A DNA stretch of 48,795 bases. Origin: an uncultured Pelagibacteraceae bacterium (lineage in GTDB: Bacteria > Pseudomonadota > Alphaproteobacteria > Pelagibacterales > Pelagibacteraceae). Position numbers and translations under genes: made by a program. The stretch spans positions 1 to 48,795 of the forward strand of contig CACKVM010000004.1 of assembly GCA_902603625.1 (NCBI GenBank), read 5' to 3'. Of the stretch, positions 1 through 48,795 are shown one piece after another. The notes under the pieces were generated by a model. The model saw only the letters and a list, made by a program, of their open reading frames with translations, searched no databases and was not told the origin of the DNA. How positions within the stretch are numbered: the stretch's first letter is position 1; the number at the start of each line of letters is the position of its first letter.

Positions 1-239
1 AAGATTGTAAAAACATTGTCAAGTATTCAAAAATAATTCTTCATGAAGCAATCAAAAAAGGGGGATCAAGTATAAGAGATTTTAAAAATACATTTGGTAA
101 AATGGGTAGTTTTCAAAAAAATTTTAAAGTTTATGAAAGAGAGGGATTGAATTGTAAAAAACATCAATGTAAGGGAAAAATAAAAAAAAAAATTATTTCA
201 AATAGATCCACTTTTTTTTGTGATATTTGTCAAAAATGA
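1..239 (+). CDS. mutM: Formamidopyrimidine-DNA glycosylase, C-terminal part (5' end outside window)
   Basis: This is the last 78 codons of a base-excision-repair glycosylase/AP lyase that removes oxidised purines such as 8-oxoguanine. Reading starts at base 3 and ends in TGA at 237-239. The visible part holds the family's end-of-helix GGSSIRDF stretch, then the GxFQ and VY.REG segment, and the C-terminal zinc finger with two Cys pairs (LNCKKHQC and FFCDICQK). The N-terminal proline nucleophile and catalytic Glu lie outside the window. The finger is complete, so the gene is truncated only by the window edge. It sits just before rpsT, an order I recall from SAR11 and other alphaproteobacteria. 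Confidence 0.9.
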   Translation, partial: DCKNIVKYSKIILHEAIKKGGSSIRDFKNTFGKMGSFQKNFKVYEREGLNCKKHQCKGKIKKKIISNRSTFFCDICQK

Positions 240-252
240 TTAAATTATTTTA

Positions 253-281
253 TTGACCAAAATAAATTCTCAAGTTATACC
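253..281 (+). promoter_or_regulatory. Sigma-70-type promoter for rpsT
   Basis: TTGACC (253-258), a 17-base spacer and TATACC (276-281) form a good promoter in the mutM-rpsT gap. The -10 ends only nine bases before the rpsT ATG at 291, so transcription should start within a few bases of the start codon. The bases after the -10 (CCCTGCGC) are strikingly GC-rich for this genome. Confidence 0.6.
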
Positions 282-290
282 CCTGCGCAT

Positions 291-551
291 ATGGCAAATA
301 CTAAATCTGCAATTAAAAGAATTAGAAGAATATCTAAACAAACAAAAGTCAATAAAGTCAGAAAAAGTAGGTATAAAAGTGCAATAAAAAAGATGAATCT
401 ACTTATAAGTGATAAAAAAAAAAGTGAAGCTTTGAAATTCTTGCCTAAATTGAATTCAGAATTGATGAAAATTGCCAAAACCGGGATTATTAAAAAACAA
501 AATGCATCAAGAAATGTTTCTAGGATAACAAAAAAAATATCTGCACTATAA
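291..551 (+). CDS. rpsT: 30S ribosomal protein S20
   Basis: Small-subunit ribosomal protein that binds 16S rRNA early in assembly. The 86-residue product matches the family's usual length, begins with the conserved MANTKSAIKRIR, and is a Lys/Arg-rich helical protein with the family's RNVSRITKK ending. The ATG at 291 has no recognisable Shine-Dalgarno site; the predicted promoter at 253-281 would give an mRNA with almost no leader. It stands alone between mutM and dnaA. A 105-residue hydrophobic frame on the opposite strand is only a shadow of this gene. Confidence 0.97.
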   Translation: MANTKSAIKRIRRISKQTKVNKVRKSRYKSAIKKMNLLISDKKKSEALKFLPKLNSELMKIAKTGIIKKQNASRNVSRITKKISAL

Positions 552-805
552 GTACTTATACCTCTAGTTGATTCAATTTTCAGGATACGCATTATATATA
601 TTTCAGCTTTACCAAAATTCTATATTTAGATTTAGTAAATAAATTAATTATATTATTTCAATCTAGAATTTTATTTTAAAATAATTTTTTTTTTTAAGAA
701 TAAGATTTACTCAATCATAGATTTCATTTTTTTTTGATTTAAAAAAATAATTACTTGCAAAAATATATGGATGGATTTAATTGAGATTCTTCCTAGTTAA
801 CAATT

Positions 806-2227
806 ATGAATAAAAGTTTTACTAACAAAAATTTAGACAGTTTAAAAACAAGAAATTTAAACTGGACCATAATACAAACTGAAATGAAATCTAAATTAGG
901 TTCTGAAGTTTATGAAAGTTGGTTAAAAAAGATAAATTTTTTAGATGAATTTAATAATTACATCTTGTTAACTGTTCCAACAAGATTTATTAGAGATTGG
1001 ATTACCTCTAGATATTTAGATCAAATTTTACAGATTGTTCGAAATTACAAAAAAGATATAGTCAGGATAGAATTTAAAATTGATGATAATAATTTAGTTA
1101 AATCAAACGAACAAAAAGATGTTTCAATAAATGTTAGTAATAAAGAAAATATTTCTTTTATAAAAGACTATCAATTCCAATATAATAGAATTGATCCCAA
1201 CAAAAGATTTGATAATTTCTTAACAGGTTCTAGTAACAAACTTGCTTATGAAGCATCTTTAAAAGTTTCAGAAAATATTTCAACTTATAATCCGCTTTAT
1301 ATTTATGGGGGTGTAGGTATGGGAAAAACTCACTTATTGAATGCAATTGGAATTGAATTAAAAAAAAATAATAAAGTAATGTTCATTCCTGCTGAGAGAT
1401 TTATGTATCAATTTGTAAAATCTATAAAATCTAATGATATGGTAAAATTCAAAGAATTTTTTAGAAATACAGATATCCTCATCATTGATGATATTCAATT
1501 TATGAATGGAAAAGAGGCCATGCAAGAGGAATTTTTTCATACATTTAATGCTTTATTAGATAAAGGCTCTCAGATTGTTGTATCTGCTGATAGGGCTCCA
1601 AACAGATTATCAAGAATACAAGAGAGAATAAAATCTAGATTTGCAGGTGGACTTGTTGTCGATATCCAAAAACCTGATTTAGAACTAAGGAAAAAAATTA
1701 TTGAGCATAAAGTTGATGATTTAAATAATCTTTATTTAGATCAAATTAAAATATCTAAAGATATTCAAGATTATTTAAGTACGGAAATAACAACTAGTAT
1801 AAGAGAGCTAGTTGGGGCCATGAATAGAATAGTTTCATTTTCAAGAATTTATAATAAAGTGCCTAATCTAGCTGAGACAAAAGTAGTTTTAAAAGATTTA
1901 TTAAATTTATCAGAAAATAAAGTTACTATTGACTTAATACAAACTTTAGTTTGTAAATTTTTTAAGATAAGTAAAAATGAAATGCTTTCGTCAAGAAGAT
2001 CAAGGTATTTAGTAAGACCAAGACAGACAGCAATTTATTTGACAAAAATATTGACATCTAAGTCTCTGCCAGAAATTGGAAGAGAATTTTCTAATAGAGA
2101 TCATACAACAATAATTCACTCAGTTAAAACAATTGAAAAATTGAAAGAAAAAGATCCTGAAATGGTTGATAATATTAACAAATTAAAAAACCAGATATTA
2201 TATAATAACAAAGATAATGAAATTTAA
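806..2227 (+). CDS. dnaA: Chromosomal replication initiator protein DnaA
   Basis: Initiator ATPase that binds DnaA boxes and opens the origin. The 473-residue protein has the domain I helicase-loading region (about 18-90), a variable linker, the AAA+ core with Walker A GGVGMGKTHLL near 168-178 and Walker B IIDDIQF, and a C-terminal helix-turn-helix with the signature NRDHTTIIHSVK. All are intact. The 254-base gap upstream (552-805) holds no protein gene and no clear consensus DnaA box; a weak promoter candidate is TTGCAA (755-760) with TTTAAT (776-781), spacer only 15. The 3' end overlaps dnaN by 11 bases, so the two are co-transcribed. Confidence 0.98.
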   Translation: MNKSFTNKNLDSLKTRNLNWTIIQTEMKSKLGSEVYESWLKKINFLDEFNNYILLTVPTRFIRDWITSRYLDQILQIVRNYKKDIVRIEFKIDDNNLVKSNEQKDVSINVSNKENISFIKDYQFQYNRIDPNKRFDNFLTGSSNKLAYEASLKVSENISTYNPLYIYGGVGMGKTHLLNAIGIELKKNNKVMFIPAERFMYQFVKSIKSNDMVKFKEFFRNTDILIIDDIQFMNGKEAMQEEFFHTFNALLDKGSQIVVSADRAPNRLSRIQERIKSRFAGGLVVDIQKPDLELRKKIIEHKVDDLNNLYLDQIKISKDIQDYLSTEITTSIRELVGAMNRIVSFSRIYNKVPNLAETKVVLKDLLNLSENKVTIDLIQTLVCKFFKISKNEMLSSRRSRYLVRPRQTAIYLTKILTSKSLPEIGREFSNRDHTTIIHSVKTIEKLKEKDPEMVDNINKLKNQILYNNKDNEI

Positions 2228-3329
2228 CGTCAATCAGCAAGATTTACAATCAGCCTTAAATTATTGTCAGGGTGTTATCGAAAAAAGAAGCACATTACCA
2301 ATCTTATCAAATGTTTTAATGGATGTAAGTAATTCAAAACTAATAATTACAGCTACTGACCTAGATTTAATTTTTATACATCAAATCGATAATATTGAAG
2401 TGGTAGAGGAAGGCAGAACAACTACAACTTCTTCAATAATGTATGATATTGTGAGAAAGTTTACATCAGGTAAAAAAATAAATTTATCATTGTCAAATGA
2501 AAGTAAACTTCAACTGGAGTCAGACAACTCAATCTTTAATTTAAACTGTATAAACTCTTCTGAGTTCCCACTTACTGATGAAAATTTCAATGAAAATGAA
2601 TTTGTTATTAATTCAAAAAAACTATTAAAATTACTGAATAAATGTAAATTTTCAGTGTCAAATGATGAAACAAGACATTATTTGAGTGGAATATATTTTC
2701 ATCAAACTATTGTAGATGATAAAAATTATCTAACAGCAGTTGCAACAGATAGTCATAGAATGTCTATTTCTAAAACAAGATTAGAACAAAAAATTAATTT
2801 TGAACCAGTTATTTTGCCAAAAAAAACAATATTTCAGTTAGTATCTTTACTTGATAGTTACGACGGAGATGTAAAAATTTCAAATGTAAAGTCAAAAATT
2901 AAATTTGAATTAGATAAAAGTATTTTAATTTCAAAATTAATTGATGGAAAATTTCCAAATTATATTCAAGTAATTCCAAAAAATAATCAAAAAAAACTTG
3001 AAATAAATCTTAAACTTTTTTTAAACTCTGTTGATAGAGTTGCCTCAGTTTCTCTTGATAAGAAAGATGGGGTTAAATTCAATCTGACAAAAGAATCTTT
3101 AAACCTATCAGTAAATAATACAAATAGTGGTGATGGTAATGAAACATTAAATGTTAAATTTGATCATGACTTAGAAATAAGTTTTAATTCTAGATATTTA
3201 CTGGATGTAGCATCTCAAATTGACGGAGAAAATATAGAAATTTTTTTTAATGACACTGGATCTCCAGCATTAATTAAGGATCCAGGCGATTTTGATAGTA
3301 TTTATGTAGTTATGCCAATGAAAGGTTAA
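2217..3329 (+). CDS. dnaN: DNA polymerase III sliding clamp (beta subunit)
   Basis: Ring-shaped processivity clamp of the replicative polymerase. At 370 residues it has the usual three-domain length. Recognisable family features are the N-terminal MKFNV..DLQSALN, EKRSTLPILSNVLM, the central LSGIYFH..TAVATDSHRM region, and the C-terminal SPALIKD...VVMPMKG ending. The ATG lies inside the end of dnaA in another frame, so translation is probably coupled. It is not followed by recF, the usual third gene; the next gene is a convergent acyltransferase whose stop codon overlaps this one in a shared TTAA (3326-3329). Confidence 0.97.
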   Translation: MKFNVNQQDLQSALNYCQGVIEKRSTLPILSNVLMDVSNSKLIITATDLDLIFIHQIDNIEVVEEGRTTTTSSIMYDIVRKFTSGKKINLSLSNESKLQLESDNSIFNLNCINSSEFPLTDENFNENEFVINSKKLLKLLNKCKFSVSNDETRHYLSGIYFHQTIVDDKNYLTAVATDSHRMSISKTRLEQKINFEPVILPKKTIFQLVSLLDSYDGDVKISNVKSKIKFELDKSILISKLIDGKFPNYIQVIPKNNQKKLEINLKLFLNSVDRVASVSLDKKDGVKFNLTKESLNLSVNNTNSGDGNETLNVKFDHDLEISFNSRYLLDVASQIDGENIEIFFNDTGSPALIKDPGDFDSIYVVMPMKG

Positions 3330-4027
3330 TTTACTTTATTTAATTCAAAATAAATTTTGTTTTCTAAATTTTTTAAAAAATTATTATTTTCTAAATTATA
3401 ATCAATTGAGGGTAAGATTGAAATTATTATTTTTTTATCAGAATTTTTAAGTCCTTTTTTTGGCCAAACATACCCTGAATTAATAGCGATAGGTTGACAA
3501 GAAATTTTTAATTCGTGGTATATTCTTGCAACTCCTTTTTTAAATGGTGGTCTCTCTTCTGGTTTTACTCTTGTACCTTGAGGAAATATTATTAGAGGTC
3601 TATCAGAGTTTATCTTAAGTTTATTTATTTCATCAAAAAATGATAAGTTATCTTTCGTAACTTTATTTCTTTTTATTGAAATAGATCCTATTTTTTTTAG
3701 GTACCAACCAAATATTGGAATTAAAAAAAGTTCTTTTTTAAGAATAAAAACCGGTGAATTAAAAATAGTTTGAAGATAAAATGTTTCGAACATGGATTGA
3801 TGAGAAGCTGCAATAAAAAATTTACTGTCTTTTATAATATTTTCTTTTCCTTTAATCTCAATTTTGACATTTAAAATATTTTTTAAGCAAAAGCCTGTCC
3901 AATACCCCATTAACTTCCCTCCTTTTAAAACAATCGAACGAGGTAAAAATAAAGCAGGTAAAAATATTATCGATATAAAAATTATTCCTGAAAAAAAAAT
4001 TGTACTAAATAGTAAATTCTTAAACAT
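3326..4027 (-). CDS. plsC: 1-acyl-sn-glycerol-3-phosphate acyltransferase (PlsC family)
   Basis: Membrane enzyme expected to acylate lysophosphatidic acid to phosphatidic acid in phospholipid synthesis. The 233 residues begin with one or two hydrophobic segments (about 5-30). The acyltransferase block I reads SHQSMFE (H76 to E81), that is H-x4-E rather than the usual H-x4-D. Block III is FPQGTR, a common variant of FPEGTR, followed by PFKKGVARIY and a substrate proline region near PIAINSGYVWP. It lies 10 bases downstream of lysA on the same strand. The family assignment is secure; the exact acyl acceptor is inferred. Confidence 0.87.
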   Translation of the reverse strand: MFKNLLFSTIFFSGIIFISIIFLPALFLPRSIVLKGGKLMGYWTGFCLKNILNVKIEIKGKENIIKDSKFFIAASHQSMFETFYLQTIFNSPVFILKKELFLIPIFGWYLKKIGSISIKRNKVTKDNLSFFDEINKLKINSDRPLIIFPQGTRVKPEERPPFKKGVARIYHELKISCQPIAINSGYVWPKKGLKNSDKKIIISILPSIDYNLENNNFLKNLENKIYFELNKVN

Positions 4028-4037
4028 TGTTATAATG

Positions 4038-5252
4038 TTATATTAATTCTGATAATTTTTGTCTTTTTTTAATAACTTGAATTTTAGAATTTTTTATTAG
4101 TATCTCTATTGGTTTAGGTCTTATATTATAATTTGAGGCTAAAGAAATTCCATAAGCACCAACATCACATATTACCACAAAACTTTTTTCATTTAATTTT
4201 TGGAATCTTTTTACTGTTAAAAATTTATCTGTGCTTTCACAAATAGGGCCAACAAATTCGTAAACTTTATTTGTTATTTGAGAAGTTTTATTTACTGCAA
4301 TTATCTTATGTTGAGCACCATAAAGTGCTGGTCTAATTAAATCATTCATAGCTGCGTCTAAAATAATAAAATCTTTTTTGGTGCTTTCTTTTATATATAA
4401 GATTTTTGTAATCAAAACTGCTGTATTTCCTATAATAAACCTTCCCGGTTCAAAAATAATTTTTGAGCTACTAATATCTAAAATTTTTTGAATACTTTGA
4501 GAATATTTTTTTAGATTAAGTTTAGATTTATTATGTATGTAATCTATACCCATACCACCACCTAAATCTATGTATTCGAAATTAAATTTAGATTTTTTTA
4601 TTACTCTATTCACTACATTAAGCATCTTTTGATAAGGTCTATGGCTTAATATTTGACTTCCAATATGTACACTTAAACATTTTAAATTTAAATTTTTTGA
4701 TTTTTTTATAAAGTTTACTAATTGTAAAAACATTTTTTCATCTACACCAAATTTATTTTCTTTTTTTCCAGTTGAAATTTGTTTAAGCGTTTTTGCATCA
4801 GTATTGGGATTTAACCTTATACCAATATTTACAGTTATTTTTTTTCTTTTTGCTATTTTTTCAATTTCTAAAATTTCATTTTTAGACTCTGTGTTTATTA
4901 ATAAAATTTTTTTATCAATAGCAAATTCGATTTCTTTTTTAGTTTTTCCGATTCCAGAAAAAACAATTTTATTTGGTTTGATTCCTGCTTTTAGAGCTTT
5001 CATCAATTCACCCATTGAAACTACATCTGCTCCAAGATTAAAATTTTTGATTTCTTTAAGAATACTCAAATTTGAATTAGCCTTTACTGCAAAACATATA
5101 AGAGGATCTATTTGTTTAAAAGCGTTTTTAAAATCTAAAATATTTTCTTTTATTCTTCTAAAAGAATAACAATAAATTGGCGTATCAAACTTTTTTGCCA
5201 TAGATTCTATGTTAAAACCATCAAAATTAAGCTTATTTTTTTTATATATCAT
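4038..5252 (-). CDS. lysA: Diaminopimelate decarboxylase
   Basis: PLP enzyme that decarboxylates meso-diaminopimelate to L-lysine, the last step of lysine synthesis. The 404-residue protein has the PLP lysine in FAVKANSN (K57), the HIGSQI motif, the glycine-rich phosphate loop LGGGMGIDY, FEPGR, and the CESTD motif whose Cys completes the neighbouring subunit's active site. Length is normal for the fold III family. It overlaps the stop of the small lipoprotein gene upstream by four bases (ATGA), giving the order argH-lptM-lysA, which is common in alphaproteobacteria. Confidence 0.97.
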   Translation of the reverse strand: MIYKKNKLNFDGFNIESMAKKFDTPIYCYSFRRIKENILDFKNAFKQIDPLICFAVKANSNLSILKEIKNFNLGADVVSMGELMKALKAGIKPNKIVFSGIGKTKKEIEFAIDKKILLINTESKNEILEIEKIAKRKKITVNIGIRLNPNTDAKTLKQISTGKKENKFGVDEKMFLQLVNFIKKSKNLNLKCLSVHIGSQILSHRPYQKMLNVVNRVIKKSKFNFEYIDLGGGMGIDYIHNKSKLNLKKYSQSIQKILDISSSKIIFEPGRFIIGNTAVLITKILYIKESTKKDFIILDAAMNDLIRPALYGAQHKIIAVNKTSQITNKVYEFVGPICESTDKFLTVKRFQKLNEKSFVVICDVGAYGISLASNYNIRPKPIEILIKNSKIQVIKKRQKLSELI

Positions 5253-5383
5253 GAAAATAAGTTTTTATTTGTAGTAATTTTTTTTGAATTTGAATTTTTA
5301 TCATTATAAACAGGATCACCTTTTTTTCCACACGATGATGACAAGATAGTAACAAATAAGATTATAAGAATTTTTTTAATCAT
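5249..5383 (-). CDS. lptM: Small lipoprotein, LptM (YifL) family
   Basis: A 44-residue outer-membrane-type lipoprotein gene. It starts at ATG 5383-5381, overlapping the argH stop as ATGA, and stops at 5251-5249, overlapping the lysA start the same way. The product starts MIKKILIILF, a short signal peptide, then a lipobox ending SSSC with Cys18, followed by GKKGDPVY, the hallmark CGxKGP/D motif of the family, and a short polar tail. LptM proteins help mature the LptD-LptE LPS export translocon in enterobacteria; that role here is inferred. Context (between argH and lysA) and motif agree. Confidence 0.85.
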   Translation of the reverse strand: MIKKILIILFVTILSSSCGKKGDPVYNDKNSNSKKITTNKNLFS

Positions 5384-6768
5384 TTCTTTTTATATTTCAT
5401 TATCATCTTTTTTATATTTTCAAAAGATGTTCCTCCATACGATTTTTTAGAATTTACCGAATTTTTCAAATCGAAAACCTTTAGGACATCATCCTTTAGT
5501 TTTGGTTCAATTTTTTTAAGTTCTTCTAATTTTAAATCTTTTAATTTTTTCTTTTTTTTTTCAGCCATATTTACGATTTCTGCTGTCTTTTGATAAGCCT
5601 TTCTGAAGGACATTGAATAGTTTTTAACTAGATAATCTGCAAGATCTGTTGCTGTAATATAACCTGACTCAGCTAATCTAATCATTTCTTTTTTATTTGG
5701 ACTTATATTTTTTAAAACTTCATTTAAAATTTTCAAACAATTAATAAGAGTATCAAAAGATTTAAAAGTAATTTCTTTGTCATCTTGTAAATCTTTGAAG
5801 TAAGACAATGGCAATCCCTTTAAAATTGTTAACATTGAAAAAAAACTAGCAAATGAGGTTCCTGTTTTTCCTCTTAGATATTCCAAAAGGTCAGGATTCT
5901 TTTTTTGGGGCATTATTGATGAACCTGTCACTATTTTATCTGAAAGATGAATTAATTTAAATCCATCCGAGTTCCAAATTATAAGTTCTTCAGCTATTCT
6001 AGAAATATGCAAGGAGCAAACAGATATACTATATAAAAAATCTAAAACAAAATCTCTATCTGCGACTGTATCTATAGAATTGTTAGTTGGTTTTTTAAAT
6101 CCTAATTTTTTTGTAGTATAATTTCTATCAATATTAAATGATGTGCCTGTCAGTGCAACTACACCTAATGGATTTTCATTTAGATTTTCTAAATTAAATT
6201 CAAGTCTTTTTTTATCTCTAGAAAACATTTCTACATAAGCCATAAGATAATGTGCAAAAGAGGTAGGTTGTGCATTTTTCATATGAGTGAAACCTGGCAT
6301 GATAGTCATTATATTTGCTTCAGCTAATTTTAGAATGGAGTTAATTATTTTATCTAAGTTTGAATTTATTTCTCTATTTGCATTCTTAATCCAAATCTTA
6401 AAATCTACTAATACTTGATCATTTCTTGATCTAGCAGTATGGATGTATCCAGCTTCCTCCCCAATGATTTCAAAAAGTTTTTTTTCGATATTTATATGAA
6501 TGTCTTCATGTTTTTCATTGAAATCAAATTTATTTTTCAAAATATCTTTCTCAATTTTTTGTAATCCGTAGATGATCTTATTTTTGATTTTAAATGTAAT
6601 GATTTTTTGTCTAAAAAGCATTTCTACATGTGCTATTGATCCTAGAATATCTTCTTTATACAATCTTTTATCAATATTAATTGAACTACCAATTTTTTGG
6701 AATAAAGCAGACGATTTTTTCTTAATTCTAGAATTCCATATTGCCTTATTGTTTTTATTTTTGTCCAT
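5380..6768 (-). CDS. argH: Argininosuccinate lyase
   Basis: Cleaves argininosuccinate to arginine and fumarate, the last step of arginine synthesis. At 462 residues it is full length. It carries the conserved HTARSRNDQV segment, the catalytic-loop signature GSSIMPQKKNPD, and the C-terminal GGTSF.N motif. It heads the minus-strand argH-lptM-lysA operon. Only 24 bases separate its start from the divergent thioredoxin-like gene, so the two promoters must overlap heavily or sit inside coding sequence. The pairing of argH-lysA with a divergent tlpA is, as I recall, widespread in alphaproteobacteria. Confidence 0.97.
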   Translation of the reverse strand: MDKNKNNKAIWNSRIKKKSSALFQKIGSSINIDKRLYKEDILGSIAHVEMLFRQKIITFKIKNKIIYGLQKIEKDILKNKFDFNEKHEDIHINIEKKLFEIIGEEAGYIHTARSRNDQVLVDFKIWIKNANREINSNLDKIINSILKLAEANIMTIMPGFTHMKNAQPTSFAHYLMAYVEMFSRDKKRLEFNLENLNENPLGVVALTGTSFNIDRNYTTKKLGFKKPTNNSIDTVADRDFVLDFLYSISVCSLHISRIAEELIIWNSDGFKLIHLSDKIVTGSSIMPQKKNPDLLEYLRGKTGTSFASFFSMLTILKGLPLSYFKDLQDDKEITFKSFDTLINCLKILNEVLKNISPNKKEMIRLAESGYITATDLADYLVKNYSMSFRKAYQKTAEIVNMAEKKKKKLKDLKLEELKKIEPKLKDDVLKVFDLKNSVNSKKSYGGTSFENIKKMIMKYKKK

Positions 6769-6792
6769 GATAATTAATTATACTTATATAAT

Positions 6793-7302
6793 ATGAGATT
6801 TTTAATAATATTTATTTTTTTGATATCAAAGTCATATAGTTATGAGTCTATAGAGATAAAAAATCTTATTATTAACAAGGATTTAAAAAAATATGAAAAT
6901 ATAACGTTTCTTGATACTAACAATAAGTCAATCAATTTAAACGATTATGAGGGTAATCTAATTTTATTGAACTTTTGGGCCACTTGGTGCGCTCCTTGTA
7001 AAGAAGAAATGCCCTCTTTAGATTCATTACTAGAAAATAAATATTTAGATAAATTACAAATATTTCCTATTAATATAGGAAATGAAAATTTTGAAAAGGC
7101 TTTGAAATTTTTTGATGAAGTTGGAATACAAAATTTAAATTTATATTTTGATCCACCAGTTACACTGGCTAAAAAGTTTAATTTAAGAGGTCTTCCTACT
7201 ACAATTTTAATTGATAAAAAAGGTTTTGAATTCGCAAGAATTATTGGGTCTATTGATTTTCAAAATAAAAAATTTGTTGATTGGTTAATCGAATATAATT
7301 AG
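6793..7302 (+). CDS. tlpA: TlpA-like thiol:disulfide oxidoreductase, secreted thioredoxin fold
   Basis: Likely periplasmic reductant. The 169 residues start with a signal peptide or membrane anchor (about 1-17), then a TlpA/AhpC-TSA-type thioredoxin fold with the active site WATWCAPC (Cys66 and Cys69) followed by KEEMPSL, and the cis-proline segment LRGLPTTILID. TlpA-family proteins reduce apo-cytochrome c or copper-delivery proteins; which one applies cannot be told from sequence. It is divergent from argH and shares its stop region (TTAG, 7299-7302) with the convergent HIG1-type gene. Confidence 0.85.
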   Translation: MRFLIIFIFLISKSYSYESIEIKNLIINKDLKKYENITFLDTNNKSINLNDYEGNLILLNFWATWCAPCKEEMPSLDSLLENKYLDKLQIFPINIGNENFEKALKFFDEVGIQNLNLYFDPPVTLAKKFNLRGLPTTILIDKKGFEFARIIGSIDFQNKKFVDWLIEYN

Positions 7303-7502
7303 TTTTTAAAAAAATACGCAAATCCAACTAAGGCAATTATAGCAATAAATTGTAACAAAACCCTTAATTGCATCAATTTATTTGAATATTTTTTACTTGC
7401 TTCACCCCCTTTAAACAAAGTCCCAATACCTAAAATAAGAATTATACCTACAGCAAGTAATAAAACTATAGAAAGTATTTTTAGAATTATTTCAGAAATC
7501 AT
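7299..7502 (-). CDS. Twin transmembrane protein, HIG1-domain type
   Basis: A 67-residue inner-membrane protein with two hydrophobic helices (about 3-25 and 46-64) joined by the loop LFKGGEASKKYSNKLMQLRV. That loop resembles the HIG1 domain, found in mitochondrial and alphaproteobacterial proteins linked to respiratory supercomplexes and cytochrome oxidase. I chose ATG 7502-7500 rather than an upstream frame-extending start at 7592, because the longer version would run into the start of the divergent esterase gene and has no family similarity. Respiratory function is inferred from the family only. Confidence 0.75.
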   Translation of the reverse strand: MISEIILKILSIVLLLAVGIILILGIGTLFKGGEASKKYSNKLMQLRVLLQFIAIIALVGFAYFFKN

Positions 7503-7551
7503 GATTGTATTGTAGGATGTTTTAATAATAAAAAAACATAAATCATAAAGT

Positions 7552-8202
7552 ATGACATTTTGTCTAGACACAATTATATTAAAACCAGACAATAAAGAAA
7601 TTAAAAATGCTGTTATTTTACTCCATGGTTATGGAGGGGACGGAAAAGATATAAGTATACTTTCTTATAATTGGAAAAGATATCTACCAAACACAGTTTT
7701 TATATGTCCAAATGGCCATGAAAAATGTTCTATAAATCCAGCAGGATTTCAATGGTTTGATCTAACAAATGATGATAAAGATTATATTTTAGAACAATCT
7801 ATTAAGGCAGAAAAAAAATTAAATCAATTTATAGATGAAGTTAAAAATGAATTTGGATTAAAAAATAATAATATTTGTTTATCTGGATTTAGCCAAGGAT
7901 GTATGATGTCTATAAATTTAGGATTAACCTCAAACGAGGGATATAATTGTATTGTAGGTTTTTCAGGAAAAATTATCAATGAGAATGATTTAAGAGAAAG
8001 AATAAAATTTCCTACAGAAACACTTTTAATTCATGGGGACTCAGATCAAGTAGTTCAACCCAATTTTATGTTAGAGGCTAAAGATTTTTTTATTAGAAAC
8101 AAAATTAAGATAGAGACACACTTGATAAAAAACTGCGACCATAATATTCCAATAGAAGCATCAAGTATAGCATTAAATTATATTAAAAAAAATTTTTTGT
8201 AG
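7552..8202 (+). CDS. Phospholipase/carboxylesterase family alpha/beta hydrolase
   Basis: A 216-residue member of the abhydrolase-2 (lysophospholipase/carboxylesterase) family. Visible are the oxyanion HGYGGDG motif near 25-31, the nucleophile elbow GFSQG with Ser114, the acid in LLIHGDSDQVV and the catalytic His in KNCDHNIP. The motifs and spacing fit the family and length is normal. There is no signal peptide, so it is cytoplasmic. It starts 49 bases from the divergent HIG1-type gene. The natural substrate is unknown; short acyl esters are typical for the family. Confidence 0.85.
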   Translation: MTFCLDTIILKPDNKEIKNAVILLHGYGGDGKDISILSYNWKRYLPNTVFICPNGHEKCSINPAGFQWFDLTNDDKDYILEQSIKAEKKLNQFIDEVKNEFGLKNNNICLSGFSQGCMMSINLGLTSNEGYNCIVGFSGKIINENDLRERIKFPTETLLIHGDSDQVVQPNFMLEAKDFFIRNKIKIETHLIKNCDHNIPIEASSIALNYIKKNFL

Positions 8203-8245
8203 CCACATCATTGAAATAATTTTTTTTTTAAGTTAAAGTTTAATT

Positions 8246-8812
8246 ATGAACAATTTTGAGCAAAGTATATCTTTAGAAAAATGTCCCGCATTAGTATTAA
8301 ATGCTGATTATAGACCATTAAGTTACTATCCATTATCTTTATGGTCTTGGCAAGATACTGTCAAATCTGTTTTTTTAGATAGAGTTATAATCGTCAGTAA
8401 TTATGATAGAATTGTTAGAAGTCCTTCATTTAATATGCAGCTTCCAAGCGTAATAGCTTTAAAAGATTACATTATTCCTCAAACCAAACCAAGTTTTACA
8501 AGATTTAATGTTTTCCTTAGAGATAAATTTTCCTGTCAATATTGTGGTAGCGGAGAAGAACTTACGTTTGATCATTTATTACCAAGATCAAAAGGTGGTG
8601 AAACTAATTGGGATAACGTTATCACTGCATGCTCAGCATGCAATGTAAAAAAAGGTGGTAAATTATTAAAATCTTCTGGAATGAAATTAACCCAATATCC
8701 GTATCAGCCATCTACAGAGGACTTACATCGAAATGGAAAAAATTTTCCACCAAATTATTTACACAAAAGTTGGATGGATTATTTATATTGGGATGTTGAA
8801 TTAGAAGCTTAA
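8246..8812 (+). CDS. HNH endonuclease family protein
   Basis: A 188-residue protein with a C-terminal HNH (beta-beta-alpha metal) domain. CQYCG (Cys97, Cys100) and CSACN (Cys129, Cys132) form a structural zinc site around the catalytic core LTFDHLLPRSKGG with His110 and the later Asn in NWDN. The N-terminal half (LVLNADYRPLSYYPLSLWSW) is the conserved region of the stand-alone HNH proteins common in alphaproteobacteria and cyanobacteria. It is not next to restriction, phage or intron genes, so a housekeeping or repair role is more likely than mobility. Its cellular function is not established. Confidence 0.85.
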   Translation: MNNFEQSISLEKCPALVLNADYRPLSYYPLSLWSWQDTVKSVFLDRVIIVSNYDRIVRSPSFNMQLPSVIALKDYIIPQTKPSFTRFNVFLRDKFSCQYCGSGEELTFDHLLPRSKGGETNWDNVITACSACNVKKGGKLLKSSGMKLTQYPYQPSTEDLHRNGKNFPPNYLHKSWMDYLYWDVELEA

Positions 8813-8815
8813 AAT

Positions 8816-9346
8816 TTAAACTTTTTCAGAAATACGAATTGCAATTTTTGATCCTGTTTTAATTATTTTATCCATAATTGAATAAAATCCTTTTTTTGAA
8901 GCACCCTCTTCATAAGCAATATCTTTATGATCTAGTTCATCTTGTCTAAATTTAGTAATCTTTTTTTTTAATTCTTTTTCATCTGGACCTAATTGATTTA
9001 TCTGATCTAAATAATGTTTATCAATTACTTCTTCAACTGATGCTGTGCATAACATTGCAGCTTTTTTTCCTAGTAGAGTTGAGCCAAATCCTAAACCTAC
9101 ACCTAAAAGATCCCATAAGGGTAAAAATTTTGTGGGTTTAATTTTTCTTTTTTTAATTTCGTTTTCAAAAAATTCACAATGTTCTATTTCATGTTCTTTC
9201 ATATCCTCAATTGTTTTTTTTAAATTGTCATTTTTTACAATAGTGTTTAAGGCTAACAATTGGCCTTCATAAATTTTTACAGCACCTCTTTCACCTGCAT
9301 GATCAACTCTGATAAATTCTTCTACTTTTTTATTTGTTTGTCTCAT
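8816..9346 (-). CDS. coq7: 5-demethoxyubiquinol hydroxylase (Coq7 family)
   Basis: Carboxylate-bridged di-iron enzyme for a late hydroxylation in ubiquinone synthesis. The 176 residues start with RVDHAGERGAVKIYEGQ and contain the ferritin-like iron ligands: E in HAGERGA, the E..H pair in HEIEHCEFFE, the second E in SVEEVIDKHY, and the DELDHKDIAYEEGA helix. It is a soluble or membrane-associated protein of normal Coq7 length. Its start overlaps the end of dsbB by 17 bases, so it is translated from the yqaA-dsbB-coq7 transcript. It nearly abuts the convergent HNH gene (three bases apart). Confidence 0.93.
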   Translation of the reverse strand: MRQTNKKVEEFIRVDHAGERGAVKIYEGQLLALNTIVKNDNLKKTIEDMKEHEIEHCEFFENEIKKRKIKPTKFLPLWDLLGVGLGFGSTLLGKKAAMLCTASVEEVIDKHYLDQINQLGPDEKELKKKITKFRQDELDHKDIAYEEGASKKGFYSIMDKIIKTGSKIAIRISEKV

Positions 9347-9815
9347 ATTTTATATAAATTTTAAAAAGTGTTATAATAAATAACAAGCTTAATACAATAT
9401 TAATACTTGTAAGTGATAATCCAAAAATCTTAAATGTCACATCTTTACAGCTTACTGTTTTCTCACTTAATTCTTTAAGTAAATCTTCTTTGGTAATATT
9501 TTCAGTTAAATTTTTGACTCCACAAAGTGACGATTCTTGAAAAAAACCCTGTTCAATTCCGTAATGATAAAATGAAATTACAAAAGAGAAGATAAAAATA
9601 AGAATTAATAATAAAATTAAGAATTTTTTATTCCTTTGAATTAAAAATATTGCCATTATAATAATCATGCTTAGCACATAAGGAATTCTCTCTATCAAAC
9701 ACAAATTGCAAGGCTGGTGTCCAAGAATATACTCTATGAAATACGCAGAAATTAATGCGAAAAAGCTAATAAGAAAAATTATTTTTAGATAGGTTTCAGC
9801 TTTTAAATTAAACAT
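9330..9815 (-). CDS. dsbB: Disulfide bond formation protein B
   Basis: Inner-membrane quinone reductase that reoxidises DsbA. Four hydrophobic helices are visible in about 161 residues. The first periplasmic loop carries CNLC after GHQP, followed by LIERIPYVLS, and the second loop carries the other redox pair (SSLCGVKN and KTVSCKDV). I prefer the ATG at 9815, which overlaps the upstream membrane-protein gene by eight bases; an alternative ATG at 9830 adds five residues. No dsbA is in the window. It lies between a YqaA-like gene and coq7, which links oxidative folding to quinone supply by position only. Confidence 0.88.
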   Translation of the reverse strand: MFNLKAETYLKIIFLISFFALISAYFIEYILGHQPCNLCLIERIPYVLSMIIIMAIFLIQRNKKFLILLLILIFIFSFVISFYHYGIEQGFFQESSLCGVKNLTENITKEDLLKELSEKTVSCKDVTFKIFGLSLTSINIVLSLLFIITLFKIYIKYETNK

Positions 9816-10413
9816 GAGATTTATAAACAAGGTAAACTGCTAAAGAAATTATAACAATTAATATGCCAATTATTGTAAACCATTTTGACCCATGTTTATC
9901 CATAAATACATTAAAATAGTAACCAAACTTATAAGAGAGGTATGACACTATAAAAAAACGTAAACCTCTTGAAATTAAGCTTATTAAAATAAATACAATA
10001 AAATTAAAGCCTATCACTCCACTGGCTATAGTAAAAACTTTATAGGGTAGAGGTGTAAAACCAGCTAAAAAAAGAATACCTAACCAAGCATAAAAACCGT
10101 CACTATTGAGTAAGTTATTTTTAATTTCAAATAATTTATTTTCATAGCCGTAAAAATTCATAATATATGTACCAAAATCTACAAAGTAAGCTCCTATCAA
10201 ATAACCAAATATTCCACCTAAAACAGAAAATATAGTTGTAATAAGAAAGATTCTTATAAATTCATCTTTTCTTGAAATAACCATTGGTACGACCATTACA
10301 TCTGGAGGAATAGGAAAAAAAGAACTTTCTATGAATGATATAATTGCTAAATAATATTTAGAACTTTTATGAGCAGCTAAATCTAAACATTTATTGTAAA
10401 GACTTTTAAACAT
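9808..10413 (-). CDS. YqaA/DedA-type membrane protein (SNARE-associated family)
   Basis: A 201-residue polytopic inner-membrane protein. Features are the family segment FIESSFFPIPPDVMVVPMV, glycine-rich GGIFGYLIGAYFVDFG, a helix FLAGFTPLPYKVFTIASGV, and a final hydrophobic anchor. This matches the YqaA branch of the VTT/DedA superfamily, thought to act in membrane homeostasis or lipid flipping; the specific substrate is unknown. It is first in the minus-strand run yqaA-dsbB-coq7. The start ATG at 10413 lies 59 bases from the tRNA-Leu gene on the other strand. Confidence 0.82.
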   Translation of the reverse strand: MFKSLYNKCLDLAAHKSSKYYLAIISFIESSFFPIPPDVMVVPMVISRKDEFIRIFLITTIFSVLGGIFGYLIGAYFVDFGTYIMNFYGYENKLFEIKNNLLNSDGFYAWLGILFLAGFTPLPYKVFTIASGVIGFNFIVFILISLISRGLRFFIVSYLSYKFGYYFNVFMDKHGSKWFTIIGILIVIISLAVYLVYKSHV

Positions 10414-10472
10414 TTTTTGGTTTTAATATAATTTTAGTTCTTATACTATTTAATAAAATAATAAAGAATTAA

Positions 10473-10557
10473 GGGCGAATGGCGGAACTGGTAGACGCGC
10501 ACGACTCAAAATCGTGTTTCGCAAGAAGTGAGAGTTCGATTCTCTCTTCGCCCACCA
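10473..10557 (+). tRNA. tRNA-Leu (anticodon CAA)
   Basis: Acceptor GGGCGAA (10473-10479) pairs perfectly with TTCGCCC (10547-10553); the discriminator is A and CCA is encoded (10555-10557). The anticodon stem CACGA/TCGTG closes a loop CTCAAAA, giving anticodon CAA for UUG codons. The variable arm folds as TTC-GCAA-GAA, as expected for class II tRNAs, and the T arm is GAGAG/CTCTC around TTCGATT. The ATG of the acyl-CoA ligase follows only four bases after the CCA. Confidence 0.95.
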
Positions 10558-10561
10558 AATT

Positions 10562-12262
10562 ATGGAATTAAATAAAATTAACAGTTTAGTAGAACTTTTT
10601 TTTAAAAAGTACCAAGAAATAAAATTAATCTCTGATAAACCATTTCTGAAATGGTTAAAAAATGAAAAAAAAGATTTTTTAACCTGGAAACAAGTTGAGC
10701 TAAATATTCAAATTTTAACTCGATATTTAAAAACAAACTTGAATAAAGGTGATAGATGTATTTTATTATCTGAAAATAGACCAGATTGGCTAATTAGTGA
10801 TATAGCAATTATGAATGCTGGTGGAGTTACAGTTCCGTTATTTACAACTTATTCAGAAAAAGATTATGAATATATTATAAATGATTGCAAACCAAAAATA
10901 TGTATTGTATCAAATAATATACAACTCAGCAAAATTGAAAAATTTATTTCAGATAATATAAAAATATTATCTATCGAAAATATTAACAATAAAATTGAAA
11001 ATTTTGAGAATATTATAAATAATTACTCTGATAAAAAAACTTCAGAGATCTCACAATACTTTAATCAAGAAATAAAAAGAAAAGACCTTGCATGTATAAT
11101 TTATACATCGGGAACAACTGGTAATCCAAAGGGAGTAATGCTTAGCCATGGAGGTATTTTATCAAATTGTGAAGGGGCAAAAGAAATTTTAGACTCGCTT
11201 GTTAAAAAAAATCCTCCTGTTTTTTTAACTTGGCTTCCATTGTCTCATTCATATGAACACACAGTTCAATATGTTCAAATATTACTTGGAGCAGAAGTTT
11301 ATTACGCTGAAAGTTTAGATAAATTATTGCCTAATATGAATATTGCTAAACCAACTATTATGACAGCAGTACCGAGATTTTACCAAAATTTATATAGTAA
11401 AATTTCTCTAAATTTTTCAAAGCAAAAAGGTTTAAAAAAAAAATTGATTGAGAAAACTATTTTACTTGGAAAAAAAGATTTAAATAAAGATAAACTAAAT
11501 TTCAAAGAAAAAATAATTAATTATTTGTGTGAAATTTTAGTTCGAAAAAAAATCAAAAATCAGTTTGGAGGCAAATTGAAAGCCTTTGTCTCCGGTGGGG
11601 GTGCGTTAGATAAAAAAATAGGTGAATTTTTAAACTCTATAGGACTACCAACTCTTCAAGGATATGGTTTAACGGAGACCTCTCCTGTTGTGAGCTGCAA
11701 TATTCCTGGAAAAATCAAAATTGAGACCGTAGGCCCACCATTTAAAACTAATGAAGTAAAAATAGCCGAGGATGGCGAAATTTTGGTAAAGGGTGAAAAT
11801 GTAATGCTTGGTTATTGGAACATGAAAAAAGAAACTAATGAAATATTAAAAGATGGCTGGTTACACACCGGTGATATTGGTGAAATTACTAGAGAGGGAA
11901 ATCTAAAAATAACAGACAGAAAAAAGGAAATAATAGTTAATCTTGGTGGTGATAACATTTCACCATCAAAAATTGAAAATCTTTTATGTCTAAATGAAAA
12001 AATTAAACAAAGTTTTATTTATGGGGATAAAAAAAATTATTTGGTTGCATTAGTTGTAAGTGATAATGAAGAAAATAAAAAAGAAATAGAACTTTATTTA
12101 GAAAAATTAAACAAAGATTTATCTTTAGTAGAAAAAGTAAAAAAAATAAAATTAATTAAGGAAGAATTTACAATTGAAAATGGAATGTTGACACCAACTT
12201 TAAAACTTAAAAGAAAAAAGATTCTTGAAAAATATAAAGAAGATTTAGAAAAACTTTATTAA
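10562..12262 (+). CDS. Long-chain acyl-CoA synthetase (AMP-binding)
   Basis: A 566-residue adenylate-forming enzyme that activates fatty acids with ATP and CoA. The P-loop-like AMP signature YTSGTTGNPKGVM sits at about 181-193. Next come WLPLSHSYEH, the GYGLTETSPVVS adenylation motif, the hinge GWLHTGDIG and RKKEIIVNLGG. These match the FAA1/FadD15-type group (about 600 residues). The start is four bases after the tRNA-Leu CCA end, leaving no room for its own promoter or Shine-Dalgarno site, so it is likely released from a tRNA-mRNA precursor. The exact acyl specificity is unknown. Confidence 0.9.
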   Translation: MELNKINSLVELFFKKYQEIKLISDKPFLKWLKNEKKDFLTWKQVELNIQILTRYLKTNLNKGDRCILLSENRPDWLISDIAIMNAGGVTVPLFTTYSEKDYEYIINDCKPKICIVSNNIQLSKIEKFISDNIKILSIENINNKIENFENIINNYSDKKTSEISQYFNQEIKRKDLACIIYTSGTTGNPKGVMLSHGGILSNCEGAKEILDSLVKKNPPVFLTWLPLSHSYEHTVQYVQILLGAEVYYAESLDKLLPNMNIAKPTIMTAVPRFYQNLYSKISLNFSKQKGLKKKLIEKTILLGKKDLNKDKLNFKEKIINYLCEILVRKKIKNQFGGKLKAFVSGGGALDKKIGEFLNSIGLPTLQGYGLTETSPVVSCNIPGKIKIETVGPPFKTNEVKIAEDGEILVKGENVMLGYWNMKKETNEILKDGWLHTGDIGEITREGNLKITDRKKEIIVNLGGDNISPSKIENLLCLNEKIKQSFIYGDKKNYLVALVVSDNEENKKEIELYLEKLNKDLSLVEKVKKIKLIKEEFTIENGMLTPTLKLKRKKILEKYKEDLEKLY

Positions 12263-12380
12263 TAAGTTAATAATTGGTTATAAAGCGCATAAACATTAAC
12301 TTTTTTAACTAAAAAAAAAAAGAATATTATTTTTTTTAAAACTTTTTAACTTTCTATTTTTTTGCTTTTTAATTTTAGAA

Positions 12381-12409
12381 TTGACATAACTTGTTTAAAA
12401 AAATAAAAA
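12381..12409 (+). promoter_or_regulatory. Strong sigma-70-type promoter for the basic peptide gene
   Basis: A perfect -35 TTGACA (12381-12386) is followed after 17 bases by TAAAAA (12404-12409), a weaker -10. Transcription would start near 12416, just before a perfect inverted repeat, about 44 bases ahead of the ATG at 12460. The 118 bases before this promoter are A/T runs with no gene. Confidence 0.6.
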
Positions 12410-12418
12410 TAAACTAAT

Positions 12419-12438
12419 AACGAATCAAATGATTCGTT
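12419..12438 (+). repeat. Perfect inverted repeat in the 5' leader
   Basis: AACGAATCA (12419-12427) and TGATTCGTT (12430-12438) are exact reverse complements with two bases between. In RNA this would form a short hairpin at or very near the mRNA 5' end. In DNA it is an operator-like 9-bp palindrome just downstream of the promoter. A 5' stabilising stem or a repressor site are both possible. Confidence 0.7.
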
Positions 12439-12459
12439 TAACTAAAAAGGGAGTTAAAG

Positions 12460-12537
12460 ATGCCTAAGAGAAGAAAAAAAGCAAAGAAGGCTAAGAAAAA
12501 AGCTAAGAAAAAAGCTAAAAAAAGAAGAAGAAGATAA
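12460..12537 (+). CDS. Tiny Lys/Arg/Ala-rich basic peptide, histone-H1-like
   Basis: A 25-residue ORF opening MPKRRKKAKK, continuing as A-K-K(-K) repeats and ending in four arginines: 13 Lys, 6 Arg and 4 Ala. Evidence that it is expressed is strong for so short a frame: a perfect TTGACA promoter (12381), a 5' inverted repeat, a Shine-Dalgarno-like GGGAG (12449-12453) six bases before ATG, and an intrinsic terminator 22 bases after the stop. Composition suggests nucleic-acid binding, like an H1 tail or a small ribosome-associated peptide, but no known family can be assigned. It faces carD, whose product carries a similar Lys-rich tail. An alternative is that the transcript is a regulatory RNA. 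Confidence 0.7.
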   Translation: MPKRRKKAKKAKKKAKKKAKKRRRR

Positions 12538-12559
12538 TTACTTAGCACTCTTTATTAAA

Positions 12560-12600
12560 AACGCTTCTCATAACGATTTACGTGTGAGAGGCGTTTTTTT
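12560..12600 (+). terminator. Intrinsic terminator between the basic peptide gene and carD
   Basis: Arms AACGCTTCTCA (12560-12570) and TGAGAGGCGTT (12585-12595) pair over 11 bases with one G-U, then a T-run on the plus strand. On the minus strand the stem is followed by TTTTTAATAAA, so it can also end carD transcription. It is the clearest intrinsic terminator I found in the window. Confidence 0.85.
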
Positions 12601-13494
12601 TTATTCCTCTGAAGGGTCATTATCTACCACATCATCTGAAATAGTCTCATCGGTAGGTAAATCAGCAGCAACTCTTTTTGGTTGAGTGTTCTCGTTTTGA
12701 TTTTGTTGAACATTCAAATTTCTCTTTAAAGCTTTATCTAATTTTTTTTGTGCGTCCTCAGTAGAAACATTCAAAACAATTTGAAATTCAGACAACATTC
12801 TTTCATAGGCTTTTTCAAATAATTGCCTTTCACTATAAGATTGATCAACCATTATATCGTCACCTTTATTTAAATCTCTCACTACTTCAGCTAATTCATA
12901 AATTTTTCCAGAAGATATTTTGGCTTCATATTCTTGAGCTCTTCTGCTCCACATTGATCTTTTTATTTTAGGTTTACTTTTTAAAATTGAGATACATTTA
13001 TTAACCTGATTAATAGTTGCTAATGGGCGCAAGTGTGATTGTTTATTAACAGGCACCATACCATTTGCCTTGTCCTTTTCAAATTTAATTACGTAAGTTT
13101 CAACATCAATTCCACCAATATTAATTTTTTTAAAATCAGTAATTTGACCTACGCCGTGTTTTGGATAAACAACATAATTTTTTACTTTGAACTCTTTTTT
13201 CTCTGTTTCTTGTTTTTTAACCTTTTTTATTTCTGGTTTTACTTCATTGCTTTTTGAAATTCTTAGATTATCAGTTTTTAATTCATTTTTTTTATCTATT
13301 TTTTTTATAGATTTTTTTGTTTCTGTCTTTTTAATTTTGTTTTTTTTACTTTTTGCAATTTTTTTTATATTTTTTTTTGGTAAACTTTTTTTAGACTTTG
13401 TCGTTTTTTTTTTAACAATGTTATTTTTTGTCTTTTTTTTTGGAGAATTTTTAAAGGTTTTCTTTAAAATATTTTTCAAACTTATTTTGCTCAT
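12601..13494 (-). CDS. carD: CarD-family transcriptional regulator with Lys-rich N-terminal tail
   Basis: A 297-residue protein. Residues 1-100 are a low-complexity basic tail with 40 lysines, lacking hydrophobic core residues. Residues about 102-165 are the CarD/CdnL RNA-polymerase-interacting domain ([24 protein letters not shown]). The helical DNA-binding part follows ([23 protein letters not shown]), and the end is acidic ([15 protein letters not shown]). CarD proteins bind the polymerase beta subunit and stabilise open promoter complexes; usual alphaproteobacterial members are about 170 residues, so the tail is extra. I chose ATG 13494; it still overlaps the ferredoxin gene by 44 bases. 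An upstream start at 13536 is possible. Confidence 0.9.
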
Positions 13495-13777
13495 CTTTAT
13501 ATTTTTCATGATCCGAAGGAGGATCTTTTTTCTCAATTATATTAGGCCAGATTTCAGAATATTGTTTATTGATTTCTAGCCATTTATCGCTGCCAGGTTC
13601 TGTATCTGCTTTTATAGCGTCTACTGGACACTCAGGCTCGCAAACGCCACAATCTATACACTCATCAGGTTTAATTACAAGCATATTTTTGCCTTCATAA
13701 AAGCAATCAACAGGACAAACTTCAACACAGTCCATGAGTTTACATTTTATACACTTGTCGTTAACAATATAAGTCAT
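13451..13777 (-). CDS. fdxA: 7Fe ferredoxin (3Fe-4S/4Fe-4S), FdxA type
   Basis: A 108-residue electron carrier. The N-terminal half has two cluster motifs: [17 protein letters not shown], and [14 protein letters not shown] with the full C-x2-C-x2-C-x3-C-P set. The first motif has the wider spacing typical of the 3Fe-4S site in FdxA of alphaproteobacteria. The C-terminal part ([18 protein letters not shown]) is the conserved FdxA tail. Its start overlaps the TerB-like stop as TAATG, and its end overlaps carD. The redox partner is unknown. Confidence 0.93.
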
Positions 13778-14193
13778 TATAAAAATTCTTTTTTAATTTG
13801 TTCTTTAATATCGCCCATAATTTTACTGTCAACATAAAGTAATCCAGCAAGCCTACGCATCAAATTAGTCTCATATATATCAGCATCTTTATTTGAATAT
13901 ATTATTCTCCAAAGCGATTTTATAATATTAATTTTTTCTTTTTCGTCTAAATTTTTAAATTCTTTTGTAAAATCTAATATATGGTTGGACTGAGCCTCAA
14001 TATTTTTTGCCTCCTCAATAAGAGTATTCAAATTGTCTTGTTCAACACCGAGGTTTAATAAAGCTTTTTTAATAATTTTTTCCTCTTCAATTGAATAATT
14101 TTCATCAATTTTTGCTGCATGTATTAAAAGTGCAGCAATTTTTACAAAATTAGTAATTTGTTCTTTATCATTTCTATTTTTAAAAAAAATCAT
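13777..14193 (-). CDS. TerB-like protein (tellurite-resistance TerB family)
   Basis: A 138-residue all-helical acidic-motif protein. The segment [27 protein letters not shown], later repeated in spirit by [22 protein letters not shown], matches the TerB/TerB-like fold with conserved Asp/Glu pairs thought to bind metal. No tellurite genes are near. It overlaps both neighbours by single bases (TAATG) in the helicase-TerB-ferredoxin-CarD operon. In other alphaproteobacteria I recall an S4-domain RNA-binding protein at this position. Function here is unknown. Confidence 0.75.
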
Positions 14194-16670
14194 TATCTTA
14201 AATTTAAATTTTTTAAAATTTTAAAAGGGTTTTCTGTTCTATCTTTTTTTTTAAACATTTTTTTATTTCTTTTTTTAGGAAAATATCTAAAAAAAATGTC
14301 TTTATCTTTAATAATCACTTTGTAATTCATCAATTTTATTAACTTTTTGAAATTATCTTTGCTGCAACCTAAAAGATTCAACATTTCAGAAGTTAATTTA
14401 ATTTCTTTGGACTCTTCAGTGCTAGATTTTATAATTAACATAAACAATCTTTCTAAAATATCAATTCTTACAAAATAATTATCAAATTTTTCAAAGCCAC
14501 AAAGAAGCATAAAATTTTTATTTTTAATGTTATTATTTTCTATAAAATTTAAACCAAATGTTGGAGGTATGAAATCTAAATATTTTTGATGAAAGTTTTT
14601 CCAAAGCAAAGTTCTTAAAACTACTGGTTCTGGTTTAATTAATTTATATAAAAAAATGTGATATCTACCAAATTTAACGCCTAAGTCCCTTAAAAACTTT
14701 CTTTCATTTTGACCTAAATTTTTCAAATAATCATCTACATTCTCTCTTTTTAAAACACCATTATTTTCATATAGTTGATAGGCCAAAGCTTTAATTGATG
14801 AATGTTTATCTTTAAGATTTTTCAAATCTATCAAACTTTGAAGAATAGTATCTATTTTTCTTCTCAACCATTTATTGATATATTCATTTAATTTTTGTCT
14901 TTGATTAATTTCAAGTATATCATCAACTATTAGATCAAAATTTGGATTTAAGTAATCATTACCTGGTTTTAATTTTGCGATTGCAAATTTGTTCCAATAT
15001 ATTTTAAAATCATTATTAAGTTCAATTAATCCAGTATCAATTATACTTTGAATTCTTTTTTCTAATTCAGGCCCAATAGTTTGTCTCGCAGCTTTTTTTA
15101 AGGATTTAATATCTGTTTCTAAAGCTCCTTTTTTTAAATCAAGTTCTAGTTTAAGACCCTTTATCTCTCCAATAAATTGATCATCAATTTTAACATTATT
15201 ATCTAAAATTTCTGTTTTAAATTCCATGTCTTGTTTTAAGCCCCTTGCCAAAATACTAGCTCTTTTATCAATAAAAGTTTTTGTAAGTTCTTCATGAAGT
15301 CTATCTGAAAGTTTATCCTCTAGTATTTTTGTCTTTTCAATCCAATAATCTTGATTTTCTACCCAATTATTTTTATTAGAAACATATGACCAAGTTCTTA
15401 CATTTGCAATTCTATTTGATATAGAATCTACATTTCCATCTATTTTGTCTAATTTCATGAGTTGTAATCGCATGTATTCATTGGGAATTTTACCAATATT
15501 ACTATTTAAAAATGAAAATACCTTCTCTATGACCTCATAATGATTGCCGTAAGTTTTTTTGACAAAGTCAGGAATTTGACAACATTCCCATAATAAACTT
15601 AATGTTTTATTATTGAACTCAATTTTACCTAAATTTTTATCTCTTAAAAAGTATTTTAGAGCTTTTTCATCTTCACATTCATGAATTTTTCTTAGCCATT
15701 CTCTTTGAGGCTTTTCTTCAAGTGATTTAATTAAACTTAATGGATTATTAAAATTTAAATTTGAATTCCGCCAAAATAACATTTTGATATCTTCGAATTT
15801 ATGACTTTCCAATAAATTTACATCTTCTGCATTAATTTCCTTACAATCGCCAGTTATTCCAAAACTACCATCATTAAGAAATCTACCAGCCCTTCCTGCA
15901 ATTTGACCAATTTCAGATAAATTAAGTTTTCTTAGTTTTTTTCCATCAAATTTTTTTAAATTAGAAAAATAAACATTATCCAAATCCATATTTATTCCCA
16001 TGCCGATTGCATCTGTTGCAACCAAAAAATCTACGTCTCCAGATTGGTATAACTCGACTTGTGCATTTCTTGTTTTAGGACTTAAAGATCCCATAACTAT
16101 TGCAGCACCTCCTTTTTGTCTTCTAATTAATTCTGCAATTGCATAAACTTCTTCAGCAGAAAAAGCGATTACTGCTGTTTTCCTATTTATCCTTGATATC
16201 TTTTTATGACCTGTATAAGAAAGTTTTGATAATCTATCCCTATTTATAAATTCAATATCATCATTAAGTTTAGAAATGATATTCTTTATAGTGTTAGATC
16301 CCATCAGCATTGTAAGTTTACTTCCTCGCATATTAAGCAACCTATCTGTAAAAATATGACCTCTTTCATGGTCAGCACACATTTGAATTTCATCAACACC
16401 GACAAATTCTACATCTTTATCGATGGGCATTGACTCAACTGTGCATAAAAAAAATTTTGCATTAGATGGAATTATTTTTTCCTCACCAGTAATTAAAGCT
16501 ACTTTACCGATGCCAATTTTTCTAACTACTTTGTCATAGACCTCTCTAGCCAATAGTCTCAATGGAAATCCAATCATACCACTTTCGAAAGATAGCATCG
16601 TCTCAATTGCTAAGTGAGTTTTGCCTGTATTAGTAGGACCTAATACTGCATTGATTTTAAATCTAGTCAT
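14193..16670 (-). CDS. Suv3/MgpS-type DEAD-like RNA helicase
   Basis: An 825-residue superfamily 2 helicase. Motif I GPTNTGKTH is at 11-19, motif II DEIQ at 93-96, motif III-like MLMGSN, and motif VI QIAGRAGRF near 256; a long C-terminal region follows (SUV3-like), ending in a Lys-rich tail. Relatives are mitochondrial SUV3, the degradosome helicase, and alphaproteobacterial proteins of this length next to fdxA and carD. It leads the four-gene minus-strand operon. The 130-base gap upstream (16671-16800) holds no gene; on the minus strand it has a possible promoter with TTGTAC. Confidence 0.9.
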   Translation of the reverse strand: MTRFKINAVLGPTNTGKTHLAIETMLSFESGMIGFPLRLLAREVYDKVVRKIGIGKVALITGEEKIIPSNAKFFLCTVESMPIDKDVEFVGVDEIQMCADHERGHIFTDRLLNMRGSKLTMLMGSNTIKNIISKLNDDIEFINRDRLSKLSYTGHKKISRINRKTAVIAFSAEEVYAIAELIRRQKGGAAIVMGSLSPKTRNAQVELYQSGDVDFLVATDAIGMGINMDLDNVYFSNLKKFDGKKLRKLNLSEIGQIAGRAGRFLNDGSFGITGDCKEINAEDVNLLESHKFEDIKMLFWRNSNLNFNNPLSLIKSLEEKPQREWLRKIHECEDEKALKYFLRDKNLGKIEFNNKTLSLLWECCQIPDFVKKTYGNHYEVIEKVFSFLNSNIGKIPNEYMRLQLMKLDKIDGNVDSISNRIANVRTWSYVSNKNNWVENQDYWIEKTKILEDKLSDRLHEELTKTFIDKRASILARGLKQDMEFKTEILDNNVKIDDQFIGEIKGLKLELDLKKGALETDIKSLKKAARQTIGPELEKRIQSIIDTGLIELNNDFKIYWNKFAIAKLKPGNDYLNPNFDLIVDDILEINQRQKLNEYINKWLRRKIDTILQSLIDLKNLKDKHSSIKALAYQLYENNGVLKRENVDDYLKNLGQNERKFLRDLGVKFGRYHIFLYKLIKPEPVVLRTLLWKNFHQKYLDFIPPTFGLNFIENNNIKNKNFMLLCGFEKFDNYFVRIDILERLFMLIIKSSTEESKEIKLTSEMLNLLGCSKDNFKKLIKLMNYKVIIKDKDIFFRYFPKKRNKKMFKKKDRTENPFKILKNLNLR

Positions 16671-16800
16671 TCCTATCTTTGGTATATCTTTTTTTTTATC
16701 TACCAGATCTTGTTAGTTATAAAGAACAAAAATAGACTAAAACATGACCGAATCGAAGTACAAAAAGTTCTCATTTGTTAACTTTATCATTAGAGTTTTT

Positions 16801-17226
16801 CTAACCACCTGGACCCAAATTAGACGGTTTTACTTTTAAAATTTTCCATACACCTGAGGCCGAAGTTATAATTTTATCATTACATTTTAATTCACAATAT
16901 AAGAATACTAAAGTTTTTGTTTTTTTGAGAATTTTTACATTTCCAATAATTACATCACCAATTTTAGATGTTCCAATAAATTTTAAATCTAAAGATATAG
17001 TTACACAAGGTGCATTTTCTACAGATCTATGTGCAGCGGTACCAGCTCCAGCATCGACTAAAGCCGATAAGTAGCCACCGTGAGTAATTCCTGCTGCATT
17101 TAAATGATTTTCATTTATTGTAGATTTAAATTCATACTCATTTTGAGAAATATTTTTGAATAAAATCCCACCATTATGTTTCATAAAACCTTGTTTTAAA
17201 CTTATTTGTTCAAATTTTTCAGACAT
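16801..17226 (-). CDS. PaaI-family hotdog thioesterase
   Basis: A 141-residue single-domain hotdog-fold protein expected to hydrolyse acyl-CoA thioesters. The family motif HLNAAGITHGGYLSALVDAGAGTAAH (H-G-G at the active-site helix, with the Asp after it) is clear, followed by the beta strands CVTISLDLKFIGTSKIGD and a C-terminal strand. It is cytoplasmic and of normal length. It stands alone, between the helicase operon and tRNA-Arg. The acyl group is not deducible. Confidence 0.85.
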   Translation of the reverse strand: MSEKFEQISLKQGFMKHNGGILFKNISQNEYEFKSTINENHLNAAGITHGGYLSALVDAGAGTAAHRSVENAPCVTISLDLKFIGTSKIGDVIIGNVKILKKTKTLVFLYCELKCNDKIITSASGVWKILKVKPSNLGPGG

Positions 17227-17346
17227 AGTTTTTTATAATACAAAAGTTAAAATTAATAAAATAATTAAAATGATTATAAAAAAATATATTACAGATGTTT
17301 GTAACGAGCATTTTAAAAACCATTTAATCATAAATAATTCTTATTT

Positions 17347-17423
17347 TGGTGCGCCTGCTAGGAGTCGAACCCAGAACCTCCTGGTCCGTAGCCAAGCGCT
17401 CTATCCAATTGAGCTACAGGCGC
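17347..17423 (-). tRNA. tRNA-Arg (anticodon ACG)
   Basis: On the minus strand the acceptor GCGCCTG (starting at 17423) pairs perfectly with CAGGCGC, discriminator A, and CCA is encoded at 17349-17347. The anticodon stem CTTGG/CCAGG closes the loop CTACGGA, giving ACG (read as ICG) for CGU/CGC/CGA codons. The T loop TTCGACT is normal. Length is 77 bases. Confidence 0.96.
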
Positions 17424-17495
17424 ATTTTTAATTTTTATTTATTATAGTATATCAATTTTTAGTGTATTTTAATGATAAGACAATTTTAAAATTTT

Positions 17496-18671
17496 ATGAA
17501 TAGTAAATCAAAAGAGGTGGTTATTGTTAGTGCAGTTAGAACACCAATAGGTAGTTATAGAGGTTCATTAAAAAACATGAAATCTTATCAACTTGGTTCT
17601 TTGGTTATAAATGAGGTTTTAAAAAGATCCAAATTTATTAATGAGGAGATTGATGAAGTAATTATGGGTCAAGTATTAACAGCAGGTGCTGGTCAAAACC
17701 CTGCAAGACAGGCTGCAATAAATGCCGGTATACCAGTTTCAAAACCAGCATATATTATTAATCAAGTATGTGGATCTGGACTTAGAGCAGTAATATCAGG
17801 TTATCAATCAATAAAATTAGGAGAGTCAAAAAATGTAATTTCTGGAGGTCAAGAAAGTATGTCTTTAGCTCCACATTCAATTTTTTTTAGAGATCAAAAG
17901 AAGGTCATAGAGGACAGATTGCTGGACACAATGGTAAATGATGGATTAATAGATGCATTTAAAAATTATCATATGGGTGTGACAGCAGAAAATGTTGCTA
18001 AACAGTTTAATATTTCTAGAAAAGAACAAGATGAATTTGCTTTAAAATCTCAAAAAAAAACTGAATTAGCTATTTCCAAAAATAAATTTAATGATGAACT
18101 GATAAAAATAAATTGTAATGGCAATGTTTTAGACGTTGATGAACATCCTAGAAAAGGACTAAAAATATCTGATCTAGAAAAACTAAAATCTGTTTTTCAA
18201 AATAACGGTACTGTCACTCCAGGAAATTCCTCTGGTATAAACGATGGAGCTGCAGCTTTATTATTAACATCTTTAGATGACGCAGAAAAAAAATCGATAA
18301 AACCATTAGTAAAAATTATATCATGGTCTTCAGTTGGAGTAGATCCATCTGTTATGGGTTTAGGACCTATAGATGCTGTTCGTAGAGCAGTTAAAAATGC
18401 AAAATGGAATTTAGATGATATTGATCTATTTGAAATTAATGAAGCTTTTGCATCTCAAAGTATTGCAGTAATTCGTGAATTAGGTATTGATCAAAACAAA
18501 GTAAATGTTAATGGAGGAGCCATAGCACTTGGTCATCCTATTGGTGCCTCAGGAGCAAGAATTCTAGTAACTTTGATACATGAAATGAAAAGACAAAAAA
18601 AAAATAAAGGTTGTGCAACATTATGTATAGGTGGGGGAATGGGGATAGCTTTGTGTGTGGAGAGAATTTAG
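17496..18671 (+). CDS. Acetyl-CoA C-acetyltransferase (thiolase)
   Basis: A 391-residue biosynthetic-type thiolase interconverting two acetyl-CoA and acetoacetyl-CoA. The nucleophilic Cys92 lies in NQVCGSGLRAV. The second signature is NEAFASQ, with GGAIALGHPIGASGAR providing the catalytic His, and the C-terminal CIGGGMGIAL contributes the second Cys. Length and motifs fit PhaA/AtoB. No phaB or phaC is adjacent, so it may serve acyl degradation or polyhydroxybutyrate or isoprenoid-like demand. It lies between tRNA-Arg and the pyruvate dehydrogenase genes. Confidence 0.93.
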   Translation: MNSKSKEVVIVSAVRTPIGSYRGSLKNMKSYQLGSLVINEVLKRSKFINEEIDEVIMGQVLTAGAGQNPARQAAINAGIPVSKPAYIINQVCGSGLRAVISGYQSIKLGESKNVISGGQESMSLAPHSIFFRDQKKVIEDRLLDTMVNDGLIDAFKNYHMGVTAENVAKQFNISRKEQDEFALKSQKKTELAISKNKFNDELIKINCNGNVLDVDEHPRKGLKISDLEKLKSVFQNNGTVTPGNSSGINDGAAALLLTSLDDAEKKSIKPLVKIISWSSVGVDPSVMGLGPIDAVRRAVKNAKWNLDDIDLFEINEAFASQSIAVIRELGIDQNKVNVNGGAIALGHPIGASGARILVTLIHEMKRQKKNKGCATLCIGGGMGIALCVERI

Positions 18672-18674
18672 GAA

Positions 18675-18800
18675 TTAATTTTTTCCGTATTTTTCCTCTA
18701 ACAAAATTTTTTGTATCCAGATTTTAGCATCTACATAAGCACTAACTTTTGGCTGAATAAGTGTTTTTAATAACTTTTTAATCATTTTTGAAGCATGCAT
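18675..18800 (-). CDS. Possible small hypothetical protein (41 aa)
   Basis: In the 207-base gap between the thiolase and aceE, the minus strand has an open frame from ATG 18800 (or the in-frame ATG at 18785, 36 residues) to TAA at 18675. The product has an amphipathic look: MIKKLLKTLIQPKVSAY, then VDAKIWIQKILLEEKYGKN. It contains Trp, Pro and balanced charges rather than the Phe/Lys/Asn runs of random AT-rich frames, which favours a real gene. I do not recognise it. In so AT-rich a genome a 41-codon frame can still be chance. Confidence 0.4.
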   Translation of the reverse strand: MHASKMIKKLLKTLIQPKVSAYVDAKIWIQKILLEEKYGKN

Positions 18801-18830
18801 GTAAAGAGTGTCAAAAAATTGAGCAGAATG

Positions 18831-18839
18831 TGTTAAAAT
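18831..18839 (+). promoter_or_regulatory. Possible extended -10 promoter for aceE-aceF
   Basis: TG-T-TAAAAT (18831-18839) resembles an extended -10 element, 40 bases before the aceE ATG. No good -35 lies at the right spacing. It would give a short leader of about 33 bases. Confidence 0.35.
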
Positions 18840-18878
18840 TTACATTTAACAACTTTTAATAGTGTATAAGACTTAAAA

Positions 18879-21800
18879 ATGACTGAAAAATTATTAGTTC
18901 CTGATATTGGTGATTTTGAAAATGTTGAGGTGATTGAATTATTAGTTAAAGAAGGTCAAGAAATTAATAAGAATGATCCTGTAGTAACTATAGAAAGTGA
19001 TAAATCTAGTGTAGAAATACCATCAATTTTTTCAGGAAAAATTGAGTCTATAGCAGTTAAGGTTGGTGATAAAGTTTCAAAGGGTGATTTAATTTTAGAT
19101 ATATCAAGTGTTGATCAAAATTTATCCTCTTTAGAAAATGTTCCAAAAAATACTGAAAATTTAATTCAAGAGGCGGAAAATTCTTTAAAGAAAAATCAAG
19201 AACAAAAAAAGCAAATTGAAAAAATAGAAAAAGGAAAACCTGAAAAAATAAAAGTAGTAAAAGAGGGAGATATTGATCCATTAGAGACAAGGGAGTGGTT
19301 AGAGTCTCTTTCAGACATCATAGTGAAAGATGGAAATCAGAGAGCTCATTATTTAATCAAAGAACTGATTAATAAAGCATACATGGAAGGAGCTAATATT
19401 CCATATACACAAAATACTCCTTATATAAATACAATCCCTGTGAGTGATGAAAAAAAATCAAATGGTGACCAAAATATAGAGAGAAGAATTAGATCTTTAA
19501 TTAGATGGAATGCTGCCGCAATGGTAGTGAGAGCTAATCAAAAATTCCCTGAACTTGGAGGGCATATAGGAACCTTTGCATCTGCTGCTACTTTATATGA
19601 TGTTGGAATGAATCATTTTTGGAGAGCTAAAAATAATAAATTTGGTGGAGATTTAATTTATTTTCAAGGACACAGCGCTCCTGGTATGTATGCAAGAGCA
19701 TTTCTTGAGGGAAGACTTAATGAAAAACAACTAGACAGTTTTAGACAGGAGGTTAATCCAGGTGGATTATCTTCTTACCCTCATCCGTGGTTAATGCCAA
19801 ACTTTTGGCAATTCCCAACCGTTTCAATGGGTTTAGGACCTATGTTAGCTATTTACCAAGCCAGATATATGAAATATTTAATTAACAGAGGTTTAATAAA
19901 AGATGAAGGTAGAAAGGTTTGGGCTTTTTTGGGTGATGGAGAAATGGATGAGCCAGAGTCTCTTGGAGCAATAGGGTTAGCTGCGAGAGAAAAACTAGAT
20001 AATCTTATATTTGTTATAAATTGTAATCTTCAAAGATTGGATGGACCTGTGCGAGGTAACGGAAAAATCATACAAGAATTAGAGGGAATTTTTAGAGGAG
20101 CAGGATGGAATGTCATTAAAGTTATATGGGGTTCGTATTGGGATCAATTATTAGCAAACGATAAAACAGGCCATTTAGTGAAAACGATGAATGAAACAGT
20201 TGATGGAGAATATCAAGCAATGAAAGCAAGAAACGGAGCTTATGTTAGAGAAAAATTTTTTGGAAAATATCCAGAAACTAAAGAATTAGTTTCTAGTCTT
20301 TCTGATAAAGATATCTGGAGATTAAATAGAGGAGGTCATGATCCTCATAAAGTCTTTGCTGCATATGATAAGGCCTCTAAAAACATAGGAAGTCCAACAG
20401 TTGTAATTGCAAAGACCATTAAAGGATACGGTATGGGTAAAAGTGGAGAAAGTGTTAATACTACTCATCAGACAAAGAAATTAGATGTTGATGATTTAAT
20501 GTATTACAGAGATAGATTTGATGTTCCTTTGACAGATCAACAAGTAAAAAATATTGAATATTACAAACCTGATCAAAATTCTCCAGAGATAAAATACATT
20601 AAAGAAAGAAGACTCCAATTAGGTGGGTTTATTCCAGAAAGAACTACTTATGCAAAACCAATTAAAGCTCCTCCTAAAGATATTTTTGACAATATGAAAA
20701 TTTCAACTGGTAAAAAAGAAATGTCCACCACAATGGCATTAGTGAGAATGCTAACAAACCTCTTAAGAGATAAAAATGTTGCACCTCGATTGGTGCCTAT
20801 TATTCCTGATGAGGCTAGAACATTCGGTATGGAAGGTTTTTTTCAAAAAGTTGGGATATATGCTCATGAAGGACAAAAATATGAACCTGAAGATTCTGCA
20901 CAATTGAGTTCTTATAAAGAGGAAAAAGGTGGACAAGTTTTAGAGGAAGGAATTACAGAAGCTGGAGCAATGTCATCTTGGATTGCTGCAGGAACATCAT
21001 ATACAAATCATGATATTGAAATGATTCCTATTTATCTTTTTTATTCAATGTTTGGATTTCAAAGAATAGGGGATTTTGCATGGGCAGGTGCTGATAGTCA
21101 GTCTAGAGGATTTTTAATTGGAGCTACAGCTGGTAGAACAACTTTAGCAGGCGAAGGACTACAACATCAAGATGGTCATAGTCATCTAATGGCATCAACA
21201 ATTCCAAACTGTGTATCATATGATCCAACGTTTCATTATGAATTAGCAGTCATTTTTAGAGATGGGTTAAAAAGGATGCACGAAAAAAAGGAGAATATTT
21301 TTTACTATATTACAACTATGAATGAAAATTATCCACATCCAGATATGCCTAAAGATAAATCTTGTGAAGTAGGAATTTTAAAAGGGATGTATAAAATTAA
21401 AGAGTTTAATAAATTTAAAAAAACTAAAATCCAATTTTTAGGATCTGGCACAATTTTAAGAGAAATGATTGCAGGTGCTGAAATATTACAGAAAGAATAT
21501 CAAATTGACAGTGAAATTTGGAGTGTAACAAGTTTTAATGAATTAAGAAGAGATGGTCTAGAAGTGGAGAGATATAATCTTTTAAATCCAGATAAGGAAC
21601 CAATGAAGTCATATGTTGAAAAATGTTTAGGTAAAACTGAAGGACCTGTTTTGGCTGCTTCGGATTACATGAGAATGAACTCAGATCAAATTAGACCTTA
21701 CATTAATAAAAGTTTTTATTCATTAGGAACAGATGGTTTTGGACGAAGTGATACAAGAAAAAATTTAAGAAATTTCTTTGAAGTTGACAAAGAGCATGTT

Positions 21801-21917
21801 GTTACATATGGATTAAGTATTCTAGCAAAAGAACAACTTATAGCATCTAAGTATGCCGAAGAGGCAATTAAAAAATTTAAAATTGATGTTAATAAGCCAA
21901 TGCCAACAAAATTATAA
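18879..21917 (+). CDS. aceE: Pyruvate dehydrogenase E1 (AceE type) with fused N-terminal lipoyl domain
   Basis: Thiamine-diphosphate enzyme that decarboxylates pyruvate and acetylates lipoate in the pyruvate dehydrogenase complex. The 1012 residues start with a lipoyl domain (about 1-78; lipoylated K42 in IESDKSSVEIP), a Glu/Lys-rich linker (about 80-130), then a homodimeric AceE E1 beginning near DPLETREWLESL. ThDP-binding GDGEMDEPES near 352 with the NCNLQ end, and C-terminal GTDGFGRSDTR, are intact. Ordinary AceE (about 890 residues) has no lipoyl domain; the added one closely resembles that of the next gene's product. Stop and aceF start overlap as TAATG. Confidence 0.96.
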   Translation: MTEKLLVPDIGDFENVEVIELLVKEGQEINKNDPVVTIESDKSSVEIPSIFSGKIESIAVKVGDKVSKGDLILDISSVDQNLSSLENVPKNTENLIQEAENSLKKNQEQKKQIEKIEKGKPEKIKVVKEGDIDPLETREWLESLSDIIVKDGNQRAHYLIKELINKAYMEGANIPYTQNTPYINTIPVSDEKKSNGDQNIERRIRSLIRWNAAAMVVRANQKFPELGGHIGTFASAATLYDVGMNHFWRAKNNKFGGDLIYFQGHSAPGMYARAFLEGRLNEKQLDSFRQEVNPGGLSSYPHPWLMPNFWQFPTVSMGLGPMLAIYQARYMKYLINRGLIKDEGRKVWAFLGDGEMDEPESLGAIGLAAREKLDNLIFVINCNLQRLDGPVRGNGKIIQELEGIFRGAGWNVIKVIWGSYWDQLLANDKTGHLVKTMNETVDGEYQAMKARNGAYVREKFFGKYPETKELVSSLSDKDIWRLNRGGHDPHKVFAAYDKASKNIGSPTVVIAKTIKGYGMGKSGESVNTTHQTKKLDVDDLMYYRDRFDVPLTDQQVKNIEYYKPDQNSPEIKYIKERRLQLGGFIPERTTYAKPIKAPPKDIFDNMKISTGKKEMSTTMALVRMLTNLLRDKNVAPRLVPIIPDEARTFGMEGFFQKVGIYAHEGQKYEPEDSAQLSSYKEEKGGQVLEEGITEAGAMSSWIAAGTSYTNHDIEMIPIYLFYSMFGFQRIGDFAWAGADSQSRGFLIGATAGRTTLAGEGLQHQDGHSHLMASTIPNCVSYDPTFHYELAVIFRDGLKRMHEKKENIFYYITTMNENYPHPDMPKDKSCEVGILKGMYKIKEFNKFKKTKIQFLGSGTILREMIAGAEILQKEYQIDSEIWSVTSFNELRRDGLEVERYNLLNPDKEPMKSYVEKCLGKTEGPVLAASDYMRMNSDQIRPYINKSFYSLGTDGFGRSDTRKNLRNFFEVDKEHVVTYGLSILAKEQLIASKYAEEAIKKFKIDVNKPMPTKL

Positions 21918-23176
21918 TGTCAGAAATTGAGATAAAAGTACCTAATATTGGAGATTTCAAAGATGTAGAAGTGATTGAGGTTTTAGTTTCTGAAGGTCAA
22001 ACTTTAAAAAAAAATGATCCTTTAATAACAATAGAGAGTGATAAATCTAGCGTAGAAATTCCCTCAAATTTTAATGGTAAAATTAAAACTTTAAAAATAA
22101 AGGTAGGAGATAAAGTTTCAGAGGGTGACCTAATCTTAACTTTAGAAGGTATTAATGAAGTTAGAGAAAAAGTCATAAAAGAACCAGTAATTGAAAAAGA
22201 AATTAAAAAAACTTTAAAGATAAAACAGGAAGTTCAAAAAACATCGACAGATCAAAATAAAGTTTTTAAAATATCATCTGCAAGTCCAAAGGTTCGAAAA
22301 TTTGCAAGAGAACTTGGGGTAGATATCAATCAAGTTACAGGCAGTGAACGTAAAGGTAGAGTTATTGAGAGTGATGTAAAATTATTTGTAGCTTCGAAAT
22401 CGAGTAACTTAATAAATAATGAGAATAAAAGTAATGAAAAGATAAAACAAGAATACTCTCACTCAGAATTTGGAGAAGTAGAAATAAAAGATATACCAAG
22501 AGTTAAAAAATTATCATCAAAATATTTGATGAATTCTTGGACAAATATTCCTCATGTAACCAATCATGATGAAGCAGATATCACAGAACTAGAGGAATTT
22601 AGAACGTCGCTAACAGATATATATACTGGAGAAAAAAAAAAAATTACACCTTTAGCTTTTATTGTCAAAGCTTTGGCCGCTTCATTGAAAAAATTTCCTA
22701 ATTTTAACAGTTCTATAGATGATATTGATAGTGGAAAAATGACTATTAAAAAATATTATCATATTGGAATAGCTGTGGATACTCCACACGGCTTAATGGT
22801 TCCAAAATTAAGAAATGCAGACAATAAGAATATTAATCTGATAAGTTCTGAACTAAAAAATCTTAGTGATCAATGTAGAAATCTTAAAATTGATAAAAAA
22901 GAATTATTTGGTGGATCTATGACAATAACAAGTTTAGGCGGAATTGGAGGATCTTTTTTCACTCCTATAATAAATTTTCCTGAAGTTGCGATATTAGGAG
23001 TTGGGAGATCTGAAAAAAAACAAATTTTTTTGGATGGAAAATTCGTTACAAGAACTATGTTGCCTTTATCATTATCTTACGATCATAGAATTATTGATGG
23101 AGCAGAAGCTGCTCGATTTAATAATGAGTTAAAAGAAAATTTAGGAAAAAACTTTGCTTATAAATTAGCAGTCTAA
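21917..23176 (+). CDS. aceF: Dihydrolipoamide acetyltransferase (E2 of pyruvate dehydrogenase)
   Basis: E2 core enzyme passing the acetyl group from lipoate to CoA. Domains over 419 residues: one lipoyl domain (about 3-78, K43), a charged linker, the peripheral subunit-binding domain (about 119-158: SASPKVRKFARELGVD...GRVIESDV), another linker, and the CoA acetyltransferase domain (about 195-419) ending with the catalytic SYDHRIIDGAEAARF (His-x3-Asp-Gly). It has a single lipoyl domain where E. coli AceF has three; the one in aceE makes a second. The E3 gene lpd is not adjacent. It follows aceE with a one-base overlap. Confidence 0.96.
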   Translation: MSEIEIKVPNIGDFKDVEVIEVLVSEGQTLKKNDPLITIESDKSSVEIPSNFNGKIKTLKIKVGDKVSEGDLILTLEGINEVREKVIKEPVIEKEIKKTLKIKQEVQKTSTDQNKVFKISSASPKVRKFARELGVDINQVTGSERKGRVIESDVKLFVASKSSNLINNENKSNEKIKQEYSHSEFGEVEIKDIPRVKKLSSKYLMNSWTNIPHVTNHDEADITELEEFRTSLTDIYTGEKKKITPLAFIVKALAASLKKFPNFNSSIDDIDSGKMTIKKYYHIGIAVDTPHGLMVPKLRNADNKNINLISSELKNLSDQCRNLKIDKKELFGGSMTITSLGGIGGSFFTPIINFPEVAILGVGRSEKKQIFLDGKFVTRTMLPLSLSYDHRIIDGAEAARFNNELKENLGKNFAYKLAV

Positions 23177-23184
23177 AACAGATT

Positions 23185-24075
23185 ATGTCCAAATCATTCT
23201 CATTATTAAGTGCATTATTATGCACATTTATTTGGGGAACCACTTTTATCGCCCAGGACACAGGCATGGACAACATAGGTCCTTTCACTTTCAACGCAGT
23301 AAGATTTTTTGTCGGATTTTTGGCAATTGTTCCTCTAGCATTTTTATTTGAGGTAAAAAAATTTAAATCAGAGTTTAAATTAGACTTTAAAACATTTGCT
23401 ATTCTCTCTTTTTTAATTGGATTATCACTTTTTTTAGGCTCAGCATTACAACAAGTTGCTCTTCTGTATACCGATGTAGCTAACGCAGCATTTTTCACAA
23501 TTTTTTATGTCCCTATGGTGCCAATAATAATTTATTTATTTAGCAAAAAATCAATTCATTGGAGTGTCTGGCCCTCTGTAGTTCTATGTTTAATCGGCGG
23601 ATATCTACTTACCAATTTTCATGATACAACAGTAAGACTTGGTGATACACTTGTTGTATTAGGAGCTTTGTTTTGGAGTACCCATATTATTTTTACCGGA
23701 ATAATAGTTAAAAAATATAATTTACCTTTAACTTTAGGCGCTGTTCAAACTTTATTAGTAGCCTTATTTTCTTTAGTTATTGGATTTATCTATGAAGAAT
23801 TTATAATCGAAAATATTTTAAACGAAATAGACTCTATTTTATATGCAGGAATTCTTTCAGGAGGATTTGCTTTTGTTTTACAAATTTATGCACAAAAAAA
23901 TATTACACCTGCTCCAGCAGCAATAATTTTTTCATTAGAAGGTGTTTTTGCAACTATTGCAGCATGGTTTTTATTAAGTCAGATACTAGGGGTTAATAAT
24001 TTATTAGGATGTTTCTTTATATTATGTGGTGTTTTATTGTCTCAATTATTACCTTTGATTAAACGACCAGTTTAA
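23185..24075 (+). CDS. EamA-family (DMT superfamily) permease
   Basis: A 296-residue membrane protein of ten predicted helices in two EamA repeats. The first repeat has TFIWGTTFIAQDTG and FTFNAVRFFVG; the second repeat has GALFWSTHIIFTGI and PAAIIFSLEGVFATIAAWFLL. It belongs to the drug/metabolite transporter group (YdcZ/RhaT relatives). The substrate cannot be deduced. It starts eight bases after aceF, so it may share that transcript, and its stop overlaps the convergent uppP stop in TTAA (24072-24075). Confidence 0.88.
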   Translation: MSKSFSLLSALLCTFIWGTTFIAQDTGMDNIGPFTFNAVRFFVGFLAIVPLAFLFEVKKFKSEFKLDFKTFAILSFLIGLSLFLGSALQQVALLYTDVANAAFFTIFYVPMVPIIIYLFSKKSIHWSVWPSVVLCLIGGYLLTNFHDTTVRLGDTLVVLGALFWSTHIIFTGIIVKKYNLPLTLGAVQTLLVALFSLVIGFIYEEFIIENILNEIDSILYAGILSGGFAFVLQIYAQKNITPAPAAIIFSLEGVFATIAAWFLLSQILGVNNLLGCFFILCGVLLSQLLPLIKRPV

Positions 24076-24839
24076 AAATAAATAATTGATAACAAAATTA
24101 AAGCAATTATCAATCTATAAATTACAAAAATATTCAATGAAAATTTATTTAAATAATTTAAAAAAAATTTTACTGTTATATATGAAAACAGAAAAGACAA
24201 AATTATAGCAATAATTACTAATAAATTTATTTCTAAAGTTTCATTCCGTATATCTTTTAAGCCAAGAAAACTTGCTCCTGCTAAGGCAGGGATAGAAAGT
24301 AAAAATGATATTTTACCTGAGTCGACTCTATTAAAATTTAAAAATCTTGCAGCAGTCATTGTAATACCCGCTCTACTTGCACCTGGTATTAATGCGAGAA
24401 TTTGTAATAATCCAATAAATATAATTGATCTAACATTTAAGTCTCTAGGAATTGTTTTTTCAACTTTCCTTTGATCTGCAAAATATAAAATTATTCCGAA
24501 AAACAATGTAGTCCATGCAATAATCTTTATATTTCTTAGAAGTTGAATAAGTTCAGTTGAATGTAATATGTATCCAAAAAAAATAAGTGGTATAGAGCCA
24601 ATTATAATTAGCTTTAATAATGTTCGATTATTTTTTAGGTTTAATAAATCTTTTCTAAAATAAAATATTATTGCTAGTAAAGAACCTAAGTGTAAACTTA
24701 TATCTATTAATAATGAGTTTGCTTTAAGATTATACAGTTTAGATACTATAATTAAGTGAGCAGATGAACTTATTGGTAAAAATTCTGATATTCCTTGAAT
24801 AGATGAGAGAATAAGTATTTCTATAAAATCTTGGAGCAT
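24072..24839 (-). CDS. uppP: Undecaprenyl-diphosphatase (UppP/BacA)
   Basis: Inner-membrane phosphatase that recycles undecaprenyl diphosphate to the monophosphate carrier used in peptidoglycan and polysaccharide synthesis. The 255 residues contain the two re-entrant family motifs: GISEFLPISSSAHL near the N-terminus and PGASRAGITMTAARFL in the middle, with about eight hydrophobic helices. Length is normal (about 265). It is transcribed toward the DMT permease and away from gltD; the 182-base gap upstream is the main regulatory region of this part of the window. Confidence 0.95.
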   Translation of the reverse strand: MLQDFIEILILSSIQGISEFLPISSSAHLIIVSKLYNLKANSLLIDISLHLGSLLAIIFYFRKDLLNLKNNRTLLKLIIIGSIPLIFFGYILHSTELIQLLRNIKIIAWTTLFFGIILYFADQRKVEKTIPRDLNVRSIIFIGLLQILALIPGASRAGITMTAARFLNFNRVDSGKISFLLSIPALAGASFLGLKDIRNETLEINLLVIIAIILSFLFSYITVKFFLNYLNKFSLNIFVIYRLIIALILLSIIYF

Positions 24840-24945
24840 ATAAGTGTCGTAACTTAAAAAATATTCTTTTAAAACAATTCGATTTAATCATATTAGGTAT
24901 GCAAAAAATAAAATTTCTTTATTTTAAGCTTATTTTAGACAAATA

Positions 24946-24986
24946 TAGGTCATAAATATTGACCTAAAAAATTCTTTTACTATAAA
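24946..24986 (+). promoter_or_regulatory. gltDB promoter with overlapping operator-like inverted repeat
   Basis: TTGACC (24959-24964), a 16-base spacer and TATAAA (24981-24986) form a good promoter, 35 bases before the gltD ATG. A perfect 7-bp inverted repeat TAGGTCA (24946-24952) / TGACCTA (24960-24966), 7 bases apart, covers the -35. This is a plausible operator for a dimeric regulator of glutamate synthase; the regulator is unknown. Confidence 0.55.
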
Positions 24987-25021
24987 AAACAATGTATATT
25001 TTGCCATGATTCTAAAAAATT

Positions 25022-26461
25022 ATGACTGATAAAATGTTAAAGTTTGTAAAAATAGGTCAACAAACTCCACCTAAAAGAGAGGTAAAAAGAAGAAAAGATG
25101 ACTTTAATGAAATTTATGACGATTTTATAAAACAAAAAGCAGAAGAACAGTCAAGTAGATGTTCTCAATGTGGTGTACCATTTTGCCAAGTTCACTGCCC
25201 CTTAAGTAATAATATTCCAGATTGGCTGAAATTAACAGCAGAGGGAAGATTACAAGAAGCTTACGAGTTGTCTCAAAGCACAAATAACATGCCAGAGGTA
25301 TGTGGAAGAATATGTCCTCAAGATCGTCTTTGCGAGGGTAATTGTGTTATTGAACAATCAGGACATGGAACAGTAACTATTGGATCAGTAGAAAAATATA
25401 TAACAGACAACGCTTGGGAACAAGGTTGGGTTAAACCAATCCAGGTAAAATATGAAAAAAATCAAAGTGTAGGTATTATTGGTGCTGGACCAGCGGGTTT
25501 GGCAGCAGCAGAACAATTAAGGAAGAACGGATATAAAATTACTGTTTATGATCGTTATGATCGTGCAGGAGGTTTATTGATTTATGGTATTCCAAATTTT
25601 AAATTAGAAAAGCATGTTGTAGAGAGAAGAACAAAACTTCTTAAAGATGGTGGTATTGAGTTTGTTCAAAATTTTGAAGTAGGTAAGGATGCTACTTTAG
25701 AGCAATTAAGAAAAAAACATGACGCAATTCTAATTGCTACTGGTGTGTATAAAGCTAGAGAAGTTGAATTACCTGGAAATGACTTAGATAATATTTTTCC
25801 TGCAATGGAATTTTTGACTGCTTCTAATAGAAAAGGTTTGGGAGACAAGGTAGATTTGTTTGATAAAGGAACATTAAATGCTGAAGGTAAAGATGTGGTT
25901 GTCATTGGTGGTGGAGATACTGCAATGGACTGTGTAAGAACATCAGTAAGACAAAAAGCTAAATCAGTTAAATGTCTTTATAGAAGAGATAAAGAAAATA
26001 TGCCAGGATCAGCAAGGGAAGTTGCAAATGCTGAGGAGGAAGGTGTAGAATTTGTTTGGCTGTCTAGTCCAAAAGAATTTAAAGGAAAAAATAAAATTGA
26101 AAAATTAGTTGTTGATCAAATAAAATTAGGTGAACCCGATGACTCAGGAAGACGAAGACCTGAGGTTAAAAAAGGGTCAGAATTTGAAGTAAAGGCTGAC
26201 ATGGTTATTAAAGCCCTTGGTTTTGATCCTGAGGATTTGCCATTCCTATTTGATGCAAAAGAATTACAAGTCACAAAATGGGGAACATTAAAAGTGGATT
26301 TTGATACAATGGAGACAAACTTAAAAGGAGTTTTTGCTGCAGGAGATATTGTGAGAGGTGCATCACTAGTAGTTTGGGCAATTAAAGATGGAAGAGATGC
26401 AGCAGAAACTATGAAAACTTATCTAGAAAGTATTGAAATAAAAAAAACAAAAGTTGCATAA
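25022..26461 (+). CDS. gltD: Glutamate synthase small subunit (NADPH)
   Basis: The 479-residue beta subunit takes electrons from NADPH to FAD and on to the large subunit, which converts 2-oxoglutarate and glutamine into two glutamates. The N-terminal Cys set (CSQCGVPFCQVHCPL and CGRICPQDRLCEGNC) binds two 4Fe-4S clusters. The FAD site is VGIIGAGPAGLAAAEQL, the NADPH site VVIGGGDTAMDC, and the C-terminal FAD motif is GVFAAGDIVRGASLVVWAI. Start ATG 25022 fits; an in-frame ATG four codons later is possible. Its TAA overlaps the gltB ATG by one base. In SAR11 ammonium assimilation GOGAT is central. Confidence 0.97.
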   Translation: MTDKMLKFVKIGQQTPPKREVKRRKDDFNEIYDDFIKQKAEEQSSRCSQCGVPFCQVHCPLSNNIPDWLKLTAEGRLQEAYELSQSTNNMPEVCGRICPQDRLCEGNCVIEQSGHGTVTIGSVEKYITDNAWEQGWVKPIQVKYEKNQSVGIIGAGPAGLAAAEQLRKNGYKITVYDRYDRAGGLLIYGIPNFKLEKHVVERRTKLLKDGGIEFVQNFEVGKDATLEQLRKKHDAILIATGVYKAREVELPGNDLDNIFPAMEFLTASNRKGLGDKVDLFDKGTLNAEGKDVVVIGGGDTAMDCVRTSVRQKAKSVKCLYRRDKENMPGSAREVANAEEEGVEFVWLSSPKEFKGKNKIEKLVVDQIKLGEPDDSGRRRPEVKKGSEFEVKADMVIKALGFDPEDLPFLFDAKELQVTKWGTLKVDFDTMETNLKGVFAAGDIVRGASLVVWAIKDGRDAAETMKTYLESIEIKKTKVA

Positions 26462-29400
26462 TGAAAAATTATAATAAAAATCTTGAATTGTTGACTGAAA
26501 ACCATGTTTATTCAAAAGAAATGGAACATGATGCTTGCGGTGTTGGTGTTATAGCTTCAACAGAAGGTAAAAAAACTAGAGCAGTCGTTGAATATGGAAT
26601 TGAAGCTTTAAAGGCAGTTTGGCATAGAGGCGCGGTTGATGCGGATGGAAAAACTGGTGATGGAGCTGGAATACATGTTGAGATACCCAAAGATTTCTTC
26701 ATAGAAAAAATTGAAGTAACTGGGCACGATTATGATAATTCAGAGATATGTGTAGGTATGATTTTTCTTCCAAGAAATGACTATTCCTCTCAGGAAAGTT
26801 GTAAGACTATTGTTGAGAGTGAATTAACAAAAAATAATTTTAGCATTTATGGATGGAGACAAGTACCAGTAAACCCAAAAATATTAGGTGAAAAAGCCTT
26901 TCGAACAATGCCAGAAATTATTCAAGTGCTCTTTAAATCAAATGATAAAGACTTGTTAGACAAAAATTTAGAGAGAAAAATATACGAGACTAGAAAAAGA
27001 ATTGAAAATAAAGCTTTTGAAGCATCGCTTAATAATTTTTATATCTGTTCTATAAGTTCAAAGTCAATCATTTATAAAGGATTATATTTAGCAGAGGCGA
27101 TATCAGATTTTTTTTTAGACTTAAAAGATAAAAGATTTGTTTCTAGATATGCAATTTTCCATCAAAGATTTTCAACTAATACCGCACCTAGTTGGAGTTT
27201 AGCTCAACCCTTCAGAGCTATAGCTCATAATGGAGAGATAAATACTTATAAAGGGAATAAAAATTGGATGAAAGTTCATGAGCAAGAGATGAGTAGTACT
27301 TTTTTTGACAATATAGAAAATTTAAAACCAGTAATTCAAAAAGGTGTTTCAGACTCTGCTGCTTTAGATAATGTTTTTGAATTATTAAATAAATCAGGAC
27401 AATCTGCGCCTTTAGCAAAATTAATGATGATACCTGATGCTTGGTCTAAAAAAAATAAAACTTTACCTAAAAGCCATCAACAATTATTTAATTTTCTAAA
27501 TAGTACAATGGAACCATGGGATGGTCCAGCAGCAATAGCTGCAACAGATAATGAGTGGGTTATTGCTGCAAATGATAGAAATGGATTAAGACCTTTAAGA
27601 TACGTTATTACGAAAGATAAAATGTTATTTGCAGGTTCAGAGACTGGAATGATAGAATTAAATGAAAAGAAAATACTATCTAAAGGGAGACTTGGTCCTG
27701 GGGAAATCATTGGAGTAAGAATTGAAAAAGGAAAAGTTTTTTTTAATGATCAGATAAAAGATTATCTTGCAAAAGAATTTAAACATTTCAATTCTCAAAT
27801 TATTGATCTAGATGAAAAACTTCTAATATCAAATGAAAAGCATACTTTTGAGGGAGAGAATTTAAGAAGAAGACAACACACATTTGGAATAAGCTTAGAG
27901 GATCTCGAATTAATTTTGCATCCAATGGCAGAGGAAGCTAAAGAAGCAACTGGTTCTATGGGAGATGATACACCGCTTGCAGTATTATCTGATAGGTACA
28001 GACCACTTTATCACTTTTTTAGACAAAATTTTAGTCAAGTAACCAATCCTCCAATTGACTCTTTAAGAGAAAACAAAGTAATGAGTTTAAAAACAAGATT
28101 TGGAAATTTAGGAAATATTCTAAATTTTGATACTTTAACTAAGGAAAATATTTATGTTCTTAATAGTCCAATCCTCTCAAATTCACAGTTTAATAAATTT
28201 GTTAATTTTTTTGGTCTAAATTCCACTGTTATAGACTGCACATTTAATAAAAATGATAATTTGTCAGACTCAATACTAAGAATACAAAAAGAGTCTGAAA
28301 TTGCTGTTAGACAGGGTGTGACCCAGCTTATTTTAAGTGATAAAGAAGTATCATCTGAAAGATTGCCAATGCCAATGTTGCTATGTGTTGGTGCAATTAA
28401 TTCTTTTTTAATTGAAAAAAAATTAAGAGGATATGTATCTATTAATGTTCAATCCGGAGAAGCTTTGGATACCCATTCATTCGCAACTTTAATTGGAGTA
28501 GGCGCAACTACAATTAACCCTTATTTAGCTTTTGATAGTTTATATCAGAGATATGTAAAAAAACTTTTTGGTCAATATAGCTTTGATGATTGTGTCCAAA
28601 GATACATAAAGTCAGTAAATTCTGGACTATTAAAGATTATGTCTAAGATGGGAATTTCTGTTCTAAGTTCATATCGGGGAGGATGTAATTTTGAAACAGT
28701 TGGATTAAGTAGAACTATAGTAAACGATTATTTTCCTGGTGTAACTTCAAAAATTTCTGGAATTGGATTAGTTGGTATAGAAAAAAAAATAAGACATATT
28801 CATAAAGAGGCTTTTGAAAGTACAGAGACTGTTTTGCCAATTGGAGGTATATACAGATACAGAAAAAATGGGGAAACACATCAGTATCAAGGCAAACTTA
28901 TTCACTTACTGCAAAGCGCGGTTGGCTCGAATTCATATGAAGCATATAAAAAGTATTCTAAGGGGATATATAGTCTCCCACCAATCAATTTAAGAGATTT
29001 AATTGATTTTAGAAAAAAGAAGTTAGGTCCTGCAATTGATATATCTGAAGTTGAGCCACTAGAGAATATTTTAAAAAGATTTGGTAGTGGCAGCATGTCC
29101 CACGGAGCATTATCGAAAGAGGCACATGAAACACTTGCAATAGGAATGAATAGAATCAAAGGAGCATCTTGCAGTGGAGAAGGAGGAGAAGATGCAAAAA
29201 GATTTAAGATTATGGATAGTGGTGATAGTGCAAATTCAAGAGTGAAACAAATAGCCTCTGCAAGATTTGGGGTAACTATAGACTATTTAAATAATTGTAA
29301 TGAAATTGAAATTAAAATAGCTCAAGGAGCTAAACCTGGAGAAGGAGGCCAGTTACCAGGTTTTAAAGTAACAAATGAAATTGCTAAGTTAAGACATTCA

Positions 29401-30789
29401 ACACCTGGAGTGACTCTCATATCTCCGCCACCTCATCACGATATTTATTCTATAGAAGATCTGGCACAACTTATATATGATTTAAAACAAATAAATCCTA
29501 AAGCTAGAGTCGGTGTTAAGTTAGTAGCATCATCAGGAGTGGGTACAATCGCAGCAGGTGTCGCTAAAGCAAAAGCTGATATAATATTAATCTCTGGTCA
29601 TAATGGAGGTACAGGAGCAACTCCACAAACAAGTGTAAAGTATGTTGGGATACCTTGGGAAATGGGTTTAACAGAAGCTAACCAAGTTTTAACATTAAAC
29701 AATTTGAGACATAAAGTTACTTTAAGAACTGATGGAGGCATTAAGACAGGAAGAGATGTTGTCATTGCTGCAATGATGGGAGCTGAAGAATATGGTGTCG
29801 CTACAACGGCTTTGGTAGCAATGGGCTGTATTATGGTTAGACAATGTCACTCTAATACTTGTCCAGTAGGAGTTTGTACTCAGGATGAAAAATTAAGAGA
29901 AAAATTTACAGGAACACCAGATAAAGTAGTAAATTTATTTACTTTTATTGCTTCCGAAGTAAGAGAAATTTTAGCTGATTTAGGATTTAAATCTTTAAAC
30001 GATATTATAGGTAGAACAGACTTATTAATGCAGGTAAATAAAGCATCACCAAATTTAGATGACTTAGACCTTAACCCATTATTTGTACAAGCAGATCCTG
30101 GAAATAATAAAAGATACTGTGAGTCTTTTGAGATAAACAAAGTACCAAATACGCTTGATCAAAAGATTTGGCCAGAAATAGAAAAAGCTTTAGATAGATC
30201 AGAAAAGTTTGAAAAGGAATTCATTATAAAAAATACAGATAGGGCTGTGGGTACTAGAATCTCACATTACTTATATAACAAATATGGAAATAACAAATTA
30301 AATGAAAATTTTTTAAGGTTATATTTTAAAGGCTCTGCAGGACAATCTTTTGGAGCTTTTGCATGTAAAGGGCTTAAACTTAATCTTAAGGGTGATGCTA
30401 ATGATTATGTTGGAAAAGGATTATCAGGTGCTACGATTTCAATAAGACTACCAGATGAGAGTAATCTAGTTTCTAATGAAAATACAATTCTTGGAAACAC
30501 AGTTCTTTACGGTGCCACCTCAGGTAAACTTTTTGCTTCAGGTCAGGCAGGAGATAGATTTGCTGTAAGAAATTCTGGTGCGTTAACAGTAATTGAAGGA
30601 TGTGACTCGAACGGATGTGAATATATGACTGGAGGAACAGCTGTTATATTGGGAAGAGTTGGTGATAATTTTGCAGCTGGAATGACAGGTGGTATGGCAT
30701 TTATATATGACATAGCAAAAGATTTTGAAAAAAAAAGTAAATCCAGATTCTGTAGTTTGGCAAAATGTGGAAACAGATTATTGGATTAA
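26461..30789 (+). CDS. gltB: Glutamate synthase large subunit (frameshifted near the 3' end)
   Basis: The 1442-residue frame covers nearly all of GltB. The N-terminal propeptide is followed by the catalytic Cys26 in DACGVGVIA (class II glutaminase). The central domain (LESLS..-like) and the FMN synthase domain follow (GGQLPGFKVTNEIAKLRHSTPG, SGHNGGTGATP), with the 3Fe-4S cysteines in CIMVRQCHSNTCPVGVC and the beta-helix glutamine-rich end (GATSGKLFASGQAGDRFAVRNSGA). In an A9 run (30728-30736) the reading frame breaks: it continues 18 aberrant residues to TAA at 30789, whereas GltB normally continues as KVNPDSVVW. With one A removed the protein is 1501 residues, the normal length. Confidence 0.93.
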   Translation: MKNYNKNLELLTENHVYSKEMEHDACGVGVIASTEGKKTRAVVEYGIEALKAVWHRGAVDADGKTGDGAGIHVEIPKDFFIEKIEVTGHDYDNSEICVGMIFLPRNDYSSQESCKTIVESELTKNNFSIYGWRQVPVNPKILGEKAFRTMPEIIQVLFKSNDKDLLDKNLERKIYETRKRIENKAFEASLNNFYICSISSKSIIYKGLYLAEAISDFFLDLKDKRFVSRYAIFHQRFSTNTAPSWSLAQPFRAIAHNGEINTYKGNKNWMKVHEQEMSSTFFDNIENLKPVIQKGVSDSAALDNVFELLNKSGQSAPLAKLMMIPDAWSKKNKTLPKSHQQLFNFLNSTMEPWDGPAAIAATDNEWVIAANDRNGLRPLRYVITKDKMLFAGSETGMIELNEKKILSKGRLGPGEIIGVRIEKGKVFFNDQIKDYLAKEFKHFNSQIIDLDEKLLISNEKHTFEGENLRRRQHTFGISLEDLELILHPMAEEAKEATGSMGDDTPLAVLSDRYRPLYHFFRQNFSQVTNPPIDSLRENKVMSLKTRFGNLGNILNFDTLTKENIYVLNSPILSNSQFNKFVNFFGLNSTVIDCTFNKNDNLSDSILRIQKESEIAVRQGVTQLILSDKEVSSERLPMPMLLCVGAINSFLIEKKLRGYVSINVQSGEALDTHSFATLIGVGATTINPYLAFDSLYQRYVKKLFGQYSFDDCVQRYIKSVNSGLLKIMSKMGISVLSSYRGGCNFETVGLSRTIVNDYFPGVTSKISGIGLVGIEKKIRHIHKEAFESTETVLPIGGIYRYRKNGETHQYQGKLIHLLQSAVGSNSYEAYKKYSKGIYSLPPINLRDLIDFRKKKLGPAIDISEVEPLENILKRFGSGSMSHGALSKEAHETLAIGMNRIKGASCSGEGGEDAKRFKIMDSGDSANSRVKQIASARFGVTIDYLNNCNEIEIKIAQGAKPGEGGQLPGFKVTNEIAKLRHSTPGVTLISPPPHHDIYSIEDLAQLIYDLKQINPKARVGVKLVASSGVGTIAAGVAKAKADIILISGHNGGTGATPQTSVKYVGIPWEMGLTEANQVLTLNNLRHKVTLRTDGGIKTGRDVVIAAMMGAEEYGVATTALVAMGCIMVRQCHSNTCPVGVCTQDEKLREKFTGTPDKVVNLFTFIASEVREILADLGFKSLNDIIGRTDLLMQVNKASPNLDDLDLNPLFVQADPGNNKRYCESFEINKVPNTLDQKIWPEIEKALDRSEKFEKEFIIKNTDRAVGTRISHYLYNKYGNNKLNENFLRLYFKGSAGQSFGAFACKGLKLNLKGDANDYVGKGLSGATISIRLPDESNLVSNENTILGNTVLYGATSGKLFASGQAGDRFAVRNSGALTVIEGCDSNGCEYMTGGTAVILGRVGDNFAAGMTGGMAFIYDIAKDFEKKSKSRFCSLAKCGNRLLD

Positions 30790-30967
30790 TTTTCTAAAAA
30801 AGATGATTCTTGAACATTCTATTGAAACAGGTTCTTTATTATCAAAGTCATTAATTGATAATTTTGATAATGAAATCATAAATTTTATTCAAGTTTGTCC
30901 AAAAGAAATGATAGATAAGCTTAAGAACCCGCTTACCTTGAAGCCTAAAATTAAAGAGGTTGGTTAA
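30725..30967 (+). CDS. gltB: C-terminal part of glutamate synthase large subunit, downstream of the frameshift
   Basis: This frame is not a gene of its own. It holds the missing end of GltB: KVNPDSVVWQNVETDYW, a helical segment (IETGSLLSKSL), and INFIQVCPKEMIDKLKNPL, matching the usual GltB C-terminus. It joins the 26461-30789 frame at the A9 run 30728-30736, where eight A's would restore the frame. The apparent TTG start at 30725 is just the frame opening. Its stop overlaps the convergent hydrolase gene by 17 bases. Sequencing indel, genuine mutation, or polymerase slippage on the A-run are all possible. Confidence 0.9.
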   Translation: MKKKVNPDSVVWQNVETDYWINFLKKMILEHSIETGSLLSKSLIDNFDNEIINFIQVCPKEMIDKLKNPLTLKPKIKEVG

Positions 30968-31706
30968 CTATAAGTGATAATTCCTTTTTAAGTATATTTA
31001 AGTATTTGGGTGTTGAAAGACTGTGATCACCATTTTTTACAATCACTAATTTTTTATTTGCATTTTTAAAAATCTTTAAAACTTTTTTTGAATATTTCAT
31101 TGGAACTGATTTATCTTTATTTCCATGAACCATAGTTACATTAAGCTTTTCATATATTCTTTTATTTAATACCTTATTTTTATTTCCATCTTTTATTAAT
31201 TGATATGAAATTGGATACTCATAATCTCCATGCTTTAAAGTTATTAACCCATTTTTTTTTAATTCTTTTTTCATCTTTTTTGTAAATTTTTTCCACATTA
31301 ATTTTTCTAAAAATTCTGGTGCTGAACCAATACCCAAAAAACCTACAATTTGTTTTTTGAAAATTTTAAATAAGTTCAATGAAATCCAAGCACCCATACT
31401 TGAACCAATTAAAATAATTTTATTTTTTTTTACAATTTTTTTTATTAAGATATCAGTCTCTTTTGTCCATTTCGAAATATTTCCGTTAATGAACAATCCT
31501 GATGATTTTCCATGACCTGAATATTCTAAAGCTAAAAAGCCAAGTCTATTTTTTTTTGAAAATTTAAAAAAAAAATAAGGTTTTTGTCCCTCTAAATCAG
31601 ACTTAAATCCATGTAGAAAAACAACATAAGGTCTATTTTTTTGATAATTTTTTAAATATCTGATCTTTTTGGAATCTGAAATTTTATAAAAATTGTATTT
31701 CATCAT
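30951..31706 (-). CDS. Alpha/beta hydrolase (ABHD10-like serine hydrolase)
   Basis: A 251-residue cytoplasmic hydrolase. Motifs are the oxyanion VVFLHGFKSD near 28-37, EYSGHGKSSG, the nucleophile elbow GSSMGAW with Ser103, the acid in VHGNKDKSVP and the His in NGDHSLS near the end. It resembles the alphaproteobacterial/mitochondrial ABHD10 esterase group. It is Lys-rich in the cap region (WKKFTKKMKKELKK). The substrate is unknown. It starts with two adjacent Met codons, and diverges from the glycosyltransferase gene over 42 bases. Confidence 0.85.
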   Translation of the reverse strand: MMKYNFYKISDSKKIRYLKNYQKNRPYVVFLHGFKSDLEGQKPYFFFKFSKKNRLGFLALEYSGHGKSSGLFINGNISKWTKETDILIKKIVKKNKIILIGSSMGAWISLNLFKIFKKQIVGFLGIGSAPEFLEKLMWKKFTKKMKKELKKNGLITLKHGDYEYPISYQLIKDGNKNKVLNKRIYEKLNVTMVHGNKDKSVPMKYSKKVLKIFKNANKKLVIVKNGDHSLSTPKYLNILKKELSLIVNQPL

Positions 31707-31748
31707 AAGAGTTTAATAGTTAATTCTATTAATATATAATCATATCAA

Positions 31749-32903
31749 ATGTCATCTAATTTGAAAGTTTTACAAGTAATTCCTAAATTGGGTTATGGTG
31801 GAGCTGAAACTGGCTGCTATGATATTGCGCACTATTTGCCAGAGAATAATTGTGATTCATTTATAGTAACAAGTGGTGGTGAATTAATAAAATTCATAAA
31901 TAAAAAAAAAGTAAAATTGATTCGACTACCTGTACAAAGTAAGAATCCTATCTTGATTTTTTTAAATTCAATTTGTTTAATTTTTATCATACTATTTTAT
32001 AATATAAATATCGTTCATGCTCGAAGTCGAGCTCCCGCATGGTCTTGTTTATTAGCAGCTAAAATAACTGGTAGAAAATTTGTAACTACGTTTCATGGAA
32101 CTTATAACTTTAAAAGTAAAATTAAAAAGATTTATAATTCAGTAATGGTTAGATCTGATTTAATTATTGCTGGTTCAAATTTTATTTTTTCACACATTAA
32201 AGATAATTATTCGGAGTATTTAATGTTTAAAAGAAAACTGTTAGTAATTTTTAGAGGAATTAATGTAGATTTTTTTGATCAAAGTACAAAAACTGAGGAC
32301 GAAGAAAAAAAATTAATTAAAAACTGGGGAATTGAGGAAAATAAAAAGATAATATTACTTCCAGGAAGATTAACTTCATGGAAAGGCCAAGAATTATTTA
32401 TTGAAGCAATAAATTTAGTTAATATGCAATTAGGCTACGAAGCTTTTTATGCTATAATCTTAGGAAGTGATCAAGGAAGAGATTTATATAAAAAAAAATT
32501 GGTTCGATTAAGTGAACAATATAGAATGACGAAACAATTAAAATTCATAAATCATTGCAAAGACATGGCGCTAGCCTATAAAGTTTCTAATATAGTTATA
32601 TCTTCCTCTATTGAGCCAGAGGCTTTTGGACGCGTAGCTGTAGAGGCTCAATCAATGGAAAAATTAATAATTGCTAGTAATATTGGAGGCTCAAAAGAGA
32701 CTGTTATTGATGAAAAAACAGGTTTTTTGTTTGAATCTGGAAATTCTAAATCTCTGAGTGAAAAAATAATCAAAGCGTTAAATTTAGATGATAGTACTTT
32801 AAAAAAGATTGGTACTGAGGCGAGAAAAAATATTGTTAACAAATTTAATGTTGAAAAAATGTGTTTTTCTACTTATTCAGAGTACAAAAAACTTTTTAAT
32901 TAA
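31749..32903 (+). CDS. Glycosyltransferase family 4
   Basis: A 384-residue GT-B fold retaining glycosyltransferase. The N-terminal glycine loop LGYGGAETGCYDIA, the mid-chain ILLPGRLTSWKGQ hinge, and the C-terminal donor-site SSIEPEAFGRVAVEAQSMEKLIIASNIGG, with the family's E-x7-E pair, are clear. A hydrophobic stretch near 70-85 may anchor it to the membrane. It probably adds a sugar to a lipid or surface polysaccharide; donor and acceptor are unknown. It is directly upstream of thrS with a TAATG overlap, an accessory function placed at the head of a translation-gene cluster. Confidence 0.87.
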   Translation: MSSNLKVLQVIPKLGYGGAETGCYDIAHYLPENNCDSFIVTSGGELIKFINKKKVKLIRLPVQSKNPILIFLNSICLIFIILFYNINIVHARSRAPAWSCLLAAKITGRKFVTTFHGTYNFKSKIKKIYNSVMVRSDLIIAGSNFIFSHIKDNYSEYLMFKRKLLVIFRGINVDFFDQSTKTEDEEKKLIKNWGIEENKKIILLPGRLTSWKGQELFIEAINLVNMQLGYEAFYAIILGSDQGRDLYKKKLVRLSEQYRMTKQLKFINHCKDMALAYKVSNIVISSSIEPEAFGRVAVEAQSMEKLIIASNIGGSKETVIDEKTGFLFESGNSKSLSEKIIKALNLDDSTLKKIGTEARKNIVNKFNVEKMCFSTYSEYKKLFN

Positions 32904-34822
32904 TGCCAAATATTACTTTACCAGATGGAAAAAAACTTAACTTTGAAAAAAGTGTGACAGGCTCTGAAGTTGCAAAAAAAATTAGTAAATCTTTAGCTAA
33001 ACAAGCTTTAGTAATGAGTATTGATGGAGAATTAAAGGACTTATATTCAATTATTGATAAAGATTGTTCAGTCAAAATTTTTACTGCAAAAGATCCTGAG
33101 GGACTTGAAGTAATTAGGCATGATGCTGCACATATTATGGCTATGGCTGTACAGGAGTTATATCCAGGTACTCAAGTGACTATTGGACCAGTAATAGAAA
33201 ATGGATTTTATTATGATTTTGCAAGAAAGGAGCCTTTTACTATTGATGATTTAAAAAGAATAGAAAAAAGAATGTCAGAAATAATTGATAAAGACATCAA
33301 AACAAGGAGAGAAGTTTGGGAGAGAGAAAAAGCAATAAGTCATTTTAAAAAGATAGGTGAAAAATATAAAGCTGAAATCATAGAGAGCATTCCTAATAAC
33401 GAACAACTCACAGTCTATCATCATGGAGATACATGGCATGACCTTTGTAGAGGACCTCATTTAGAATCCTCTGGAAAAATTGGTAAGGCTTTCAAATTGA
33501 CTAAAGTGTCAGGAGCTTATTGGCGAGGAAATTCTAAAAATGAAATGTTGCAAAGAATTTATGGAACAGGATGGGCAAATCAAAAGGATTTAGAATTATA
33601 TCTTAAAAGAATTGAGGAAGCTGAAAAAAGAGATCATAGAAAACTTGGAAAAGAAATGGATTTATTTCATTTTAGAGAAGAGAGTCCAGGATCTGTTTTT
33701 TGGCACGAAAAGGGTTGGTCTTTATTTCAAAAATTAATCAATTATATGAGATCTAGACAAGATGCTGCAGGCTATAAAGAGGTAAATACTCCTGAAGTGC
33801 TTGATAGATTATTGTGGGAAAAATCTGGACATTGGGAAAAATACGGTGCTAACATGTATACATCCGAAACACCTGATGAAAAAATTTTTGCGATAAAACC
33901 AATGAATTGCCCAGGTCATATTCAAGTTTTTAATCAAGGTTTAAAAAGTTACAGAGATCTACCTTTGAGAATTACAGAATTTGGGAAAGTACATAGATAC
34001 GAGCCTTCAGGAGCTTTACATGGATTATTAAGAGTTAGAGCATTTACTCAAGATGATGCACACATTTTTTGTTCTGAGGATCAGATAACTAGTGAATGCT
34101 TGAACGTTACTAACTTAATACTAGACATATACAAAGATTTGGGATTTGAAAATGTTCTATTGAAATATGCTGATCGTCCTGAGGTAAGAGTAGGAAGCGA
34201 TGATGTTTGGGATAAAGCAGAAGCATCTCTATTAAAAGTAGTTAAAGCTTCAAAACTTAAATATAGTATTAATAAGGGGGAAGGCGCATTTTATGGGCCT
34301 AAAATAGAATTTGTTTTAAGGGATGCTATAGGTAGAGATTGGCAATGTGGTACTTTACAAGTTGATTTGAACTTACCTGCTAGACTTGATGCTTCTTATG
34401 TAGATAAAGATGGATCAAAAAAAGTTCCAGTAATGCTTCATCGCGCTTTATTTGGATCTCTTGAGAGATTTATAGGAATTTTAATTGAACACTATGCTGG
34501 GAAATTTCCTTTTTGGATTTCACCATTGCAAACAGTGGTTATTCCTATCTCAGAAGATTTTGATGATTATGCAATTGAGGTTTCAAAGAAAATTAAGCAA
34601 GCCGGCATCAGTTCTTTAGTTGACTTAAAAAAACATAATTTAAACTATAAAATTAGAGATCATTCTCTTGCAAAAATACCTCTTTTATTAATTTGTGGTA
34701 AAAAAGAAGTTGACAGTAACTCAGTAACTATTAGAAGATTGGACTCTAATAAACAAGAAAATATGAAATTAGATTTATTTTTAAAGACTTTTTCAGCTTT
34801 AAATCAAGCTTCATCAAAGTAA
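32903..34822 (+). CDS. thrS: Threonyl-tRNA synthetase
   Basis: Class II synthetase charging tRNA-Thr. Over 639 residues: TGS domain (1-60), editing domain with the zinc-like HDAAHIMAMA motif and CRGPHLESSG, catalytic core with motif 1 (GWSLFQKL... EVNTPEV), MNCPGHIQVF carrying the zinc Cys, FGKVHRYEPSGALHGLLRVRAFTQDDAH (motif 2), and HRALFGSLERFIGILIEHYAG (motif 3), then the anticodon-binding domain. Full length. It starts with a one-base overlap with the GT4 gene. Its TAA stop is immediately followed, in the same frame, by the GTG of infC. Confidence 0.98.
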   Translation: MPNITLPDGKKLNFEKSVTGSEVAKKISKSLAKQALVMSIDGELKDLYSIIDKDCSVKIFTAKDPEGLEVIRHDAAHIMAMAVQELYPGTQVTIGPVIENGFYYDFARKEPFTIDDLKRIEKRMSEIIDKDIKTRREVWEREKAISHFKKIGEKYKAEIIESIPNNEQLTVYHHGDTWHDLCRGPHLESSGKIGKAFKLTKVSGAYWRGNSKNEMLQRIYGTGWANQKDLELYLKRIEEAEKRDHRKLGKEMDLFHFREESPGSVFWHEKGWSLFQKLINYMRSRQDAAGYKEVNTPEVLDRLLWEKSGHWEKYGANMYTSETPDEKIFAIKPMNCPGHIQVFNQGLKSYRDLPLRITEFGKVHRYEPSGALHGLLRVRAFTQDDAHIFCSEDQITSECLNVTNLILDIYKDLGFENVLLKYADRPEVRVGSDDVWDKAEASLLKVVKASKLKYSINKGEGAFYGPKIEFVLRDAIGRDWQCGTLQVDLNLPARLDASYVDKDGSKKVPVMLHRALFGSLERFIGILIEHYAGKFPFWISPLQTVVIPISEDFDDYAIEVSKKIKQAGISSLVDLKKHNLNYKIRDHSLAKIPLLLICGKKEVDSNSVTIRRLDSNKQENMKLDLFLKTFSALNQASSK

Positions 34823-35368
34823 GTGGTAGATTTTAAACAAAATTATTTCCAAAGAAGAACAAATAATAAAGGGCCTAGATCAAATAACAGGATCTCGTCA
34901 CCTGAAGTGCAAGTCATAGCTAATGATGGAAAAAATTTGGGTGTCATTAGTACAAATGAAGCAATCTCAATGGCTAAAAATCAGGGATTAGATTTGATAG
35001 AAATAGCACCAAATGCCAACCCACCAGTTTGTAAAATTATGGATATGGGTAAATATAAATATGATGCTCAAAAAAAAGCAAATCTTGCTAAAAAGAAACA
35101 AAAAATAGTAGCACTAAAAGAAATTAAAATGAGACCTGTTACAGAAACTCATGATTATGAGTTTAAGGTAAAAAATGCAAAAAAATTTATTTCAAAAGGT
35201 GATAAGGTTAAATTCACGATCCGGTTTAAAGGTAGAGAACTACAACATTCGCACTTAGGTAATGAGTTGATGACCAAAATTAAAGAGGACATGAAGGAAG
35301 TAGGTAAAGTAGAATTACATCCTAAATTTGACGGAAAACAAATGATCATGGTTATACAGCCTTTGTAA
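34823..35368 (+). CDS. infC: Translation initiation factor IF-3
   Basis: Binds the 30S subunit and polices start-codon and initiator-tRNA choice. The 181 residues show the N domain (VQVIANDGKNLGVISTNEAISMAKNQGLDLIEIAPNANPPVCKIMDMGKYKY), the Lys-rich linker, and the C domain (KEIKMRPVTETHDYEFKVKNAKKFISKGDKVKFTIRFKGRE). The only available start is GTG at 34823, directly after the thrS TAA, since the frame is the same as thrS and is closed by that stop. A non-ATG start is typical for infC, which E. coli autoregulates through AUU. No rare AUU/AUC/AUA start codon is nearby. Confidence 0.97.
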   Translation: MVDFKQNYFQRRTNNKGPRSNNRISSPEVQVIANDGKNLGVISTNEAISMAKNQGLDLIEIAPNANPPVCKIMDMGKYKYDAQKKANLAKKKQKIVALKEIKMRPVTETHDYEFKVKNAKKFISKGDKVKFTIRFKGRELQHSHLGNELMTKIKEDMKEVGKVELHPKFDGKQMIMVIQPL

Positions 35369-35387
35369 GCAAATATAATCTTAAGAA

Positions 35388-36053
35388 ATGATATTGGATA
35401 AAATTTCTGTAAATAAAATTATTGTAGAAAAATTAACACCTTTAAGGGAAGGATTTAAAAATAAAAATAATAAATTTTCTGCTAAAGGATACTACAATAA
35501 TTTAAAAGTAAAAATTTATGAAGTCTTTGATCGAAACCAAGGACCTTTAAGAGAGTTTATATCAAAAAATAAAGAACTATCCTCTTATTTTCCAAAACTT
35601 ATTTCTTATGATCAAAGGTATATAATTGAAGAATGGGTTGATGGTAAAACTCTAAAAGACTCAAACTCAAGATTTAAAAAAAATATTTCTCAATCCGAAG
35701 AAGTAAAACTAATTATAAATTTAATGTGGTCAATTAAATATGATATCCAAGTTTTTGATTATATAGATTATATATTTAAAAGAATTGGAAAAACCAATAA
35801 TCTTGACTTAAGTAATTTGCCAATAAGAATAAACCATAATGATTTATCTTTAGATAATATCTTAGTCACCTCTAGTGGTTTAAAAATTATAGATAATGAA
35901 TTTTTAGGATGTAATACTGGCTGGATAATGAATATCAAGAATAGCTTTCTTAAAGAAAATTTTAATTATCAAAATTTTATTTCCGAAGAAACACTTAAGG
36001 AGTTATGGAAGATAAGAAAAGAATGGAGTTTAATAAAATATAATAAATTTTAA
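35388..36053 (+). CDS. Kinase-like phosphotransferase (APH/choline-kinase fold)
   Basis: A 221-residue protein with a truncated protein-kinase-like fold. The catalytic loop is INHNDLSLDNILV (H-x-D-x4-N Brenner motif), followed by the metal loop LKIIDNEFLG (D-x-E in place of D-x-D/DFG). The N-terminal lobe is short: a Lys in KVKIYEV, and the hinge region YIIEEWVDGKTL. It resembles aminoglycoside phosphotransferase and choline/ethanolamine kinase families; a small-molecule or sugar substrate is likely but unknown. It sits between infC and rpmI, where no gene normally lies, and has low-complexity Lys/Asn content like the rest of the genome. Confidence 0.7.
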   Translation: MILDKISVNKIIVEKLTPLREGFKNKNNKFSAKGYYNNLKVKIYEVFDRNQGPLREFISKNKELSSYFPKLISYDQRYIIEEWVDGKTLKDSNSRFKKNISQSEEVKLIINLMWSIKYDIQVFDYIDYIFKRIGKTNNLDLSNLPIRINHNDLSLDNILVTSSGLKIIDNEFLGCNTGWIMNIKNSFLKENFNYQNFISEETLKELWKIRKEWSLIKYNKF

Positions 36054-36094
36054 ATTTAACCAATGTTTATTAGTGTTATTAGCTTTAATTAAGG

Positions 36095-36123
36095 TTGTAA
36101 ATTTTAGTCATTAAATGTATAAC
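36095..36123 (+). promoter_or_regulatory. Sigma-70-type promoter for rpmI-rplT
   Basis: TTGTAA (36095-36100), a 17-base spacer and TATAAC (36118-36123) precede rpmI. The -10 ends ten bases before the ATG at 36134, so the mRNA would be leaderless or nearly so. The discriminator CTCGCAG is GC-rich, as at rpsT. The promoter makes rpmI-rplT-pheST independent of the upstream kinase-like gene. Confidence 0.6.
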
Positions 36124-36133
36124 CTCGCAGATT

Positions 36134-36340
36134 ATGCCAAAACTTAAAACAAAAAGCTCAGCAAAAAAAAGATTCAAGATATCGGCTAAAGGTAAAGTCA
36201 TAACTGCTCAAGCTGGTAAAAGACATGGTATGATTAAAAGAAGTAATTCACAGATTAGAAAACTAAGAGGCACTACAACATTATCAAAACAAGATTCTAA
36301 AATTGTTAAATCTTATATGCCTTACAGTTTAAGAGGATAA
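36134..36340 (+). CDS. rpmI: 50S ribosomal protein L35
   Basis: A 68-residue basic ribosomal protein. It begins [22 protein letters not shown] and has the family's [16 protein letters not shown] core and the conserved PYSLRG ending. Length is normal (about 65). It is followed one base later by rplT. E. coli's autogenous control by L20 acts in this leader, but here the predicted leader is almost absent, so that mechanism would have to work inside the coding region or not at all. Confidence 0.97.
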
Positions 36341-36341
36341 T

Positions 36342-36698
36342 ATGGCGAGAGTAAAAAGAGGCGTTACAAGCAAAGCAAAGCATAAAAAGGTTTTAAAAGC
36401 TGTTAAAGGACAGTGGGGGAGAAGAAAAAATACAATCAGGGTTGCAAAACAAGCCATGGAAAAGGCAATGCAGTATGCATATAGAGATCGTAGGAATAAA
36501 AAAAGAGATTTTAAATCTTTATGGATTCAAAGAATTAATGCGGGTGTTCGGTCAGAAGGTATGACTTATTCAAAATTTATAAATGGATTGAATAAGTGCG
36601 GAATAACAATAGATAGAAAAATTTTAGCTGAAATAGCCTATGATAGCCCAGAAGCCTTTAAAACTATTGTTCAAAAAGCACAATCTGCTTTAAATTAA
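36342..36698 (+). CDS. rplT: 50S ribosomal protein L20
   Basis: Early 50S assembly protein, 118 residues, the standard length. It opens [19 protein letters not shown], with [36 protein letters not shown] and the helical C-domain [20 protein letters not shown]. It lies one base after rpmI and 43 bases before pheS. L20 is the autoregulator of its operon in E. coli. Confidence 0.98.
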
Positions 36699-36712
36699 TC
36701 TTCACTATTGTT

Positions 36713-36732
36713 TTATTTCGCTGAAGAAATAA
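36713..36732 (+). repeat. Short hairpin between rplT and pheS
   Basis: TTATTTC (36713-36719) and GAAATAA (36726-36732) are exact reverse complements around GCTGAA, ending nine bases before the pheS ATG. The stem is AT-rich, with no T-run typical of a terminator. It could cap or slightly attenuate the rplT-pheS boundary; no leader peptide rich in Phe codons is present. Confidence 0.5.
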
Positions 36733-36741
36733 TCTGTAAAA

Positions 36742-37809
36742 ATGTCTGAGTTAAAAAAAATAAGAGACGAATTTATTCTAAAATTAAATGGCAAATTAGA
36801 TCTAATAGAACTAAATCAAATTAAATCAGATCTATTTGGTAAAAATGGACTGATTTCTTCTCAATTTAAAAAAATAGCAACTATTGATATTTCGGAAAGA
36901 AAAAAATTTGCCTCTCATTTGAATGTAATAAAAGATGAACTTCAAGATAAAATTAATTTAAAAATAAATGAAATTCAAAATACTAGTATCAATGAAAAAT
37001 TGAAGAAAGAAAAAATTGATGTCACTCTGCCAGAACGATCATTCGTGAGAGGCAAAATTCATCCAGTGTCACAAACAATAGATGAAATATCTTCTATATT
37101 TTCTGAAATAGGTTTTAGTGTAGAAGAAGGACCTGATGTTGAAAATGAATACAATAATTTTACAGCCTTAAATACTCCAGATAATCATCCAGCAAGAGAT
37201 ATGCACGATACATTTTATCTTGATGATAAAAGGGAAAGATTGTTACGTACTCATACTTCTCCTGTTCAAATTAGAACAATGTTAAAAGATAAACCACCTT
37301 TCAAAATAATTGCACCTGGCAGGACTTACAGATCAGATAGTGACCAAACACATTCACCTATGTTTCATCAAGTTGAAGGTCTACATATAGATAAAAATAT
37401 AAATATGGGTCATCTAAAAGGTTGTTTAAATTATTTTATCAAAGAATTTTTTGAAGTAAAAAAAATAAAGATGAGATTTAGGCCAAGTCATTTTCCCTTC
37501 ACAGAACCATCTGCTGAAGTTGATATTGGATATGAAGTCAAAGATGGGAAAATTATTATAGGGGAAGGCGACCAGTGGCTAGAAATACTTGGTTGTGGGA
37601 TGGTTCATCCAAATGTTTTAAAAAATGTAAAAGTTGACCCAACTAAGTTTCAAGGTTATGCGTTTGGAATAGGAATAGATAGATTGGCTATGTTAAAATA
37701 TGGAATTAATGATCTTAGAGCTTTCTTTGATTGTGATTATAGATGGTTAAATCATTTTGGATTTGATCCATTAGATGTGCCTACGAACTACAGGGGCTTA
37801 AGTAGATGA
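36742..37809 (+). CDS. pheS: Phenylalanyl-tRNA synthetase alpha subunit
   Basis: The catalytic subunit of the (alpha-beta)2 synthetase, 355 residues. An N-terminal coiled coil (about 1-95) precedes the class II core. Motif 1-like region: [19 protein letters not shown]. Then [31 protein letters not shown], motif 2 [36 protein letters not shown], and motif 3 [18 protein letters not shown]. Full length. It overlaps pheT by four bases (ATGA), ensuring equal synthesis of the two subunits. Confidence 0.98.
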
Positions 37810-40211
37810 AAATCACGTTTGATTGGCTAAAAGATCATTTAAAAACTAATTTTAAAGAAAAAAATCTTTTAGAACAACTTACTAATATAGGATTAGAGGT
37901 AGAAAGTGTAGAAAGTCTATCATCTGATAACAAATTATTTAAAGTTGCAAAAATCGTTAAAATAGCAAAACATCCAAACGCAGATAGACTTAAAGTTTGT
38001 GATGTAAACGTCGGCGAGAAAGAGTTTAAAAAAGTTGTGTGCGGCGCTGCCAATGCGAGTGAAGGACTTATCACTATATATGCACCTCCAGGTGCAGTTA
38101 TTCCAAAAACAAACACAAAATTAGAAGTAGCAAAAATTAGAGGCGTAACTTCTTATGGAATGCTTTGTTCTGAGTCTGAATTAAATTTATCTGATGAAAG
38201 TGACGGTATTACTGAATTATCAAAAAAATATGAAAAAAATATTGGTAAAAGTTATTTTTCAAAATCAAAATCCAATCTTATTGATTTATCAATTACACCT
38301 AATCGACCAGATTGTCTTGGTGTGAGAGGAATAGCTAGAGATCTCGCAGCCTCTGGATTTGGTAAGTTAATTATATCTAAAGAAAAGCAAATCAAATCAA
38401 AAACAAAACAAACTTTAAAAGTTAAGATTAATAAAGAGAAAGGACAAGGATGCATTGCATTTGGTAGTTGTTTAATTAAAAATGTAAAAAATACCGAGAG
38501 TCCTCAATGGCTAAAAGATAAATTAATTTCAGTTGGTCAAAAACCTATTTCAGCTATTGTAGATGTAACAAATTACGTAATGCTCGATATAAATCGACCT
38601 TTACACGCATATGATGCCGACAAAATTGAAAAAGCGATAATCGTCAGAAACTCTAAATCTGGAGAAGAATTTACAGCTCTTGATAATAAAATTTATAAGT
38701 TAGAACAAGGCATGTGTGTCATTAGTGACAATAAAGGAGTTTTAGGATTAGGTGGAATTATCGGGGGCACTAGATCAGGCACAGAATTTGATACAAAAAA
38801 TATATTACTAGAGTCTGCTTATTTTGATCCAAGATCAATAAGAAATACGGCAAAAAAATTAAATTTGGATACAGATGCAAAATTTAGATTTGAAAGAGGA
38901 ATTGATCCACTATCAATTGAAATTGGCTTAAAGAAAGCATCATCACTAATTCAAGAAATTTGTGGTGGCGAAGCTAGTAAAATCGATATACAAAAAATTG
39001 AAACTTATAAAACTAAAACCATAAACTTTGACGTAACTTCTTTTGAAAATATAGTTGGATTTAAAATTTCGGAAAAGGGAATGCAAAGAATTTTGACTGA
39101 TCTTGGTTTTATTATTAAAAAGAAAAAAAATTTTTTAAATTTGACAATTCCTTCTTGGAGACCAGATATTTCACAGCAAATAGATGTTATTGAAGAGTTG
39201 GTAAGAATAATCGGTTATGAGAAAATAAAAACAATAGACCCAATTAAAGATAGATCTAAATCTACTTTAACTCAAACTCAAAAATTATTCCATTTCTTAC
39301 AAAGAGCCATTGCATCAAAAGGTTATTTGGAGACAATAACATGGTCATTTACAGATCGGAATTATAACAATCACTTTAGAGAAACCAATAAAGAGGTTAA
39401 AATAGTAAACCCCATAAGCTCTGAACTGGGAGTTTTAAGAAATTCTATATTTTCAAACTTAATAATGTATATGAGCAAAAATTTGGATAGAGGTTTCAAA
39501 GACTTATCTATATTTGAAATTGGTCCTATTTTTACTGGCTCTAACCCGGGTGAACAAAAGACTGTAGTTTGTGGTTTGTCAGCTGGTAAAAAATCGAGAC
39601 TTTCTTGGATTGATAAAGAGAGAAATATTGATTTATTTGATGCAAAAAGAGATGTGGTGCAAACCTTGAGCGAGGCAGGTTATAATTCTGATCAATTTTT
39701 TATTGATAGCAACACACCCAATTATTATCATCCAGGTAAGTCTGGTAGAATTTTCTTAGATCATAGAAAAGATAAAGTTGCTGCTTATTTTGGAGAAATT
39801 CACCCAAACATTTTAAAAAAAGTTGATGTTAAAACTGAAAATTTAATAGGTTTTGAAATTTTTTTAGAAAATTTAAACTCTTCAAGTAAAACTTTGAAAG
39901 ACCAAAAATCAAAATTTGCTGTATCAGATTTTCAAAAATCGGAACGAGATTTTGCATTTGTAGTTAATAAAGATGTAAAAGCACAAGAATTAATAAATGC
40001 TATTTCTAATGTAAATCCAAATCTTATTAGTAACATAAAAGTTTTTGATGTTTATGAGGGTGAAAATATCCCAGGTGACCAAAAATCTATAGCTATCAGC
40101 GTATCAATTCAGTCATCAGAAAAAACTTTGAACGACAAGGATTTAGAGAAAATTAATAATTCAATTATAGAAGCAGTGGAAAATAAAACTGGTGCTAAAA
40201 TTCGGTCGTAG
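37806..40211 (+). CDS. pheT: Phenylalanyl-tRNA synthetase beta subunit
   Basis: The 801-residue beta subunit binds tRNA-Phe and edits mischarged tRNA. Domains: N-terminal core, tRNA-binding OB fold with [15 protein letters not shown] (about 58-72), B3/B4 editing domain, B5 DNA-binding-like domain, a degenerate class II core, and the C-terminal anticodon-binding FDX-ACB domain ([24 protein letters not shown]). Length is normal. It ends in TAG at 40211, and lepA starts seven bases later. Confidence 0.98.
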
Positions 40212-40218
40212 AATTAAA

Positions 40219-42021
40219 ATGAGCACAATTGATAATATCAGAAATTTTGCAATTATTGCACATATTGATCACGGGAAATCCACAATAGCTGATAGAATAA
40301 TCCATAAATGTGGCGGTTTAACTGAGAGAGAAATGAAATCACAAGTCCTTGACTCTATGGATATAGAGAGAGAAAGAGGAATCACAATCAAAGCACAAAC
40401 TGTAAAATTAAATTATAAAGCAAAAAATGGGAAAAATTATATATTAAATATTATTGATACCCCTGGTCATGTAGATTTTAGTTATGAGGTAAGTAGATCT
40501 CTGTATGCTTGTGAGGGCTCAATATTGATTGTTGATAGTACACAAGGAGTTGAAGCTCAAACTCTAGCTAATGTTTATCAAGCTTTAGATATTAATCATG
40601 AGATTATTCCTGTTTTAAACAAAATTGATTTACCAGCATCTGATTTGAATAGAACGAAAAAACAGATCGAAGATGTTATAGGAATAGATACAGAAAATGC
40701 AATTCCATGCTCAGGAAAGACAGGAGAAGGAATAAACAATATCCTGGAACAAATTATCGATCAACTACCAAGCCCAAAAGGAGATTCTGACAAAGATTTA
40801 AAATGTTTATTAGTTGATAGTTGGTATGACACTTACTTAGGTGTCGTAATATTAGTTAGAGTAATTAATGGTAAACTTTTAAAAAATATGAAAATTAAAA
40901 TGCTTTCTACTAATCAGGATTATGTTGTTGAAAAAGTTGGAGTTTTTACTCCAAAGGCAAAAGATATAAATGAGTTAAATACTGGTGAAATAGGTTTTAT
41001 TACAACAGGAATTAAGAATCTTTCAGAAACAAAAGTTGGTGACACAATTTGCGATGCATCAAAACCACTTGTGGATGCATTACCAGGTTTTAAGCCAAGT
41101 AAACCAGTAGTTTTTTGTGGGTTGTTTCCTGTCGATAGTTCTGAGTATCAAAAATTAAAAGATGGATTAGCCAAACTACAATTAAATGATGCAAGTTTTT
41201 CATACGAAGCAGAATCATCATCAGCTTTAGGATTAGGTTTTAGATGTGGATTCTTAGGTCTTTTACATCTTGAAATCATTACGGAAAGATTAGAAAGAGA
41301 GTTTGATGTAAATTTATTAACAACAACACCAGGAGTGGTTTATAAAATAAACTTAAATAATGGCAAAAGTATAGATTTACAAAATCCATCAACTCTTCCT
41401 GATCCAACACTTATTAATTCAATTGAAGAGCCTTGGATTAAAGCAACCATAATAACTCCTGATGAATACTTAGGTTCAATAATAAAATTATGTCAGGATA
41501 AAAGAGGAATTCAAACTAATCTTTCATATTCAGGCAATAGAGCGGTATTGAATTACGAACTGCCATTAAATGAAGTGGTATTTGATTTTAATGATAGGAT
41601 TAAATCTATGACAAGTGGTTACGCAAGTTTTGATTATGAGATATTAGAGCACAGAAAAGGAGACTTAGTAAAGCTTGGTATTTTAGTTAATAGTGAAACA
41701 GTTGATGCACTTGCTATGATGATACATAAAGATTTTGCTCAAAAAACAGGAAGAGAGGTTTGTGAAAAATTAAAAGACTTGATACCTAGACATAATTTTA
41801 TGATTCCAGTCCAAGCTGCAATCGGTGGTAAGATTATTGCAAGAGAAACAATCAAAGGATTTAAAAAAGACGTTCTTACAAAAATACATGGAGGTGGAGC
41901 AACAGATAGAAAAAGAAAACTTTTAGAAAAACAAAAGAAGGGAAAAGCAAGATCAAAACAATTTGGTAGAGTCGAGATACCCCAAGAAGCTTTTATTGGA
42001 GTATTGAAAATTCAAAAATAG
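40219..42021 (+). CDS. lepA: Elongation factor 4 (LepA), ribosomal back-translocase GTPase
   Basis: A membrane-associated translational GTPase of 600 residues. G1 is [10 protein letters not shown]2 [10 protein letters not shown]3 DTPGHVDF, G4 NKID, and G5 SGKTGEG; EF-G-like domains II-V and the LepA-specific C-terminal domain ([30 protein letters not shown]) follow. I start at ATG 40219, which gives the conserved [17 protein letters not shown]; the frame also opens at 40192 inside pheT, but that adds nine unconserved residues. It belongs to the pheST transcript and is followed six bases later by an oxidoreductase gene. Confidence 0.97.
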
Positions 42022-42027
42022 TAATTT

Positions 42028-43056
42028 ATGGAAAAAATTAACTGGGGAATTATAGGCTTAGGAGATATAGCTAATAAATTTTCTGAGGGTTTTAATGAAA
42101 CTAGTAATGCTAAACTTTTATCAATTTCAAGTAAGAATTCCCAAAAGTTAAATGATTTTAAAAGAAAATTTAATATAGAAAAAAAATACTGTTTTAACAA
42201 CTATGAGGATTTAATTAATTGTAGTGAAGTTGATATCGTTTATATAGCTCTTCCTAATTCACTCCACCATTTTTGGGTCTTAAAATGTATACAAAACCAG
42301 AAGCATGTTTTAGTAGAAAAACCTGCAACCTTAAATTATCAAGAAATCAAAGATATAGATAAAAGTTTAAAAAATAAAAATTTATTCTTTGGGGAAGCAT
42401 TTATGTATAGATATTTGCCTCATATTAATTTGGTTTTAAATATAATCAAAAACCAAGAAATAGGGAATATTGTGTCCATGAATTCTTATTTCGGCATTAA
42501 TATTTTGACAAAAAAAAAATTCTTTTTTTATAATAAAAAAAGAAACATTAATCCAAATAATAGGCTATTTAATAAAGATCTTGGTGGTGGATGTATATTA
42601 GATTTAGGATGTTATCCTATTTCTTTAAGTATTTTGATAGCGTCATTAACAAATAATTTAAAAGAAACTGATATTAAAGTTTTAGATATTAAAAAAGAAC
42701 TAGGTGAAACTAATGTAGATATCGAAGCTTATGCTAAACTTCTATTTAATGATAGTTTTTTTTCTCAAATAGGAACATCTTTTAAAAATCAATTAGGAGG
42801 TATAAGTGAAATTATAGGAGATAAAGGTTCAATCAAAATTAACAGCAGTTGGTTTGGAGGAGATAAAGTAATTAAAACTATTAAAGGCAATAACTACATA
42901 ATTGATAGTAATACCAATAAAAATATTTACTCTTACCAGATTGAAAATATCAGCAAAAATTTATCTTTAAATATTTTTCAGCCACAATATCCTGGTATGA
43001 GTTTAAAAGAAACTTTATTAAATATGTATATTATTGATGAGTGGCTTAATGTATAA
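42028..43056 (+). CDS. Gfo/Idh/MocA-family NAD(P)-dependent oxidoreductase
   Basis: A 342-residue dehydrogenase acting on a sugar or inositol-like substrate. The N-terminal Rossmann fold begins WGIIGLGDIANKF (G-x-G-x2-A). The family motif EKPATLN carries the catalytic-site Lys, followed by GGGCILDLGCYPIS, which is the D-x3-H-like region with a Cys-Tyr in place of His. The C-terminal alpha/beta domain is complete. It lies between lepA and a family 17 glycosyltransferase, so it may make or modify a nucleotide sugar used by the neighbouring transferases; this is inference. Its end overlaps the next gene by eight bases. Confidence 0.85.
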   Translation: MEKINWGIIGLGDIANKFSEGFNETSNAKLLSISSKNSQKLNDFKRKFNIEKKYCFNNYEDLINCSEVDIVYIALPNSLHHFWVLKCIQNQKHVLVEKPATLNYQEIKDIDKSLKNKNLFFGEAFMYRYLPHINLVLNIIKNQEIGNIVSMNSYFGINILTKKKFFFYNKKRNINPNNRLFNKDLGGGCILDLGCYPISLSILIASLTNNLKETDIKVLDIKKELGETNVDIEAYAKLLFNDSFFSQIGTSFKNQLGGISEIIGDKGSIKINSSWFGGDKVIKTIKGNNYIIDSNTNKNIYSYQIENISKNLSLNIFQPQYPGMSLKETLLNMYIIDEWLNV

Positions 43057-43858
43057 GAGTAAAATTTTAGATTGCATGACATTTTTTGATAATAATTTCA
43101 TGTTTCGTATTAGATATAATACACTCGTAGATTTTGTGGATTATTTTATTGTTTGTGAATCATTATATGATCACAAAGGTAAGCCTAAGAAAAAAAATTT
43201 TGTATGGAGACAAGAATATAAAAAAGACAAAATTAAATATTTCTTGCTTGAAAAACCATTTCCAAATAATTCAAATCCTTGGAAAAATCAGGCAATTCAA
43301 AGAGAATTCCTACTAAGTTGTACAGATTTTGCAAATCCTGAAGATTATATTTTTTTTTCCGATCCAGATGAAATACCAAAGCCTGAAATTTTTGAAGATT
43401 TTAGATTGAATAAGAAATATGGAATATTTTTACAAAATTGTTTTAATTATAAATTTAATTTATTTAATAAATATGAGAGCCCCTGGGAAGGAACTAGAGT
43501 TGCAAAAAAAAAAGATTTAAAATCAATTGATTTCATGAGACAAAAAGTTTTAAAAAAAAATTTAAAGTATAATTTTTTTAGAATTGACAAAGAAAAAAAT
43601 ATTCAAATTTTCCATGATGCTGGATGGCATTTTAGTGATGTAATGACTGTAGATCAAATTTCTTTAAAATTAAAAACATTTGCGCATGATGAATTTTCAA
43701 TTGAAAAATTTTCATCAAAAGAGGTGATTAAAAAAAAAATAGACAATTTAGAAGATTTATTTGGTAGAGGACATAAGTATGAAGTTTTAAAATTAAATGA
43801 TAATTTTCCAAAATATATTTTAGAACACAGAAATGAGTTTCAGGAATTTATAATCTGA
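43049..43858 (+). CDS. Glycosyltransferase family 17-like protein
   Basis: About 269 residues resembling GT17, known from eukaryotic beta-1,4-mannosyl-glycoprotein N-acetylglucosaminyltransferase III and from some bacteria. Typical family features are KILDCMTFFDNNFMFRIR, VDYFIVCESLYDHKGKPK, QREFLL, and the metal-binding FFSDPDEIPKPE (D-x-D-E-I-P). There is no obvious transmembrane anchor, unlike the eukaryotic enzymes. I chose ATG 43049 (eight-base overlap with the previous gene); frames opening at 43034 (TTG) and 43037 also exist. The stop lies four bases before tRNA-Ser. Substrate unknown; a surface glycan is likely. Confidence 0.75.
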   Translation: MYKSKILDCMTFFDNNFMFRIRYNTLVDFVDYFIVCESLYDHKGKPKKKNFVWRQEYKKDKIKYFLLEKPFPNNSNPWKNQAIQREFLLSCTDFANPEDYIFFSDPDEIPKPEIFEDFRLNKKYGIFLQNCFNYKFNLFNKYESPWEGTRVAKKKDLKSIDFMRQKVLKKNLKYNFFRIDKEKNIQIFHDAGWHFSDVMTVDQISLKLKTFAHDEFSIEKFSSKEVIKKKIDNLEDLFGRGHKYEVLKLNDNFPKYILEHRNEFQEFII

Positions 43859-43862
43859 ACTT

Positions 43863-43952
43863 GGAGAGGTGGCCGAGTGGTTGAAGGCGCACGCTTGGAA
43901 AGCGTGTAAAGGAGAAATTCTTTCATGGGTTCGAATCCCATTCTCTCCGCCA
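43863..43952 (+). tRNA. tRNA-Ser (anticodon GGA)
   Basis: Acceptor GGAGAGG (43863-43869) pairs with TCTCTCC (43942-43948) with one G-U; discriminator G and encoded CCA (43950-43952). The anticodon stem CACGC/GCGTG closes TTGGAAA, giving GGA for UCC/UCU codons. The long variable arm AAAGGA-GAAA-TTCTTT is the class II mark. Four bases separate it from the GT17 stop and four from the convergent glycosyltransferase stop. Confidence 0.95.
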
Positions 43953-43956
43953 GAAA

Positions 43957-44757
43957 TTAATTTTTTATTCTATAAATTAAAAATTTTAAAATACCAAATA
44001 ATCTTGAAAGATTAATATTTACTTTTTTGAATTTGAAAAAAATTATATTCAAATTAAAAAACAATAAATTTTGAAATAATTTTCTTATAATTTTGATATA
44101 TCTAAGTTTATTAATTTTATAATCATATAATAGTTCACCAAAAATAAAGTTTTCATTTCTAATAAATTCTATTTTAAATCCTCTACCAGAAGATTTACTA
44201 TTGTTGTGAATCGCTCTTGAATTTTGACTTTCAAAAATTTTATATTTATATTTTTTTATTCTTTTTGAAAGTTCAACGTCTTCCCAATAGAAAAAAAAAT
44301 CTTCATCAAACCTTCCAATTTCAAAAAATTTTTTTTTATCACATAAAAAAGAGGCCCCAGTCATATTCTGTACTTCAATTTCTTTTAATGATTTATTTAT
44401 TTTTTTTTTATTGATTAACGGAATAGCAATAATTGCATTTTTTTTATTTCTTAAAATCGTCTTCTTTAATTGCAGAATAGATTTTTCATCAATAATAACG
44501 TCAGGTTGGGTACAAAAAAAATATTTACTTTTTACTTTTTTAACTAAATAATTTACTCCCTTAGCAAAACCTTTATTTTGTTTTGACAAAGTATAGTTTT
44601 TTATATTTGGTAAAACTTTTGATAATCTTCTTTTGAAATTATAGTCGTTACTTTGATCTAAAATGATTATATTAAACCTTTTTAAGTTCTTTAAATTTTC
44701 TATTAATTTAAATGGAGTTTTATATAGTAAGATTATTATAGTAATATCTGATTTCAT
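43957..44757 (-). CDS. Glycosyltransferase family 2 (rhamnosyltransferase-like)
   Basis: A 266-residue GT-A fold transferase. It begins ITIIILLYKTPFKLIENLKNL, has the nucleotide-binding ILDQSND and the metal-binding region FCTQPDVIID, and the acceptor/catalytic segment FFYWEDVELSKRIKKYKYKIFE (E-D motif near 165-180) typical of WbbL-like rhamnosyltransferases. The C-terminus is strongly basic and hydrophobic, perhaps membrane-associating. It likely builds LPS O-antigen or another surface polysaccharide. It is convergent with tRNA-Ser and divergent from gyrB. The base composition is even more A/T- and Lys/Asn-rich than its neighbours, as expected for an accessory gene. Confidence 0.83.
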   Translation of the reverse strand: MKSDITIIILLYKTPFKLIENLKNLKRFNIIILDQSNDYNFKRRLSKVLPNIKNYTLSKQNKGFAKGVNYLVKKVKSKYFFCTQPDVIIDEKSILQLKKTILRNKKNAIIAIPLINKKKINKSLKEIEVQNMTGASFLCDKKKFFEIGRFDEDFFFYWEDVELSKRIKKYKYKIFESQNSRAIHNNSKSSGRGFKIEFIRNENFIFGELLYDYKINKLRYIKIIRKLFQNLLFFNLNIIFFKFKKVNINLSRLFGILKFLIYRIKN

Positions 44758-44788
44758 TAATTTTTTTTTAGTAAATTTTAATTAATTC

Positions 44789-44809
44789 TTAGGTGTTTAA
44801 AAGACCTAA
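44789..44809 (+). promoter_or_regulatory. Inverted repeat upstream of gyrB
   Basis: TTAGGT (44789-44794) and ACCTAA (44804-44809) are exact reverse complements nine bases apart, in the short gap between the divergent glycosyltransferase gene and gyrB. The half-site TAGGT is shared with the gltD operator-like repeat (TAGGTCA). The role is unproven; it could be a 5' mRNA hairpin or regulator site. Confidence 0.35.
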
Positions 44810-46891
<2,082 letters not shown>

Positions 46892-46893
46892 TA

Positions 46894-48174
46894 ATGAGGT
46901 TTTTTCAAACTTCAAAATACCATTCTTTTAAAAAATCTACATATATCACCTTAAGGTGGATAGGTATTATAGGGCAGTTAATAGCAGTAAATACTGTTTA
47001 TTTTATTTTAAACTTTAATTTTGATTTTGTAACATCTAATTTAGTAATATTAATAGGGATATTAAGTAATTTATATCTAATATTTATTTATGAAAAAACA
47101 CAACTTTCAGATAGATCAGCATTTGTATTTTTATTTATTGATATTTCACAATTAGGAATCTTATTATACTTATCTGGAGGAATAATGAATCCTTTCATTA
47201 TTTTTATTTTGATACCGAGTGTATTTTCCTCAACAAATTTAAGTTTAAGAACTAATTCTTTACTTGTTGTCTTAACTTTGTTTTATATTATATTTCTAAC
47301 TTTCTATTCCAAAGATTTACCATCACCTTTAAATGATCATTTTCATGTAAGCCCATATTATACTTATTCAGTACCTATCGCATTAATTATTGCCCTAATT
47401 TTTTTAAATTATTTTGCAATGACATTTGGCACCCAATCTCGTTTAAGAAAAGAAGCTTTAGCTAAAATGGAAGAAGTAATGGCTAAAGAACACGAGTTAT
47501 TATCCTTAGGTGGACAGGCTGCAGCAGCTGCACATTCTTTGGGAACACCATTGTCAACAATAAAAATTATTTCTCAGGATTTGGTAAAACAATTTAAAGG
47601 AAATAAAGATATTGAAAAAGATATACAATTATTGTCAAGTCAAGTGCAAAGATGTAATGAGATTTTAAAGCGATTAAGCTTAAACCCTGTAGAGGAAGAT
47701 GATTTTTTTGATAAAGATCAAACAATGCGAGATTATTTAATAGAGATAATTTCATCATTTAGAGAAATAAGCAAAAAAGAATTTTTTTTTAATTATGATC
47801 AAGATTCAAATAATAAAAAAATTACAAAATCTATAGAAATTGTTTATGGATTAAGAAATTTCATAGGTAACGCAAATAAATTTTCTTCAAGTTCTATTTA
47901 TATTAATTTAAAAAGTGATAGTGAGTTTACAGAAATTACAATTGAGGATGATGGCCCTGGATACCCAAGTGATATTATAACAAAAATTGGAGAACCTTAT
48001 TTAAGATCAAATGATACCTCTATTAAAAAAGAAACTGGTTTAGGTCTTGGTTTATTTATTGGAAAAACTTTACTTGAAAAAAATTTTGCATTTATAAATT
48101 GTAGAAATTCAAAAACTAGAAGCGGAGCAGAAGTAATTATAAAGTGGAGAAATAAAGATTTATTTAATATTTAA
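46894..48174 (+). CDS. regB: RegB/PrrB-type redox-sensing histidine kinase
   Basis: A 426-residue membrane sensor kinase. Six hydrophobic helices (about 20-180) contain the ubiquinone-linked heptapeptide GGIMNPF (95-101). The H-box [14 protein letters not shown] has the phosphoryl-accepting His214. The redox Cys254 lies in [13 protein letters not shown], the position of the disulfide-forming Cys of Rhodobacter RegB. The ATP domain has N-box FIGNANKF, G1 DDGPG and G2 GLGLGL. RegB proteins respond to quinone redox state and phosphorylate RegA to control respiration, CO2 and N metabolism. No regA is in the window. It is two bases after gyrB, so it is co-transcribed, and it is convergent with cobT over TTAA. 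Confidence 0.9.
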
Positions 48175-48795
48175 TGTAATTTTTTTTTATTATCAAAAAG
48201 TGAGCTCAATTGTGAAATCATTACATCTCCAAGTTCATTAACATCAGTTATTTTTATTGCACGATCATAGTACCTTGATACGTCGTGACCAATTCCTATG
48301 GCTAAAATTTCAATTTCTGTTTTTTGTTCTATAAATTTGACTATTTTTTTTAGATGTTTTTCTAAAAAATCTCCTGAATTTACGGAAAGAGTCGAGTCAT
48401 CTACAGGAGCACCATCAGAAATGACCATTAGAATTTTTCTTTCTTCTTTTCTTTTTTTCAATCTAGAAAAAGCCCAATTAATTGCTTCTCCATCAATATT
48501 TTCTTTAAGTAAGCCTTCTTTTAGCATTAAGCCAAGATTACTTTTTGCCTGCCTCCAGTGTGTATCAGCTCCTTTATAGATAATATGTCTTAAATCATTT
48601 AATCTTCCAGGAGATTTAGGTTTATTTTTTTTATTCCAATACTCTCTACTTTGACCACCTTTCCAATTTTTTGTTGTAAAACCTAAAATTTCTACTTTAA
48701 CTGAACATCTTTCTAAAGTTCTAGATAATATATCTGCACAAATTGCAGCTATTGTTATTGGCCTTCCTCTCATTGATCCAGAGTTATCAATAAGC
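48171..48795 (-). CDS. cobT: CobT-like cobaltochelatase/VWA protein, C-terminal part (5' end outside window)
   Basis: The last 207 codons of a CobT-family protein, cut by the window end (it reads through to base 48795). It begins in the MIDAS motif [11 protein letters not shown] of a von Willebrand A domain (metal-binding D-x-S-x-S), with [22 protein letters not shown], the conserved [18 protein letters not shown], the [12 protein letters not shown] loop, and [13 protein letters not shown], ending [13 protein letters not shown]. CobT pairs with the AAA+ CobS in cobalt insertion, but related chaperone-like VWA/AAA+ pairs exist. No other cobalamin gene is in the window. It is convergent with regB through a shared TTAA stop region. 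Confidence 0.88.

What the first reader, a model, noticed from the sequence alone, without database searches (positions are those of the whole stretch)
12381..12603. A tiny, strongly signalled Lys/Arg peptide gene
The 25-residue ORF at 12460-12537 (19 of 25 residues Lys or Arg, with A-K-K repeats) has what few genes here have: a perfect TTGACA -35, a perfect 9-bp inverted repeat right at the predicted 5' end, a Shine-Dalgarno-like GGGAG and an intrinsic terminator. That is a complete stand-alone transcription unit for a peptide no family covers. It could be a minimal histone-H1-like DNA compactor, an RNA-binding or ribosome-associated factor, or a translated sRNA. The presence of a full set of expression signals in a streamlined genome argues it matters.
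Basis: partly seen in the sequence, partly recalled or inferred. Interest (0 to 1): 0.75.

Follow-up and report, generated by a model that had tools for sequence, protein, structure and literature searches.

The report
Miniature histone-H1-like gene in SAR11
This is a real, very small gene that ocean SAR11 bacteria keep next to the transcription factor gene CarD; it makes a 25-residue, almost pure lysine/arginine peptide that looks like a shrunken histone-H1-like DNA-packing protein, and the family libraries searched do not cover it.

Summary
In detail: a 25-codon Lys/Arg ORF (12460-12537, +) with TTGACA, a 5' hairpin, GGGAG and a terminator. It is a genuine protein gene. In relatives the frame is kept, with one exception, while the length varies; 68 of 103 changes are synonymous against 33.4 +/- 4.2 expected. 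The -35 box and the SD-to-ATG stretch are nearly invariant in the genus. Outside the genus, 88 of 91 CarD-adjacent loci carry it by script; of the others one has a GTG start, one is cut by a contig end, one is frameshifted. In the sister family the same spot, behind the same kind of promoter, hairpin and SD, holds a 40-99 aa protein of AAPKKK/RKPAKKK repeats, typical of bacterial histone-H1-like tails; deep genera of this family have 29-58 aa forms. So the peptide is best read as a miniaturised H1-like polycation, most likely DNA-binding. Pfam, NCBIfam and PHROGs models do not match it; paper searches found no mention. Expression and DNA binding are inferred. Rivals: an RNA- or ribosome-bound peptide, a CarD partner, a polyphosphate binder. 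Chance is excluded, a purely non-coding RNA nearly so.

The parts
12381..12410 (+). promoter: TTGACA (12381-12386), 18-nt spacer, A-rich -10-like AAAAAT (12405-12410)
   Evidence: TTGACAT 100% conserved over 124 distinct Pelagibacter regions; TTGACA in 186 and TTGAC in 200 of 200 full-length distinct leaders (of 204 distinct)
12419..12438 (+). 5'-end hairpin of the presumed transcript (AACGAATCA..TGATTCGTT)
   Evidence: GAATC..GATTY stem in 178 of 204 distinct leaders, a predicted hairpin at or near this place in the other 26; exact motif once per genome in 6 of 8 genomes, absent in 2
12449..12453 (+). Shine-Dalgarno-like GGGAG
   Evidence: SD-ATG block 12449-12462 99.9% conserved in 124 distinct Pelagibacter regions; upstream 14-mers listed
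12460..12537 (+). CDS of 25-aa Lys/Arg peptide, miniature histone-H1-like protein
12557..12603 (.). intrinsic terminator, apparently shared with the convergent CarD gene
   Evidence: z -7.07; terminator-like hairpin before a T run in 232 of 237 loci
12601..13497 (-). convergent CarD/CdnL-type RNA polymerase-binding protein with a Lys-rich N-terminal tail; neighbour
   Evidence: PF21095 1.1e-20 and PF02559 9e-13; synteny; convergent CarD in 30 of 30 Pelagibacter loci that were found by the peptide region's DNA and not by CarD

Best explanation
The feature is a stand-alone protein-coding gene. Its product is the shortened SAR11 version of a bacterial histone-H1-like protein: a low-complexity, presumably unstructured polycation of 19-58 residues (25 here) that most likely binds DNA non-specifically by charge neutralisation, and so helps compact or organise the nucleoid alongside HU/IHF. 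Shown by computation: coding, conservation, the transcription unit's signals, and the link by place and leader to longer H1-like proteins in the sister family. Inferred: that it is expressed, that DNA is the main ligand, that the 5' hairpin stabilises the mRNA, and that the gene shrank (rather than grew) during evolution.
For: Frame intact in 109 of 110 Pelagibacter loci (the other, L051, ends at its contig edge). 88 of 91 CarD-adjacent loci outside the genus by script; of the three others L252 has a GTG start, L277 is cut by the contig end, L135 is frameshifted. 68 synonymous of 103 changes against 33.4 +/- 4.2, codon positions 9/27/67. Leader, SD and terminator conserved. Sister family f2: 40-99 aa proteins of AAPKKK/RKPAKKK repeats in the same orientation beside CarD, with TTGACA, GAACGAATCA..TGATTC and GGGGGGAG in the leader of L176. 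Intermediate forms, e.g. 58 aa MAKKRKKAAKKKVAKKPAKRK... On the CarD tree the deep f1 branches carry 29-58 aa forms and the other genera outside Pelagibacter 19-24 aa (lengths). H1-like tails in bacteria bind DNA: a fragment of the AlgP CTD and KPAA-repeat peptides (PMC9239181, passages).
Against: No curated family matches, not even the long f2 forms. A polycation would bind RNA or polyphosphate as well as DNA. Orthology with the f2 protein rests on position, leader and composition, since low-complexity sequence cannot be aligned reliably; a direct protein search was uninformative. The deepest splits of the CarD tree within f1 have only moderate support (94/77, 92/76) and the root is a midpoint, so the ancestral length is not fixed. 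No expression data were found; one environmental TSS study that I read in part (PMC5069720, passages and section 9) does not mention it there. A 25-mer may be too short for stable binding.
Confidence: 0.66

Rival explanations
1. The peptide is an RNA- or ribosome-associated basic peptide (like the tiny ribosomal proteins bTHX, bS22 or bL37), stabilising rRNA or mRNA.
For: Size, Arg-rich C-terminal RRRR and conserved ends (sequences) fit small ribosomal proteins (the comparison is recalled, not tested).
Against: Length and repeat number vary widely (19-58 aa in f1, 40-99 in the sister family), unlike a protein packed into a ribosome; long forms have Ala/Pro/Lys H1-type repeats; no PDB sequence match for a 35-aa relative (weak test because of low complexity).
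Confidence: 0.17
2. It acts mainly with its neighbour CarD, as a free H1-like tail in trans at promoters or at RNA polymerase.
For: In 30 of 30 Pelagibacter loci found without using CarD as query, CarD is convergent within 200 nt; SAR11 CarD itself has a Lys-rich N-terminal tail (29 of 32 f1 and 4 of 4 f2 loci with a complete upstream frame); in Myxococcus CarD a DNA-binding HMGA-like domain is joined to the CarD domain (PMC5324124, passages).
Against: The genes are convergent, not an operon; the loci outside the genus were found through CarD, so there the neighbourhood is built in; shared synteny within a genus may be mere descent; 8 of 27 other alphaproteobacterial CarD frames also have such tails and no H1-like gene was seen by CarD in 28 such loci.
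Confidence: 0.08
3. It is a polyphosphate- or other polyanion-binding peptide, as AlgP is for polyphosphate granules.
For: AlgP, an H1-like protein, associates with polyP granules (PMC9239181, abstract and passages).
Against: AlgP is also a DNA-binding protein. No link to polyP was looked for here, so this is untested.
Confidence: 0.05
4. It is a non-coding or dual-function small RNA whose ORF is incidental.
For: 5' hairpin and terminator are conserved; no expression data were found to tell.
Against: Two-fold synonymous excess, in-frame length changes, near-invariant SD and ATG; no Rfam match here; the hairpin shows little covariation.
Confidence: 0.03
5. Chance ORF in A-rich DNA.
For: The genome is A-rich, and AAA/AGA codons give K/R.
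Against: 0 such ORFs in 120 simulated windows; conservation in both families sampled.
Confidence: 0.01

Closest known systems
Bacterial histone-H1-like proteins (Pseudomonas AlgP and PhaF C-terminal tails, Chlamydia Hc1/Hc2)
   Same: Lys/Ala(/Pro)-rich low-complexity tail; number of repeat units varies among strains (Hc2: 165-237 aa by lysine-rich pentamers, PMC2848022, start of abstract in the listing; AlgP KPAA repeats, passages).
   Different: Most SAR11 forms of the window's family are only 19-38 aa, with no other domain and Arg-rich ends; no Pfam, NCBIfam or PHROGs match; constant place beside CarD.
Myxococcus CarD (CarD domain plus HMGA-like DNA-binding domain)
   Same: Pairing of a CarD domain with a basic HMGA/H1-like tail; HMGA- and H1-like domains are called functionally equivalent there (only the title of a 2009 reference, seen).
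   Different: Here the basic tail of CarD is N-terminal, and the free H1-like peptide is a separate convergent gene.
Protamine-like peptides
   Same: Short, nearly pure Lys/Arg polycation (recalled from general knowledge).
   Different: Lysine-dominated and bacterial; no homology tested.

Membership tests
Protein-coding gene | Open frame kept, synonymous substitutions in excess | tested here: met
   one frameshifted locus (L135)
Protein-coding gene | Translated product detected | not testable with these tools
   no expression data held
Bacterial histone-H1-like proteins | Low-complexity Lys/Ala/Pro-rich repeat tail | tested here: met
   by reading the f2 and g12 forms; the window's own peptide has Lys/Ala/Arg and a single Pro (residue 2)
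Bacterial histone-H1-like proteins | Repeat-number variation between relatives | tested here: met
   19-58 aa in f1, 40-99 aa in f2
Bacterial histone-H1-like proteins | Match to a curated family model | tested here: not met
   no Pfam/NCBIfam match above cut-off for the window, 35-aa, 50-aa or f2 forms, no PHROGs match for three forms; it is therefore called H1-like by composition and synteny, not filed in a named family
Bacterial histone-H1-like proteins | Binds and condenses DNA | not testable with these tools
   needs biochemistry
Small ribosomal proteins | Sequence relative among solved ribosome chains | tested here: inconclusive
   no phmmer hit for a 35-aa relative, but low complexity weakens the test
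Structured non-coding RNA | Rfam match or covarying structure | tested here: not met
   no Rfam match here; 1 of 8 hairpin pairs has a two-sided change (195 of 500 shuffles reach that); the covariation score 0.106 is reached by 15 of 500

The most novel reading that the evidence does not exclude
SAR11 carries one of the smallest nucleoid proteins known: a histone-H1-like tail pared down by streamlining to 19-35 residues, too short for common gene callers, that coats the chromosome of some of the most abundant cells in the ocean and works together with the H1-like tail of the RNA polymerase factor CarD. (Abundance and gene-caller limits are recalled.)
Probability: 0.3. Interest if true: 0.85.

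Novelty: new variant of a known kind. Interest (0 to 1): 0.62.

Why it matters
SAR11 is a dominant ocean lineage with very streamlined genomes (recalled), and how it packs DNA with few regulators is open. A gene this short, yet kept in 11 of the 14 family genera drawn and all 4 sister-family genera drawn (those whose locus I opened), with a near-invariant ribosome site in the genus, is easily missed by ordinary annotation. The series 99 - 85 - 58 - 31 - 19 residues at one locus is a natural experiment on how little of an H1-like tail is needed. It gives a direct test: synthetic 25-mer against 85-mer on SAR11 DNA.

Tried and rejected
Repeated element: the second own-genome hit (G000:C17, E 2.9e-4) is taken as a chance match at the start of what looks by eye like a TRAP-type substrate-binding protein gene. 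Operator/regulon: the exact palindrome occurs once per genome in 6 of 8 genomes and not at all in 2, so a family of DNA-binding sites is unlikely. Paralogues: of 11 weak-hit regions opened and read, 10 are a different protein, a FecR-like domain (named by eye) with a Lys-rich tail, and one (L221) shows nothing related; many other weak hits were not opened. Phage origin: three viral contigs with the SD-start motif are unrelated (products not K/R-rich; no CarD or ligase match). Direct protein search of the class with an f2 H1-like protein gave 0 of 142, and the window's own genome also gave none, so it is uninformative. K/R-rich ORFs around CarD in 28 loci of other alphaproteobacteria (flanks up to 1.5 kb): two short ones were listed (L194, 24 aa; L198, 18 aa); neither is H1-like by eye, L194's lies on the 5' side of CarD and L198's about 1 kb beyond its 3' end, so neither sits at the same place. 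Hairpin covariation: weak, 5 of 8 pairs never vary; not evidence by itself. Meyer 2009 (PMC2704228; abstract, section 5 part 1 of 2, section 10 read): in its Table 1 of GC-rich intergenic regions I see none flanked by a gene named CarD, but hypothetical names may hide it and regions under 26% GC are not listed. Papers: the listings showed no report of a SAR11 H1-like peptide; 'histone H1' with 'SAR11' gave 0 papers. Small-protein catalogues were seen in a listing only and not searched. PADLOC was not searched.

Full report
What is there. The ORF at 12460-12537 (+) reads MPKRRKKAKKAKKKAKKKAKKRRRR. Upstream lie TTGACA (12381), an A-rich -10-like box, a perfect 9-bp inverted repeat (12419-12438) and GGGAG (12449-12453); downstream is a strong terminator (about 12557-12603) at the end of a convergent CarD gene. 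The gene upstream is an acyl-CoA ligase-like gene (best match under that model's cut-off). No Rfam match lies here, and no Pfam, NCBIfam or PHROGs model matches the peptide.

Is it more than chance? TTGACA is not enriched in the window (32 against 34.5 expected), promoter-like sites in the region are not in excess (2 against 1.4 +/- 1.4) and perfect 9-bp repeats number 11, so single signals prove nothing. But a K/R-rich ORF of this kind occurs once in the window and in none of 120 simulated windows, and a five-base SD stands before 0 of 40 ORFs of at least 100 aa taken with their first ATG (some of those starts may be wrong).

Conservation in the genus. A DNA search of 101 same-genus genomes, many of them incomplete, gave a match with E at or below 1e-20 in 80 by my count of the rows; among the 16 genomes that are at least 90% complete, 15 (G078 is the miss). 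Eighty named loci were fetched through the CarD neighbour. Of 110 loci examined (111 less L002), 109 hold the ORF, 22-35 aa, starting MP or MA and ending in RRR/RRK/RKR-type residues; L051 ends at its contig edge (the script looked for M[PATS][KT][KR] starts with at least 60% K/R). Many loci are near-copies: over the 179 ORF-bearing loci held (5 of them f2) there were 95 distinct coding sequences. Some genomes were sampled more than once (for example L001, L112 and L285 are all the window). In 30 of 30 loci found by the peptide region itself, CarD is convergent within 200 nt.

Coding test. Within same-length clusters (at least 3 distinct sequences per length, within 10 mismatches; proteins over 60 aa left out; several genera) 103 distinct changes were found, 68 synonymous, against 33.4 +/- 4.2 expected if each same base change fell at random on the same codons; none of 100,000 draws reached 68. 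Length differences leave the frame open in all but one locus (L135). Over 124 distinct Pelagibacter regions mean column conservation is 100% for TTGACAT, 99.9% for SD-to-ATG, 95.7% and 94.1% for the two terminator arms (the second with its T tract), 93.6% for the CDS, 93.1% for the hairpin, 88.3% for stop plus 3' UTR, 87.6% for the spacer, 77.0% for the terminator loop and 76.6% for upstream DNA. The unit is thus best read as a messenger, not a non-coding RNA.

Outside the genus. CarD was found in 95 of 118 family genomes and 102 of 117 order genomes (the draws overlap). I opened 91 CarD loci outside the genus (66 in f1, 25 in f2; not all that were available, and some at contig edges were left out). 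A K/R-rich ORF convergent to CarD was found in 88. The three others: L252 has the ORF with a GTG start, L277 is cut by the contig end but shows the C-terminal codons, L135 is frameshifted in an A-rich run. They cover 10 further genera of f1 (g10, g11 and g14 of the draw were not covered) and the 4 genera of f2. In f1, the window's family, the forms are 19-58 aa. In f2, the sister family, they are 80-99 aa, with one of 40 aa (L278): MEELKVIFAKARKKAKKKAAPKKKRKAAKRKPAKKK.., repeats typical of H1-like tails. The f2 leader read in full (L176) has TTGACA, GAACGAATCA..TGATTC and GGGGGGAG like the window, which, with the position, argues for orthology.

Direction of change. On a CarD tree of 86 rows f2 is one side of a branch (100/100), and the deep f1 branches carry 31-32 aa (g5) and 29-58 aa (g12, g7, g9), the remaining genera 19-24 aa, and Pelagibacter 22-35 aa (with the lengths). 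Shrinkage from an H1-like protein, with some regrowth in Pelagibacter, is the simplest reading; but the root was placed at the midpoint, the deep f1 splits have moderate support (94/77, 92/76), and two families alone cannot fix the ancestral length.

The leader hairpin. 178 of 204 distinct leaders have GAATC..GATTY; the other 26 are predicted to fold a hairpin at or near there too, in several genera with a different, longer stem. The exact palindrome is present once per genome in 6 of 8 genomes and absent in 2, so it is not a shared operator. On 24 leaders 94.3% of cells pair, but 5 of 8 pairs never vary and covariation is not convincing. An mRNA-stabilising 5' hairpin is the likely role (inference). 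In several deep genera and in f2 an upstream CUCC could pair with a GGAG at or next to the SD, a possible translational control not seen in Pelagibacter.

Mechanism. H1-like tails are disordered polycations that bind DNA (general knowledge); [quoted passage not shown] All 7 SAR11 genomes tested also have 2-3 HU/IHF-family genes, so the peptide would be an addition, not a replacement. The neighbour CarD carries a Lys-rich N-terminal tail in 29 of 32 f1 and 4 of 4 f2 loci with a complete upstream frame, against 8 of 27 other alphaproteobacteria (the many loci whose frame runs off the end were left out, and start sites are uncertain). Myxococcus CarD joins an RNAP-binding domain to an HMGA-like domain (PMC5324124, passages). 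A functional tie between CarD and the peptide is possible but unproven: outside the genus the loci were collected through CarD, so there the association is built in.

Rivals. A ribosome- or RNA-bound peptide remains the chief rival; wide variation in repeat number speaks against it. Polyphosphate binding is possible, since AlgP associates with polyP granules; it was not tested. Chance is excluded by conservation; a purely non-coding RNA is very unlikely, a second role of the RNA is not excluded.

Novelty. The kind (bacterial H1-like protein) is known. A 19-35 residue version without any other domain, kept across the sampled genera in its own transcription unit, is a new variant. My paper searches (listings) in an open-access library found no description; subscription papers were mostly not covered.

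Noticed in passing
window 12601-13497 (-) and relatives: SAR11 CarD has a long Lys-rich, H1-like N-terminal tail (29 of 32 f1, 4 of 4 f2 loci with complete frame; 8 of 27 other alphaproteobacteria); in the window its C-terminal end is acidic.
   Followed up: partly
L210, L211, L216, L217 (full ORFs); L212-L215, L218, L220 (ORFs from an internal ATG): A separate Pelagibacter protein with an apparent signal peptide, a FecR-like domain (label by eye, not by search) and a very long Lys-rich repeat tail, up to 501 aa.
   Followed up: no
leaders of L169, L170, L172-L175, L236-L240, L243, L247, L249 and f2 loci: An upstream CUCC/CCUC can pair with a GGAG at or next to the Shine-Dalgarno in several deep SAR11 genera and in the sister family: possible translational control of the peptide.
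   Followed up: partly
L135 1964-2107 (-): One genome (g6) has the peptide frame shifted in an A-rich run, giving 47 aa with a non-basic end; assembly error or real decay.
   Followed up: partly
L278: A 40-aa version inside the 80-99 aa clade of the sister family: natural contraction of the H1-like repeats.
   Followed up: no
window 12535-12560 (+): The stretch from stop codon to terminator (AACTTAGTATTCTTTA in many Pelagibacter) is more conserved (88%) than upstream intergenic DNA (77%) with no known reason.
   Followed up: no
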